Positions 1-44,660 of a stretch of 44,660 nucleotides of DNA are shown here, one piece after another (the stretch's first letter is position 1; the number at the start of each line of letters is the position of its first letter). The DNA is from an uncultured bacterium (lineage in GTDB: Bacteria; Bacillota; Clostridia; Oscillospirales; Oscillospiraceae). The stretch lies in assembly GCA_949840775.1 (NCBI GenBank), contig CATKXO010000023.1, positions 1 to 44,660 of the forward strand, read 5' to 3'. The position numbers were made by a program, and so were the translations under genes. Under the pieces are notes generated by a model, which saw only the letters and a program-made list of their open reading frames with translations, was not told the origin of the DNA and ran no database searches.

Positions 1-265
1 TGTCGATGATGTTGATCCGGGTCTGGGGGAACTGGGTCTTGGTGCCCGTCCAGTAGCAGGTGGTGGCGGCGGAGGTGATGGTGATGCCCCGCTCCTGCTC
101 CTGGGCCATCCAGTCCATGGTGGCGGTACCCTCGTGGGTCTCGCCAATCTTGTAGTTGACGCCGGTGTAGTAGAGGATACGCTCGGTGGTGGTCGTCTTG
201 CCCGCGTCGATGTGGGCCATGATGCCAATGTTCCGGGTATTCTCCAGAGATACTTTTCTAGGCAT
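1..265 (-). CDS. fusA: Elongation factor G, N-terminal part (cut by window edge)
   Basis: EF-G is the GTPase that moves tRNA and mRNA through the ribosome and helps recycle ribosomes. The first 88 or so residues are visible. The protein begins [20 protein letters not shown] and carries the P-loop [14 protein letters not shown] (G1) and the switch-I stretch [11 protein letters not shown] typical of EF-G. The ATG at 263-265 is preceded by AAGGAGATTCCGT, a good ribosome binding site, and lies 15 nt downstream of the rpsG stop. Operon order rpsL-rpsG-fusA is the classical str operon. The rest of the gene is off the left edge. Confidence 0.97.
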
Positions 266-280
266 ACGGAATCTCCTTTA

Positions 281-751
281 TTACCAGCGGTAGTGGGCGA
301 ACGCCTTGTTGGACTCAGCCATCTTGTGGGTGTCCTCGCGCTTCTTCACGGCGGAGCCGGTGTTGTTGGCCGCGTCCATGATCTCGCCGGCCAGCCGCTC
401 CTTCATGGTCTTCTCGCCCCGGTTGCGGGCATAGGTGGTCAGCCAGCGCAGACCCAGGGTCTGCCGGCGCTCGGGCCGGACCTCGATCGGCACCTGATAG
501 GTGGCGCCGCCCACACGGCGGGCCTTGACCTCCAGGGAAGGCATGATGTTCTCAAGGGCCTGGGTGTAAACCTCCATGGGTTCCTTGCCAGTCTTGTCCT
601 TGATGATCTCGAAGGCGCCGTAGACGACCTTCTGCGCCACGCCCTTCTTGCCATCCAGCATAATGCTGTTGGTGAGCTTGGTAACCAGGACGGAGTTGTA
701 AAGCGGGTCGGGTAAAATCTCCCGCTTGGGTACATTTCCTCTTCTGGGCAC
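281..751 (-). CDS. rpsG: 30S ribosomal protein S7
   Basis: S7 is a primary binder of the 3' major domain of 16S rRNA and nucleates assembly of the small-subunit head. The 156-residue product has the normal bacterial length, the N-terminus [16 protein letters not shown], and the C-terminus ending in AFAHYRW as in most bacterial S7 proteins. It lies between rpsL (upstream, 254 nt away) and fusA (15 nt downstream). The gap to rpsL is unusually long for the str operon because a 67-nt palindromic repeat sits in it. Confidence 0.98.
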
Positions 752-851
752 TTTGCTTCCCTCCTTCTTATATAATAGAAATCATAGGTACTCGTCATGA
801 ATCCTCATGGCGTGTAATGCCTGTCCGAGGTTTACCCATTGCATATCCGCT

Positions 852-918
852 TGTAGGGGCGGCCTGTGGCCGCCCGCCCTTTACCTTCCGCCACGGGCGG
901 CCACAGGCCGCCCCTACA
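852..918. repeat. Dispersed GC-rich palindrome, long-arm type, copy 1
   Basis: Two perfect 25-nt inverted arms (852-876 and 894-918) begin TGTAGGGGCGGCC and end GGCCGCCCCTACA, separated by a 17-nt loop. Nearly identical arms recur at 6944-7018, and shorter relatives occur at seven other intergenic places. This copy lies inside the str operon between rpsL and rpsG, so the transcript would carry a very stable hairpin. Confidence 0.9.
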
Positions 919-1005
919 GAGGCATTGCGGAGCATATATGGTTAAACGCCCGGCAAGGCTGTTGCCTTGCGCAAACGCACAATGCAAATTTGGTTTGGCG
1001 AAGAA

Positions 1006-1428
1006 TTACTTCTTGCCGGCCTTGGGCCGCTTGGCGCCGTACTTGGAGCGGGCCTGCATCCGTCCGGAGACGCCCTGGGTGTCCAGAGTGCCGCGGATGA
1101 TGTGGTAACGCACGCCGGGCAGGTCCTTCACACGGCCGCCGCGGATCATCACGACGCTGTGCTCCTGAAGATTGTGGCCCACGCCGGGGATATAGGCGGT
1201 GACCTCCATCCCGTTGGTCAGCTTCACACGGGCGATCTTACGAAGAGCCGAGTTGGGCTTCTTGGGGGTGGACGTACGCACAGCGGTGCAGACGCCTCTC
1301 TTCTGGGGGGAGGGCAGGTCGGTGCTCCGGTTCTTCAGGGTGTTCAGGCCATGCTGAAGCGCGGGGGAGGTGGACTTGTACGCCGCCATGGTGCGGCCCT
1401 TGCGTACCAGCTGGTTAAAAGTAGGCAT
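1006..1428 (-). CDS. rpsL: 30S ribosomal protein S12
   Basis: S12 sits at the decoding centre and is the classical site of streptomycin-resistance changes. The product is 140 residues, [12 protein letters not shown] to RPKAGKK, with the conserved stretches [17 protein letters not shown] and [18 protein letters not shown]. The ATG at 1426-1428 is preferred over an upstream in-frame codon because GGAGG lies about 10 nt before it and the family starts MPT. K43 and K88 of the E. coli numbering appear unchanged (TPKKPNS and GRVKDLP), which suggests streptomycin sensitivity at this target. The next gene downstream is rpsG. Confidence 0.98.
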
Positions 1429-1481
1429 GAATGGGTTTCCTCCTTTCCTCAATTCTGCCCCGTGTCGGGGCGTGATATATA

Positions 1482-1522
1482 TTTTAACAAAATTGGGAGA
1501 TTTTATCCCTCTTTTGTTAAAA
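1482..1522. promoter_or_regulatory. AT-rich nested inverted repeat in the rpsL leader
   Basis: Perfect 11-nt arms TTTTAACAAAA (1482-1492) and TTTTGTTAAAA (1512-1522) enclose a second small stem GGGA/TCCC. On the minus strand it would form a hairpin in the RNA between ybxF and rpsL, about 55 nt before the rpsL start. It could be a partial terminator or attenuator, or a leader site that controls ribosomal protein synthesis. Nothing in the sequence decides between these. Confidence 0.5.
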
Positions 1523-1529
1523 CCAAATC

Positions 1530-1598
1530 TGTGGGACCCGCCCCCTTGGGCGGGTCATCTTTCCCGGGAATGGCCCGCCGAGGGCGGCGGGCCCCACA
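1530..1598. repeat. Dispersed GC-rich palindrome, double-hairpin type, copy 2
   Basis: Outer arms TGTGGG and CCCACA enclose two hairpins, GACCCGCC/GGCGGGTC and GGCCCGCC/GGCGGGCC. It is the same family as copy 1 but shorter-armed, located between ybxF and rpsL. Confidence 0.75.
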
Positions 1599-1608
1599 TA
1601 AAGGCCCC

Positions 1609-1854
1609 TCAGGCCTTCAGCAAAACCGCAACCGCCGCGCCCACGGCAATGCCGCAGGACTGGCCCAGCTCCTTCATGGAGGGCGCCTGCTGTACCGGCA
1701 CCTGCCGGTTCACCGCCTCCTGGACCAGGGGCTGGAGCAGGCGGGGGTCGGCGTCCACGGCGATATACAGCCGGGCGGCCCGGCCGTCCTTCAGAGCCCG
1801 CCTGGCCTGTTTGGCCCCCACAACCTTGTTGGGGCCGGATAGCTCTTGAATCAT
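1609..1854 (-). CDS. ybxF: L7Ae-family k-turn RNA-binding ribosomal protein (YbxF-like)
   Basis: An 81-residue protein of the L7Ae/L30e/S12e/Gadd45 family, whose B. subtilis members YbxF and YlxQ bind kink-turn RNA. Visible family features are the N-terminal GPNKVVGAKQARRALKDG, the strand ARLYIAVDADP, and the closing GIAVGAAVAVLLKA. The ATG at 1852-1854 follows GGAGGGTTGCCGAG, and the length fits YbxF (about 82 residues), so the longer in-frame start was not used. In most Firmicutes this gene lies between rpoC and rpsL. Here it is the first gene of the unit and has its own promoter at 1935-1963. Confidence 0.9.
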   Translation of the reverse strand: MIQELSGPNKVVGAKQARRALKDGRAARLYIAVDADPRLLQPLVQEAVNRQVPVQQAPSMKELGQSCGIAVGAAVAVLLKA

Positions 1855-1934
1855 CTCGGCAACCCTCCTTTTCCCCAAAAACGGGGAATTTCATCGGGTA
1901 AAAGGGCGCAGTGCCCCTACCGCCACGAAACGAT

Positions 1935-1963
1935 ATTATACCATCCCACGTTTCCGCCGTCAA
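1935..1963 (-). promoter_or_regulatory. Sigma-A promoter of the ybxF-rpsL-rpsG-fusA unit
   Basis: Read on the minus strand: TTGACG, a 17-nt spacer, then TATAAT. This is near-consensus and lies about 80 nt upstream of the ybxF start. It explains how the str genes are expressed without rpoBC in front. Confidence 0.8.
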
Positions 1964-2058
1964 GGAAATTTTGCCTGAAATTTCTCAAAAAAGCTTCAAA
2001 AAAGCGCAACCCCGGCCCCCGGTTTTCGTCTATAATGGTAGGCGGTACAAAATTTGAT

Positions 2059-2130
2059 GGCCCGCCCAGGGGGGCGGGCCCCACAAGGACCTGTCATCCC
2101 GCCTGTGGGACCCGCCGCCCTCGGCGGGTC
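2059..2130. repeat. Dispersed GC-rich palindromes, pair, copy 3
   Basis: Two hairpins, GGCCCGCC/GGCGGGCC (2059-2080) and GACCCGCC/GGCGGGTC (2109-2130), are joined by a stretch that carries CCCACA and TGTGGG. It is the copy-2 arrangement with the order of the halves changed. With the promoter at 1935-1963 it fills most of the 309-nt gap between the divergent ybxF and serpin genes. A possible TATAAT at 2032-2037 before the serpin lacks a clear -35 box. Confidence 0.7.
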
Positions 2131-2163
2131 ATTCCCAGCAATACACGCAAAGGAGGAATCCCT

Positions 2164-3411
2164 ATGAAACGAACCCTTGCCCTGCTCCTGGCCTGCGCTC
2201 TGGGGCTATCGGTGCTGTCCGGCTGTTCCCAGTCCGCCGCCAAGGAGCTTACCGCCCCCAAGCTGTCTGCCAACCCCTCCAACAGCGGGGAGGTCAACGC
2301 GGCCCTGGCCTCCTTCGGCCTGGAGCTGCTGCAAAAATCCAGGGAGGCGGACAAAAAGCCCGTCCTGGTCTCCCCGCTCTCCGTGGCCCTGGCCCTGTCC
2401 ATGACGGCCAACGGCGCGGAGGGAGACACTCTGGCCCAGTTCCAGCAGGTGCTGGGGGGCGGCGTGGACCTGGAGGAGCTGAACGGGGCCTGCGTTCAGC
2501 TGATGCAGGACTACCAGGGTCTGAGCGGTTCCACAAAGTGCACCATCGCCAACAGCCTGTGGGTGGCCCCGGAGGGACAGATCAGGGACGACTTTGTGGG
2601 CAAGTGCCGGGGGGTGTTCGACGCCCAGGTGTTTCAGGCAGAGCTGTCCAACGCGGCCATCGTCAAGGAGCTGAATGATTGGGTCTCAGATCATACCAAT
2701 AAGATGATTCCAAAAATTATCGACCAGCCCTTCCCGGAGGAGACCGCCTGCCTGCTGGTCAACGCCCTCTATTTGAAGAACAAGTGGCTTCGGGAGTTTG
2801 ACCCCCTGGCCACCAGCGAGAGGGTGTTCCACCACGGGGACGGGTCCACATCCCGGATGGATTTTCTGGCCAGCTGCAACACCCGTCTGTCCTATATTCA
2901 GGACAAGGGGGCCCAGGGGGTGGTGTTGCCCTACGACGATGGACGGCTGGCCTTTGTGGCAATGATGCCCGATTTGTACCCGGATTCCCCGAATTTGGGT
3001 GAATGGCTGAACAATTTGGAGAGCAATGGCCTGGTTCAGCTCATCAACAGCCGGGAGGACGCTTTCTTCCTCCGGTTTACCATGCCCAAGTTTGAGGCGG
3101 AGTGGACGGGCAATCTGGAGGAAATCCTGCCCCTGCTGGGGCTGGAGGACTCATTTATTCCCGGCGCGGCCAATTTCTCCAAAATGGGAGATAATCCCGA
3201 CGGATATTACATTGAAAAGGTAATTCACACAACAAAATTCGAGTTAAACGAGACGGGCACCGAAGCGGCGGCCGCCACGGTGGTGCCCGCCCCAGCGGGC
3301 ACTGCCGCCCCGCCCCAGAAGGGGATCACCCTGGTGCTGGACCGGCCCTTCCTCTACGGCATTGTGGACTTGCAGACCGGCGTACCCCTGTTTTTGGGGA
3401 CCTATGAATAA
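2164..3411 (+). CDS. Secreted lipoprotein serpin (serine protease inhibitor) 1
   Basis: Serpins trap serine (sometimes cysteine) proteases by an irreversible conformational change. The 415-residue product starts MKRTLALLLACALG and has the lipobox LSGC (residues about 17-20), so it should be anchored outside the membrane. The serpin core follows, with LVNALYLKNKW, the hinge ETGTEAAAATVV near residues 362-373, and the C-terminal signature DRPFLYGIVD and VPLFLGTY. By alignment of the hinge with alpha-1-antitrypsin, P4-P1' falls around A-P-A-G-T, so small residues suggest an elastase-like target (inference). The ATG follows AAAGGAGGAATCCCT; an in-frame extension upstream has no secretion signal and crosses repeat DNA. 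A second, different serpin lies at 16888-18273. Gut Clostridia such as Eubacterium siraeum encode elastase-inhibiting serpins. Confidence 0.95.
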   Translation: MKRTLALLLACALGLSVLSGCSQSAAKELTAPKLSANPSNSGEVNAALASFGLELLQKSREADKKPVLVSPLSVALALSMTANGAEGDTLAQFQQVLGGGVDLEELNGACVQLMQDYQGLSGSTKCTIANSLWVAPEGQIRDDFVGKCRGVFDAQVFQAELSNAAIVKELNDWVSDHTNKMIPKIIDQPFPEETACLLVNALYLKNKWLREFDPLATSERVFHHGDGSTSRMDFLASCNTRLSYIQDKGAQGVVLPYDDGRLAFVAMMPDLYPDSPNLGEWLNNLESNGLVQLINSREDAFFLRFTMPKFEAEWTGNLEEILPLLGLEDSFIPGAANFSKMGDNPDGYYIEKVIHTTKFELNETGTEAAAATVVPAPAGTAAPPQKGITLVLDRPFLYGIVDLQTGVPLFLGTYE

Positions 3412-3415
3412 CAGC

Positions 3416-3466
3416 GGACCGCCGAGGGCGGTAAAAGACGGGCCGCCGAAGGCGGCGGCCCCTACA
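3416..3466. repeat. Dispersed GC-rich palindromes, copy 4
   Basis: Two hairpins, ACCGCCGAGGGCGGT and GGGCCGCCGAAGGCGGCGGCCC, are followed by CTACAG, the usual outer end of this repeat family. It lies just after the serpin stop codon and may serve as a transcript end, although no T-run follows. Confidence 0.7.
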
Positions 3467-3524
3467 GAATAATGTGGCCAGTTCCGGGCATACTCTCCTG
3501 TAATTTCAATAAGGAGGTATCCCC

Positions 3525-3710
3525 ATGCAAGTCCATGTAAACGGCGAGTGCATCGGCTGCGGCATGTGCGCCAGCGTCTGCCCCAACGAGTTCTTTATGA
3601 CCGACGGCGGCACCGCCGCCGCCTTCTCCCCGGAGGTGGGCGACGATCTGGCCGATCAGGTCCAGGCGGCCGCCGACGGCTGCCCGGTAAGCGCCATCGA
3701 GGTCCGCTGA
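3525..3710 (+). CDS. Small [4Fe-4S] ferredoxin
   Basis: A 61-residue electron carrier. Cysteines 9, 12 and 15 (CIGCGMC) and 53 (GCPVSAI) are placed as in single-cluster ferredoxins of the Thermotoga type, and C19 in the CP motif is the extra cysteine often seen there. The family has about 60 residues. The ATG follows AAGGAGGTATCCCC. A strong terminator directly follows, so it appears to be a single-gene unit or the last gene of a unit. The next gene encodes an activase that needs reduced ferredoxin or flavodoxin for its iron-sulfur cluster, so a functional link is possible but unproven. Confidence 0.92.
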   Translation: MQVHVNGECIGCGMCASVCPNEFFMTDGGTAAAFSPEVGDDLADQVQAAADGCPVSAIEVR

Positions 3711-3716
3711 ACGGCT

Positions 3717-3758
3717 CCCCGCATTGGGACCATCCCAATGCGGGGGCTGTTTCTTTTT
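3717..3758 (+). terminator. Intrinsic terminator after ferredoxin
   Basis: A 13-bp perfect stem (3717-3729 with 3733-3745), a 3-nt loop, then a T-rich tail TTTCTTTTT at 3750-3758. Confidence 0.9.
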
Positions 3759-3866
3759 GCCAGTCCCGGCACGTTCTCCGCCCTCTTTGTTGCTTCTGCC
3801 CAGCTTTTCCGCCGTTAATTTCCCGCTTTTCTAGCCTTTTGTCCCGTTAAAAAGCTGTAAAGTTCG

Positions 3867-3895
3867 TTGTTTTTCCGACAAAAAATCAGTATCAT
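3867..3895 (+). promoter_or_regulatory. Probable sigma-A promoter of the activase genes
   Basis: TTGTTT, 17-nt spacer, TATCAT. It ends about 120 nt before the activase start. The leader contains palindrome copy 5. This region and the terminator account for the 302-nt gap 3711-4013. Confidence 0.5.
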
Positions 3896-3911
3896 GGAGA
3901 ACACCAAAATC

Positions 3912-3936
3912 GGGCCGCCGAGAGCGGCGGCCCACA
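3912..3936. repeat. Dispersed GC-rich palindrome, short copy 5
   Basis: GGGCCGCCGAGAGCGGCGGCCC is followed by ACAC. It is a single-hairpin member of the same family, in the leader of the activase transcript. Confidence 0.65.
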
Positions 3937-4013
3937 CACTAGCCCGTAGGGCCCGGCCCCCTGGCCGGCTCCCTGACGAAGACGGGCTTTTGCAGAAAGG
4001 CAAGGTATCCCCT

Positions 4014-6947
4014 ATGAGTTTGCGCGTCGGGATTGACATCGGCTCCACCACCGTCAAGGTGGTGGTCCTCAACGAACAGGATCATCTGCTCTTCCGCTCC
4101 TACGAGCGGCACTTCTCCAAAACCCGGGAGCGGGCGCTGGAGACCCTGAACTCCATCCGGGACCTGCTGGCCGGGCAGGAGATCAAGGTCACTATCACCG
4201 GCTCCGCCGGGCTGGGGGTGGCCGACGCCGCCGGCATCGACTTTGTTCAGGAGGTATACGCCACCGCCGCCGCCGTGAATACATACATCCCGGACACCGA
4301 CGCGGTCATTGAGCTGGGGGGCGAGGACGCCAAGATCATCTTCTTCGGCGGGGCGCTGGAGGAGCGGATGAACGGCTCCTGCGCCGGGGGCACCGGGGCC
4401 TTTATCGACCAGATGGCCACGCTGATGAACGTCACCGTCAATGAGCTGGACGAGCTCAGTCTCAAGCACGAGAAGATTTACCCCATCGCCTCCCGGTGCG
4501 GCGTGTTCGCCAAGAGCGACATCCAGCCCATCCTCAACCAGGGGGGGCGGAAGGAGGACGTGGCCGCCTCCATCTTCCAGGCGGTGGTGGACCAGACAGT
4601 GGCCGGCCTCACCCAGGGCCGGGAGCTCAGGGGCAAAATCGTCTTTCTGGGCGGGCCGCTGCACTTCCTCATGGGCCTGCGGCAGCGGTTTGTGGAGACC
4701 CTGAAGCTGGACGGAGACCACGCGATCTTCCCGGAGGATGGCGACTGCTTCGCCGCCATGGGGGCGGCGCTGTGCGCCACCGACTATTCCCCCGTCCCCT
4801 TTGAGACGGTGATGAAAAAGCTGGAGGACAGCGCCAACACCGCCACGGTGGTGGACACTATGCCGCCGCTGTTTACCAGCCAGGCGGAGTACGATTCCTT
4901 CGCCGCCCGGCACAACGCCAGCCGGCCCCCGGAGGCGGACATCCATACCTACACCGGCCCCGCCTATCTGGGCATCGACGCCGGGTCCACCACCACAAAG
5001 CTGGCCCTCATCGCCCCCGGCGGCGGGCTGCTGTACACCTACTACCACTCCAACCTAGGCAACCCCGTGGCCATTGTGCTGGAACAGCTGCGGGAGATTT
5101 ACCGGCTGTGCGAAGACCGGATCGCGATCAAGGGCGCGGCCGTCACCGGCTACGGGGAGGACCTGATTAAAAACGCCTTCTCCTGCGACCTGGGGCTGGT
5201 GGAGACCATGGCCCACTACAAGGCCGCCGCCCACTTCCAGCCCGACGTGGACTTTATCATCGACATCGGCGGGCAGGACATGAAGTGCTTCAAAATCCGC
5301 AACGGCGCGGTGGACTCCATCATGCTCAACGAGGCCTGTTCCTCCGGCTGCGGCTCCTTTATCGAGACCTTCGCCAAGGCCCTGGGGTACAATATTGCCG
5401 ACTTTGCCAAGCTGGGGTTGTTCACCCCCAAACCGGTGAATCTGGGCTCCCGGTGCACCGTGTTCATGAACTCCAGCGTGAAGCAGGCCCAGAAGGACGG
5501 GGCCAGCGTGGAGGACATCTCCGCCGGACTGTCCACCTCCATCGTGAAGAACGCCATTTACAAGGTGATCCGGGCCGCCTCCGCCGACGATCTGGGGAAA
5601 CACATCGTGGTCCAGGGGGGCACCTTCCTCAACGACGCGGTGCTCCGGGCCTTTGAACAGGAGCTGGGCCGGGAGGTCACCCGTCCCGTCATCGCCGGCA
5701 TCATGGGGGCCTTCGGGGCCGCCCTGGCCGCCCGGGACCTGGGGCTGGAACAGTCCGCCCTGCTGGACAAAAAGGCGCTGGAACACTTTACCCACACCGC
5801 CAAGCCCGCCACCTGCGGGCTGTGCACCAACCACTGCTCCCTGACGGTGAACTCCTTCGACGGCGGGCGGCGGTTTGTGTCGGGCAACCGGTGCTCCCGC
5901 CCCCTGGGAGAGGAGCCCAGCCGCCTGCCCGACCTGATGCGGTACAAGTATGACAAGCTCCGGGCCCTCCACGGCAAGGGACAGGGGAACGGCTCCCGGG
6001 GAAAAATCGGCATCCCCTTTGGGCTGAATATGTACGAAAATCTGCCCTTCTGGTTCGAACTGTTCACTCAGCTGAATTTTGAGGTAGTGCTGTCCCCCGA
6101 GTCCTCCCGGAAGGTCTACCTCAAGGGCCAGCGCACCATTCCGTCGGACACGGTGTGCTACCCCGCCAAGCTCCTCCATGGCCACGTGGAGGCCCTGGTG
6201 GAGGCGGGAGTGGACGCCATCTTCTACCCCTGTATGCCCTACAACTTCGACGAGGGGGCGGGGGACAACAACTATAACTGCCCTGTGGTGGCCTACTACC
6301 CCGAGCTGCTGGCCGCCAACGTCCCCGAGCTGAAACAGGTCCGCTACCTCTACCCCTACTTCGGTCTCCACCGGCCCAAGGATATGGAGCGCAAGGCCGG
6401 GGAGTGGTTCTTCAACGAGTTCCAGATTCCCCGCCGGGAGACGGCGGCGGCGGTGAAAGCCGCCTACATCGCCTACAACGCCTATAAAAACGACCTGCGC
6501 AACACCGGGCGGACCTATATCGACAGCGCCAGGGCCGAGGGGCGGCCCATCCTGGTGGTGGCCGGCCGGCCCTATCACATGGACCCGGAGATCAACCACG
6601 GCATCAACGACCTGATTACCTCCTACGGCTTTGTGCTGGTTACCGAGGACGCGGTGGCCTATTTGGAGGACAAGGCCCCCCGGCACGTGCTGAACCAGTG
6701 GACCTACCACGCCAGGATGTACAACGCCGCCCGGTATGTGTGCACCCAGCCCGACATGGAGGTCATCCAGCTTGTCTCCTTCGGCTGCGGCATCGACGCC
6801 ATCACCGGCGACGAGATGCGTTCCATCCTGGAGGAGGGCGGCAAGCTGTATACCCAGCTGAAAATTGACGACATCAGCAACCTGGGGGCGGTCAAAATTC
6901 GGATTCGTTCTCTGATGGCCGCGATCGAGGCCAGAAAAAAAACGTAG
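4014..6947 (+). CDS. 2-hydroxyacyl-CoA dehydratase activase-like ATPase, N-terminal two-thirds
   Basis: Proteins of this family (HgdC/BcrAD/BadFG ASKHA fold) use ATP to drive electrons into dehydratases or related reductases through a [4Fe-4S] cluster. The 977-residue product has two activase modules: GIDIGSTTVKVV at residues 6-17 with SCAGGTGAFI, then GIDAGSTTTKLAL near 320 with CSSGCGSFIE, and a C-terminal DUF2229-like region (IGIPFGLNMYENLPFW and DTVCYPAKLLHGH). The ATG at 4014 was chosen because the family begins a few residues before GIDIG. Related single proteins in Clostridia are about 1400 residues. This product ends at a TAG inside a palindromic repeat, and the missing C-terminal part is encoded by the next gene (977+443=1420). 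Confidence 0.92.
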   Translation: MSLRVGIDIGSTTVKVVVLNEQDHLLFRSYERHFSKTRERALETLNSIRDLLAGQEIKVTITGSAGLGVADAAGIDFVQEVYATAAAVNTYIPDTDAVIELGGEDAKIIFFGGALEERMNGSCAGGTGAFIDQMATLMNVTVNELDELSLKHEKIYPIASRCGVFAKSDIQPILNQGGRKEDVAASIFQAVVDQTVAGLTQGRELRGKIVFLGGPLHFLMGLRQRFVETLKLDGDHAIFPEDGDCFAAMGAALCATDYSPVPFETVMKKLEDSANTATVVDTMPPLFTSQAEYDSFAARHNASRPPEADIHTYTGPAYLGIDAGSTTTKLALIAPGGGLLYTYYHSNLGNPVAIVLEQLREIYRLCEDRIAIKGAAVTGYGEDLIKNAFSCDLGLVETMAHYKAAAHFQPDVDFIIDIGGQDMKCFKIRNGAVDSIMLNEACSSGCGSFIETFAKALGYNIADFAKLGLFTPKPVNLGSRCTVFMNSSVKQAQKDGASVEDISAGLSTSIVKNAIYKVIRAASADDLGKHIVVQGGTFLNDAVLRAFEQELGREVTRPVIAGIMGAFGAALAARDLGLEQSALLDKKALEHFTHTAKPATCGLCTNHCSLTVNSFDGGRRFVSGNRCSRPLGEEPSRLPDLMRYKYDKLRALHGKGQGNGSRGKIGIPFGLNMYENLPFWFELFTQLNFEVVLSPESSRKVYLKGQRTIPSDTVCYPAKLLHGHVEALVEAGVDAIFYPCMPYNFDEGAGDNNYNCPVVAYYPELLAANVPELKQVRYLYPYFGLHRPKDMERKAGEWFFNEFQIPRRETAAAVKAAYIAYNAYKNDLRNTGRTYIDSARAEGRPILVVAGRPYHMDPEINHGINDLITSYGFVLVTEDAVAYLEDKAPRHVLNQWTYHARMYNAARYVCTQPDMEVIQLVSFGCGIDAITGDEMRSILEEGGKLYTQLKIDDISNLGAVKIRIRSLMAAIEARKKT

Positions 6948-7018
6948 GGGCGGCCTGTGGCCGCCCGCCATTCCCGGAAATGTCCCATAAAACACGGGCG
7001 GCCACAGGCCGCCCCTAC
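6944..7018. repeat. Dispersed GC-rich palindrome, long-arm type, copy 6, splitting the activase
   Basis: Perfect 24-nt arms (6944-6967 and 6995-7018) begin GTAGGGGCGGCC, with a 27-nt loop. It is the same element as copy 1. The TAG stop of the upstream activase gene (6945-6947) is part of the left arm. The downstream gene starts 37 nt after the right arm. Confidence 0.92.
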
Positions 7019-7055
7019 ACACCACCGTACCAGAAACCGGAAAGGAGTTCCCACC

Positions 7056-8387
7056 ATGGCAAAACTGGTCTACGACAACACCGGACGCCTGCTGTTCACC
7101 AAAGAGATGAAGGAGGAGTACACCCTCCTCATGCCCCAGATGCTGCCCGTCCACTTCGGCATGATGAAGAAGCTGCTGGAGTGCGAGGGCTACAAGGTGG
7201 ATATGCTCACCACCAACCACCGGGGGATTGTGGACGAGGGGCTGAAGTACGTCCACAACGACACCTGCTACCCCGCCCTGCTGGTCATCGGCCAGCTCAT
7301 CGACGCGGTGAAGCATGGGGGCTATGACCCCCACAAGGTGGGCCTGCTCATCACCCAGACCGGGGGCGGCTGCCGGGCCTCCAACTACATCCACCTGCTC
7401 AGGAAGGCCCTGGAGAAGGCGGATATGGCCTACATCCCCGTGGTGTCGGTGAATCTGTCCGGGCTGGAAAAAAACCCGGGCTTTTCCCTGACGCTGCCCT
7501 TCATCCGCAAGGCGGTATACGCCATGATGTACGGCGACATCATCGTCAACGTGGCCAACCAGGTCCGCCCCTATGAGGTGGAGGAAGGGGCCTCCGACCG
7601 TATGATTGACACTTGGTCCCAGAAGCTGGTGGACGGCTTCCAGGCGGGCAGGGGCATGAGCCGCAGGCAGATGCGGACCAACTTCGACGAAATCTGCGCC
7701 GATTTCGCCGCCATCCCTGTGGAGGGGGAGCCCAAAATCCGCGTGGGCGTGGTGGGGGAAATTTACGTGAAATTCGCCCCCCTGGGCAACAACAACCTGG
7801 AGAAATTCCTCCTGTCCGAGGGGGTGGAGCCGGTGGTCCCCGGACTCACTGACTTCATCATCTTCAAGATTTACAACCGGGTAGCCGACGTGGAGCTCTA
7901 CGGCGGCAAGTGGGTCAAGAAGGCGGGCTGCTCCCTGTTCATGAAGTACATCGAGGCCTGCCAGCGGGACATGATCGGAGCCCTGGAGCACTCCGGGCGG
8001 TTCCGCGCTCCGGGGACCTTCCAGGACCTGCACCGGCTGGTCCACGGCTACCTGGGGGACGGCAACAAAATGGGCGAGGGCTGGCTGCTCACCGCCGAGA
8101 TGCTGGAGCTCATCCACTCGGGCACCAACAACATCGTGTGCACCCAGCCCTTCGGCTGCCTGCCCAACCACATTGTGGGCAAGGGGATGATCCGCAAGCT
8201 GAAGGACGACTACCCCTACAGCAACATCGTGGCCATCGACTACGACCCAGGCGCCACCCGGATCAACCAGGAGAACCGCATCAAGCTCATGCTGGCCAAC
8301 GCCAAGGGCCTCACCCGCCAGGAGCCCGCCCGGCCCAGGGAGGAGCCCCAGGTGGAGCGTCAGCCTCAGTTGGCTCACGCACATTGA
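7056..8387 (+). CDS. 2-hydroxyacyl-CoA dehydratase activase-like protein, C-terminal third
   Basis: A 443-residue protein that matches the C-terminal part of the long activase family: FTKEMKEEYTLLMPQM, NDTCYPALLVIGQLIDAV, GGGCRASNYIHLLRKAL and TQPFGCLPNHIVGKGM, with conserved cysteines that may hold a cluster. The ATG at 7056 follows AAAGGAGTTCCCACC. An in-frame start further upstream would begin inside the palindrome loop and is unlikely. It is cotranscribed with the N-terminal part and should form a complex with it (inference). The proline- and arginine-rich tail after about residue 420 looks disordered. Confidence 0.88.
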   Translation: MAKLVYDNTGRLLFTKEMKEEYTLLMPQMLPVHFGMMKKLLECEGYKVDMLTTNHRGIVDEGLKYVHNDTCYPALLVIGQLIDAVKHGGYDPHKVGLLITQTGGGCRASNYIHLLRKALEKADMAYIPVVSVNLSGLEKNPGFSLTLPFIRKAVYAMMYGDIIVNVANQVRPYEVEEGASDRMIDTWSQKLVDGFQAGRGMSRRQMRTNFDEICADFAAIPVEGEPKIRVGVVGEIYVKFAPLGNNNLEKFLLSEGVEPVVPGLTDFIIFKIYNRVADVELYGGKWVKKAGCSLFMKYIEACQRDMIGALEHSGRFRAPGTFQDLHRLVHGYLGDGNKMGEGWLLTAEMLELIHSGTNNIVCTQPFGCLPNHIVGKGMIRKLKDDYPYSNIVAIDYDPGATRINQENRIKLMLANAKGLTRQEPARPREEPQVERQPQLAHAH

Positions 8388-8402
8388 AAGGAACTGAGCA
8401 CC

Positions 8403-9251
8403 ATGGGAAGATTTGACGGTGTCCTGTTGGTCAGCGACATCTGCGATACACTGATCGATACCTCAGACGGGGCCTTTGTGGGAGGTGACACAGGAGAACT
8501 CAAGCCGGTGTCGGAGCAGGACCGGCGGGCGCTGGAGTATTTTACCGCCGAAGGCGGCAGATTCACCGTCGCGACCGGAAGGGGCCTGAAATACATTCTG
8601 CCCTATGGGGACAGCATCCCGATCAATGCCCCCGTCGTGCTGGGTGACGGCGCGGCAATCTACGACATCAAGAGCGGGGCGTACCTGGAACTGGCTGTGC
8701 TGGACGAGCGGGCCCGGGAGCTGGGCCAGACCTTGCTGGACCGGTTCCCCACAACCTCGGCAACGACTCGCCACCTGGACGGCGGATTTTGCGCTGTGCG
8801 TCCGGATTCAGACATCCGCATGCTCATGAAGCTTGACCCTGAAATACTGGAAGTAACTTCTCTGCTGAAGGCCCCAACCCCCATGCAGTCGCTGCGGTTC
8901 AGCGACCAGCATGAGACACTCAAAGAAATTCACGACTTTCTGCGGACACAGGACACAGACGGAGCGTATGAGCTGACGTTCACCGCTGAGAAGCGGCTGC
9001 AGATGACGGCCAGGGGATACGGAAAGGGCAATATGGTCCGCCGCCTGGCGGAACGGCTGGACATATCTATGGAACACGTCTACTGCGCCGGGAACGGAGA
9101 GGATGACATTTCCATGCTGAAAGTCGCAAAACAGGGCTTCATTCCCTATAATTGCAGCCAAGAAGTACAGGATTGTGGGGCCAGTGAGGCCGGCTCCGCC
9201 GGACAGGGCTTGATGAAAAATATCATAGCAAGACTGGAGAACCGGTATTGA
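8403..9251 (+). CDS. HAD-superfamily protein, Cof-like, with altered motif I
   Basis: A 282-residue protein with the HAD fold arranged as in Cof/YidA sugar-phosphate phosphatases: motif II TVATGRG, a cap domain, motif III lysine in YGKGN, and motif IV AGNGEDDISML. Motif I reads SDICDTLID (D12-I-C14-D15-T-L). Aligned to the usual DxDGTL, the nucleophile Asp is kept but the second Asp, the general acid/base, is Cys and the Gly is Asp. HAD members without that Asp include dehalogenases and phosphonatases, so phosphatase activity is doubtful. The start follows GAAAGGAACTGAGCACC, 15 nt after the activase stop, so it is probably in the same operon. Confidence 0.85.
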   Translation: MGRFDGVLLVSDICDTLIDTSDGAFVGGDTGELKPVSEQDRRALEYFTAEGGRFTVATGRGLKYILPYGDSIPINAPVVLGDGAAIYDIKSGAYLELAVLDERARELGQTLLDRFPTTSATTRHLDGGFCAVRPDSDIRMLMKLDPEILEVTSLLKAPTPMQSLRFSDQHETLKEIHDFLRTQDTDGAYELTFTAEKRLQMTARGYGKGNMVRRLAERLDISMEHVYCAGNGEDDISMLKVAKQGFIPYNCSQEVQDCGASEAGSAGQGLMKNIIARLENRY

Positions 9252-9321
9252 TTTGCGGCAAATTCAGCATCAATTTGATGCTGGCCAACGCCAATATCCG
9301 AATATCAGGGAGGGAATTTAT

Positions 9322-9837
9322 ATGGGGATGCTGAATCAATCCGGACAGGACGCGCCCGCCGCCGGGGCCTTCCTCGTCTTTGACAATTACCCCTTCAAGC
9401 TGGCCGTGATCCAGCAGCTCATGTATGAGTCCGAGCTGCTGGGAGATAAATACTACGGCGGCGACCAGTATTTTGAGACCTACGGCGATGTCTCCCACAT
9501 CCCGGAACGGGTGTGTCTGGACCGTCTGGAGCCGTTTATCGAGCAGGGGAACGACTTCTTTCAGTCCCTGGAAATCCCCAGCTCACTGGCGGACCAGGTG
9601 ACAGAGCTCTACGTCGGTGAGGAGCTGGACGTATACTATCACATCAACCCCCAGTGGCTGGACTTTGAGGACTACTTTGACGACGGGGCGGATTTTGACA
9701 TCACCGCCATCAGTGAGCGGGAGCTGAAACAGTTCCCCAACTTGAAGACAATTACCTTCAACATGTACCATACCCCGCCCGATGAGCTGGTGGACCGGCT
9801 GGAGGCGCTGGGAATCGAGGTCGACCTCTTCGCGTAG
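9322..9837 (+). CDS. Conserved acidic protein of unknown function (possibly DUF6892-like)
   Basis: A 171-residue acidic protein without signal peptide or membrane segment. It contains FLVFDNYPFKLAVIQQLMYE, EIPSSLADQVTELYV and ERELKQFPNLKTITFNMY. The last stretch looks like a leucine-rich-repeat-type strand, and the layout recalls the DUF6892 group from memory (unverified). The ATG at 9322 follows AGGGAGGGAATTTAT and is preferred to an in-frame TTG at 9253 that has no ribosome binding site. The start is 70 nt after the HAD gene. A weak hairpin GTGGGGC/GCCCCAC follows at 9846-9864. Confidence 0.7.
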   Translation: MGMLNQSGQDAPAAGAFLVFDNYPFKLAVIQQLMYESELLGDKYYGGDQYFETYGDVSHIPERVCLDRLEPFIEQGNDFFQSLEIPSSLADQVTELYVGEELDVYYHINPQWLDFEDYFDDGADFDITAISERELKQFPNLKTITFNMYHTPPDELVDRLEALGIEVDLFA

Positions 9838-9878
9838 CCCTGTCCGTGGGGCGGCTTGCCCCACGCAGGCCCCGGAAT

Positions 9879-9907
9879 TTGACAAACAATCCGGTCTGTG
9901 CTAAAAT
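9879..9907 (+). promoter_or_regulatory. Strong sigma-A promoter of the DUF4180 gene
   Basis: TTGACA, 17-nt spacer, TAAAAT, located 49 nt before the start codon of the next gene. Confidence 0.85.
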
Positions 9908-9955
9908 TCTCCTCCAGCTGGAATTTGTACTGCAAATCTGGTAAAGGAGGACATT

Positions 9956-10324
9956 ATGAATATCGAATACATCAAAGACAATGGAATAGATATTGCGGTC
10001 GTTTCCAGCGATAGGAAGGTCATTACGGATGTGCAGTCCGCCCTGGACCTGGCAATGACAGTAAAATATGAAACCGGCGCAGCCAATCTGGTGCTGGACA
10101 AAGGGCTGATTTGCGAGGACTTCTTTATCCTCAGCACCGGCGTGGCCGGGGAAATCCTGCAAAAGTTTATCAACTACCAGGTGAGAGCCGCCATCTACGG
10201 CGACTACTCCCGCTACACCAGCAAGCCGCTGAAGGATTTTATCTATGAGTCCAACCAGGGCAAAAACTTCTTTTTTGTGGCCACCAAAGAGGAGGCCATT
10301 CAAAAGCTGACACAGACATCATAA
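9956..10324 (+). CDS. DUF4180 family protein
   Basis: A 122-residue cytosolic protein with the typical DUF4180 pattern: GIDIAVVSSDRKVITDVQSA near the N-terminus, LICEDFFILSTGVAGEILQKF in the middle and a C-terminal NFFFVATKEEAIQKL. The fold recalls small STAS/SpoIIAA-like domains. The function is not known. The ATG follows GTAAAGGAGGACATT. It has its own promoter and ends at a hairpin shared with the convergent MerR gene. Confidence 0.85.
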   Translation: MNIEYIKDNGIDIAVVSSDRKVITDVQSALDLAMTVKYETGAANLVLDKGLICEDFFILSTGVAGEILQKFINYQVRAAIYGDYSRYTSKPLKDFIYESNQGKNFFFVATKEEAIQKLTQTS

Positions 10325-10351
10325 CCACAGCGTACAGATTCCAGTAAAGCG

Positions 10352-10376
10352 GGGGCCGTCCAAGTTGGACGGCCCC
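10352..10376. terminator. Hairpin between convergent genes
   Basis: GGGGCCGTCC pairs with GGACGGCCCC around an AAGTT loop. The T-run is weak on both strands. It probably ends both the DUF4180 and the MerR transcripts. Confidence 0.6.
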
Positions 10377-10380
10377 GTTC

Positions 10381-10743
10381 TCATGTCTCCGAATGGGATA
10401 TTTCAGCCTGATAAAATGTAATTTTATCCTCCAGCTTTTTTAAGTGCCCCGCCCACTTTCTTTGCTGCTCCGCCACGTATCCCCTGTGCGTCTCCAGCAT
10501 GGCCAGCCGCTCCGGCATGGTGGACCGTCCCCGGTCCCGCAGCTGGGCATAGCGCCAGATGTCCCGCAGGAGCATCCCGGTCTCCTTGAGGCGGCAGAGA
10601 AAGGCGACCCACTCCACGTCCCCCTCGTCATAGGACCGCCTGCCGCCCCCGTCCCGGGCCACGTGAATCAGCCCTTTCTTCTCATAGTAGCGCAGCTTGC
10701 TCTCGGTCAGCCCCGTCCGCCGGGCCATCTCTCCAATCGTCAT
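10381..10743 (-). CDS. MerR-family transcriptional regulator
   Basis: A 120-residue regulator with the N-terminal MerR winged helix MTIGEMARRTGLTESKLRYYEKKGLI, then VEWVAFLCRLKETGMLLRDI and a C-terminal coiled coil (RGYVAEQQRKWAGHLKKLEDKI). It has no cysteine cluster at the end, so it is more like the NmlR/AdhR or BltR-type branch than a metal sensor. The ATG at 10741-10743 follows GGAGGTGGAGT. It is divergent from the carboxymuconolactone-decarboxylase-like gene, whose promoter contains a MerR-type dyad, so that gene is the likely target. Confidence 0.9.
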   Translation of the reverse strand: MTIGEMARRTGLTESKLRYYEKKGLIHVARDGGGRRSYDEGDVEWVAFLCRLKETGMLLRDIWRYAQLRDRGRSTMPERLAMLETHRGYVAEQQRKWAGHLKKLEDKITFYQAEISHSET

Positions 10744-10764
10744 ACTCCACCTCCAAAAAAGTTC

Positions 10765-10795
10765 TTGACTTGGACTACAGTCCAGGTTGTACGCT
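10765..10795 (+). promoter_or_regulatory. MerR-type promoter and operator
   Basis: TTGACT and TACGCT are separated by 19 nt, the stretched spacer typical of MerR-activated promoters. The dyad TGGACT-AC-AGTCCA lies in the spacer. It drives the gene at 10828. Confidence 0.75.
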
Positions 10796-10827
10796 GCTAT
10801 TATAGTCCGGAGAGGAGGTGAAATCAA

Positions 10828-11205
10828 ATGGAAGAGACTCGATTCCAGCAGGGGTGGGAGCTGCTGAGACAGGTGGACGACGCAGGGGGCGAGGCGGTCA
10901 TCAGCTCTCTGGCGGACATCGCCCCGGACCTGGGCCGCTACATCGTGGAGTTTGCCTTTGGCGACATCTACGCCCGGGAGGGGCTGTCCCTTCAGGAGCG
11001 GGAGCTGGTGACCATTGCCAGCCTTCTGACCGCCGGCGGGTGTGAGCCCCAGCTGAGGGTACACCTCAACGGTGCGCGAAACGTGGGGGTCCCGCCGGAG
11101 AAAATTGTGGAGACGCTCATTCACTGCGTCCCCTATGTGGGCTTCCCCCGGGTGCTCAATGCGGTATCCGCAGCCAAGGAGGTCTTCGCGGCGCGGGACC
11201 TCTGA
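10828..11205 (+). CDS. Carboxymuconolactone decarboxylase family protein
   Basis: A 125-residue all-helical protein of the AhpD/CMD family. It contains LQERELVTIASLLTAGGCEPQLRVHLNGARNVG, read in two parts as the helix E-R-E-L-V-T and the GCEPQLRVHLNGA motif, then IHCVPYVGFPRVLNAV. Members are decarboxylases or thiol-dependent peroxidase partners. The AhpD CxxC pair is absent, so a peroxidase role is unlikely. The ATG follows GAGGAGGTGAAATCAA. Its control by the divergent MerR protein suggests a response to a reactive compound or aldehyde (inference). Confidence 0.88.
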   Translation: MEETRFQQGWELLRQVDDAGGEAVISSLADIAPDLGRYIVEFAFGDIYAREGLSLQERELVTIASLLTAGGCEPQLRVHLNGARNVGVPPEKIVETLIHCVPYVGFPRVLNAVSAAKEVFAARDL

Positions 11206-11212
11206 CCCAAAA

Positions 11213-11246
11213 GCCCCGGAGCGTCAACGCTCCGGGGCCCCTTTTT
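11213..11246. terminator. Bidirectional intrinsic terminator
   Basis: An 11-bp perfect stem GCCCCGGAGCG/CGCTCCGGGGC with loop TCAA, followed by CCCTTTTT. It lies between convergent genes. Confidence 0.9.
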
Positions 11247-13674
11247 ACACCAGCCTTACCTGCACCTGGTCTCCCTGAGCGGAGACGCACAGGGTGTCCC
11301 CCTTTTTCAGCTGTCCGGCCAGCATCAGGTCGGCGGCGGGGTCCTCCACCAGGGAGGCGATAGCCCGCCGGAGGGGCCGGGCCCCGTACTCCCGGCTGCT
11401 CCCCTTGCCGGCCAGAAGGGAGACGGCCTCCTCCTCCACCGCCATGGCGATGCCCAGCTTGTCCAGCCGCTTCCTGGTCTCGGACAGCAGCTGGCGGGTG
11501 ATGGCATTCAGCGTCTCCCCGTCCAGGGGATGGAAGACCAGGGTGGCGTCCAGGCGGTTGAGGAACTCGGGGGCAAAGGTGTTGGAGGCGTCGGACAACA
11601 CCGCCCGCTCCAGCTCCTCCCGCTCCGCCTCCCCCCCGGCATTGAAGCCCAGCCGCTTGCCCTTGGCGAACCGCTGGGCCCCCAGGTTGGAGGTCATCAC
11701 CAGGACGGTGTTGCGGAAGTCGGTCTTCCGGCCCTGAGCGTCGGTGAGCACCCCCTCCTCCATTACCTGGAGGAGGAGGGACCAGATATCTCGATGGGCC
11801 TTCTCCAGCTCATCCAGCAACACCACCGACCAGGGGTGCCGCCGCACCCGCTCGGTGAGCTGGCCCCCCTCCTCGTGACCCACATAGCCGGGGGGAGAGC
11901 CGATCAGCCGGGAGACGGTATGGCCCTCCATATACTCGGACATGTCGAAGCGGAGGAGGGCCTCCTCGCTGCCAAACAGGGCCCTGGCCAGGGAGCGGCA
12001 CAGCTGGGTCTTGCCCACCCCGCTGGGGCCCAGCAGGAGGAAGCAGCCCACCGGGCGGCGGGGGTCCTTCAGGCCCAGCCGGCCCCGGCGGATGGCCTTG
12101 ACCACCGTCTCCACCGCCCGGTCCTGACCCAGGGTGCGGCAGCGCAGCTCCCTGTCCAGGGTGGAAAGGGCCTGTCTGTCCGCCTCGTCCGGGTCCTGGA
12201 CGGGCACCCCCGTCCACTGGGACAGCACCGCCTGGATGTGGCAGGGCTCCACGGCAAACTGGCCCTGGCCCGCCTGCCACTTCTGCCGCTCCCCCTCCAG
12301 CTCCCGGCGGAAGTCCCGCTCCACGTTGCGGAGGATGGCCGCCTGCTCAAAGTCCTGGCGGCGGACGGCGTCATTGAGCTGGCGGCTGGCCTGGGACACC
12401 CGGCCCTCCAGCCGCTGGAGCTCCGGGGGCAGGGCCTTGCCCGAAAGCCGGGCCTGGGCCGCCGCCTCGTCCACCAGGTCGATGGCCTTGTCGGGGAGGA
12501 ACCGCTGGGGCAGATAGCGGCAGGACAGGTCCACCGCCGCCTCCAGGGCGCTGTCGGAGATAATCAGGTGGTGGTGGGCCTCGTACCGGCCCCGGAGGCC
12601 CTGGAGAATCTCCAGCGTCTCCGTCCGGGTGGGCTCCTTCACGGTGATGGGCTGGAAGCGGCGCTCCAGGGCGGCGTCCTTCTCGATATACTTCCGGTAC
12701 TCGTCGATGGTGGTGGCCCCAATCACTTGCAGCTCCCCCCGGCTGAGGGCGGGCTTGAGGATGTTGGCGGCGTCGATGGCCCCCTCGGCGCTCCCCGCCC
12801 CCACGATGGTGTGGAGCTCGTCGATAAACAGGATGATATTCCCCGCCCGGCGGACCTCCTGGATGATGTGCTTCAGCTTCTCCTCAAACTCCCCCCGGTA
12901 TTTGGTGCCCGCCACCATAGCGGATAGGTCCAGGGAGTACACCCGCCTGCCCAGCAGGTGCTGGGGGGCTGTGCCGTCGGCAATGGCGGCGGCCAGCCCC
13001 TCCACCACCGCCGTCTTGCCCACGCCCGGCTCACCGATGAGGGCGGGGTTGTTCTTGGTGCGCCGGGAAAGAATCTGAATCACCCGCCCCAGCTCCTCCT
13101 TCCGGCCGATCATGGGGTCCAGCCGGCCCTCGGCGGCCATACGGGTCAGGTCACGGGCGCACTGGTCCAGCTGGCGGGTATCGCCGTTGGAGCGGGCCTC
13201 CGGTTCCCGGGACCGGGGCTTGGGAGCGGGGGGCTCCTCCCCGCCCAGAGAGGCGGTGAGCTCCCGGTACAGTCCCTCGCCGTCCACCCCGCAGTGGGCC
13301 AGCAGCCGGGAGGCCCCGCTACCCTTGGAGCGCAGAAGGCCCAGGAGCAGGTGCTCGGAGTTTACCGCGCTCTGGCCCAGGCGGCGGCTCTCCTCCACCG
13401 CCCCTTGGATGGCCAGGCAGCAGTTGGGCGTCAGCCCCTGGAAGCTGGATTTGGCGGGCACTCCCGTCCCCACCCGCTGGGCGATGGCGGAGCGCAGGGC
13501 CTGGCTGTCCGCCCCCGCCCGGCGCAGGGCCATGGCGGCCGGGCTGAACTCCTGTCCGGCCAGGCCCAGGAGCAGGTGTTCGCTGCCCACATAGCTGTGA
13601 CCCAGCCGGGCGGCGTTCTGCTGGGCCAGACGGATGGCCCCCAGGGCGGTGGATGTGAATTGGCTGTCTGCCAT
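11245..13674 (-). CDS. clpC: ClpC-type AAA+ unfoldase
   Basis: ClpC unfolds damaged or tagged proteins and feeds them to ClpP. The 809-residue protein has a double Clp-N repeat (residues 1-140: [12 protein letters not shown] and [11 protein letters not shown]), AAA module D1 (Walker A GEPGVGKT 214-221, Walker [10 protein letters not shown] near 281), a UVR-like middle segment ([17 protein letters not shown], about 433-449) and D2 (Walker A GPSGVGKT 549-556, [11 protein letters not shown]). The middle domain and length fit ClpC rather than ClpB or ClpA. The start follows GAGGTGATCCTGAC. CtsR, McsA and McsB genes are not adjacent, and no CtsR heptad repeat was seen upstream. Confidence 0.93.
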
Positions 13675-13807
13675 GTCAGGATCACCTCGGAATCAAGTCT
13701 TCTTCCATCATGCCCGGATTTTTCCCGCTTTAGACACCGGCATGCCATACCTGGCGGAGGAGTTGTGCCACGCTCCCAGGAAATTTCTGAAGCGCCAAAA
13801 ATAAACA

Positions 13808-13835
13808 TTGCATTTTTCAAAATTTGTGGTAGAAT
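13808..13835 (+). promoter_or_regulatory. Promoter of the small ferredoxin gene
   Basis: TTGCAT, 16-nt spacer, TAGAAT, about 32 nt before the start codon. Confidence 0.6.
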
Positions 13836-13867
13836 GAGGATACCATTTTAATGGAGGTGTACATATC

Positions 13868-14038
13868 ATGGCCTATGTTATCAGTGACGCTTGCATCAGC
13901 TGCGGTTCCTGTGTTGACGGTTGCCCCGTGGGCGCCATCTCCCAGGGCGACGACCACTTCGTCATCGACGCCGGCGCCTGCATCGACTGCGGTTCCTGCG
14001 CTGGTACCTGCCCCATGGGTGCGATTTCCCAGGGCTAA
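13868..14038 (+). CDS. 2[4Fe-4S] ferredoxin, clostridial type
   Basis: A 56-residue low-potential electron carrier with two internally similar halves: CISCGSCVDGCPVGAI (C9, C12, C15, C19) and CIDCGSCAGTCPMGAI (C38, C41, C44, C48). This is the classic bacterial ferredoxin length and spacing. The ATG follows TGGAGGTGTACATATC. It is a single-gene unit with its own promoter and a strong terminator. It likely serves pyruvate:ferredoxin oxidoreductase, hydrogenase or similar enzymes elsewhere in the genome. Confidence 0.97.
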   Translation: MAYVISDACISCGSCVDGCPVGAISQGDDHFVIDAGACIDCGSCAGTCPMGAISQG

Positions 14039-14043
14039 CAAGC

Positions 14044-14080
14044 AAAAAAACAGCGCCGGGTTTTCCCGGCGCTGTTTTTT
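14044..14080 (+). terminator. Intrinsic terminator after ferredoxin
   Basis: ACAGCGCCGGG-TTTT-CCCGGCGCTGT followed by T6, flanked upstream by an A-run, so it can work on both strands. Confidence 0.95.
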
Positions 14081-14104
14081 GCTGTTTTTCACTGGATAAC
14101 ATCT

Positions 14105-14287
14105 TTACGCATCCCTCTTTCTCCGGTTGCGCTGTGTAACTGAACATCGAAAAGCCTTATACATCGCCGGAGATAACTCAGGCGCATCCTCATCAAACTG
14201 TATTTCCCGCTCCGCAGCTTTGCTGACCTCGTCCAGCTGAGCCTTTGAGGGCGCCTGTCCCGCTTTAATTGAAAATGTCCTGGTCAT
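14105..14287 (-). CDS. brnA: BrnA-like antitoxin
   Basis: A 60-residue protein starting MTRTFSIKAGQAPSKAQLDEV with a conserved acidic middle (FDEDAPELSPAMYKAF) and a basic tail. It follows and overlaps the BrnT-like toxin gene by 23 nt, the usual order in brnTA. BrnA proteins bind the toxin and repress the operon through a ribbon-helix-helix domain. This one is short, so the DNA-binding part may be reduced. Confidence 0.75.
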   Translation of the reverse strand: MTRTFSIKAGQAPSKAQLDEVSKAAEREIQFDEDAPELSPAMYKAFRCSVTQRNRRKRDA

Positions 14288-14549
14288 AGTAGAGCCTCCT
14301 TTCGCGCTCTGTCGCCAATCTGGCGGATATAAGCCGAATATTTTCGCCCCGCTCCGTAAATACAACAAATAGCAGATTACCAACCATTCCTATGGCAATA
14401 TACCGGTCTTCATCAGTACTATGCTCAAAATCATACATTTCTATGTGGTATTCATCTCTGAATACATACGCGGCAGTTTCAAAGGATATACCATGTTTTC
14501 GTCGGTTGATGAGGTCTTTTTCTTCATCCCATTCAAATTTCAGTTCCAT
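14265..14549 (-). CDS. brnT: BrnT-like ribonuclease toxin
   Basis: A 94-residue protein of the BrnT family (RelE/barnase-like fold, inhibits translation by RNA cleavage). Diagnostic parts are FEWDEEKDLINRRKHGISFE at the start, EDRYIAIGMVGNLLFVVFTE and RLISARLATERERRLYY. The ATG at 14547-14549 is the family start; an in-frame extension upstream is not conserved. It is first in a two-gene unit with the BrnA-like antitoxin. Base composition is more AT-rich than its neighbours, consistent with transfer. Confidence 0.88.
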   Translation of the reverse strand: MELKFEWDEEKDLINRRKHGISFETAAYVFRDEYHIEMYDFEHSTDEDRYIAIGMVGNLLFVVFTERGENIRLISARLATERERRLYYDQDIFN

Positions 14550-14678
14550 CCGCCGGCACCCCTTATGATGTCCTGAACAAAGTATACCACAAGAATCAGG
14601 AAGAATCAATCTGTCAGAGTTCATATATACAGCATCTTATAATATAATTTTCAATATTATATTTGGTCATATTTCACA

Positions 14679-14707
14679 TTGATAATTCCTGTGCTTTGGG
14701 ATATACT
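14679..14707 (+). promoter_or_regulatory. Sigma-A promoter of the hemolysin-III gene
   Basis: TTGATA, 17-nt spacer, TATACT, 52 nt before the start. Confidence 0.8.
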
Positions 14708-14759
14708 GTAGTTATAAGAAAATAGGAAGCTCTCTGTCCTCTGGAAAGGAGTGTGTTCT

Positions 14760-15488
14760 ATGCGCACCAATACATTAACCGTTAACCCCATCGTCTCCGC
14801 CGTCAACGTGCGGCCCAGCCGCCGGGTGGAGGTCCGGGACCCCTACGACGGCCTGCGGCCCTGGTCGGCCATCACCCACGGCGTGGGCGCGGTGCTGGCC
14901 GTCACCGGCACCGCCGCTCTGCTGGTCCGGTCCGCCCTGCTGGGCAAATGGCTGCTTTTCGGGCTGTTCGCCGTGTACGGTCTTTCCATGGTCTGCCTGT
15001 ACACCGCCAGCACCCTGTATCACTGCCTGAACGTCTCCGTCCCCGGACGGCTGGCCCTGCGGAAGTACGACCACTGCTCCATCTATCTGCTCATCGCCGG
15101 CAGCTACACCCCCCTGTGCCTCACCCTCCTGCGGGACAGCGGAGGCATCCCTCTGGTCATCGCCGTGTGGACCCTGGCTGTGGCCGGGACGGTACTCACC
15201 ATTGCCAAACTGGCCATTCCCCGGTGGCTCACCAGCGCCATCTACCTGTTCATGGGCTGGCTGGCTATCTTTGCCATTGTGCCCATCTACCGCGCGCTGC
15301 CCGCCAATGGCTTCTTCTGGCTGCTGGCCGGGGGACTGCTGTACACCGTGGGTGGGGTGCTCTACGCCGTCAAGTGGCCGGGCCGGGACAATCCCCGCTT
15401 CGGCTGCCACGAGATTTTCCACGTGTTCATCCTTCTGGGCTCCATCGCCCACTTCGTCTTGATGTATCACGTGGTGCTGTGGCTGTAA
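14760..15488 (+). CDS. Hemolysin III / PAQR-family membrane protein
   Basis: A 242-residue protein with about seven membrane helices from residue 40 on. The family's metal-binding residues are visible: SAITHGVG in helix 1, the DHCSIYLLIAGSYTP segment, and the closing CHEIFHVFILLGSIAHF with two histidines. Bacterial members (TrhA/YqfA) affect membrane energetics and fatty-acid composition; haemolysis has been shown only for a few. The ATG at 14760 follows GGAAAGGAGTGTGTTCT, better spaced than an in-frame GTG nine bases earlier. It is a single-gene unit. Confidence 0.92.
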   Translation: MRTNTLTVNPIVSAVNVRPSRRVEVRDPYDGLRPWSAITHGVGAVLAVTGTAALLVRSALLGKWLLFGLFAVYGLSMVCLYTASTLYHCLNVSVPGRLALRKYDHCSIYLLIAGSYTPLCLTLLRDSGGIPLVIAVWTLAVAGTVLTIAKLAIPRWLTSAIYLFMGWLAIFAIVPIYRALPANGFFWLLAGGLLYTVGGVLYAVKWPGRDNPRFGCHEIFHVFILLGSIAHFVLMYHVVLWL

Positions 15489-15496
15489 CGATCCGG

Positions 15497-15528
15497 CCGC
15501 CCGGCAAAAGCCGGGCGGTTAACTTTTT
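15497..15528 (+). terminator. Intrinsic terminator
   Basis: CCGCCCGGC-AAAA-GCCGGGCGG followed by TTAACTTTTT. Confidence 0.9.
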
Positions 15529-15540
15529 CTGACAAACCCC

Positions 15541-15569
15541 TTGTCAAGAGGGAAAAAATAGGGTAAAAT
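15541..15569 (+). promoter_or_regulatory. Sigma-A promoter of efp
   Basis: TTGTCA, 17-nt spacer, TAAAAT, 48 nt before the EF-P start. Confidence 0.85.
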
Positions 15570-15617
15570 AAGTCAGCTAAGCATATCATACAGTTTATAT
15601 AATGGAGGATGATTCCT

Positions 15618-16190
15618 ATGCCAATGATTTCTGCCAGCGATTTCCGCAACGGCGTGACCTTCGAGATGGACGGCAAGGTCATGCAGGTGGTCGAGTTCCA
15701 GCATGTCAAGCCCGGCAAGGGCGCGGCCTTTGTCCGTACCAAGATGAAGAACGTCATCACCGGCGGCGTGACCGAGACCTCCTTCAACCCCACCGCCAAG
15801 TTTGAGCAGGCCTTTGTGGAGCGCAAGGACATGGATTACAGCTACAGCGACGGCGACCTGTACTACTTCATGGACCCCGAGACCTTCGACATGATCCCCA
15901 TCGGCAAGGACCTGCTGGGCGACAGCTTCAAGTTTGTCAAGGAGAACATGACCTGCAAGGTGATGTCCTACAAGGGCAGCGTATTCGGCGTGGAGCCCCC
16001 CAACTTTGTGGAGCTGGAGGTCACCGAGACCGACCCCGGCTTTGCCGGCAACACCGCCACCAACAATGTGCTCAAGCCCGCCACCCTGGAGACCGGCGCC
16101 GAGATTAAGGTGCCCCTGTTTGTCAACCCCGGCGACAAAATCAAGATCGACACCCGGACCGGGGAGTATCTCGAAAGATGTAAGGCGTAA
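15618..16190 (+). CDS. efp: Translation elongation factor P
   Basis: EF-P rescues ribosomes stalled at polyproline. The 190-residue product has the KOW-like N-domain with the tip loop [14 protein letters not shown], where K34 is the position normally modified, and the two OB domains ending with [19 protein letters not shown]. The P-G-K-G tip with lysine fits the group modified on Lys rather than Arg (the rhamnosylated type). The ATG at 15618 lies 9 nt after GGAGG; an ATG at 15609 overlaps the ribosome binding site and was rejected. The next gene may be cotranscribed through a repeat. Confidence 0.97.
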
Positions 16191-16196
16191 ATATCC

Positions 16197-16263
16197 TGTA
16201 GGGGCCGGCGCCCACGCCGGCCCGTCCATTTATCTGCGGGCCGCCGAAGGCGGCGGCCCCTAC
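16197..16263. repeat. Dispersed GC-rich palindromes, copy 7
   Basis: TGTAGGGGCCGGCG...CGCCGGCCC is followed by GGGCCGCCGAAGGCGGCGGCCCCTAC. The outer ends TGTAGGGG and CCCCTAC are shared with copies 1, 6 and 9. Confidence 0.75.
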
Positions 16264-16297
16264 TGTTGAGGTATTGCCTCAGAAAGGGAAAATAACT

Positions 16298-16726
16298 ATG
16301 ACTATTTCTGAAAAAGTCGCCTATCTGAAGGGCCTGGCCGAGGGGCTGGACCTGGACACCACCAAGTCCAAGGAGGGCAAGCTCATCTCCGTGATGATCG
16401 GCATCCTGGAGGAGCTGGCCATGTCGGTGGAGGACCTGGAGGAGAACGCTCTGAACCTGGGTGAGGAGATCGACGTGCTGTCTGACGACCTGGCCGACGT
16501 GGAAGAGGTGGTCTTCGACGAGGACGAGGACGACGATATGGAGGATTACGACGACGACTGGTTCGAGGTGGAGTGCCCCACCTGCGGCGCCGACATCGTG
16601 GTGGACGACGAGGCCCTGGCCGACGGCGAGGTGGAGTGCCCCGGCTGCGGCACCCGGTACGCCATGGAGCTCACCGACGACGAGGATGAGGAAGAGGCGG
16701 ACGAAGGCGAAGTGCCCGAGGACTGA
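16298..16726 (+). CDS. Acidic zinc-ribbon protein (CD1247 N-terminal-domain type)
   Basis: A 142-residue very acidic protein. The N-terminal helical region MTISEKVAYLKGLAEGLDLD to about residue 70 matches the domain named after C. difficile CD1247. A run of Asp/Glu follows, then a zinc ribbon with two Cys pairs, CPTCGADIV and CPGCGTRY, then an acidic tail. Its role is unknown; the combination of acidic tail and zinc ribbon suggests binding to a nucleic-acid enzyme such as RNA polymerase (inference). The start ATG at 16298 follows AGAAAGGGAAAATAACT. It lies between efp and a terminator. Confidence 0.82.
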   Translation: MTISEKVAYLKGLAEGLDLDTTKSKEGKLISVMIGILEELAMSVEDLEENALNLGEEIDVLSDDLADVEEVVFDEDEDDDMEDYDDDWFEVECPTCGADIVVDDEALADGEVECPGCGTRYAMELTDDEDEEEADEGEVPED

Positions 16727-16734
16727 GTTCCAAG

Positions 16735-16769
16735 GCCCCCTTTTTCAAAAAGGGGGCTTTTTTATTTTC
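16735..16769 (+). terminator. Intrinsic terminator
   Basis: GCCCCCTTTTT-C-AAAAAGGGGGC followed by TTTTTTATTTT. Confidence 0.93.
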
Positions 16770-16834
16770 CAAAACCGGGAACCTCTGCCGGGAAAATGCG
16801 TCTATAAAATATAGAAGCCGCAACATTGCTAACA

Positions 16835-16863
16835 CCGGGCCGCCGAGGGCGGCGGCCCCCACT
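16835..16863. repeat. Dispersed GC-rich palindrome, short copy 8
   Basis: CCGGGCCGCCGAGGGCGGCG followed by GCCCCCACTGT. It is a single hairpin upstream of the second serpin, in the same place relative to the gene as copy 3 is to the first. Confidence 0.65.
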
Positions 16864-16887
16864 GTAAACAGGAAAGGAGAATCCGCC

Positions 16888-18273
16888 ATGAAACGAATGC
16901 TGTCTCTTGTCCTGGCCGCCGTTCTGCTGCTGGCCGGATGCGCCGGAGGAAACCAAAGCCCCAACGGCGGGGGCGAGCCTGTCCATGATGGAAAAGAACC
17001 CGTGAAAATGAGCTATGCCCTGGCTGAGCCGGTGTACCCGGAGTTCCCCCAGCAGCCCCAGTTCCCCGAGGACGGGGACTATGACGCCTGGAACGAGGCC
17101 TATCAGAAGTACATAGATGCGCTGATCGCCCTCCGGGGGGAGGGCAACCACGTCACCGAGGCGGAGCACGCCGCCCTGACCGCCTTCACCGCCAAAAGCA
17201 CTCCCCTGGTGCTGGCGGGACAGGAGGGGAAAAACGCCATTTACTCCCCCCTATCCCTGTGGTCCGCCCTGGCCATGCTGGCCCAGTGCGCCGACGGGGA
17301 CAGCCGGCAGCAGGTGCTGGACGCCATGGGCGCGGACGGCGTGGACACCCTCCAGGACCAGGTGGAGCACCTGTGGCGCACCCTGTACACCGACGACGGG
17401 ATGAGCACCCTGATTTTAAGCAACTCCATCTGGCTCAACAGCAGCTTGCAGGGGACCTATGTACAGGACACCCTGGATACCCTGGCCCAAAAGTACTACG
17501 CCGGGGCCTACGCCGTCCCTATGGGCAGCGGCGAGGCCGACCAGGCGGTGACAGAGTGGGTGGGGGAGCAGACCCGCGGGCTCATCGGAGGGGAGCAGCC
17601 GGTGGTGGAGACCAAGCCCGAGACCCTGGCCCTGCTGGTGTCCTCCCTGTACTACAAGGCCGCCTGGCAGGACGAGTTTATGCCTGAGCGGACGGAGACC
17701 GACACCTTCACCGGTGCAGACGGACAGGAGAGCCGGGTGGACTTTATGCACCGGACCGAGGACGCCAACTTCATCCGCAGGGACGGCTATCAGGCCGCCC
17801 GATTGCAGACCCACCTGGGGGAGATGGTCTTCGTCCTCCCCGACCAGGGGGTTGCCCCCGAGTCCCTGCTCCAGAACCAGGAGTTCCTCTCCCGGCTGGA
17901 GTTCTACGGGGACGCCTGCACCTGGGGGGAGGTTCAGTGGTCGGTGCCCAAGTTTGACGTGGACTCCGACCTGGACCTGATGGAAGCGCTCAAGGCTATG
18001 GGCGTCACCGACCTGCCCGACTTCGACCGGGCCGACCTGACCGCCCTCACCGATCTGGACGCCTTCCTCTCCGACGCCAAGCAGCTGGCCCGGGTGAAGG
18101 TGGACGAGAAGGGGGTGGAGGCCGCCGCCGTCACGATCATGGCGGCTTGCGGCGCCGGGATGCCGCCGGAGGACCCGGAGATCTGCGTCATGGACCTGGA
18201 CCGGCCCTTCCTCTTTATCATCCGCACCCAGGACGTGCCCCTGTTCGTGGGGATCGTCAATCAAATCGCCTGA
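16888..18273 (+). CDS. Secreted lipoprotein serpin 2
   Basis: A 461-residue serpin with signal peptide and lipobox (MKRMLSLVLAAVLLLAGC), a linker of about 80 residues rich in Pro, Glu and Gln that is absent from serpin 1, then the serpin core: NAIYSPLSLWSALAMLAQCA, LVSSLYYKAAW, hinge EKGVEAAAVTIMAACGAG and the signature DRPFLFIIRTQDVPLFVG. P14 is Val instead of the usual Thr/Ser, which may slow loop insertion. Counting from the hinge, P2-P2' lies around G-A-G-M. The different reactive loop suggests a different protease target from serpin 1 (inference). The ATG follows GGAAAGGAGAATCCGCC. Confidence 0.94.
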   Translation: MKRMLSLVLAAVLLLAGCAGGNQSPNGGGEPVHDGKEPVKMSYALAEPVYPEFPQQPQFPEDGDYDAWNEAYQKYIDALIALRGEGNHVTEAEHAALTAFTAKSTPLVLAGQEGKNAIYSPLSLWSALAMLAQCADGDSRQQVLDAMGADGVDTLQDQVEHLWRTLYTDDGMSTLILSNSIWLNSSLQGTYVQDTLDTLAQKYYAGAYAVPMGSGEADQAVTEWVGEQTRGLIGGEQPVVETKPETLALLVSSLYYKAAWQDEFMPERTETDTFTGADGQESRVDFMHRTEDANFIRRDGYQAARLQTHLGEMVFVLPDQGVAPESLLQNQEFLSRLEFYGDACTWGEVQWSVPKFDVDSDLDLMEALKAMGVTDLPDFDRADLTALTDLDAFLSDAKQLARVKVDEKGVEAAAVTIMAACGAGMPPEDPEICVMDLDRPFLFIIRTQDVPLFVGIVNQIA

Positions 18274-18278
18274 CCCCT

Positions 18279-18309
18279 CGGGGCCCCCGTCACTGGAGGC
18301 CCTTTTTTG
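18279..18309 (+). terminator. Probable terminator of serpin 2
   Basis: GGGCCCCC pairs with GGAGGCCC with one mismatch, followed by T6. It overlaps the 3' end of the convergent permease gene. Confidence 0.6.
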
Positions 18310-18664
18310 TTCCGCCGAAGAGCTCCATCAGGCCCACCACAATGAGAAAGGCCCCGAACAGCTTTTTCAGCAGCCCCACCTCCATGGCGGTGGCCGCCCA
18401 GGCGGCCAGGGCGGCGCAGGCCAGCCCCGCGCCGATGGCGGGCAGGAGGGCCGGCTTTTCGATATAGCCGTTCTTCACGTGGGCGGGCAGGGCCAGCAGG
18501 CCCGCGGGGAGAAAGTACAGCAGATTGATCCCCTGGGCCAGCCGCTGTTCCACCCCGGCGAAGGCGGTCATGTAGACCAGCAGCAGGGTGCCGCCCCCCA
18601 CGCCGAAGCCGGACAGCACCCCCGTGGCCGCCCCTACAATCAGCGGCAGTATCCACGCTTTCAC
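18290..18664 (-). CDS. Half-size TauE/SafE-family permease, second subunit
   Basis: A 124-residue protein with four predicted membrane helices and the family motif near the start, GAATGVLSGFGVGGGTLLLV. Full-length TauE/SafE exporters (sulfite, sulfonate or other organic acids) have about 250 residues with two such halves. Here each half is a separate gene, and the two likely form a heterodimer. The GTG start at 18662-18664 overlaps the stop of the first subunit by four bases (GTGA), after GAGGAGCTTCCT, so translation is coupled. The substrate cannot be told. Confidence 0.85.
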   Translation of the reverse strand: MKAWILPLIVGAATGVLSGFGVGGGTLLLVYMTAFAGVEQRLAQGINLLYFLPAGLLALPAHVKNGYIEKPALLPAIGAGLACAALAAWAATAMEVGLLKKLFGAFLIVVGLMELFGGTKKGLQ

Positions 18665-19014
18665 AGGAAGCTCCTCACCCCTCCGTAAATCAGCAGCAGG
18701 CCGAAGGCCCGCTTCAGCCAGGGTATTTTCATCCCCTCGAACCACTTCCCACCGGCCCAGCCCCCGGCCGCGCCGCCGATGAGATAGGGCAGGGCCGCTA
18801 GGAAGTCCAGCCCGCCCCGGAACAGGTAGATTGCCACCGACAGGGCGCACAGGGGCAGAATCACCGCCACCGAAGTGGCAAAGGCTTTCCGCTGGTCCAG
18901 CTTGCAGTACCCCGTCAGCAGGGGGACGAACACCGACCCGCCCCCGCCGCCAAAGAGCCCGTTGGCCACCCCCGCCAGCCCGCCGGCGATGGCGTATTTC
19001 CATTTCGCGTGCAA
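18661..19014 (-). CDS. Half-size TauE/SafE-family permease, first subunit
   Basis: A 117-residue protein with four predicted membrane helices and the motif AGGLAGVANGLFGGGGGSVF at residues 9-28, the N-terminal half signature of TauE/SafE. A TTG at 19012-19014 is chosen as start because the family begins about six residues before this motif and no ATG exists in frame nearby. The only plausible ribosome binding site, GGGGGCGG, lies inside the right arm of a terminator-like hairpin. It is translationally coupled to the second subunit. Confidence 0.8.
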   Translation of the reverse strand: MHAKWKYAIAGGLAGVANGLFGGGGGSVFVPLLTGYCKLDQRKAFATSVAVILPLCALSVAIYLFRGGLDFLAALPYLIGGAAGGWAGGKWFEGMKIPWLKRAFGLLLIYGGVRSFL

Positions 19015-19015
19015 A

Positions 19016-19059
19016 AAACCGCCCCCTTTTGGCTTAGTGTGCCAAAAGCGGGGCGGTTT
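19016..19059 (-). promoter_or_regulatory. Terminator-like hairpin at the permease start (possible attenuator)
   Basis: On the minus strand, AAACCGCCCCGCTTTTGGC pairs with GCCAAAAGGGGGCGGTTT (one bulge) and is followed by T6 that runs into the TTG start codon. The hairpin would both stop transcription and hide the ribosome binding site of the permease pair. It may also just end minus-strand transcripts arriving from upstream. Confidence 0.6.
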
Positions 19060-19091
19060 ATGTATGTTTCGGATGGTCCACGACTTTCTCC

Positions 19092-19119
19092 TTGCGAAAG
19101 TGGCAAAATCTGATATAAT
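19092..19119 (+). promoter_or_regulatory. Promoter of the PBECR-like gene
   Basis: TTGCGA, 16-nt spacer, TATAAT, 34 nt before the proposed GTG start. Confidence 0.7.
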
Positions 19120-19153
19120 CATCTCAGAAGTCAAGCAGGGCGGTGAGAGCAAC

Positions 19154-19531
19154 GTGCAAATCATTGGCAAGATTGACAGGAATATATACAGTGTGGTCTC
19201 CCCGCGCATCCAGACAGACGAAGTAATCATAACGGACGAACGAATTGCGCACATACAAAAACGCCACCCAAATACTTTTGAACAATATGCAAAATACATA
19301 CAAAAAATTATTGAGGAGCCTGATTATATATTGGAGGCAAACAGGCCAAATACCGCGTTTGTACTGAAGGAATTTACGGAGAATGATAAGCGGTTCCAAT
19401 TAATTTTGCGGCTTGCCGTAGAGGGAGATCAGCCCGGATACAAGAATTCGGTAATCACATTTTTGAACGTTGAAGAAAAGCGATATCGCAGATACTTGCG
19501 AACGAAAAATATCCTTTACAAATCCGAATAA
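19154..19531 (+). CDS. PBECR-like nuclease-fold protein
   Basis: A 125-residue protein resembling the PBECR group (phage barnase-EndoU-colicin E5/D-RelE-like nuclease fold) common as small genes or as the ends of phage and toxin proteins. Visible family parts are ITDERIAHIQKRHPNTFEQY, IIEEPDYILEANRPNTAFVL and NSVITFLNVEEKRYRRYL. The RHP and R-P-N-T residues are the likely catalytic set. The GTG at 19154 follows GGCGGTGAG and lies downstream of the -10 box, so earlier in-frame ATGs are not used. It is more AT-rich than its neighbours. No antitoxin gene is adjacent. Confidence 0.78.
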   Translation: MQIIGKIDRNIYSVVSPRIQTDEVIITDERIAHIQKRHPNTFEQYAKYIQKIIEEPDYILEANRPNTAFVLKEFTENDKRFQLILRLAVEGDQPGYKNSVITFLNVEEKRYRRYLRTKNILYKSE

Positions 19532-19543
19532 AACGACTATAAT
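19515..19543 (+). promoter_or_regulatory. Promoter of the small structured RNA
   Basis: TTTACA, 17-nt spacer, TATAAT, overlapping the 3' end of the PBECR-like gene. No start codon with a ribosome binding site follows. Confidence 0.7.
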
Positions 19544-19547
19544 AAAG

Positions 19548-19713
19548 ATAGGATAAGATGGTTCTTTGAGGTGGACAATTTCGTGGCATCCACACGCCGA
19601 TGGTACTGACAGGGGGAACCCGAGAGATGCAGGAGAACGCCACGCCTGCCAAAGAGCCCAACCTATGAAGGGGGCCGCAGAAGGCCGACACTCCGTAAAG
19701 AAGTGTCGGCCTT
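19548..19713 (+). ncRNA. Small structured RNA resembling a shortened 5S rRNA
   Basis: After the promoter, a closing helix forms from GGTTCTTTG (19560-19568) with CAAAGAGCC (19650-19658), extended by ATAGG with CCTAT. Inside are CGCCGATGGTACTGAC, GAGAGATGCAGG and ACGCCA, which match the loop E and helix IV-V side of 5S rRNA. The 5' half seems short: GTGGA and TCCAC close a 13-nt loop where helix III should be, giving about 100 nt instead of about 117. A terminator stem AAGGCCGACACT/AGTGTCGGCCTT ends at 19713. It could be a diverged or deleted 5S gene or an unrelated RNA. No 16S or 23S gene is present in the window. Confidence 0.5.
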
Positions 19714-19762
19714 TCGGCTAACCTGTAAAGAAATTCTATCTATTGGGACGGTGTAGTTATGG

Positions 19763-21487
<1,725 letters not shown>

Positions 21488-21522
21488 TTATCATATCACA
21501 CCCGGCGCAAAACTTCAACACT

Positions 21523-21792
21523 TTACAGTGTGATATTTTGATTGAGAATGCGATTTACTTTCTTTTCCGCAGTTTCGGCGTTTTCACTGAAACGGGCGTT
21601 GACAGTATAGATGGTGCCGCCAATCTCTCGTTCAAAGCTGATGGGGCGGGAATATTGATGTTCCCGGAACCATGCAAGACGCTGTTCCCGGCTCAATGTG
21701 GCGAGATAGGCGATTTCCTGTTCTACTTTCTCCCATACTTCCTCAACAATTTCCCATTCTTTTTCTGACAATTCGATTTGAACTGTGCTCAT
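21523..21792 (-). CDS. tnpW: TnpW-like element protein
   Basis: An 89-residue protein. The C-terminal part SFEREIGGTIYTVNARFSEN and the following charged helix match the small TnpW proteins of Tn4451-type elements, whose function is unknown. The N-terminal half is a charged helix (ELSEKEWEIVEEVWEKVEQE). The ATG at 21790-21792 overlaps the relaxase stop (ATGA), so the genes are translationally coupled. The recombinase start lies about 80 nt downstream. Confidence 0.75.
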   Translation of the reverse strand: MSTVQIELSEKEWEIVEEVWEKVEQEIAYLATLSREQRLAWFREHQYSRPISFEREIGGTIYTVNARFSENAETAEKKVNRILNQNITL

Positions 21793-23171
21793 CTGGCAAC
21801 GCTCCTTTCCCTCTGCCTGCTTTGTGTTCGGCCCATGCGCTGGGCCTGCATTTCCTGTTCCAGCTTCAAATTTTCCTTCAGCCGGTCGCTCCGGGCGAGT
21901 ACGCCTTCGGCGGTTTTGATGTCCTTTCGGCAGACAGCCATCGCCGCCGTCAATCGGTCACGCTGGGCCTTGATTTGGGCAATTTCCGCCCCATCGTCAC
22001 AGTGGCGCAGACGGTTGTAGCATTTCTGGCGGGCGGCCCCCAATTCCTTTATTTCAGCCTGTTTTTCGCTGATAAAGTCGGCAACAGCTTCCACCGTGTC
22101 CAGCTTTTCCCGGCAAATCAACTGTGCCTGTCGGCTGATAGCGTCCAGACGGCGGCATTCCTCCCGCAGCTCTGGGGATAACGGGCGGTGATTGCTCCCT
22201 TTTGGCAGGATACCCAAACAGTAACAGTAGCGGAGATACAGTCCCCGGAAGCCGCCGATCTTCTTCACTGTGCTGAAAGAGCCGTTTAGTCGCATGCGTT
22301 TGGGGTGGTGCCGCTGGACGGGGATGGGCTTGTACCGCTGATAGCCCAGGTCGTAGGCATACCGCTGGCGGTTTTTCTCAATCCGCTCCCGGAGGGCAGG
22401 GAGGTCGTAGTCCTCACCCAATCGGTAGAGCCGAACCGCCTTTTTACTGCCGATCCGCCGCAGGGTGGCATATTTGTGGGCAGGGTTGGCGTCCAGCTCG
22501 TAGCCCTGCTCCCGGAGGGCTTTCCGCAGGTCGTTTCCGTCCACGCTGACCTTGATGGCGGCGTCCAGGGCTTCCCGCATCAGGTTGTATTTGGTGGGTT
22601 CGCCCCTCTTTTCAGCGAAGTAAATGCTCCGGGGCGTTTTCCCTTTTGGATTTTTGATAGTGGAAAGCTGGTATTCTTTGCATAAATCATCCGATAACTG
22701 GCGAAACTGATAGTAGGCCCGCTTGCCGCAGTTGAACTTTCGACCGTCCCACAAGCCCACAGAATTGACGACAAAGTGGTTATGATAGGTGCCGGTGTTG
22801 AAGTGGGTAGCGACCAATACCTGGTATTCGTCCCCCCACATCCGTTTTGCCAGTTCCACACCGAGTTGGTGGCACAGCTCCGGGGTGACCTCGCCGGGTT
22901 TAAAGCTCTGATAGGCGTGATAGGCCACGTTGCCGCCCGTCTTGCCAAACCGTTCCTTGACCGCCTGCATTTCCTGAAAAGCGGTGTCCCGGTTGCAGTT
23001 CACGCCGGTGACGAACATGGCGCGTTCCTGGCCCTCAACGGTCTTTTCCTCGTTGGCGGCATAGTGGAGAACATTCCGCAAATCCGAGTAGATGGTTTTC
23101 TCCGGGTTTTGGGCGTAGTCCACCACACGGGCCAGACTGTCCTTAACAGGCCAGATTTTAGTCGTCGCCAT
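21789..23171 (-). CDS. Relaxase / mobilization protein (MobP or TnpZ type)
   Basis: It nicks the transfer origin so that the element can be mobilized by a helper conjugation system. The 460-residue protein starts MATTKIWPVKDSLARVVDYA, a typical start of this group, and has the metal-binding motif ATHFNTGTYHNHFVVNSV (H...HNH) near residue 135, followed by helical C-terminal segments. The catalytic residue is probably an early Tyr (VVDYAQNP or IYSDL). The ATG at 23169-23171 overlaps the MobC gene; an ATG nine bases earlier is also possible. No coupling protein or type IV secretion gene is present, so it depends on a helper. Confidence 0.92.
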   Translation of the reverse strand: MATTKIWPVKDSLARVVDYAQNPEKTIYSDLRNVLHYAANEEKTVEGQERAMFVTGVNCNRDTAFQEMQAVKERFGKTGGNVAYHAYQSFKPGEVTPELCHQLGVELAKRMWGDEYQVLVATHFNTGTYHNHFVVNSVGLWDGRKFNCGKRAYYQFRQLSDDLCKEYQLSTIKNPKGKTPRSIYFAEKRGEPTKYNLMREALDAAIKVSVDGNDLRKALREQGYELDANPAHKYATLRRIGSKKAVRLYRLGEDYDLPALRERIEKNRQRYAYDLGYQRYKPIPVQRHHPKRMRLNGSFSTVKKIGGFRGLYLRYCYCLGILPKGSNHRPLSPELREECRRLDAISRQAQLICREKLDTVEAVADFISEKQAEIKELGAARQKCYNRLRHCDDGAEIAQIKAQRDRLTAAMAVCRKDIKTAEGVLARSDRLKENLKLEQEMQAQRMGRTQSRQRERSVAR

Positions 23172-23463
23172 CGTCTGCATCCCCGTTGGTGTAGGCCGTC
23201 AGGATTTGCCCCGCCAACTCGTCCAGTTGGGCCGCTGTCCGCTCTATTGGCTGGGTAGCGAGGTTATTCCGCAGGGCGTTTACCTGCTGATAAAGGGTGT
23301 GAAACCGCTGGCGGGGAAACGCCGCCGCAGATTTGCCAGCGCCTACCCGCCGGAGATACCCGGACAGAGACAGGCCGCACCGTCTGGCCTGACGCTCCAG
23401 CTTCCGCTTTTCCTGTTCCGTCACCCGCACTTGGATGGCTGTCGTTCTCTTTCTGTCGGTCAT
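23158..23463 (-). CDS. MobC-like relaxosome accessory protein
   Basis: A 101-residue protein with an N-terminal ribbon-helix-helix (TTAIQVRVTEQEKRKLERQA, then CGLSLSGYLRR) and a C-terminal helix with NALRNNLATQPIERTAAQLDE, the usual MobC layout. It binds near the transfer origin and helps the relaxase. The ATG at 23461-23463 follows AAGGAGCGGATCAGA. It is the first gene of the mobilization unit; the origin of transfer should lie just upstream. Confidence 0.9.
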   Translation of the reverse strand: MTDRKRTTAIQVRVTEQEKRKLERQARRCGLSLSGYLRRVGAGKSAAAFPRQRFHTLYQQVNALRNNLATQPIERTAAQLDELAGQILTAYTNGDADDGDD

Positions 23464-23760
23464 TCTGATCCGCTCCTTTCTGACCGGGGTGATAGGGGTG
23501 GAACCCCTCTCAGCGCAAAGCGCCGCCCGCTTTTGGGGTGCCCCCGGCAACACAAAAGCTATGCTCGCTACCCCACAAGACAGGGCGACGGGCTGTTCGT
23601 TCGGTGGCTTCTTTCTATGGAGCGTTGGATAAGCTGCTGTTCTATCCGGGAGCGTTCCGCCCCCTTTCAGCGGCGTTGTCTCGCTCACTCCCTGGGTTGG
23701 GAGGTCATGGCGCAATTATCACTCTCGGACGGTCATTCAGTTGTCAGGGGCAAAAAAGAA

Positions 23761-23837
23761 GCCGGTACATAGACGCACCAACCCCAGCGGGAGCTTTCCT
23801 CTCGCTGGGGTTCTTGTGTGGTTGTCTATGTACCGGC
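23761..23837. promoter_or_regulatory. Large two-level hairpin in the mobile element
   Basis: Perfect outer arms GCCGGTACATAGAC (23761-23774) and GTCTATGTACCGGC (23824-23837) enclose an inner stem (23779-23792 with 23799-23812, one G-T pair). On the minus strand a T-rich run TTCTTTTTT follows, so it can act as a terminator protecting mobC from cargo-side antisense transcription. It could also be part of oriT or a small RNA. Confidence 0.7.
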
Positions 23838-23952
23838 TGAAAAGCCGTATTCAGTTCGCCCATTAAATGGGAGTTTCAGTTTAACATATAGAACTGGTGT
23901 TTGTCAATACATTGTTGACGATTTGCTCAAATTTTAAGAGCTACCTTGTGGA

Positions 23953-23981
23953 TTGCACTTTTCGACTTGTTATGCTATAAT
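23953..23981 (+). promoter_or_regulatory. Promoter of the cargo operon
   Basis: TTGCAC, 17-nt spacer, TATAAT. The leader before the first gene is about 125 nt. No other promoter of this quality is seen up to 28515. Confidence 0.8.
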
Positions 23982-24114
23982 TTGCCTTGGGTGCTGACTT
24001 TATATGGGCATTCACCACAAGATCAATTGTCATTACAGCTTTTTGAATATATCTGCACTTCTTATCTGGCTGTATAAGCCTCTTTTCTATCACTTTGATT
24101 TGGAGGGTAAATAT

Positions 24115-25797
24115 ATGGATGCAAACGAAAACGCTATTTATGCCGCAATGGAGCAGGAAGACGGTCTTGATGTTGACCTTGATGAACTTGAAGATAAACT
24201 TGAATCTGAAATTGATGGAGACTTAGCTGAACTTATCGGCATTATTGAGGACAGAGAACGCATTAGCAACCCCGACGCACTCGGTGAGACAGTTATGAAT
24301 GTGGTTTGGGAGCAATTCATGAATCAAGTCGCTACTACTGCTGGAGTAGACTTTATCGCAGAGAATGGTGGCATGACACTTGATTTGAGTGATGACGCTC
24401 ACATTCAAACAACAGAAAACTTCGCAAAAGGAAGGATAGCCAAGCATAACACGGAAATTGATTATCAGAAACGCCATGATGAATGGGAAGTAAAATTTCA
24501 ACACGATGATAGTGGAGAGCGTATTGTTGATACACACTACAGAGGTAAAGATACTGCTTACAAGCTCCAGAAGGGTGCCCGCGCCGACTATGACAAGGGC
24601 AGGCCAAAGGGTTCTGATACAGCGGCAACAAACATGGATCACGTTATTGCCGCTGCGGAAATTATTAGAGACGCTGAAACTGCAACACACCTCACTCATG
24701 AGGAAGCCGTTGCATTTGCGAATAGCGAAACGAACTTAAATCTGATGGATTCATCGGCAAATCAATCCAAAGGCGATATGAAGATGGAGGAATGGCTTGA
24801 GTGGGAAAGGAACGGAGAGAAACCTGCTGACCGGTTTGATATTGACGAGGATCAGTTACGAGAAAGAGACAGACTTGCCCGTGAAGAATATGAGAAACTT
24901 AAAGCGGAAGGCAAGAAGCGTAGCATAGAAGCAGGAAGGAAATCACAGAAACAAGAACTCTTCCGTATAGGAGGAAAGGCTCTCAGAACTGCACTTATGA
25001 TGATTTTAGCGAGTTTGGTAAAAGAGCTATTTGGAAAACTGATTCTTTGGCTTAAATCGGCAGAGAAAAATCTTCACACATTAATTGAGTATGTGAAAAC
25101 AGCTATAATATCTTTCGTTGGTAAATTCAAGGAACTCCTGATTAATGTCAGTTCATCTGTGCTGACAACCATAGCAACTGCAATCATCGGCCCGGTTGTT
25201 GGCGTAATAAGAAAAACAATCACTTTACTCAAGCAAGGTTGGAAGTCTTTGAAGGAAGCTGTGCAGTATTTGCGTGACCCTGCAAACAAAGGCAAACCCT
25301 TTCGCTATCTCTTGCCTGAAATCGGAAAGATTGTCGTAGCCGGATTGAGCGGTGTTGGTGCTATTGTCCTTGGTGAGTTTATTGAAGGAATACTGATGGC
25401 TTTCCCTTTAATGTCGGTAGATATCCCGGTACTTGGCACTCCAGCGAATCTTGTCGGGATGCTGTTAGGGGCAATTATATGTGGAGTAATCGGCGCGATT
25501 GCTTTGAATTTAATTGATAAGTTCATTGCAAAGAAACAGGCAGCAGATAATCAGGTTGCTCAAATTGATAAAAAGAATGAAATCCTTGAGAAGCAGGAAA
25601 TATTGACCACTGTAAAGGTAATAAAACTGCAAAAAGCGAAAGCAGAGGCAGGGGAGGGCATCACTGCAAGGCATATTGAAGCTGCGGATGAGTTTCAGAA
25701 AGCCAAGGACGAAATAATGGAATCAGATGAGGGCATGGATACTAAAGAAAAAAACAAGAGGATTTCTGGTGACTTAGACAAGCTATTGCAGCTCTAA
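24115..25797 (+). CDS. Cargo gene A: HNH-like nuclease domain fused to a multi-pass membrane domain
   Basis: A 560-residue protein not recognised as a named family. The N-terminal 120 residues are acidic and helical. Residues 140-225 look like an HNH (beta-beta-alpha-metal) nuclease: NMDHVIAAAEI (D175-H176), TNLNLMDSS (N207) and ANQSKGD (N216, K219), spaced as in HNH enzymes of the H-N-N variant. A charged linker (245-282) leads to about four hydrophobic segments near 288-313, 345-366, 405-432 and 445-471. A charged coiled-coil tail ends in DLDKLLQL. Start: GGAGGGTAAATAT before the ATG at 24115; an in-frame ATG at 24004 has no such site. It is first in a four-gene operon. Codon use is AT-richer than in the host. 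A membrane-tethered nuclease effector is the inference. Confidence 0.8.
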   Translation: MDANENAIYAAMEQEDGLDVDLDELEDKLESEIDGDLAELIGIIEDRERISNPDALGETVMNVVWEQFMNQVATTAGVDFIAENGGMTLDLSDDAHIQTTENFAKGRIAKHNTEIDYQKRHDEWEVKFQHDDSGERIVDTHYRGKDTAYKLQKGARADYDKGRPKGSDTAATNMDHVIAAAEIIRDAETATHLTHEEAVAFANSETNLNLMDSSANQSKGDMKMEEWLEWERNGEKPADRFDIDEDQLRERDRLAREEYEKLKAEGKKRSIEAGRKSQKQELFRIGGKALRTALMMILASLVKELFGKLILWLKSAEKNLHTLIEYVKTAIISFVGKFKELLINVSSSVLTTIATAIIGPVVGVIRKTITLLKQGWKSLKEAVQYLRDPANKGKPFRYLLPEIGKIVVAGLSGVGAIVLGEFIEGILMAFPLMSVDIPVLGTPANLVGMLLGAIICGVIGAIALNLIDKFIAKKQAADNQVAQIDKKNEILEKQEILTTVKVIKLQKAKAEAGEGITARHIEAADEFQKAKDEIMESDEGMDTKEKNKRISGDLDKLLQL

Positions 25798-25818
25798 TCA
25801 AATGGGAGGTATGAACGG

Positions 25819-26175
25819 ATGAAAATTTATACTGGACTATTTATAGTTGGCGGATTGGTAGTTGTAGGAACCTCAGTTTACTTGGCTTATCAGAAAAAAC
25901 AGTCAAATAATGCCAAACACACTGAAGAACAGGAGCAAAAAGAACCACTTATGGTTGGACAATCGGATATGCACTCTGAAGTACCAACCGCTCAAATTCA
26001 AAAGGTAAAAGCGGAAGTAGCGACATCAGTTGTGGAACGCCATATAGACGCTTCTGAGACTGTAAGAGAATCAATGAGTGCCATTTTTTCCTCTGATGAT
26101 GCAGAGAAAATGATTACCGAGAATACCGAAAAACTTGATAAAATCAGAAAAGAGTTGGATGATATTCTTGAGTAA
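25819..26175 (+). CDS. Cargo gene B: small membrane-anchored protein
   Basis: A 118-residue protein with one N-terminal membrane helix (YTGLFIVGGLVVVGTSVYLA, residues 4-23), a charged linker, and a helical C-terminal half (about 58-118) predicted to form a coiled coil. No signal-peptidase site is evident, so it is likely a bitopic membrane protein with its bulk in the cytoplasm or outside. No family recognised. The ATG follows GGGAGGTATGAACGG, 21 nt after gene A; gene C starts 13 nt downstream. The fixed position suggests that it is part of a membrane complex with A and C. Confidence 0.7.
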   Translation: MKIYTGLFIVGGLVVVGTSVYLAYQKKQSNNAKHTEEQEQKEPLMVGQSDMHSEVPTAQIQKVKAEVATSVVERHIDASETVRESMSAIFSSDDAEKMITENTEKLDKIRKELDDILE

Positions 26176-26188
26176 AGGGGCCTAACTT

Positions 26189-27400
26189 ATGTCTGAAAAC
26201 GAAGGAAGCAAACTTGCCATTAATGATATAAAGAGACATAGTTTTGAATCTGCAAAACAGTCTCTCAGAAGATATGCCGAGGAAAATCAGGGGAGTCCTG
26301 ACCTTGTCAAAGTTCCGACGGATAGCGGCCTCTTTGGATGGTTCGATCACAAAGTAACTGGTGACGAGTTAAACGAATTGACTGCACAAATTCAAGATTA
26401 CTTTATCCGATTTAATCAAGTTAATCAAGGGATGCTCAAGGAACTTGTTCAAGTCTATAAAGCATTGGATGCGTTAGATAAGGACTATATTACTGCGATT
26501 GTTGACTCAATTAAAGCAACGGAGAAGGTCAATAATAAAGCAAAAAAGAATAGGCAAGATATTGAGGACAGTGTGGCTAATCAAGAGAAAATGATTGAAG
26601 TCCTTAAAAACTTTAAGAAAAAACTTGAAAAACTTGAACACCTTACTGATGTCGATAGAGCGTGGAAAATGCTGAGTGAACAACAGGATACGCTCCTGTT
26701 GCTGATTCATTTCAAGGAAGAACTCACAAAAATCGAACATATTGATGATGTTGATGCGATTTGGACACATCAAAACGAAATTGATGATCAGATTAGCGAA
26801 CAGTGTGCTAATCTTGTTCAGGTGGAAAATGCAGTTAAGGACGTAGAGGAAAACCTTGCTGAGTTGGTCACTTTCAGGGAAAATTTAGAAAGAGTCCAGC
26901 ATTTAGGGGATATTGATTCCCTATGGGGTGATGTTTCTGAAATTAAAGCTGACATTATCAGCAGAAAAAAAGAACTGGCCACACTAACTTCTGATTTTGA
27001 GGCTCAGAGAAAAAGACTCGGCATTATTGAAGAAAACCTAAAGGAGCAAATGGACAAATCATTTCTTCTTTCCGAGCGACTTGATGAAAGTCTTGAAGTA
27101 ATTGAAGCCTCTATTGCGGAAACCAAGGAGAATATAGTCAAGGTGGAGAATAAGGCCGCTTCACAAAAAAAACTTCTTGAGGAAACAAAAGTAGAGATAG
27201 ACGATCGGCTTAGTACCCTTGAACAGAGTACTGCTAAAATGATTGAAGATCTTAGAAGTATGATGGCAGATGAGAATAGTTCACTCATTGCTCACTGTGA
27301 AAAACTAACAAGCAAAGTGAAATATGCTCTTTGGCTTTCTGGCGGCACAATTGCTGTTACGGTTGTTCATTTTGTCCTCAGTTTAATGGGGGTGCTTTAA
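26189..27400 (+). CDS. Cargo gene C: tail-anchored coiled-coil protein with three 18-residue repeats
   Basis: A 403-residue protein, almost all helical. Three copies of a motif occur at residues 142-159, 175-192 and 229-246, with cores HLTDVDRAW, HIDDVDAIW and HLGDIDSLW. The pattern is F-[KR]-x-x-L-x-[KR]-[LIV]-[EQ]-H-[LI]-x-D-[VI]-D-x-x-W. Long coiled coil continues to about 375, then one C-terminal membrane helix (residues 380-402), so it is tail-anchored. The N-terminus has GLFGWFDHKVTGDELNEL, a possible small docking part. No named family recognised. The start ATG follows AAAGGGGCCTAACTT. The stop codon overlaps the gene D start by one base (TAATG). It may be the scaffold acted on by the AAA+ protein of gene D. 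Confidence 0.78.
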   Translation: MSENEGSKLAINDIKRHSFESAKQSLRRYAEENQGSPDLVKVPTDSGLFGWFDHKVTGDELNELTAQIQDYFIRFNQVNQGMLKELVQVYKALDALDKDYITAIVDSIKATEKVNNKAKKNRQDIEDSVANQEKMIEVLKNFKKKLEKLEHLTDVDRAWKMLSEQQDTLLLLIHFKEELTKIEHIDDVDAIWTHQNEIDDQISEQCANLVQVENAVKDVEENLAELVTFRENLERVQHLGDIDSLWGDVSEIKADIISRKKELATLTSDFEAQRKRLGIIEENLKEQMDKSFLLSERLDESLEVIEASIAETKENIVKVENKAASQKKLLEETKVEIDDRLSTLEQSTAKMIEDLRSMMADENSSLIAHCEKLTSKVKYALWLSGGTIAVTVVHFVLSLMGVL

Positions 27401-28515
27401 TGGAAAACCGATATTCCCGTGAACTTTTAGACTTGGCTTCAAAACTTGACGCTGTAATAGAGGGTAGAGGTGAAGTTATAAAAGATGCACTCAATGTAGC
27501 TGAAAAACAAGATGAAAATGCTACGGTATCCCTGCTTGAGCATATCTCTAAGGTTGTCAATGATGAGTCCCTGCCTCAAAGTATTAAAATGATTGCTAAA
27601 TCTGTAAAGAACAGTATTCTCATGTTTTATGGATATGAGTCTGTCATGGGAATATGCGGTCACCGCCCCAATGAGGACGAGGACACAAGGACGCTTGATG
27701 AACTTCTTCTCGAACTAAATCAGCTTGTTGGACTGTCTAAAGTTAAGGCAAGAGTGAATGACCTTATTGCGTTTCAAAAAGTGCAGCTACTTAGAGAGAA
27801 GATCGGCCTTAAGTCGCAAAAAGGAACCTTGCACATGGCTTTCACAGGAAATCCTGGTACTGGTAAAACTACGGTTGCAAGAATAGTTGGACGAATTTAT
27901 AAACAACTTGGTCTCTTATCAAAAGGACATTTTATTGAGGTGTCAAGGACTGACCTAATTGCGGGCTATCAGGGACAAACAGCACTCAAGGTAAAGAGTG
28001 TGATTGAGAAAGCTAAAGGAGGGGTGCTGTTTATCGATGAGGCATATAGTATTACTGAGAATGATCACAGTGATTCGTATGGTCGAGAGTGCTTAACTGA
28101 GCTTACAAAGGCACTTGAAGATTACAGAAAAGACTTGGTTGTAATTGTCGCAGGATACACTGGCCCAATGCAACATTTTTTCGAGTCGAACCCAGGCTTG
28201 AAATCAAGATTCAACATATTCCTTGAGTTTGGCGATTATTCAGTGGATGAGTTGATGAAGATGCTAATTTACCTGTGCGACAAAAGCGATTATAGGATGG
28301 AAGAAGAAGCTTTATCTGCCACTCGCTTGTTTATTCAAGAGCAGGAACAAAACAAAGGGAACAACTTTGCAAATGGTCGTTTGGTAAGAAATATTTTTGA
28401 ATGGTTAATAGCAAACCACGCTCGACGAGTTTATACTATTGACACCCCGGATCAGGAAATGCTTTCTACAATCTCTATTAGTGATTCTACCTTTGAAGGA
28501 TTTTGTTCGCAATAG
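27400..28515 (+). CDS. Cargo gene D: CbxX/CfqX-type AAA+ ATPase
   Basis: A 371-residue AAA+ protein of the CbbX/SpoVK/EccA clade, which remodel protein complexes. Residues 1-100 form a helical N-terminal part without known family. LNQLVGLSKVKARVNDL at 106-122 is the typical lead-in. Walker A is GNPGTGKT (150-157), the pore-loop region AGYQGQTALKV (188-198), Walker B VLFIDEAY (209-216), the arginine finger lies in NPGLKSRF (R270), and sensor 2 in NGRLVRN (325-331). All key residues are present, so it should be active. Start: GGGGGTGCTTTA before the ATG, coupled to gene C. In ESX secretion and Rubisco activation such ATPases act on a partner encoded nearby; here the partners would be A-C (inference). 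Confidence 0.92.
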   Translation: MENRYSRELLDLASKLDAVIEGRGEVIKDALNVAEKQDENATVSLLEHISKVVNDESLPQSIKMIAKSVKNSILMFYGYESVMGICGHRPNEDEDTRTLDELLLELNQLVGLSKVKARVNDLIAFQKVQLLREKIGLKSQKGTLHMAFTGNPGTGKTTVARIVGRIYKQLGLLSKGHFIEVSRTDLIAGYQGQTALKVKSVIEKAKGGVLFIDEAYSITENDHSDSYGRECLTELTKALEDYRKDLVVIVAGYTGPMQHFFESNPGLKSRFNIFLEFGDYSVDELMKMLIYLCDKSDYRMEEEALSATRLFIQEQEQNKGNNFANGRLVRNIFEWLIANHARRVYTIDTPDQEMLSTISISDSTFEGFCSQ

Positions 28516-28539
28516 TTATTTGCTAATACGGGGGCAGAG

Positions 28540-28596
28540 GTGGAAAACAAACGGAAGCAGACAATTGATTTGCAAGACATTAAAGCCAATAATTGA
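28540..28596 (+). other. Possible 18-codon truncated gene start
   Basis: A GTG-initiated frame reads VENKRKQTIDLQDIKANN and stops. The start follows GGGGGCAGAG. It looks like the beginning of a longer element protein cut off early, possibly a scar where the cargo operon was inserted. The rest of the 28516-28660 gap holds no gene that can be seen. Confidence 0.3.
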
Positions 28597-28660
28597 TTGG
28601 CCTCGTTGAACTGGACTGTTTTTTCAAGTAAAACAAATCAAACTGTTTCAAGCAGTTCAT

Positions 28661-28703
28661 AATAGAGAAATGCTGCCCTAAAACAAGGCAGCATTTCTCT
28701 ATT
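28661..28703. terminator. Strong bidirectional hairpin between cargo operon and tnpV
   Basis: A perfect 17-bp stem, AATAGAGAAATGCTGCC with GGCAGCATTTCTCTATT, with a 9-nt loop. It ends the cargo transcript and the convergent tnpV transcript. Confidence 0.8.
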
Positions 28704-28707
28704 ATGT

Positions 28708-29082
28708 TCAGTATTGCGAATAGATTAGTTCAGCATAAACGATTTCTTCCGCTTGGGTCTTGCAGATATTCATTAACCCAACCCAGCGCATTTGATTATC
28801 TGCTTTAAGCTGTTCTGTAATACCCTCTTGCGCTGCCAGCTGCTTTATAAGCTGAGAAAACATATCTTCCGCCTGTTGGTCGATGTCAGCCAAGTGGCTA
28901 TCCAGCTTCCCGCTGAGTAGCCAAGCATTGTAAAGGGCTTTCCTGTGTTCTCGCAGATACCGCCGCCTACGCTGGCCCCAGACACCCACAGGAACACTTT
29001 CCGGCACAGCGAGGTTTGGGAGAAGATAGTCTCCCTCTCGGCAATAAGTCCTGCCCATTTGCTCAAATGTGCATTTCTCCAT
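28708..29082 (-). CDS. tnpV: TnpV-like element protein
   Basis: A 124-residue protein with the typical TnpV pattern: YLLPNLAVPES, GVWGQRRRRYLREHRKALYN, LLSGKLDSHLADIDQQAEDM and a C-terminal QAEEIVYAELIY. TnpV occurs in Tn4451-type elements and its function is unknown. The ATG at 29080-29082 follows GGGGGTAAATATC. It is the last gene before the proposed right end, and is transcribed into the element. Confidence 0.85.
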   Translation of the reverse strand: MEKCTFEQMGRTYCREGDYLLPNLAVPESVPVGVWGQRRRRYLREHRKALYNAWLLSGKLDSHLADIDQQAEDMFSQLIKQLAAQEGITEQLKADNQMRWVGLMNICKTQAEEIVYAELIYSQY

Positions 29083-29150
29083 GATATTTACCCCCAAAGT
29101 GTTGAATATCCTTGCAATTCAATCACTTTCGGCTGGCTTTACAAAAGTAT

Positions 29151-29181
29151 TGGGTGGAACTTCCTTACGAAGTTCCACCCA
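29151..29181 (-). terminator. Terminator of the copA-csoR unit, next to the element's right end
   Basis: TGGGTGGAACTT pairs with AAGTTCCACCCA (12 bp, 7-nt loop); on the minus strand ATACTTTTG follows. The left edge overlaps the proposed attachment repeat TATTGGG. Confidence 0.7.
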
Positions 29182-29197
29182 AATGCGGCCCCCTTAT

Positions 29198-29461
29198 TTA
29201 CTCTGCCAGCTTATCAAGCAATGCGGCCAGCTCCTCCAGCTTGGCGTCGGTGTCGCCGGTGGAAACCGCCTCCCGGACGCAGCAGTCCATGTGGGCCCGG
29301 AGGACCATGCGGTTGGCCTTTTTCAGGATGGACTGGGCGGCCATGATCTGGCTGGAGACATCCAGGCAGTACCGGTCCTCCTCCACCATCTTCAAAATGC
29401 CGTCAATCTGGCCCCGGGCGGTTTTCAGCAGGCGGTTGACCTGGGCGTGGTCGGCCTTCAC
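29198..29461 (-). CDS. csoR: Copper-sensing repressor CsoR
   Basis: An 87-residue all-helical regulator of the CsoR/RcnR family. The Cu(I) ligands are in place with the CsoR spacing: C32 (RYCLDVSSQ), H57 and C61 ([10 protein letters not shown]). [19 protein letters not shown] at the start is the DNA-binding helix pair. Copper binding releases the operator. It starts with GTG overlapping the copA stop (GTGA). It is located after copA, so it is repressed by its own product through the promoter upstream of copA. Confidence 0.93.
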
Positions 29462-32031
29462 TGGACGGACACCACCTCATAGCCCGCCTCTGTGACGGCG
29501 TCGGTGAGGACCTGGTTGTCCACGTCCTTGCTGAGGGTCAGGGTGGCGGACTTCCCTTCCAGGCTCATCTCCACGGCGGACACCCCGTCGATGGCGGACA
29601 GGGCCTTCTCCACCCGTCCGGTGCAGTGGGCGCACATCATGCCCTCAATCTTCATGGTCTTGTTCATGGTTTTTCTTCCTCCTTGATTTGGTTTATCCTT
29701 CAACTCCAGGGGACAGGCGCCGTTACAGGCGAGGGCCGCCGGAGTGTCAGACCGGTATTTGCTCTTGAAAAAGCGCAGGCGCAGGGCGTTGGTCACCACC
29801 GTCACCGAGCTCAGGCTCATGGCGGCGGCGGCAAACATGGGGTTGAGCTGCCAGTGGAGGGCGTAGTAGAACACGCCGGCAGCCAGGGGGATGCCCAGGG
29901 AGTTGTAGAAAAAGGCCCAGAACAGGTTCTGCTTGATGTTCCGGATGGTGGCCTTGGACAGCTCCACGGCGGCAGCCACGTCCAGCAGGTCGGACTTCAT
30001 CAGCACGATATCCGCGCTCTCGATGGCCACGTCGGTGCCCGCCCCGATGGCCAGGCCCACCTCCGCCCTGGCCAAGGCGGGGGCGTCGTTGATGCCGTCC
30101 CCCACCATGGCTACTTTCTTGCCCTCGGCCTGGAGGGCAGCCACCTTCCGCTCCTTGTCCTGGGGCAGCACCTCCGCCATGACCTGGGTGACCCCCAGCT
30201 CCCTGCCGATAGCCTCGGCGGTGCGCTGGTTGTCCCCGGTGAGCATCACCACCTCCAGCCCCAGCTCCCGGAAGGCGGCGACAGCGTCTCTGCTGGTGGG
30301 CTTGGGGGTGTCGGCCACGGCGATGATACCCAGTAGTTTTTTCTCGGTCTCATCCCCGAAGTAGAGGGGCGTCTTACCCTGCGCGGCCAGCTCGTCGGCT
30401 TTCGCCGCCAGCGGCCCTGGGTTGATGCCCGCTTCCTGCGCCATGGCCCGGTTGCCGCCAAAGCAGACGCTTTTGCCAATCGTAGCCCGAACGCCCCGGC
30501 CGTGAACCGCTGTAAATCCACCCACTGAGGTAATCGGAATGCTGCGCCGCTCGGCCTCCTCCACAATGGCGGCGGCCAGGGGGTGCTCCGAAGGGCTTTC
30601 CAGACATAAGGCAGTGCAGAGCAGACCCTCCTCGCTGTTTCCTGACGCTGGGATGATATCCGTCACCACCGGCTTGCCCTGGGTGAGGGTGCCCGTCTTG
30701 TCCAGCACCACCGTGTCGATGGTGTGGAGGGTCTCCAGGGCCTCGGCGGACTTGATGAGGATGCCGTTCTCCGCCCCCTTGCCGGTGCCCACCATAATGG
30801 CCACGGGGGTGGCCAGCCCCAGGGCGCAGGGGCAGGAGATGACCAGCACCGCCACCCCGGCGGTGAGCGCCTGGGTAAATCCGTGGCCGGTGACCAGCCA
30901 AGCTGCGGCGGCAATGAGGGCGATGGTCATGACCACCGGGACGAAAATTCCGGACACCTTATCGGCCAGCTTGGCGATGGGGGCCTTGGAGGCGCTGGCC
31001 TCCTCCACCAGACGGATCATCTGGGCCAGGGTGGTGTCCTCCCCCACCCGGCTGGCCTCAAAGGTGAAGAAGCCCGACTTGTTGATGGAGGCGGCAGCCA
31101 CCTTGTCTCCCGGGCCCTTGTCCACGGGGAGGGACTCGCCGGTGAGGGCGGACTCGTCCACGGCGGATTGGCCCTCCACAATCACCCCGTCCACCGGGAT
31201 GGACTGGCCGGGACGGACCACCACCCGGTCCCCCACCTGGACCTCCTCCACGGGAATCTCCACCTCGGCGCCGTCCCGGAGGACGGTGGCCGTCTTGGGA
31301 GCCAGGTCCATCAGACGGCTGATGGCCTCCCCCGTCTTGCCCTTGGAGCGGGTCTCCAGAAATTTGCCCATGGTGATGAGGGTGAGAATCATGCCGGCGG
31401 ACTCGAAGTACAGGTCCATGTGGTACTTGGCCACCAGTTCCATATCCCCGCGGCCCAGGCCGAAGCCCATTTGGTAGATGGCGAAGACGCCGTAGATGAC
31501 GGCGGCGGCAGAGCCCACAGCGATCAGGCTGTCCATATTGGGGGCCCGATTCCAGAGGGTTTTGAAGCCCACCTTGTAATACTTGTCGTTGAGATACATG
31601 ATGGGCAGGGTGAGCAGCAGCTGGGTCAGGCCGAAGGCCACTGCATTCTCGTGACCCACCAGAAAGGCGGGCAGAGGGGCCCCCATCATGTGGCCCATAG
31701 AGATATAAAACAGAGGAATCAGGAAGACAAAGGACCAGAGCATCCGGTGTTTCATCCCGGCCAGCTCCTGGGCCATAGCGTCCTCCCGGGGGGCGGACTG
31801 GTCCTTTGCTTTCCCCTTCTGGGGCAGGGAGGCCCCGTATCCGGACTGTATTACCGCATTGATAATATCCTGATTGGAGAGGACGGCCTCGTCGTACTCC
31901 GCCGTCATGGAGTTGGTCATCAGGCTGACGGAGGCGGTTTTCACCCCCTCCAGCTTGTTCACCGCTTTCTCCACATGGGCGGAACAGGCGGAGCAGGTCA
32001 TGCCTGTGATGTTAAACTTCTGTTTTGCCAT
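29458..32031 (-). CDS. copA: Copper-exporting P1B-type ATPase with CopZ-like domain fused at the C-terminus
   Basis: It exports Cu(I) across the membrane. The 857-residue protein has an N-terminal heavy-metal domain (GMTCSAC, C13 and C16), eight predicted membrane helices with the CPC metal site ([13 protein letters not shown]), the phosphorylation site [18 protein letters not shown] and [11 protein letters not shown]. After the last helix and a Cys-containing linker ([13 protein letters not shown]), a second metal-binding domain covers residues 789-857 ([16 protein letters not shown]800 and C803). That domain has the length and sequence of free CopZ chaperones. An internal ribosome binding site and ATG could make it separately. 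The ATG at 32029-32031 follows AGGTGAAAGAT. Confidence 0.95.
29665..29684 (-). promoter_or_regulatory. Internal ribosome binding site and ATG for a free CopZ
   Basis: On the minus strand AAGGAGGAAGAAAAACCATG lies inside copA, in frame with it. Starting here gives a 69-residue protein (29458-29667), the usual CopZ length. Confidence 0.65.
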
Positions 32032-32069
32032 ATCTTTCACCTGACTTTCCAAGGGTTGATACATTTACC

Positions 32070-32122
32070 ACCCCACCCCAGGGGGGTGTATTCATTATAG
32101 CCCTGTCCCGGTATTCTGTCAA
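32070..32122 (-). promoter_or_regulatory. copA-csoR promoter with CsoR-like operator
   Basis: On the minus strand: TTGACA, 17-nt spacer, TATAAT (32094-32122), followed by the C/G-rich pseudo-palindrome ACACCCCCCTGGGGTGGGG (about 32070-32090), which resembles CsoR operators. The repressor would block the start region until copper binds. Confidence 0.82.
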
Positions 32123-32183
32123 GAGTCAGTTTGTGCATTTCCGTCAAAGCTTATACAGGGAGTGTCCTTTTCGCAGATTGAAA

Positions 32184-32265
32184 TGTAGGGGCCGCCGCCC
32201 TCGGCGGCCCACAAAAATACAACGCCTCACTTGATTTCGGGCCGCCCAGGGGGGCGGCCCCTACA
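32184..32265. repeat. Dispersed GC-rich palindromes, copy 9
   Basis: TGTAGGGGCCGCCGCCCTCGG... and GGGCCGCCCAGGGGGGCGGC... end in CCCCTACA: two hairpins with the family's outer ends. It is the main content of the 446-nt gap 32032-32477, with the copA promoter on one side and a terminator hairpin at 32419-32459 on the other. Confidence 0.75.
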
Positions 32266-32418
32266 GATGATCTCCGGATAAAATGCGCGTTAGGGCACTT
32301 CCGCTTATACGCAAGCTTTAAGGCTCAAACACTTTACAGATGGTGCAAAAGACTTCCCCTGCGGCGCAGGGACTGTAAGGCATTTTTCCCTGCCGCATCC
32401 CGGCATTTGCCGCAAAGC

Positions 32419-32459
32419 AAAGCGGTGTGAGCGCTCTGTCTCACACCGCTTTTTTCTTT
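32419..32459. terminator. Terminator hairpin downstream of the YjfB gene
   Basis: AAAGCGGTGTGAG pairs with CTCACACCGCTTT (13 bp, 8-nt loop). T6 follows on the plus strand and TTTGCTTTG on the minus strand. It probably ends the minus-strand motility transcript. Confidence 0.75.
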
Positions 32460-32477
32460 GGAACGATCCGAGGCTTG

Positions 32478-32633
32478 TCACGCCCACACATCAAAGCCGT
32501 ACTGGGCGGGCGCGGGCACATCGGACAGCATCTCGATCATCTCCTGGGCCTGCGCCTCAGCGTCCTGCATGGTCATCTTCATCAGGGCAAAGGCGTAGTT
32601 GCTCTGAAACTGAGCAGCGCTGATACCATCCAT
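32478..32633 (-). CDS. YjfB-like putative motility protein
   Basis: A 51-residue protein starting MDGISAAQFQSNYAFALMKM, then QDAEAQAQEMIEML, and ending FDVWA. It matches the small YjfB family found beside flagellar genes in Firmicutes, whose function is not established (reported as linked to motility). The ATG at 32631-32633 follows AAGGGAGGGCTACGT. It is located at the end of the motility region in the same direction. Confidence 0.7.
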   Translation of the reverse strand: MDGISAAQFQSNYAFALMKMTMQDAEAQAQEMIEMLSDVPAPAQYGFDVWA

Positions 32634-32728
32634 ACGTAGCCCTCCCTTCTAACTGAAATCAGGTGTCGCTCCATTCTATGTATCGGCAGAACCATCCGAT
32701 TTCTTAAGCACAGACCGCTTTTTCCCCA

Positions 32729-33658
32729 TTACTTGATCGTACTCACTGTGTTGGTGGAGGGCTCCAGGACATAGATGTGCTCCTGGTCCACACTAAACAG
32801 ATACGTCCCCGCAATCGAGCCCGGATTGTCCTTCTCATAGACGTTGAACCGGCGGCACTCCAGGCCGTCCACCTTCACAAAGCCGTCAACGGGGAAAATG
32901 GTGTAGGTATCCATGGTGTCCCCCGGCAGGCCCAGCTGAGAGGGGGGCATGGAACGGAGCTGCTCCATCTGCATACTCACGCTGGAGGGCTCCTGCCGTT
33001 TGTCCTCCTCCGTCTCCTTCTTGGGGTAAGAAAGCTTCCCCTCGGGCGCGGAGACACGGACTGCCAGGTTGGCGCTGGACTGGGACCAGCCGATTACCAG
33101 CTGGAACAGGCGGCCCTCCTCCGCCGCATTGCGGACAAAGATCAAAACACCCTCGGCGTCCTGGAGCTCCGGGACCTCCTCCTGGACCAGATAGGTCTCA
33201 TCCGTAATGACGAAGCCCTGTTCGCTGCCCATCAGGATGTCCTTGTACCGGTTCATCACATCGGCAAAGCTGTTCAGCTCATAGATGTAGGTAAACCGGC
33301 TGTCCACGCCGGTGGAGCTGTCCCCCTTGGACTTGCCCGGACTGCGCAGGGCGATCAATTCCCCGTCACCCTCCAACAGGACGGTATCCAGAGAGGGAAC
33401 CGTGTCCTCTCCTACGGTGTAAGCCTCCACCCCCTTCTTGGGGATGGGCTCCTCCAGCTGCTCCTCGGGGGTAAGCTCCCGGTTCAGCAGATCAATGCCG
33501 AAACGGGGCAGTATGAACAGCACTGCCGCCGCCGCAACAGCGGCCACCAGCACCAGGGCAACGGGAATCAGAAGCAGCTTCTTTTTTCCGCCCTTCTTCT
33601 TCCCTGTATTCTCCCCGGCTTCTGCATTTGCGGCTTTGGTTTTTTTCGCTTTTTTCAC
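32729..33658 (-). CDS. Membrane-anchored protein of unknown function
   Basis: A 309-residue protein with a Lys-rich cytoplasmic N-terminus (MKKAKKTKAANAEAG...), one membrane helix at about 28-50 (LLLIPVALVLVAAVAAAAVLF) and a soluble, probably external domain of about 255 residues rich in beta strands. No family recognised. It starts with GTG at 33656-33658 after GGAGTGATCTGTC. It begins 14 nt after the FtsA/PilM-like gene, so the two probably work together at the envelope, as PilN-type proteins do with PilM (analogy only). Confidence 0.65.
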   Translation of the reverse strand: MKKAKKTKAANAEAGENTGKKKGGKKKLLLIPVALVLVAAVAAAAVLFILPRFGIDLLNRELTPEEQLEEPIPKKGVEAYTVGEDTVPSLDTVLLEGDGELIALRSPGKSKGDSSTGVDSRFTYIYELNSFADVMNRYKDILMGSEQGFVITDETYLVQEEVPELQDAEGVLIFVRNAAEEGRLFQLVIGWSQSSANLAVRVSAPEGKLSYPKKETEEDKRQEPSSVSMQMEQLRSMPPSQLGLPGDTMDTYTIFPVDGFVKVDGLECRRFNVYEKDNPGSIAGTYLFSVDQEHIYVLEPSTNTVSTIK

Positions 33659-33672
33659 GACAGATCACTCCA

Positions 33673-35748
33673 TTATGTTTCCAGATACCGGATGACAACG
33701 TCATCCTGGGCGCGCAGTTCCTGACTAAAGGCACATTCCTGCCCGTTGACCTGAAGCTCGACTCCCCGGTCCAAATGCTCAAAGTCAATACCGGAGTGCT
33801 CCAGCAGGTCCATCACATAGTAAGGCGTCCCCTCCGGTTTGCCCGGCAGCAGCAGGGCCTTGCCATTGAGCACAATCTGAAGGGAAGGCCCCACCGGGGG
33901 CTGGCTCACCACAGGGGCCGCCGGCTTCTCCCAGGGGTTGGGGCGGGAGGGGACAGCAGCCGGCCTGGCCTCTGCGGGGGCAGGCACCGGAACTCTTGCC
34001 GCTGCCCGGGGAGCTTCCGCCGGCTTTTCAGCCGCAGGCCCTCCCGCCGCAGGGGGCGGCTCCGGTCTTTTCACACCCGCAGGCGGCTGTTCCGCCGCCT
34101 TGGGCGGCGGAGGGGCGGGCTGCGGAGGCGGGGCGGGCGGGGTCACGGCGGGACGAGGCAGCCGAATGGGCCGGGACGAGGTCACGACCTGGTCTCCGGT
34201 GTTCAGCAGCGTATCCAAATCGGCAAGCCGCCCGTTGACGGTGACGCCGCCGGTAAAGTCCGCTCCCAGCAGGTCCTTCAGGGTCCGTTTGGCGGAAACT
34301 CCGGACACCGCCGGGGTGAACTCGATGCTGTCCCCCGCGTAGACTACGGCGGAGGGGGCGGCCTCTGTCCCGTTCAGCTTCAAAACGCATGGAACCGCCG
34401 GCTCCCCCCGGAACAACATCCGCTGGCCGTCCACCATGACGCTCAGGTTTTTGCCCGTTCGACCCAGCAGGTCGACGGAGCTGTAGCCGTTCATCATCAG
34501 CAGCTCCAGCACCGTCAGGGCACCGCTGCGGAACAGCTTGGCCGGCTTGCCATTGAGCATAATCCGGTAGCTGTCACTGATCAGGCCCAGGCCGGCAGAC
34601 ACCGCAATGCCCAGGGGGGTGGCCAGCTCCGGGTCGTTGAGCTCATAGCTATCAGAAAAGGCGGTAATCTCGTAGTTGTTGCCCGCCAGGGCCACCCGGT
34701 TCTCGTCCATATCCAGGGCCTCGGCCACCATCTCCCGAATGCCCTCCAGCTTGCTGCCGCCCCCCGCCAAAAACAGCGCGGAGGGGGCCCCGCCGTTGAG
34801 GGCGGTCACCCGCTGGGCGATCTCCCGGGCCAGGCTGCGGGCGGGCTGCTGGACGGTCTCCCGCACCAGCCCGCCGGGGATGGACTGCTCCAGGCCCAGC
34901 ACGTCCCGGTAGGTGACGGTCTTCTCGTCCATCTGTGTCTTCATCCGCTCCGCCGTGGCGAAGGGGACCAGAAACCGGCGCATCAGCTCTTCGGTGATCT
35001 CGTCACCGGCAATGGTGGCCATGGTGTAGCCCACCACAGTGCCATCCCGGCAGACCGCGATATCGGAAGTACCCGCTCCGATGTCGGCCAGCACCAGATT
35101 AAGCAGGCGGAGGTCGGCGGGAATGGCTGCATTGAGGGCGGCGATGGGCTCCAGGGTCAGACTGGCCACCTCCAGGCCGGAGGCCTCCATCACGGCGTAG
35201 AGGCTCTCCACCACCTCTCTGGGGAGGAAGGTGGCCACTACGGTGGCCTCCAGCAGCTGGCCGTTGTGGCCCCGCAGGGTGGACATGGGGTAGCGGTCCA
35301 GGTAATAGCCGGCTACGGTGTAGCCCACCAGATAAAAGCGCCGTTCCCCCTCCTGGGCCTGGCCCAGCATGGCCTCGGCGGCGGCTACCGCGCCGCTCTC
35401 CAGCCGGCCGATGGCGTCGTTGGTGATGCGGCTGACCTCTGGAAACTCGATGGAGTAGCTGCCCTGCTCGGTACGCAGGGCACGTCCGGCGGCGGCCACG
35501 CAGACCCGCTCCAGCGTACAGTCCAGCTTCTCCTCCAGGCGGTCAGTCACCCGGCGGGCCACCTTGGCCACCTGGGTTATGTCCTCGATCTGGCCGTCCA
35601 GCATGGCCCGCTTGCCATGCTCCTCCTTCTCAATGGCCAGCACCTGAAAACGCTCCTCCACCACACGGCCCGCCACGCCAATAATACTGCGGGTTCCAAT
35701 ATCCAGGGCAAAAATCAGGCCGCTGTCCTGAGGCTTTCGTTTTGTCAT
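33673..35748 (-). CDS. FtsA/PilM-like actin-fold ATPase with proline-rich linker
   Basis: A 691-residue protein. Residues 1-380 have the FtsA/PilM fold: FALDIGTRSIIGVAG (phosphate 1), VLADIGAGTSDIAV (phosphate 2) and ALFLAGGGSKLEGI (adenosine). A second domain of about 150 residues follows, including a ubiquitin-like segment with VVYAGDSIEFTPAV. A disordered linker of about 120 residues rich in Pro, Ala and Glu leads to a C-terminal ubiquitin-like domain (LLEHSGIDFEHLDRGVELQVNG). It lacks the C-terminal amphipathic helix of FtsA, so membrane binding may depend on the next gene. It is not the main divisome FtsA by context: no ftsZ or ftsQ is adjacent. A motility- or pilus-related role is the inference. 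Confidence 0.82.
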   Translation of the reverse strand: MTKRKPQDSGLIFALDIGTRSIIGVAGRVVEERFQVLAIEKEEHGKRAMLDGQIEDITQVAKVARRVTDRLEEKLDCTLERVCVAAAGRALRTEQGSYSIEFPEVSRITNDAIGRLESGAVAAAEAMLGQAQEGERRFYLVGYTVAGYYLDRYPMSTLRGHNGQLLEATVVATFLPREVVESLYAVMEASGLEVASLTLEPIAALNAAIPADLRLLNLVLADIGAGTSDIAVCRDGTVVGYTMATIAGDEITEELMRRFLVPFATAERMKTQMDEKTVTYRDVLGLEQSIPGGLVRETVQQPARSLAREIAQRVTALNGGAPSALFLAGGGSKLEGIREMVAEALDMDENRVALAGNNYEITAFSDSYELNDPELATPLGIAVSAGLGLISDSYRIMLNGKPAKLFRSGALTVLELLMMNGYSSVDLLGRTGKNLSVMVDGQRMLFRGEPAVPCVLKLNGTEAAPSAVVYAGDSIEFTPAVSGVSAKRTLKDLLGADFTGGVTVNGRLADLDTLLNTGDQVVTSSRPIRLPRPAVTPPAPPPQPAPPPPKAAEQPPAGVKRPEPPPAAGGPAAEKPAEAPRAAARVPVPAPAEARPAAVPSRPNPWEKPAAPVVSQPPVGPSLQIVLNGKALLLPGKPEGTPYYVMDLLEHSGIDFEHLDRGVELQVNGQECAFSQELRAQDDVVIRYLET

Positions 35749-35781
35749 CCGGCGGCACCTCCCATACTCCTTTGGTTACGA

Positions 35782-35811
35782 ATATGGCGCCCCGACACCG
35801 GGGCGCCATAT
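35782..35811 (-). terminator. Hairpin between chemoreceptor and FtsA-like gene
   Basis: ATATGGCGCCCCG pairs with CGGGGCGCCATAT (13 bp, 4-nt loop). No T-run follows on the minus strand, so it may be a partial terminator or a processing site. Confidence 0.55.
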
Positions 35812-35839
35812 CCCTTACACAACGCGCTGCGGCGTCTTC

Positions 35840-37621
35840 TTAATACTTCGCGCTGGAGAAGGGGCTGGAGGGTTCGGCGCCGTCCCCGCTGTCCCAGCTG
35901 GAGGAGGTCGAGGAGGAGGTATGCGCCTGATAATCGCCGTAGCTGTCCTGGCGCAGCTTGAACCGGGACAGCAGCTCCTTCATCAGGGTCGCCTGGCTGG
36001 ACAGCTCCTCGCTGGCGGCGGCGGACTCCTCGCTGGTGGCGGAGTTGGTCTGGACCACGGCGGAAATCTGGTCGATGCCCTCGGTGACCTGCATGATCGC
36101 CTGGTTCTGGCTCTCCACGGCATCCACCACAGTGGCCATCATAGTGGTCACGCTGCCGGCGGTCTCAGTGGTACGGGTCAGGGCGTCAGTGACCTTGTTC
36201 ACAGCCTCCCGGCCCTCGCTGACGGCGGAGATGGAGCCGTCGATCAGGTCCTTGGTAGCCTTGGCGGCCTCGTCGGACTTGGTGGCCAGGTTGCGCACCT
36301 CGTCGGCGACCACGGCAAAGCCCTTGCCGGCGGAACCCGCCCGGGCGGCCTCAACGGCGGCGTTCAGGGCCAGAATGTTGGTCTGGAACGCGATGTTCTC
36401 AATGGTGGCAATGATCTTGCCGATCTCCTGAGAGGAGCTGGAGATGTTCTCCATAGCGGTGTTCAGATTCTTCACATACTCCATGCTCAGGTTCAGCTGG
36501 CCGCCGGCCTCATTGACATGCTGGCCGGCCTGCTCGGCGGCCTCGGCGGTCTTCTTGGCGTTCTCAGAGATATCGGCGATGGTGGCGGACAGCTCCTGAA
36601 CGGCGCTGGCCTGCTCGGTGGCGCCCTGGGCCAGGGACTGGGCGCTGTTGGACACCTGATCGGCGCCGGCGGCCACCTGGTCGGAGCTCTGGCTGATCTG
36701 GCTCAGGTCGGAGCTCATGCTGCTGTTGATGACCCGCAGGGAGGCCAGGATGCGGCTCAGGGAACCCACATAGACCTTCTCATCCTTGGTACGTACATCG
36801 AAGTTGCCGCTGCCCATCTCTTCCAGCAGGCGGCAGGTATCCCCAATGCACTCGCTCAGAACATGCTGGCTGGTGCGCAGGGCGTCGCACATATCGCCCA
36901 GCTCGTTCCGGCCGTCGAAGGTGACGGGGACCTCCAGGTTGCCCTGGCTGAAGCCCACCAGGGCCTCCCGGACCTGAGCGGTGGGAACCGCGATGCTCTT
37001 GATGATCTTGGTGGCCATCATCAGCACAATCAGGGTGGCCACCACCATCACGCCGATGATGATGCCCAGACCGATGCTGGAGGTCAGGTTCTGCTGCCGG
37101 ATAATATCATCCTGCTTGGCCTGCAAATCCTGGGCCAGGGCCGTTCCAGCGGCGGCAGCGGCATCCAGCGCGGGGGTACAGTCGTCAACAATCATCTCCG
37201 CCGCCTGGTTTCTGTTCGTCTTTACAACCTCGGCAATCTTTTTGGCTTCCTCTGACCATGTATTCAGGCTTTTAACAAAGGCATCCAGCTTGCTGCGGTC
37301 CTTCAGCTCCTCAGGATAGGCAGCCTCCATATCCTTGATCTCGGCGGACAGCTCCTCCAGCTTGGAGTTGACGGTAGTCAGCCCATCCTGCTTGCCGGAG
37401 AGGGCCACATCCCGCAGGTTGCGGGCCGCGATGTTGTAGTCGATCCGGCAGTCAGAGACCAGCTGGTTGGTCTTCACATAGTGATCGATAATATCCGTGT
37501 AAGCTTTTTTCTGCGAGTTCATCATAATCAGCGAAGCGACGATGATGATGACAGAGATCAGGATTGTTGTACCGAAGCCTACGATCAGACTCTTCTTGAT
37601 GGACATGTTCTTGAAGTTCAT
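35840..37621 (-). CDS. Methyl-accepting chemotaxis protein
   Basis: A 593-residue chemoreceptor with N-terminal membrane helix (about 11-33), four-helix-bundle sensor (35-180), second membrane helix ([21 protein letters not shown]), HAMP (about 207-260) and the signalling domain with the conserved hairpin tip [20 protein letters not shown] and [15 protein letters not shown]. No CheR-binding pentapeptide is at the end. The ligand cannot be told. The ATG follows TGGGAGGAATACAGC. It is expressed from its own promoter at 37677-37705 and could read through into the FtsA-like gene. Confidence 0.96.
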
Positions 37622-37676
37622 GCTGTATTCCTCCCATTTTATTCCCGCGCACGCGCGGCGTGGGCATCTTGCTTTT

Positions 37677-37705
37677 ATTATACACTACTTTCTCCCGAGA
37701 CGCAA
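37677..37705 (-). promoter_or_regulatory. Promoter of the chemoreceptor gene
   Basis: On the minus strand TTGCGT, 17-nt spacer, TATAAT, 56 nt before the start. It is a sigma-A type rather than a sigma-D type box. Confidence 0.75.
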
Positions 37706-37788
37706 GAAAAAGTAGAGATTTTTGAATTTTTTCCTATTTTTCCATTTTTATGTAGAAAAGGAAAGTTTTTCCGGGTTTCTCCCCGGTT

Positions 37789-38490
37789 TCAGACAATATC
37801 CCCGTACTTTCCATGCTGCACGTCCCCTACCACCTTTCCGTCCACCAGCGTGACCACCCTGCGGCGCAGGATGTTGACGTACTGGCTGGCGTGGGTGGCC
37901 ATGACAATGGTGGTGCCCCGGCTGTTCAGCTCCACCAGCAGGTGGATGATGTCCCAGATGGTGTCGTCGTCCAGATTGGCCGTGAGCTCATCCAGCAACA
38001 GCACCGGCGGGCTGCTGATCAGCGCCCGGGCCAGCTCCACCCGGCGCACCTCACCGATGGACAGCTGGGCGGGGAAGCACTCCCCCACGTCGGGCAGGCC
38101 CACCAGGCTCAGGGCCTTCTCCGCCGCCGCCCTGCTCTTGCGCTGCATCCCGCTGGCCCGGGCGGCCACCATCAGATTTTCCATAATGGTGCGCTTGCGG
38201 ATCAAAATGCTCTGCTGGCTGACAATCCCAAAGGTCCGGGCCAGCCGCACCCTCCAGGGACCGAAAAAACGGGCGATATTGGCGTTGTCCAGGTACACGG
38301 CCCCTTCATCAGGGGAGAGCTCCCCTCCGATCAGCTTCAGCATAGTGGTCTTTCCCGCCCCGCTGCTGCCGATCAGGAAGACAAACTCCCCCTGCTGTAC
38401 GGTAAAGTCCAGCTCGCGCACCGCATAATGCTTGCGCTTGTCCTCGGTCTTATATATTTTGGATGCTTTCTCCATGCGAATTTCCGGCAT
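37789..38490 (-). CDS. Orphan FtsE-like ABC ATPase
   Basis: A 233-residue ABC ATP-binding protein closest in layout to FtsE/LolD. Walker A is GSSGAGKTT, the Q-loop is in GIVSQQSILI, the signature is LSIGEVRRVELARAL and Walker B is VLLLDELTANLDDDT with the H-loop ATHASQYVNILRRRV. The signature has I-G-E-V instead of the usual G-G-E-Q, and the Walker B neighbourhood LDELTANLD differs from FtsE's DEPTGNLD. No FtsX-like membrane partner is adjacent. The divergent gene encodes a secreted C39-like peptidase; FtsEX normally controls cell-wall hydrolases, so a functional link is possible but unproven. The start follows AAGGAGCCGTATCAAAA. Confidence 0.85.
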   Translation of the reverse strand: MPEIRMEKASKIYKTEDKRKHYAVRELDFTVQQGEFVFLIGSSGAGKTTMLKLIGGELSPDEGAVYLDNANIARFFGPWRVRLARTFGIVSQQSILIRKRTIMENLMVAARASGMQRKSRAAAEKALSLVGLPDVGECFPAQLSIGEVRRVELARALISSPPVLLLDELTANLDDDTIWDIIHLLVELNSRGTTIVMATHASQYVNILRRRVVTLVDGKVVGDVQHGKYGDIV

Positions 38491-38534
38491 TTTTGATACG
38501 GCTCCTTATATGACGGCGCGCCATAAATTTGTAG

Positions 38535-38563
38535 TTCAAAAAAATCGCTTCTTGTAGTATAAT
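38535..38563 (+). promoter_or_regulatory. Promoter of the C39-like peptidase gene
   Basis: TTCAAA, 17-nt spacer, TATAAT, expected to start transcripts near 38570. Confidence 0.65.
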
Positions 38564-38616
38564 CATTTTCGAGGCCGTTGAAAAGAGAAAATTTTGATTT
38601 ATTTTGGGGGACAGCT

Positions 38617-39597
38617 GTGAAAAATTTCGACAAACCCGGCAGATGGAAACGATATATCCTCCCCTGCCTCCTGCTGGCCGCGGTCTGCGTGGGGGCGGTG
38701 GAGCTGTGGGTCTGCGCCGTTCAGGCCCCCGAGGTCTACGCCGCCGTCACCGCTCCCGTCCGGATTGCCGTACAGCGGGCGGGCGAAACTGCCGAGACAG
38801 CCTGGGGCATCCTTCAGCGGCGGACGGACCAGGCGGTGCAAGAAGGGGTTTCCCAGGTGCGGGCCGGCCTGCGGAAGCTGGACGAATACTTCTCCCAGCT
38901 GTCTGAGCCGGACACATCCGAAACTACCGAGCTTGTGGACGAGCTCCAGGAGGAGGCCCAGCTGGTGGATGACCAAGTACTGGTCACGCCGCCCCCCAGG
39001 GCTCGGGCGGACTACAGCATCACCGCACTGATCTCCCATGACGGCAGCGATTACCTCACCGGAGGCCATCAGGAGCTGACCTACTACGACCAGACCAGCG
39101 AGACGTGGGCAGAGCAGCCCTACGGCTCCGACACCATTGGCCGCTACGGCTGCGGCCCCACAGCCATGGCCATGGTGGTATCCACCCTGGCCGAGGACGG
39201 CATGGACCCGGCCCAATTGGCCCGGCACTGCGTGGATCAGGGCTACTGGGCCAAAAAACACGGCTCCTACTGGTCCATCGTCCCCGGCGTTGCGGAGGAT
39301 TTTGGCCTGATCTGCACCTCCCTCCCACCGGAGGAGACGGAACGGGACCTGATCGTCTACTATTTGACCAGCGGACAGCTGCTGGTGGCCCTGATGGGGC
39401 CGGGGCACTTTACCAACGGCGGGCACTTTATCATCCTGCGGGGCATTACACTGGACGGAAGCGTTCTGGTTGCCGACCCGGCCAGCCCGGAACGCAGCCT
39501 GATCACCTGGGACCTGGACCTCATCTTGGAGGAGCTGTCCCCAAACCGCAGCAGCGGCGGTCCCCTCTGGACCATCTCCCCCGATTTCTTCTCATAG
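38617..39597 (+). CDS. Membrane-anchored C39-like cysteine peptidase
   Basis: A 326-residue protein with an N-terminal membrane helix (ILPCLLLAAVCVGAVELWV), a helical stalk with many Glu and Gln (about 45-120) and a papain-like C39_2 domain: YGCGPTAMAM (C179), GHFTNGGHFIILRG (H270) and VADPASPE (D287) form the catalytic triad. Such domains act on peptides or cell-wall proteins outside the cell. The GTG at 38617 follows GGGGGACAGCT; an in-frame TTG at 38578 would be only about 8 nt from the predicted transcript start. It is divergent from the FtsE-like gene. Confidence 0.85.
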   Translation: MKNFDKPGRWKRYILPCLLLAAVCVGAVELWVCAVQAPEVYAAVTAPVRIAVQRAGETAETAWGILQRRTDQAVQEGVSQVRAGLRKLDEYFSQLSEPDTSETTELVDELQEEAQLVDDQVLVTPPPRARADYSITALISHDGSDYLTGGHQELTYYDQTSETWAEQPYGSDTIGRYGCGPTAMAMVVSTLAEDGMDPAQLARHCVDQGYWAKKHGSYWSIVPGVAEDFGLICTSLPPEETERDLIVYYLTSGQLLVALMGPGHFTNGGHFIILRGITLDGSVLVADPASPERSLITWDLDLILEELSPNRSSGGPLWTISPDFFS

Positions 39598-39627
39598 CGC
39601 AGCTTTCTGAGCTGCTGCCGGAGCACC

Positions 39628-39662
39628 AAACAATCCCCCCTGCGGCGCAGGGGGGATTGTTT
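39628..39662. terminator. Bidirectional terminator between convergent genes
   Basis: A 16-bp perfect stem (39628-39643 with 39647-39662), loop GGC, then TTTCACTTTTTT on the plus side and AAACAATC on the other. Confidence 0.85.
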
Positions 39663-40057
39663 CACTTTTTTCCGGCGTAAAAGGAGTTTTCCCCGGCCAG
39701 GCGCCGGTTCAGCCGCTCGTCCAGCTCCACAACCCGCTCCAGCAGGCGGCGGACGCTGCCCGCCTGACCGTGATAGGCGGTCTCCTCTTCCCCCTGAGGG
39801 CCGGCCCCCTGCTCCAAAGCGGCTACCCGCTCCCGATCCTCCGGGGACAGGCTCTCCTTTTTCCCTTCGACAGCCTGTTTCAGCTCACGGAGCTGGAGCA
39901 GCGGGTCCTCCCGCATGGCAAGCAGCATCCGCAAAGACACGTCGTCATTGCGGTCCAGCGCCTCCCCCATCTGCCGGCTCAGGTCCATCACCTCAGACAG
40001 GCAGTTGTACTTTTTCCGCTCCAGTACGGTCAGGTCCAGCCAATCCCCCCGCGTCAT
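39662..40057 (-). CDS. Putative flagellar chaperone (FliT/FlgN-like position)
   Basis: A 131-residue helical protein: WLDLTVLERKKYNCLSEVMDL, then RQMGEALDRNDDVSLRMLLAMRE and a C-terminal coiled coil (VRRLLERVVELDERLNRRL). Sequence alone is weakly informative. The position after fliD-fliS, with a four-base overlap with fliS (ATGA), is where FliT or FlgN-type chaperones are found, and size and helicity fit. It would escort FliD or hook-associated proteins to the export gate. Confidence 0.6.
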   Translation of the reverse strand: MTRGDWLDLTVLERKKYNCLSEVMDLSRQMGEALDRNDDVSLRMLLAMREDPLLQLRELKQAVEGKKESLSPEDRERVAALEQGAGPQGEEETAYHGQAGSVRRLLERVVELDERLNRRLAGENSFYAGKK

Positions 40058-40440
40058 GCCTGCATCTCCTGGGCGCTGCTGTTCTTCTCCGCAGCGCGGA
40101 AGGTATCCCGCAGGTCTGCCAGCATGGGACGCAGACGCTCCAGCTCACCCTTGTTCCGGCCCAGCTTGATCCGGCCCAGGTCATAGGTGAAGTAGTCGTA
40201 CATCCGGCTCAGGTCGTGGCTGATGGGATACTGGTGGTCCAGGGTCTCGTCCAGATAGTTGATGATGTCCGTACAGCGGTCCAGCGCCGCCTCAAAGGTG
40301 GGCCAGTCCTGCCGGTCCAGGGCGATGGAGGCCAGGGTGCTGCGCTTGACCAGCTCATCATAGAGCAGCAGCAGCAACTCCCCAGGCGTCATGGAGTTGA
40401 TGGACTGCTGTTTATACTGCTGATAACCTCTTGCGTCCAT
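40054..40440 (-). CDS. fliS: Flagellin export chaperone FliS
   Basis: A 128-residue protein. ARGYQQYKQQSINSMTPGELLLLLYDELVK at the start is diagnostic, as are the CTDIINYLDETLD segment and YDYFTYDLGRIKLGRNKGELE. FliS binds the C-terminus of flagellin and keeps it from polymerising in the cytoplasm. The ATG follows AAAGGACGATCCTAC. It lies 24 nt after fliD and overlaps the next gene. No flagellin gene is in the window. Confidence 0.95.
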   Translation of the reverse strand: MDARGYQQYKQQSINSMTPGELLLLLYDELVKRSTLASIALDRQDWPTFEAALDRCTDIINYLDETLDHQYPISHDLSRMYDYFTYDLGRIKLGRNKGELERLRPMLADLRDTFRAAEKNSSAQEMQA

Positions 40441-40464
40441 GTAGGATCGTCCTTTCTGACGGTA

Positions 40465-43299
40465 TTAGCCGCCGCCCATCAGGCCCGCCAGCGTGGAGCT
40501 CTGGGAGTTCATCTGGTTAATCAGAACCTCCAGCCGGCTGAACTGGCTGGTATAGCGCTCCACCTGGCTGGTCAGCTTATCCTGCCACTTCTCAATCTGG
40601 GTGTTCAGGTTGTCGATCTCCTTCTGCCAGGAGTTGTTCATCAGAGACAGGGAGCTGAGGGGACTGCCGGCCTGCTCAATCAGGATGCCCTTGGGCTCGC
40701 CGGTAGTCCTGGAATACGTGTCCAGCTGCTTCTTCATGGTCTGCATCACGCCCGTCTCGCCGGTGAACACACTGGTAACCCTGTCCGGGTCGCTCTCCAG
40801 CATAGAGCGCAGTTTGCTCTCGTCCAGAGTGACTGCCTGGGCGCCGTCACTGATGGAGTAGCTGATGGTGATGCCCATGGCGCGCAGGTCGGCCTCGTTT
40901 GCGCCGGCAAAGACGTTGCGCATCTTGTCATACAGGGAGGACAGGTTCCGGTCACCGAACAGGATGCCCTGCTTGGCCTTCTCCTCGTACCGCTCGATGG
41001 CGCTCTCGGACATGCCCTCCCGCTCCTCGTCCGTAAGGGGCTCGTAGTTGGCAAAGGAGCCGCTGGATTTCTGGTAGGGCATGGTGGCGTAGGCCGACTT
41101 GATCTCCGACATCATTACGTTGTATTCCGCGATCATGTTCTTGACGGTGTCCACGATCTTGTCGGAGTCGGTGCTGGTCTTAAAGGTGACTGCGTTGGCC
41201 GGGCGGCCGGCGCTGGTAACTGCGTCCTCTTTGCCGTCCTCACTCTTATAGCCGTCGAAGGTGTCCTTCATGGTGATGGACAGCCCGTCGATGTTCACGG
41301 TGTTGGTGCTGCGGGTCATGTTCTTGGTCTCGCCGTTCACCGTAACGGTGAACTTGGCGTCCTGGCCGGCCTTATAGTCGACACCAGGAGCCTTGGTCTT
41401 GTCGAATACGACATCATCGCCATACGAATCCTTCATATTGAACTCCACCAGTGCGTTGCCCTTATGGTCTCTTGCCTCAATCTGACCTGTGTATCTGTTA
41501 TAGGCAAAGGTAGCGCTCTGCTGGAAGCCGCCATTCAGCTCGTTAATGACATCATCAATCGTAGTATCCTTGGTGACGTTAAACTCATAACTGCCGCTGC
41601 CGGGAATTTCGACTTTGATCCGCTCTGTTTCACCGTCTTTCAGCCAGTTGATGTTATAGGCTTCGGCAAAGCTGCTGCCGCTGTTGTCGGGAAGCTCGGT
41701 GGAACCAAACATAGCCTGGGCCAGGCCCTCGCCCATCTTGATCTCGCTCTCCACGCCGGTCTCCTTGGACTTGAAGAGGAAATTCTTGGTGGTCTGGGAA
41801 TAGCTGACCGACACGCCGGCGTCTTTGTTGCTGTTGATATCGGCCATGATATCAGACAGCTTGGCGTCCTCGGTATATCTGCCGATCACCACGTCGTTGA
41901 GCTTGAACTCGTATTTTACCTTCCCGGTCTTTTCATCCGTATCCAGAACCTCAACGCCGTACTGGTCCTTCACCTTCGCGGCGGGCAGGGTGGACAGCTT
42001 GTCACCCAGCAGGTCCTTCAAGGTCTTGTTGGTATTCAGGTAACTGGTGGCAGTCTGGCCGATCCCCAGGGCCTTGCCCACGTCGGTATTGACCACCAGC
42101 TCAGAGCCCTCCTGCACGTTGAAGCGCAGCTGAAGCTTGTCGCTGTCCCCAGAAATGTTTTCGACGCTGATCTTGTTCCCCTTAAACACCTTCTGAATCT
42201 CATTGTTCAGCGCCAGGGCATAGTCGTCGGCATTGTATTGAAGCTGCCGCTCATTGCCGTCCGCGTCCCGGACCAGAAGGGCGTTGCCCTCAGCATCCCA
42301 CAGCCGACCGTCTGAAATCACGGGCATGGTGATCTTCTTGCTCACGCCGTCCAGGCTCAGGGTCATAGCCTTGCCGGACAGATAGCTGGCATTGTCCTCC
42401 TTCTTGGTCAGGCTGGAGTCGTAGTTGCCGTACATGTGGCTGGGCAGATCAAAGGAGGTGAGCTTCTTCTCGGAGGCGTCCTCCAGGTCCAAGCCCAGCA
42501 CCTCTGCCACATTTCCGCTGGCTCCGGAAATATAGAGGCCATTGCCCGCACTGCCCAGCTCACGGAAGGAGATGCTCCCGCCGTATGCATCAACACCGAT
42601 GCGCTTGTTGGCCTCCTCCGAGCTGCCGCTGTTAAAGGTGATCTTCTCGTTGGACAGCTTCTGCTCAATCAGCTTGGCCAGGGCCTCGCTCTCTGAAATA
42701 TCTCCGTTATTCTTCCGGATCTCCTCCAGGGCCTCAACGTCCTTCACCTGATTAAACTGGATGCTGACGCTTTTGCTGCCGTAGGTCAGCGTCAGGCTGC
42801 CGCTGAGCTTGCCCAGTTCAGTAGTGCCATTAACCAGATCGATGCTCTCTCCCGCCTCAATGCTCCGGCCGTCCCCGGTTATCATGTTCCCGCTGGTACG
42901 GAACTGCGCCCCAGTGGCCAGCTGGTCCACCCTGTCCAGGGAGATATCGCTGCTGGTCTTGCCGCTGGCAGACACCTTGCCGGCAAATGCGCCCAGGGCC
43001 TCCACCCTGACGGCGCTGTTAAAAAAGCTGGGAGAGGTCAGGTTGGTGCTGGAGGTGTAGGACGTATACTTGTTGCCGAAGCCTACCATTTTGCTGATGA
43101 TGCTGCGGTAAGCGTCCTGCTTCCACTCGGTTTTAGTCACCTTCTGGTTCAGCTGGTTGATCTTCATGGAATAGCTCTTGACCAGGTTTTCGATCATGGA
43201 CTCGGTGTCCAGACCGCTGGCCAGACCGCTGATCATATTGGCGCTGTTCATGAGGCTGCTCATGGTGTTACTGCTGCTTACTCCGCTGAGAGACGCCAT
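40465..43299 (-). CDS. fliD: Flagellar cap protein FliD, unusually long
   Basis: FliD caps the flagellar tip and assembles flagellin. The 944-residue product has the N-terminal part SGLASGLDTESMIENLVKSY and KVTKTEWKQDAYRSI, and the C-terminal coiled coil QIEKWQDKLTSQVERYTSQF followed by SQSSTLAGLMGGG. E. coli and B. subtilis FliD have about 470-500 residues, so about 440 extra residues sit in the exposed middle domains, with repeated beta-rich segments (for example VLGLDLEDA and KALGIGQTA). The ends are normal, so capping is likely kept, and the extra domains may bind host surface or mucin (inference). The ATG follows GGAAGGAGCGATTACA. Confidence 0.94.
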   Translation of the reverse strand: MASLSGVSSSNTMSSLMNSANMISGLASGLDTESMIENLVKSYSMKINQLNQKVTKTEWKQDAYRSIISKMVGFGNKYTSYTSSTNLTSPSFFNSAVRVEALGAFAGKVSASGKTSSDISLDRVDQLATGAQFRTSGNMITGDGRSIEAGESIDLVNGTTELGKLSGSLTLTYGSKSVSIQFNQVKDVEALEEIRKNNGDISESEALAKLIEQKLSNEKITFNSGSSEEANKRIGVDAYGGSISFRELGSAGNGLYISGASGNVAEVLGLDLEDASEKKLTSFDLPSHMYGNYDSSLTKKEDNASYLSGKAMTLSLDGVSKKITMPVISDGRLWDAEGNALLVRDADGNERQLQYNADDYALALNNEIQKVFKGNKISVENISGDSDKLQLRFNVQEGSELVVNTDVGKALGIGQTATSYLNTNKTLKDLLGDKLSTLPAAKVKDQYGVEVLDTDEKTGKVKYEFKLNDVVIGRYTEDAKLSDIMADINSNKDAGVSVSYSQTTKNFLFKSKETGVESEIKMGEGLAQAMFGSTELPDNSGSSFAEAYNINWLKDGETERIKVEIPGSGSYEFNVTKDTTIDDVINELNGGFQQSATFAYNRYTGQIEARDHKGNALVEFNMKDSYGDDVVFDKTKAPGVDYKAGQDAKFTVTVNGETKNMTRSTNTVNIDGLSITMKDTFDGYKSEDGKEDAVTSAGRPANAVTFKTSTDSDKIVDTVKNMIAEYNVMMSEIKSAYATMPYQKSSGSFANYEPLTDEEREGMSESAIERYEEKAKQGILFGDRNLSSLYDKMRNVFAGANEADLRAMGITISYSISDGAQAVTLDESKLRSMLESDPDRVTSVFTGETGVMQTMKKQLDTYSRTTGEPKGILIEQAGSPLSSLSLMNNSWQKEIDNLNTQIEKWQDKLTSQVERYTSQFSRLEVLINQMNSQSSTLAGLMGGG

Positions 43300-43376
43300 T
43301 GTAATCGCTCCTTCCGTACTGCATCTGTATTTTAAAGTTTTTTATTCAAATGAACGCAAAAATACTCTGTACTTTT

Positions 43377-43404
43377 TTATCGGCATGTAGTATGATTAAG
43401 TTAA
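43377..43404 (-). promoter_or_regulatory. Possible sigma-D (sigma-28) promoter of fliD-fliS
   Basis: On the minus strand TTAA, 16-nt spacer, GCCGATAA. The consensus in Firmicutes is TAAA-N15-GCCGATAT. It lies about 78 nt before the fliD start. Confidence 0.55.
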
Positions 43405-43440
43405 TAGCTCTCAGAGAAAGATTTTACTGGAGGAGATCGC

Positions 43441-44226
43441 TTGTCCGCTATCATTACTATCACCAACCAGAAGGGCGGCGTAGGCAAAACCACCACGTCC
43501 AGCGCCCTGATGGACGGCCTGCACAGCAGGGGGGCCCGGGTGCTGGGCGTCGACCTGGACCCCCAGGGCAGTCTGGGCTTCTGCCTGGGACTGGATATCG
43601 AAAACTGCGCCACCGTCTACGACGTTTTGAAGGGCGCCGCCAATATCCGCGAGGTCATCATGGAGTCGGACTGCGGGGATATCCTGCCCTCAAATATCCT
43701 GCTGTCCGCCGCCGAGCTGGAGTTCAACCGGCCCGGCCGGGAGTTTTTGCTGAAAAACTGCCTGGCTGAGGTGGAGGAGGACTACGATTATATCATCATT
43801 GACACCCCTCCCGCCCTCAACGTGCTCACCGTAAACGCCTATGTGGCTGCCGACGGCCTGGTCATCCCCATGGCGCCCGAGATTCTCAGTCTGCTGGGCG
43901 TGTCCCAAATCCGCGAGACCATCGACACCGTCCGCCGGTGCTACAATTCCCGCCTGCGGGTGCTGGGCATTGTGCTGAACAAGTTCAACCAGCGCTTTAC
44001 CCTCAACCGTGAGGTGCTGGACATGGCCGAGCAGATTGCCAAGCAGCTGGATACCCAAGTGTTCCAGTCCCGCATCCGTTCCGGCGTGGCGGTGGCGGAG
44101 GCCCCCGCCCACGGGGAGAGCGTGCTGTCCTACGCCCCGGATTCCAAGGTGGCCCGTGACTTCCGGTTGCTCATCAACGAGATTATCCGGATGTACGACC
44201 CCACATTCTCTTTCTCTAACTCCTGA
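43441..44226 (+). CDS. ParA/Soj-like ATPase
   Basis: A 261-residue ParA protein with the deviant Walker A KGGVGKTTTS, switch I LDPQGSLGF and Walker B DYIIIDTPP, of normal Soj length. It starts with TTG at 43441 after GGAGGAGATCGC. No parB or parS-like site is adjacent, and the following gene is not ParB. Together with the flagellar genes, it may place flagella, chemoreceptor arrays or another cargo rather than the chromosome (inference). It is divergent from fliD. Confidence 0.9.
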   Translation: MSAIITITNQKGGVGKTTTSSALMDGLHSRGARVLGVDLDPQGSLGFCLGLDIENCATVYDVLKGAANIREVIMESDCGDILPSNILLSAAELEFNRPGREFLLKNCLAEVEEDYDYIIIDTPPALNVLTVNAYVAADGLVIPMAPEILSLLGVSQIRETIDTVRRCYNSRLRVLGIVLNKFNQRFTLNREVLDMAEQIAKQLDTQVFQSRIRSGVAVAEAPAHGESVLSYAPDSKVARDFRLLINEIIRMYDPTFSFSNS

Positions 44227-44249
44227 TACTTCGGAAAGGAGCCGTTTTC

Positions 44250-44660
44250 ATGGCTGCAAGCAAGAAAAATACCAAGGGCAATAAAACTGCCCATGTTCTG
44301 AACCTTCTCACCGCCTCCGGCGCCTCCAAAGAGGGCGCGCCCGCCGGTGAGGAAACGGCGGCAGAGACTGCTGCCGAAGGGGCGGCCCCTGCCGCCCCCT
44401 CCCGTCCCCTTCTCCCCCCCATCCTGGAGGTGGCCCAGGCCAACGACGACAGCTTGGCCCAGCAGATTCAGCAGGCCCTGGAGGAGGAGCTGGACGCCGG
44501 GCCCACTGCCCCGCAGGCGGCGGAACCGCCCGCCCAATCTGTAGTTGAGGAGGTGCCCCCCATGGCACAGACCCCTGCGCCCGCACCCGCCGCCGGCGGC
44601 AAGATGAGTCAGGAGGACATCGAAAAGCTGCTGGCCGCTGCCAACGTCCCCGCCGAACCC
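44250..44660 (+). CDS. Disordered-N-terminus protein with FliM/FliN-like motif (cut by window edge)
   Basis: The first 137 residues are visible, no stop reached. The start KKNTKGNKTAHVLNLLTAS is basic; Ala/Pro/Glu-rich sequence follows with a short helix SLAQQIQQALEEEL. Then KMSQEDIEKLLAAAN appears, close to the SQ[DE]EID[AK]LL motif by which FliM and FliN begin. The ATG follows GGAAAGGAGCCGTTTTC, 23 nt after the ParA-like gene, so they are an operon. It may be the partner that links ParA to the motility or chemosensory machinery. The domain that defines the family lies beyond the edge. Confidence 0.6.
   Translation, partial: MAASKKNTKGNKTAHVLNLLTASGASKEGAPAGEETAAETAAEGAAPAAPSRPLLPPILEVAQANDDSLAQQIQQALEEELDAGPTAPQAAEPPAQSVVEEVPPMAQTPAPAPAAGGKMSQEDIEKLLAAANVPAEP

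Follow-up and report, generated by a model that had tools for sequence, protein, structure and literature searches.

Four adjacent genes (denoted A, B, C, and D) in the genome of an uncultured member of the Oscillospiraceae form an operon that is carried as cargo by a mobilizable element, and we favor, with modest confidence, the interpretation that they encode a mobile module, directed against phages or other invaders, whose core is a membrane-anchored, nuclease-type effector. The operon is located in a 44,660-nucleotide stretch of DNA (contig CATKXO010000023.1; hereafter, the window).

Organization of the Operon

Genes A (24115–25797; 560 aa), B (25819–26175; 118 aa), C (26189–27400; 403 aa), and D (27400–28515; 371 aa) are intact open reading frames (ORFs) on the + strand, with intergenic distances of 21 and 13 nt followed by a 1-nt overlap. 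The GC content of the five 1-kb blocks spanning 24001–29000 was 0.38–0.43 compared to 0.48–0.70 in all other blocks of the window, and both the ORFs and the GC blocks agree with a preliminary description of these genes as co-directional, closely spaced (21, 13, and −1 nt), and AT-rich. A simple hydropathy scan identified four hydrophobic segments in A, one N-terminal segment in B, one C-terminal segment in C, and none in D, in keeping with the proposal that three of the four products have membrane segments.

The signals that flank the operon were less clear than first described. The ‘good’ promoter (23953–23981, + strand) has a perfect extended −10 element (TGCTATAAT) as read from the sequence, but its −35 element (TTGCAC) is poor (3/6) and it was absent from the output of a consensus promoter scan; it is thus best termed a possible promoter. 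The ‘strong’ hairpin 3′ of the operon (28658–28706, no strand assigned) has a 20-bp stem and a predicted energy of −31.4 kcal/mol, but it has no T-run and was absent from the output of a terminator scan.

A Tn4451-Like Element Carries the Operon

The operon was proposed to be cargo in a mobilizable element, and this element can now be delimited to 9.5 kb (19683–29180, no strand assigned) by comparison to an empty site in a genome of the same genus (L037/L041), where the sequence corresponding to positions 19489–19682 of the window (99.5% identity over 194 bases) joins position 29181 directly, with a 2-bp AA overlap. On the − strand, the element encodes a large serine recombinase of the TnpX type (19763–21439; Pfam Resolvase, Recombinase, Zn_ribbon_recom, and DUF4368), a MobA/VirD2-like relaxase (21789–23180; Pfam Relaxase, 136.9 bits), a NikA-like mobilization accessory protein (23158–23715; Pfam NikA-like, 58.9 bits) with an uncertain true start, and TnpV (28708–29097; Pfam TnpV, 145.4 bits). 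The features of a Tn4451-type element were identified, namely a TnpX-type recombinase, TnpV, a mobilization gene, a 2-bp target, and a clean empty site. According to passages of PMC3158075, Tn4451 and Tn6104 share the TnpX-type recombinase, TnpV, a MobA-type gene, and the 2-bp target, whereas their cargo differs (catP in Tn4451 and other genes in Tn6104, compared to A-B-C-D here).

The preliminary description had pointed to swapped cargo of the same element as a source of support, and such cargo was identified: restriction, Abi, or Avs genes were detected in 8 of 11 scored slots of sister elements and non-defense cargo in the remaining three. Briefly, the recombinase-mobilization half of the element was matched by DNA in 30 of 60 genomes (that of the window included), and eight places were taken (L042–L048 and L050) beside the empty-site contig (L041) and an A-C-D locus of genome G074 (L049). 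The tnpV end was matched at 20 places besides that of the window, in 19 of 400 genomes, and 19 of these places were taken (G774 was left out). The scored slots were L043, L044, L045, L047, L050, L052, L053, L054, L055, L060, and L061. Among these, L053 and L054 have one element end only, the other end of L061 and L050 is at a contig edge, the chassis of L060 is distant (35–42% identity), L047 and L055 have another mobilization gene, and only two cargo proteins of L052 were scanned, one of which matched. The L045 slot encodes a methylase/specificity protein, with no restriction gene recognized. Unscored slots were L042 (the contig ends at the mobilization genes), L046 and L048 (chassis rearranged or broken), L051, L056, L057, L058, L067, L068, and L069 (0.4–3.3 kb only), and L059 and L062–L066 (tnpV with a distant chassis or none).

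Genes of the Operon Are Inherited Together

Homologs of C followed A in 18 of 19 genome loci and homologs of D in 14 of 19, such that A, C, and D remain associated across unrelated genomes, a test that the preliminary description had named. Complete operons were also identified on plasmids of Lactococcus (two cases) and on a single viral contig. No relative of A was found among 50,697 phage records. Pairwise distances of A (without its cassette; see below), the conserved module of C, and D agreed over 12 loci (rho = 0.71, 0.52, and 0.59), values that were reached by 0, 1, and 8 of 2000 shuffles, respectively. The A-D correlation depended on removal of the cassette: rho was 0.13 for the whole of A (reached by 535 of 2000 shuffles) and 0.52 once the cassette was removed (1 of 2000). 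The operon is thus a real unit. A and C occur without D in L019 and L022, which indicates that D is not strictly required; L024 also does not encode D.

Genomic Setting of the Operon

We next consider the neighborhoods of the operon, proximity to defense genes having been named as a test in the preliminary description. Screening of 137 of the 233 neighboring ORFs of at least 100 aa (those of 110–1000 aa within 4.5 kb) yielded 73 PADLOC families compared to 6 among 137 control ORFs, where both counts refer to families matched and not to distinct ORFs hit. The control ORFs were drawn at random from 317 ORFs (110–700 aa) in 20 windows from 6 of the 19 genomes. A CBASS cyclase and E2, for example, are located next to the L007 locus. 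Six of ten large neighbors that were scanned singly had no PADLOC match at 1e-15. Together with the cargo of the sister slots and the PDC-M40B matches described below, this setting makes defense the best reading of the operon.

A module in such a setting could instead serve the element that carries it, by keeping out or destroying its competitors (plasmids, transposons, or superinfecting elements) as they enter, through cleavage of DNA by A at the membrane. The occurrence of the operon as cargo of a mobilizable transposon, on plasmids, and on a viral contig is consistent with this. However, the cargo of sister slots is mostly of the restriction/Abi type, which is known to act against phages and plasmids alike, and the setting therefore cannot separate a module that serves the cell from one that serves the element. 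Moreover, chromosomal loci of the operon are likewise located among PADLOC families. We regard the element-serving interpretation as unlikely.

Gene A itself may be related to a PADLOC candidate. The window protein matched PDC-M40B with 57.8 bits (residues 108–479; profile positions 68–449 of 547), and distant A relatives that occur without C and D matched it with 227 (L121), 294 (L006), and 241 bits (L005). These relatives share with window A the HNH-like motif and a hydrophobic C-terminal part, while window A adds a tail motif and the operon adds B, the rod C, and the AAA+ protein D. In L121, a PDC-M09A-type protein (294 bits) adjoins A in place of C and D. No PDC-M40 partner model was among the matches of B, C, and D at E 1. 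PDC-M40 and PDC-M09 are listed as unpublished PADLOC candidate systems in PMC11811056, and no paper was found with PDC-M40 as a literature term. Tests reported in PMC12409345 showed no activity for some PDC-type PADLOC candidates.

An Exchangeable Cassette in a Predicted Membrane Protein

Within the phylum, A homologs are rare (2 of 398 genomes). Identity between window A and its homolog P0009 is 83% over residues 1–106, 20% over residues 107–260, and 79% over residues 261–480. The divergent cassette (24433–24894, + strand; approximately residues 107–260), which includes an HNH-like core (residues 166–221), is thus swapped between otherwise similar proteins. Consistent with this, distances among cassettes did not track those of their own flanks (rho = 0.20, reached by 266 of 2000 shuffles). 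Comparison of the cassette to C yielded a rho of 0.44 (54 of 2000) and to D a rho of −0.13 (1277 of 2000).

The initial identification of H176-N207-N216 in HNH spacing was partially substantiated. N207 and N216 are identical in all 41 A proteins that were aligned, and H176 in nearly all (L020 has DET where other A proteins have DH or EH); the motif is retained even in the distant relatives L005, L006, and L121. Strands are predicted at residues 174–176 and 208–210 and a helix at residues 213–219, around the motif; a strand-strand-helix order is a mark of the HNH core. Profile-profile comparison to 20 PF01844 domains yielded a low probability for A (5.5%, 24 rows), with 0.9% and 1.2% for the two cassette types, 11% for the three distant relatives, 1.9% for L121 alone, and 31% for nine rows, compared to at most 0.7% for eight shuffled controls; the weak match of the cassette is in register. 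However, curated HNH models all miss A: among HNH/GH-E models, window A matched only Pfam GH-E (E 0.12; 13.4 bits, under the cut-off of 25), and no HNH family match was obtained for the 41 members at E 0.05 or for the three distant relatives at E 0.5. The motif, predicted fold, and weak profile-profile match lend support to an HNH-like domain, whereas assignment to a curated HNH family did not hold.

An exchangeable cassette in a mobile element might also be expected of a toxin-immunity or addiction module that stabilizes the element, in which A would be a membrane toxin or nuclease and the rod and tail partners encoded by B, C, or D could restrain it. We consider this quite improbable, since secretion and export genes are absent from the operon and no partner gene travels with the cassette; rather, the A-C-D order flanks both cassette types (type 2 in L021 and L025, type 1 in most others).

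A Shared Tail, a Repeat Rod, and an AAA+ ATPase

The C-terminal tail of A (25582–25794, + strand), with an RHxxA...LDxLL motif, is common to B (hhalign, 97.8%, E 7e-13), and B was matched by the A profile in three genomes. With its single predicted N-terminal transmembrane helix, B appears to be a membrane-anchored copy of the tail of A. An RHxx[A/V] tail was identified in A at 19 of the 22 loci that have C and at none of the 4 that lack it, a tally in which the plasmid operons L003 and L004 are nearly identical to each other and the negatives number only four; the better co-occurrence of the tail with C than with D is accordingly only a hint. The idea of an invariable pairing of D with the A tail was dropped: L022 has the tail and C but no D, and L019 has A and C with a degenerate tail and no D.

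C is predicted to be a tail-anchored coiled-coil rod, with a conserved N-terminal module and a C-terminal transmembrane segment. Its repeat region (26606–26938, + strand) contains three motifs of the HLxDIDxxW type (residues 151, 184, and 238), and C homologs vary from 0 to 23 repeat copies of approximately 58 residues each. Zorya likewise combines a membrane-anchored long helical rod with a nuclease-type part. Weak ZorA matches (PADLOC, E about 1e-4) were confined to the rods of L005 and L024. C differs in being tail-anchored with one transmembrane segment, and no MotA/ExbB/TolQ or MotB-type domain was detected in A-D by Pfam at E 1.

The earlier view of the last product as an intact AAA+ protein was confirmed by matches above cut-off to Pfam AAA (69.4 bits) and AAA_lid_6 (48.1 bits). 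A P-loop/Walker A, a Walker B, the GY of sensor 1, and conserved arginines were identified in an alignment of 16 D proteins, in which G252-Y253, R270, R327, and R330 are invariant. D shares these features with the CbbX/SpoVK/EccA clade (PMC10659427) but has its own N-terminal part of approximately 95 residues. Its best NCBIfam match was SpoVK (282.9 bits), followed by CbbX (236.9 bits) and EccA (211.3 bits), all under their equivalog cut-offs (422.95, 459.25, and 466.65, respectively). Judged from these scores, D is predicted to be an AAA+ ATPase of the CbbX/SpoVK clade and none of SpoVK, CbbX, or EccA proper.

This affiliation could indicate a housekeeping or stress complex, with D as a chaperone devoted to a membrane protein complex in which A is no nuclease. 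Members of the clade serve sporulation (SpoVK), Rubisco (CbbX), and type VII secretion (EccA) and are described as dedicated chaperones in PMC10659427, and A is unmatched by HNH models. Nevertheless, the scores of D under the three equivalog cut-offs, the rarity of A within the phylum, the exchange of the cassette, and the PADLOC-rich surroundings argue against this, and we consider it very unlikely.

Proposed Mechanism and Relation to Known Systems

Returning to defense, we propose that A is held in the membrane by glycine-rich hydrophobic helices with its HNH-like cassette facing the cytoplasm. The RHxxA...LDxLL tail of A and B would probably dock on the conserved N-terminal module of C, the repeats of C may set the reach of the rod, and B, as a second membrane-anchored copy of the tail, could be a bridge or decoy. 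The client of D is probably in its own operon, and a CbbX-type ring of D may act on the tails, thereby assembling, restraining, or resetting the complex. Entry of foreign DNA, possibly from phage, at the membrane, or an accompanying membrane disturbance, would then shift the complex, allowing the cassette to cut nucleic acid. That these parts constitute an undescribed machine, in which a ring that handles the A/B tails switches a cartridge-like nuclease cassette on a repeat-tuned rod at the point of DNA entry, is a more tentative proposal that we put forward as a possibility.

In concept, such a module resembles SNIPE, in which a nuclease held at the membrane acts on phage DNA as it enters (PMC13190303). 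SNIPE is a single protein with GIY-YIG and DUF4041 domains. The operon described here differs in having four genes with an HNH-like cassette, a rod, and an AAA+ protein, and no Pfam match to GIY-YIG or DUF4041 was obtained for A-D at E 1. A SpoVK-family AAA+ protein beside a glycine-zipper protein is also a feature of type III-A CoCoNuT extensions, a predicted defense operon (PMC11090510), although no McrBC-type, VWA, or other CoCoNuT genes were detected among A-D with Pfam. Literature searches, the coverage of which excluded most subscription papers, yielded no published account of the A-B-C-D operon; no passage on CbxX or SpoVK was found in PMC13092281, and none of four terms looked for was present in PMC11514479.

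Should the operon function in defense, it would add to the small number of systems that keep a nuclease-type effector at the membrane and would extend the roles of the CbbX/SpoVK AAA clade to immunity. The exchanged cassette, the rod of variable length, and the tail copied into a separate protein provide natural handles on such a system, and the cargo slot adjoining tnpV in Tn4451-like elements looks promising for further defense genes.

Operon Organization and Taxonomic Distribution

The preliminary description of the cargo operon as four consecutive open frames on the forward (+) strand was borne out for A (24115-25797), B (25819-26175), C (26189-27400), and D (27400-28515), with gaps of 21, 13, and -1 nt, as was its AT-richness (GC content of 0.38-0.43 versus 0.48-0.70 in the remaining 1-kb blocks). 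The promoter has a perfect extended -10 element but is weaker than claimed, with a -35 element that matches at only 3 of 6 positions, and the hairpin 3' of the operon is present (20 bp) but lacks a T-run.

A profile search of genome contigs with A identified 19 loci, many from MAGs and some from isolates, in Bacillota, Bacteroidota, and a Treponema. A homolog of C follows A in 18 of the 19 loci and D follows in 14. Two of the five loci without D (L010 and L015) are on contigs that stop within C, and the L015 genome encodes a D-grade gene (587 bits, where true D scores 587-630 bits) near the start of a separate contig. The genomes of the other three (L019, L022, and L024) did not yield a D-grade gene (none, 248 bits at best, and none, respectively). 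At L022, a 425-aa protein without a PADLOC defense model match at 0.001 (12284-13561) follows C where D would be expected. A separate B was identified at L007, L008, and L025, on two Lactococcus plasmids (L003 and L004), and on a viral contig (L122) that encodes the complete operon downstream of genes that, by eye, resemble serine recombinases. A was detected in four of 72,556 plasmid records (the operon only in L003 and L004), in none of 50,697 phage records, in one viral contig, and in two of 398 genomes of the phylum, including that of the window.

Distances among 12 loci, calculated for A minus its cassette (residues ~107-260), agreed between A and C (0.71), A and D (0.52), and C and D (0.59); of 2000 shuffles, 0, 1, and 8, respectively, gave values as high. 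When the cassette was kept in A, the A-D agreement fell to 0.13.

An Exchanged HNH-Like Cassette in Protein A

The predicted structure of A (mean pLDDT 67.4, pTM 0.44) is best modeled across residues 91-280 (block means of 77-95, with two blocks at 60 and 63), where strand 174-176, strand 208-210, and helix 213-219 are arranged around D175-H176, N207, and N216-K219. Strand-strand-helix is the order of the beta-beta-alpha HNH core. Over 41 rows of aligned A sequences, N207, N216, and K219 do not vary and H176 is almost invariant, and the motif is kept in L005, L006, and L121 despite wide divergence elsewhere. Curated HNH models did not match A. Comparison with 20 PF01844 domains reached 31% in catalytic register for nine diverse A rows. 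Values were 11% with three distant rows, 5.5% with 24 A rows, and 0.9-1.9% with smaller sets, and controls (eight column shuffles and other regions) stayed at or below 0.7%. We label the cassette HNH-like.

Identity between the window A and protein P0009 is 83% in residues 1-106, 20% in 107-260, and 79% in 261-480, and the same break is evident between L021 and L016 (71, 17, and 78%). P0009 shares 71% identity with L025 in the cassette and 52-53% in the flanks. Across 16 loci, cassette distance did not track flank distance (rho 0.20; 266 of 2000 shuffles). Exchange of an effector part within a retained chassis would fit the expectation for a conflict protein.

The Tail of A and Proteins B, C, and D

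The C-terminus of A is a tail with RHxxA and LDxLL motifs, and B comprises one transmembrane helix and an A-type tail. The A profile matches B from position 451 or 453 to 558 (three genomes), and hhalign of the A tail with B gave 97.8% (E 7e-13) versus 0.2-3.5% for three controls. The tail of A has TREQA at L007 and L008, where B retains RHxEA as if it had taken over. RHxx[A/V] in A goes with the presence of C (19 of 22 loci with C versus 0 of 4 lacking it), which makes C no weaker a candidate than D for the tail partner.

From N- to C-terminus, C consists of a conserved module, a long helical stretch, and a hydrophobic helix (predicted structure with mean pLDDT 70.5, pTM 0.26). A pattern search found three HLxDIDxxW repeats in the window C and none in C of L017-L020 or L022. 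In the 1579-aa C of L016 (11763-16502), 23 nearly identical copies recur exactly every 58 residues. L016 is a single assembled scaffold, and the exact repeat number could therefore reflect assembly; elsewhere, complete C genes encode 216-532 residues, and the length variation holds without L016. At L024 (11668-12912) and L005 (7416-8501), A is followed by coiled-coil proteins with a hydrophobic C-terminus and no detectable kinship to C. A may have been coupled to a tail-anchored rod before the present C came into use.

D is an AAA protein with AAA_lid_6 and signature residues that are invariant in 16 sequences. It is nearest to SpoVK, CbbX, and EccA, below the equivalog cut-off of each. Known members of this clade, as summarized in PMC10659427, are dedicated chaperones for a single client or context, and a client of D in its own operon is therefore a natural guess. 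In predicted CoCoNuT defense operons outlined in PMC11090510, a SpoVK-family AAA+ adjoins a glycine-zipper protein.

Relationship to Candidate Defense Systems

Sequence matches indicate that A is a divergent relative of PADLOC PDC-M40B (57.8 bits for the window A; 227-294 bits for distant A relatives), here accompanied by C, D, and often B. PDC systems are presented in PMC11811056 as unpublished PADLOC candidates, and an account in PMC12409345 has two others inactive in one test. A Paenibacillus genome with a full A-C-D locus also encodes a distant PDC-M40B-type A relative (L121, 7159-10614). Its neighbors are a glycine-rich protein of PDC-M09A type and a gene that resembles, by eye, a WYL regulator. 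SNIPE, as outlined in PMC13190303, is close in concept, but its domains are absent from A-B-C-D. The mechanism of A-B-C-D is our proposal and its activity is putative.

Within 4.5 kb of the operon at the 19 loci, 137 ORFs matched 73 PADLOC families at 1e-10, including generic ones such as WYL (5 ORFs) and helicase-like models, versus 6 families for 137 control ORFs drawn from 20 regions across six of the same genomes. When 10 large neighbors were scanned singly at 1e-15, four matched PADLOC, namely a CBASS cyclase by L007 (adjoined by a CBASS E2), WYL by L014, mad3 by L019, and TmtA by L023; six did not.

The Mobile Element and Its Cargo Slot

The element carrying the operon encodes a large serine recombinase (Resolvase, Recombinase, Zn ribbon, and DUF4368), a MobA-type relaxase, a NikA-like protein, and TnpV. 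An empty site in a genome of the same genus (L037/L041) is 99.5% identical to window 19489-19682 over 194 bases and then continues directly at 29181, with the junction within an inverted repeat and a 2-bp AA overlap. Since this site joins 19682 to 29181, the element is bounded at 19683-29180. It is a Tn4451/Tn6104-like mobilizable transposon, based on family traits as given in PMC3158075. Genes for a CsoR-type metal repressor and a P-type metal ATPase (29198-32064) adjoin the element, and the inverted repeat around it resembles a terminator shared by these two genes. A bacterial serpin gene (16888-18273; Pfam Serpin, 203.6 bits) is a few kb outside.

Sister elements carry different cargo in this slot, which is flanked by the mobilization genes and tnpV. 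In 8 of 11 scored slots, the cargo includes genes with restriction-, Abi-, or Avs-type PADLOC matches. L043 has type II restriction, Vsr, and AbiTii/HEPN-like genes, and L052 has a restriction enzyme of the same family. Type II restriction also occurs in L044, accompanied by an AriA-like ATPase, and in L053, accompanied by an AbiU-like protein. The remaining four hold a type I methylase/specificity protein (L045), an Avs5-like protein (L054), a type IIG enzyme (L060), and genes for type III modification and restriction (L061). The other three slots, without such cargo, hold a radical SAM gene with HxlR (L047), an ECF-type sigma factor (L050), and HhH-GPD/Ada repair genes (L055). The cargo slot of these Tn4451-like elements appears to be a defense hotspot in the bacterial family of the window.
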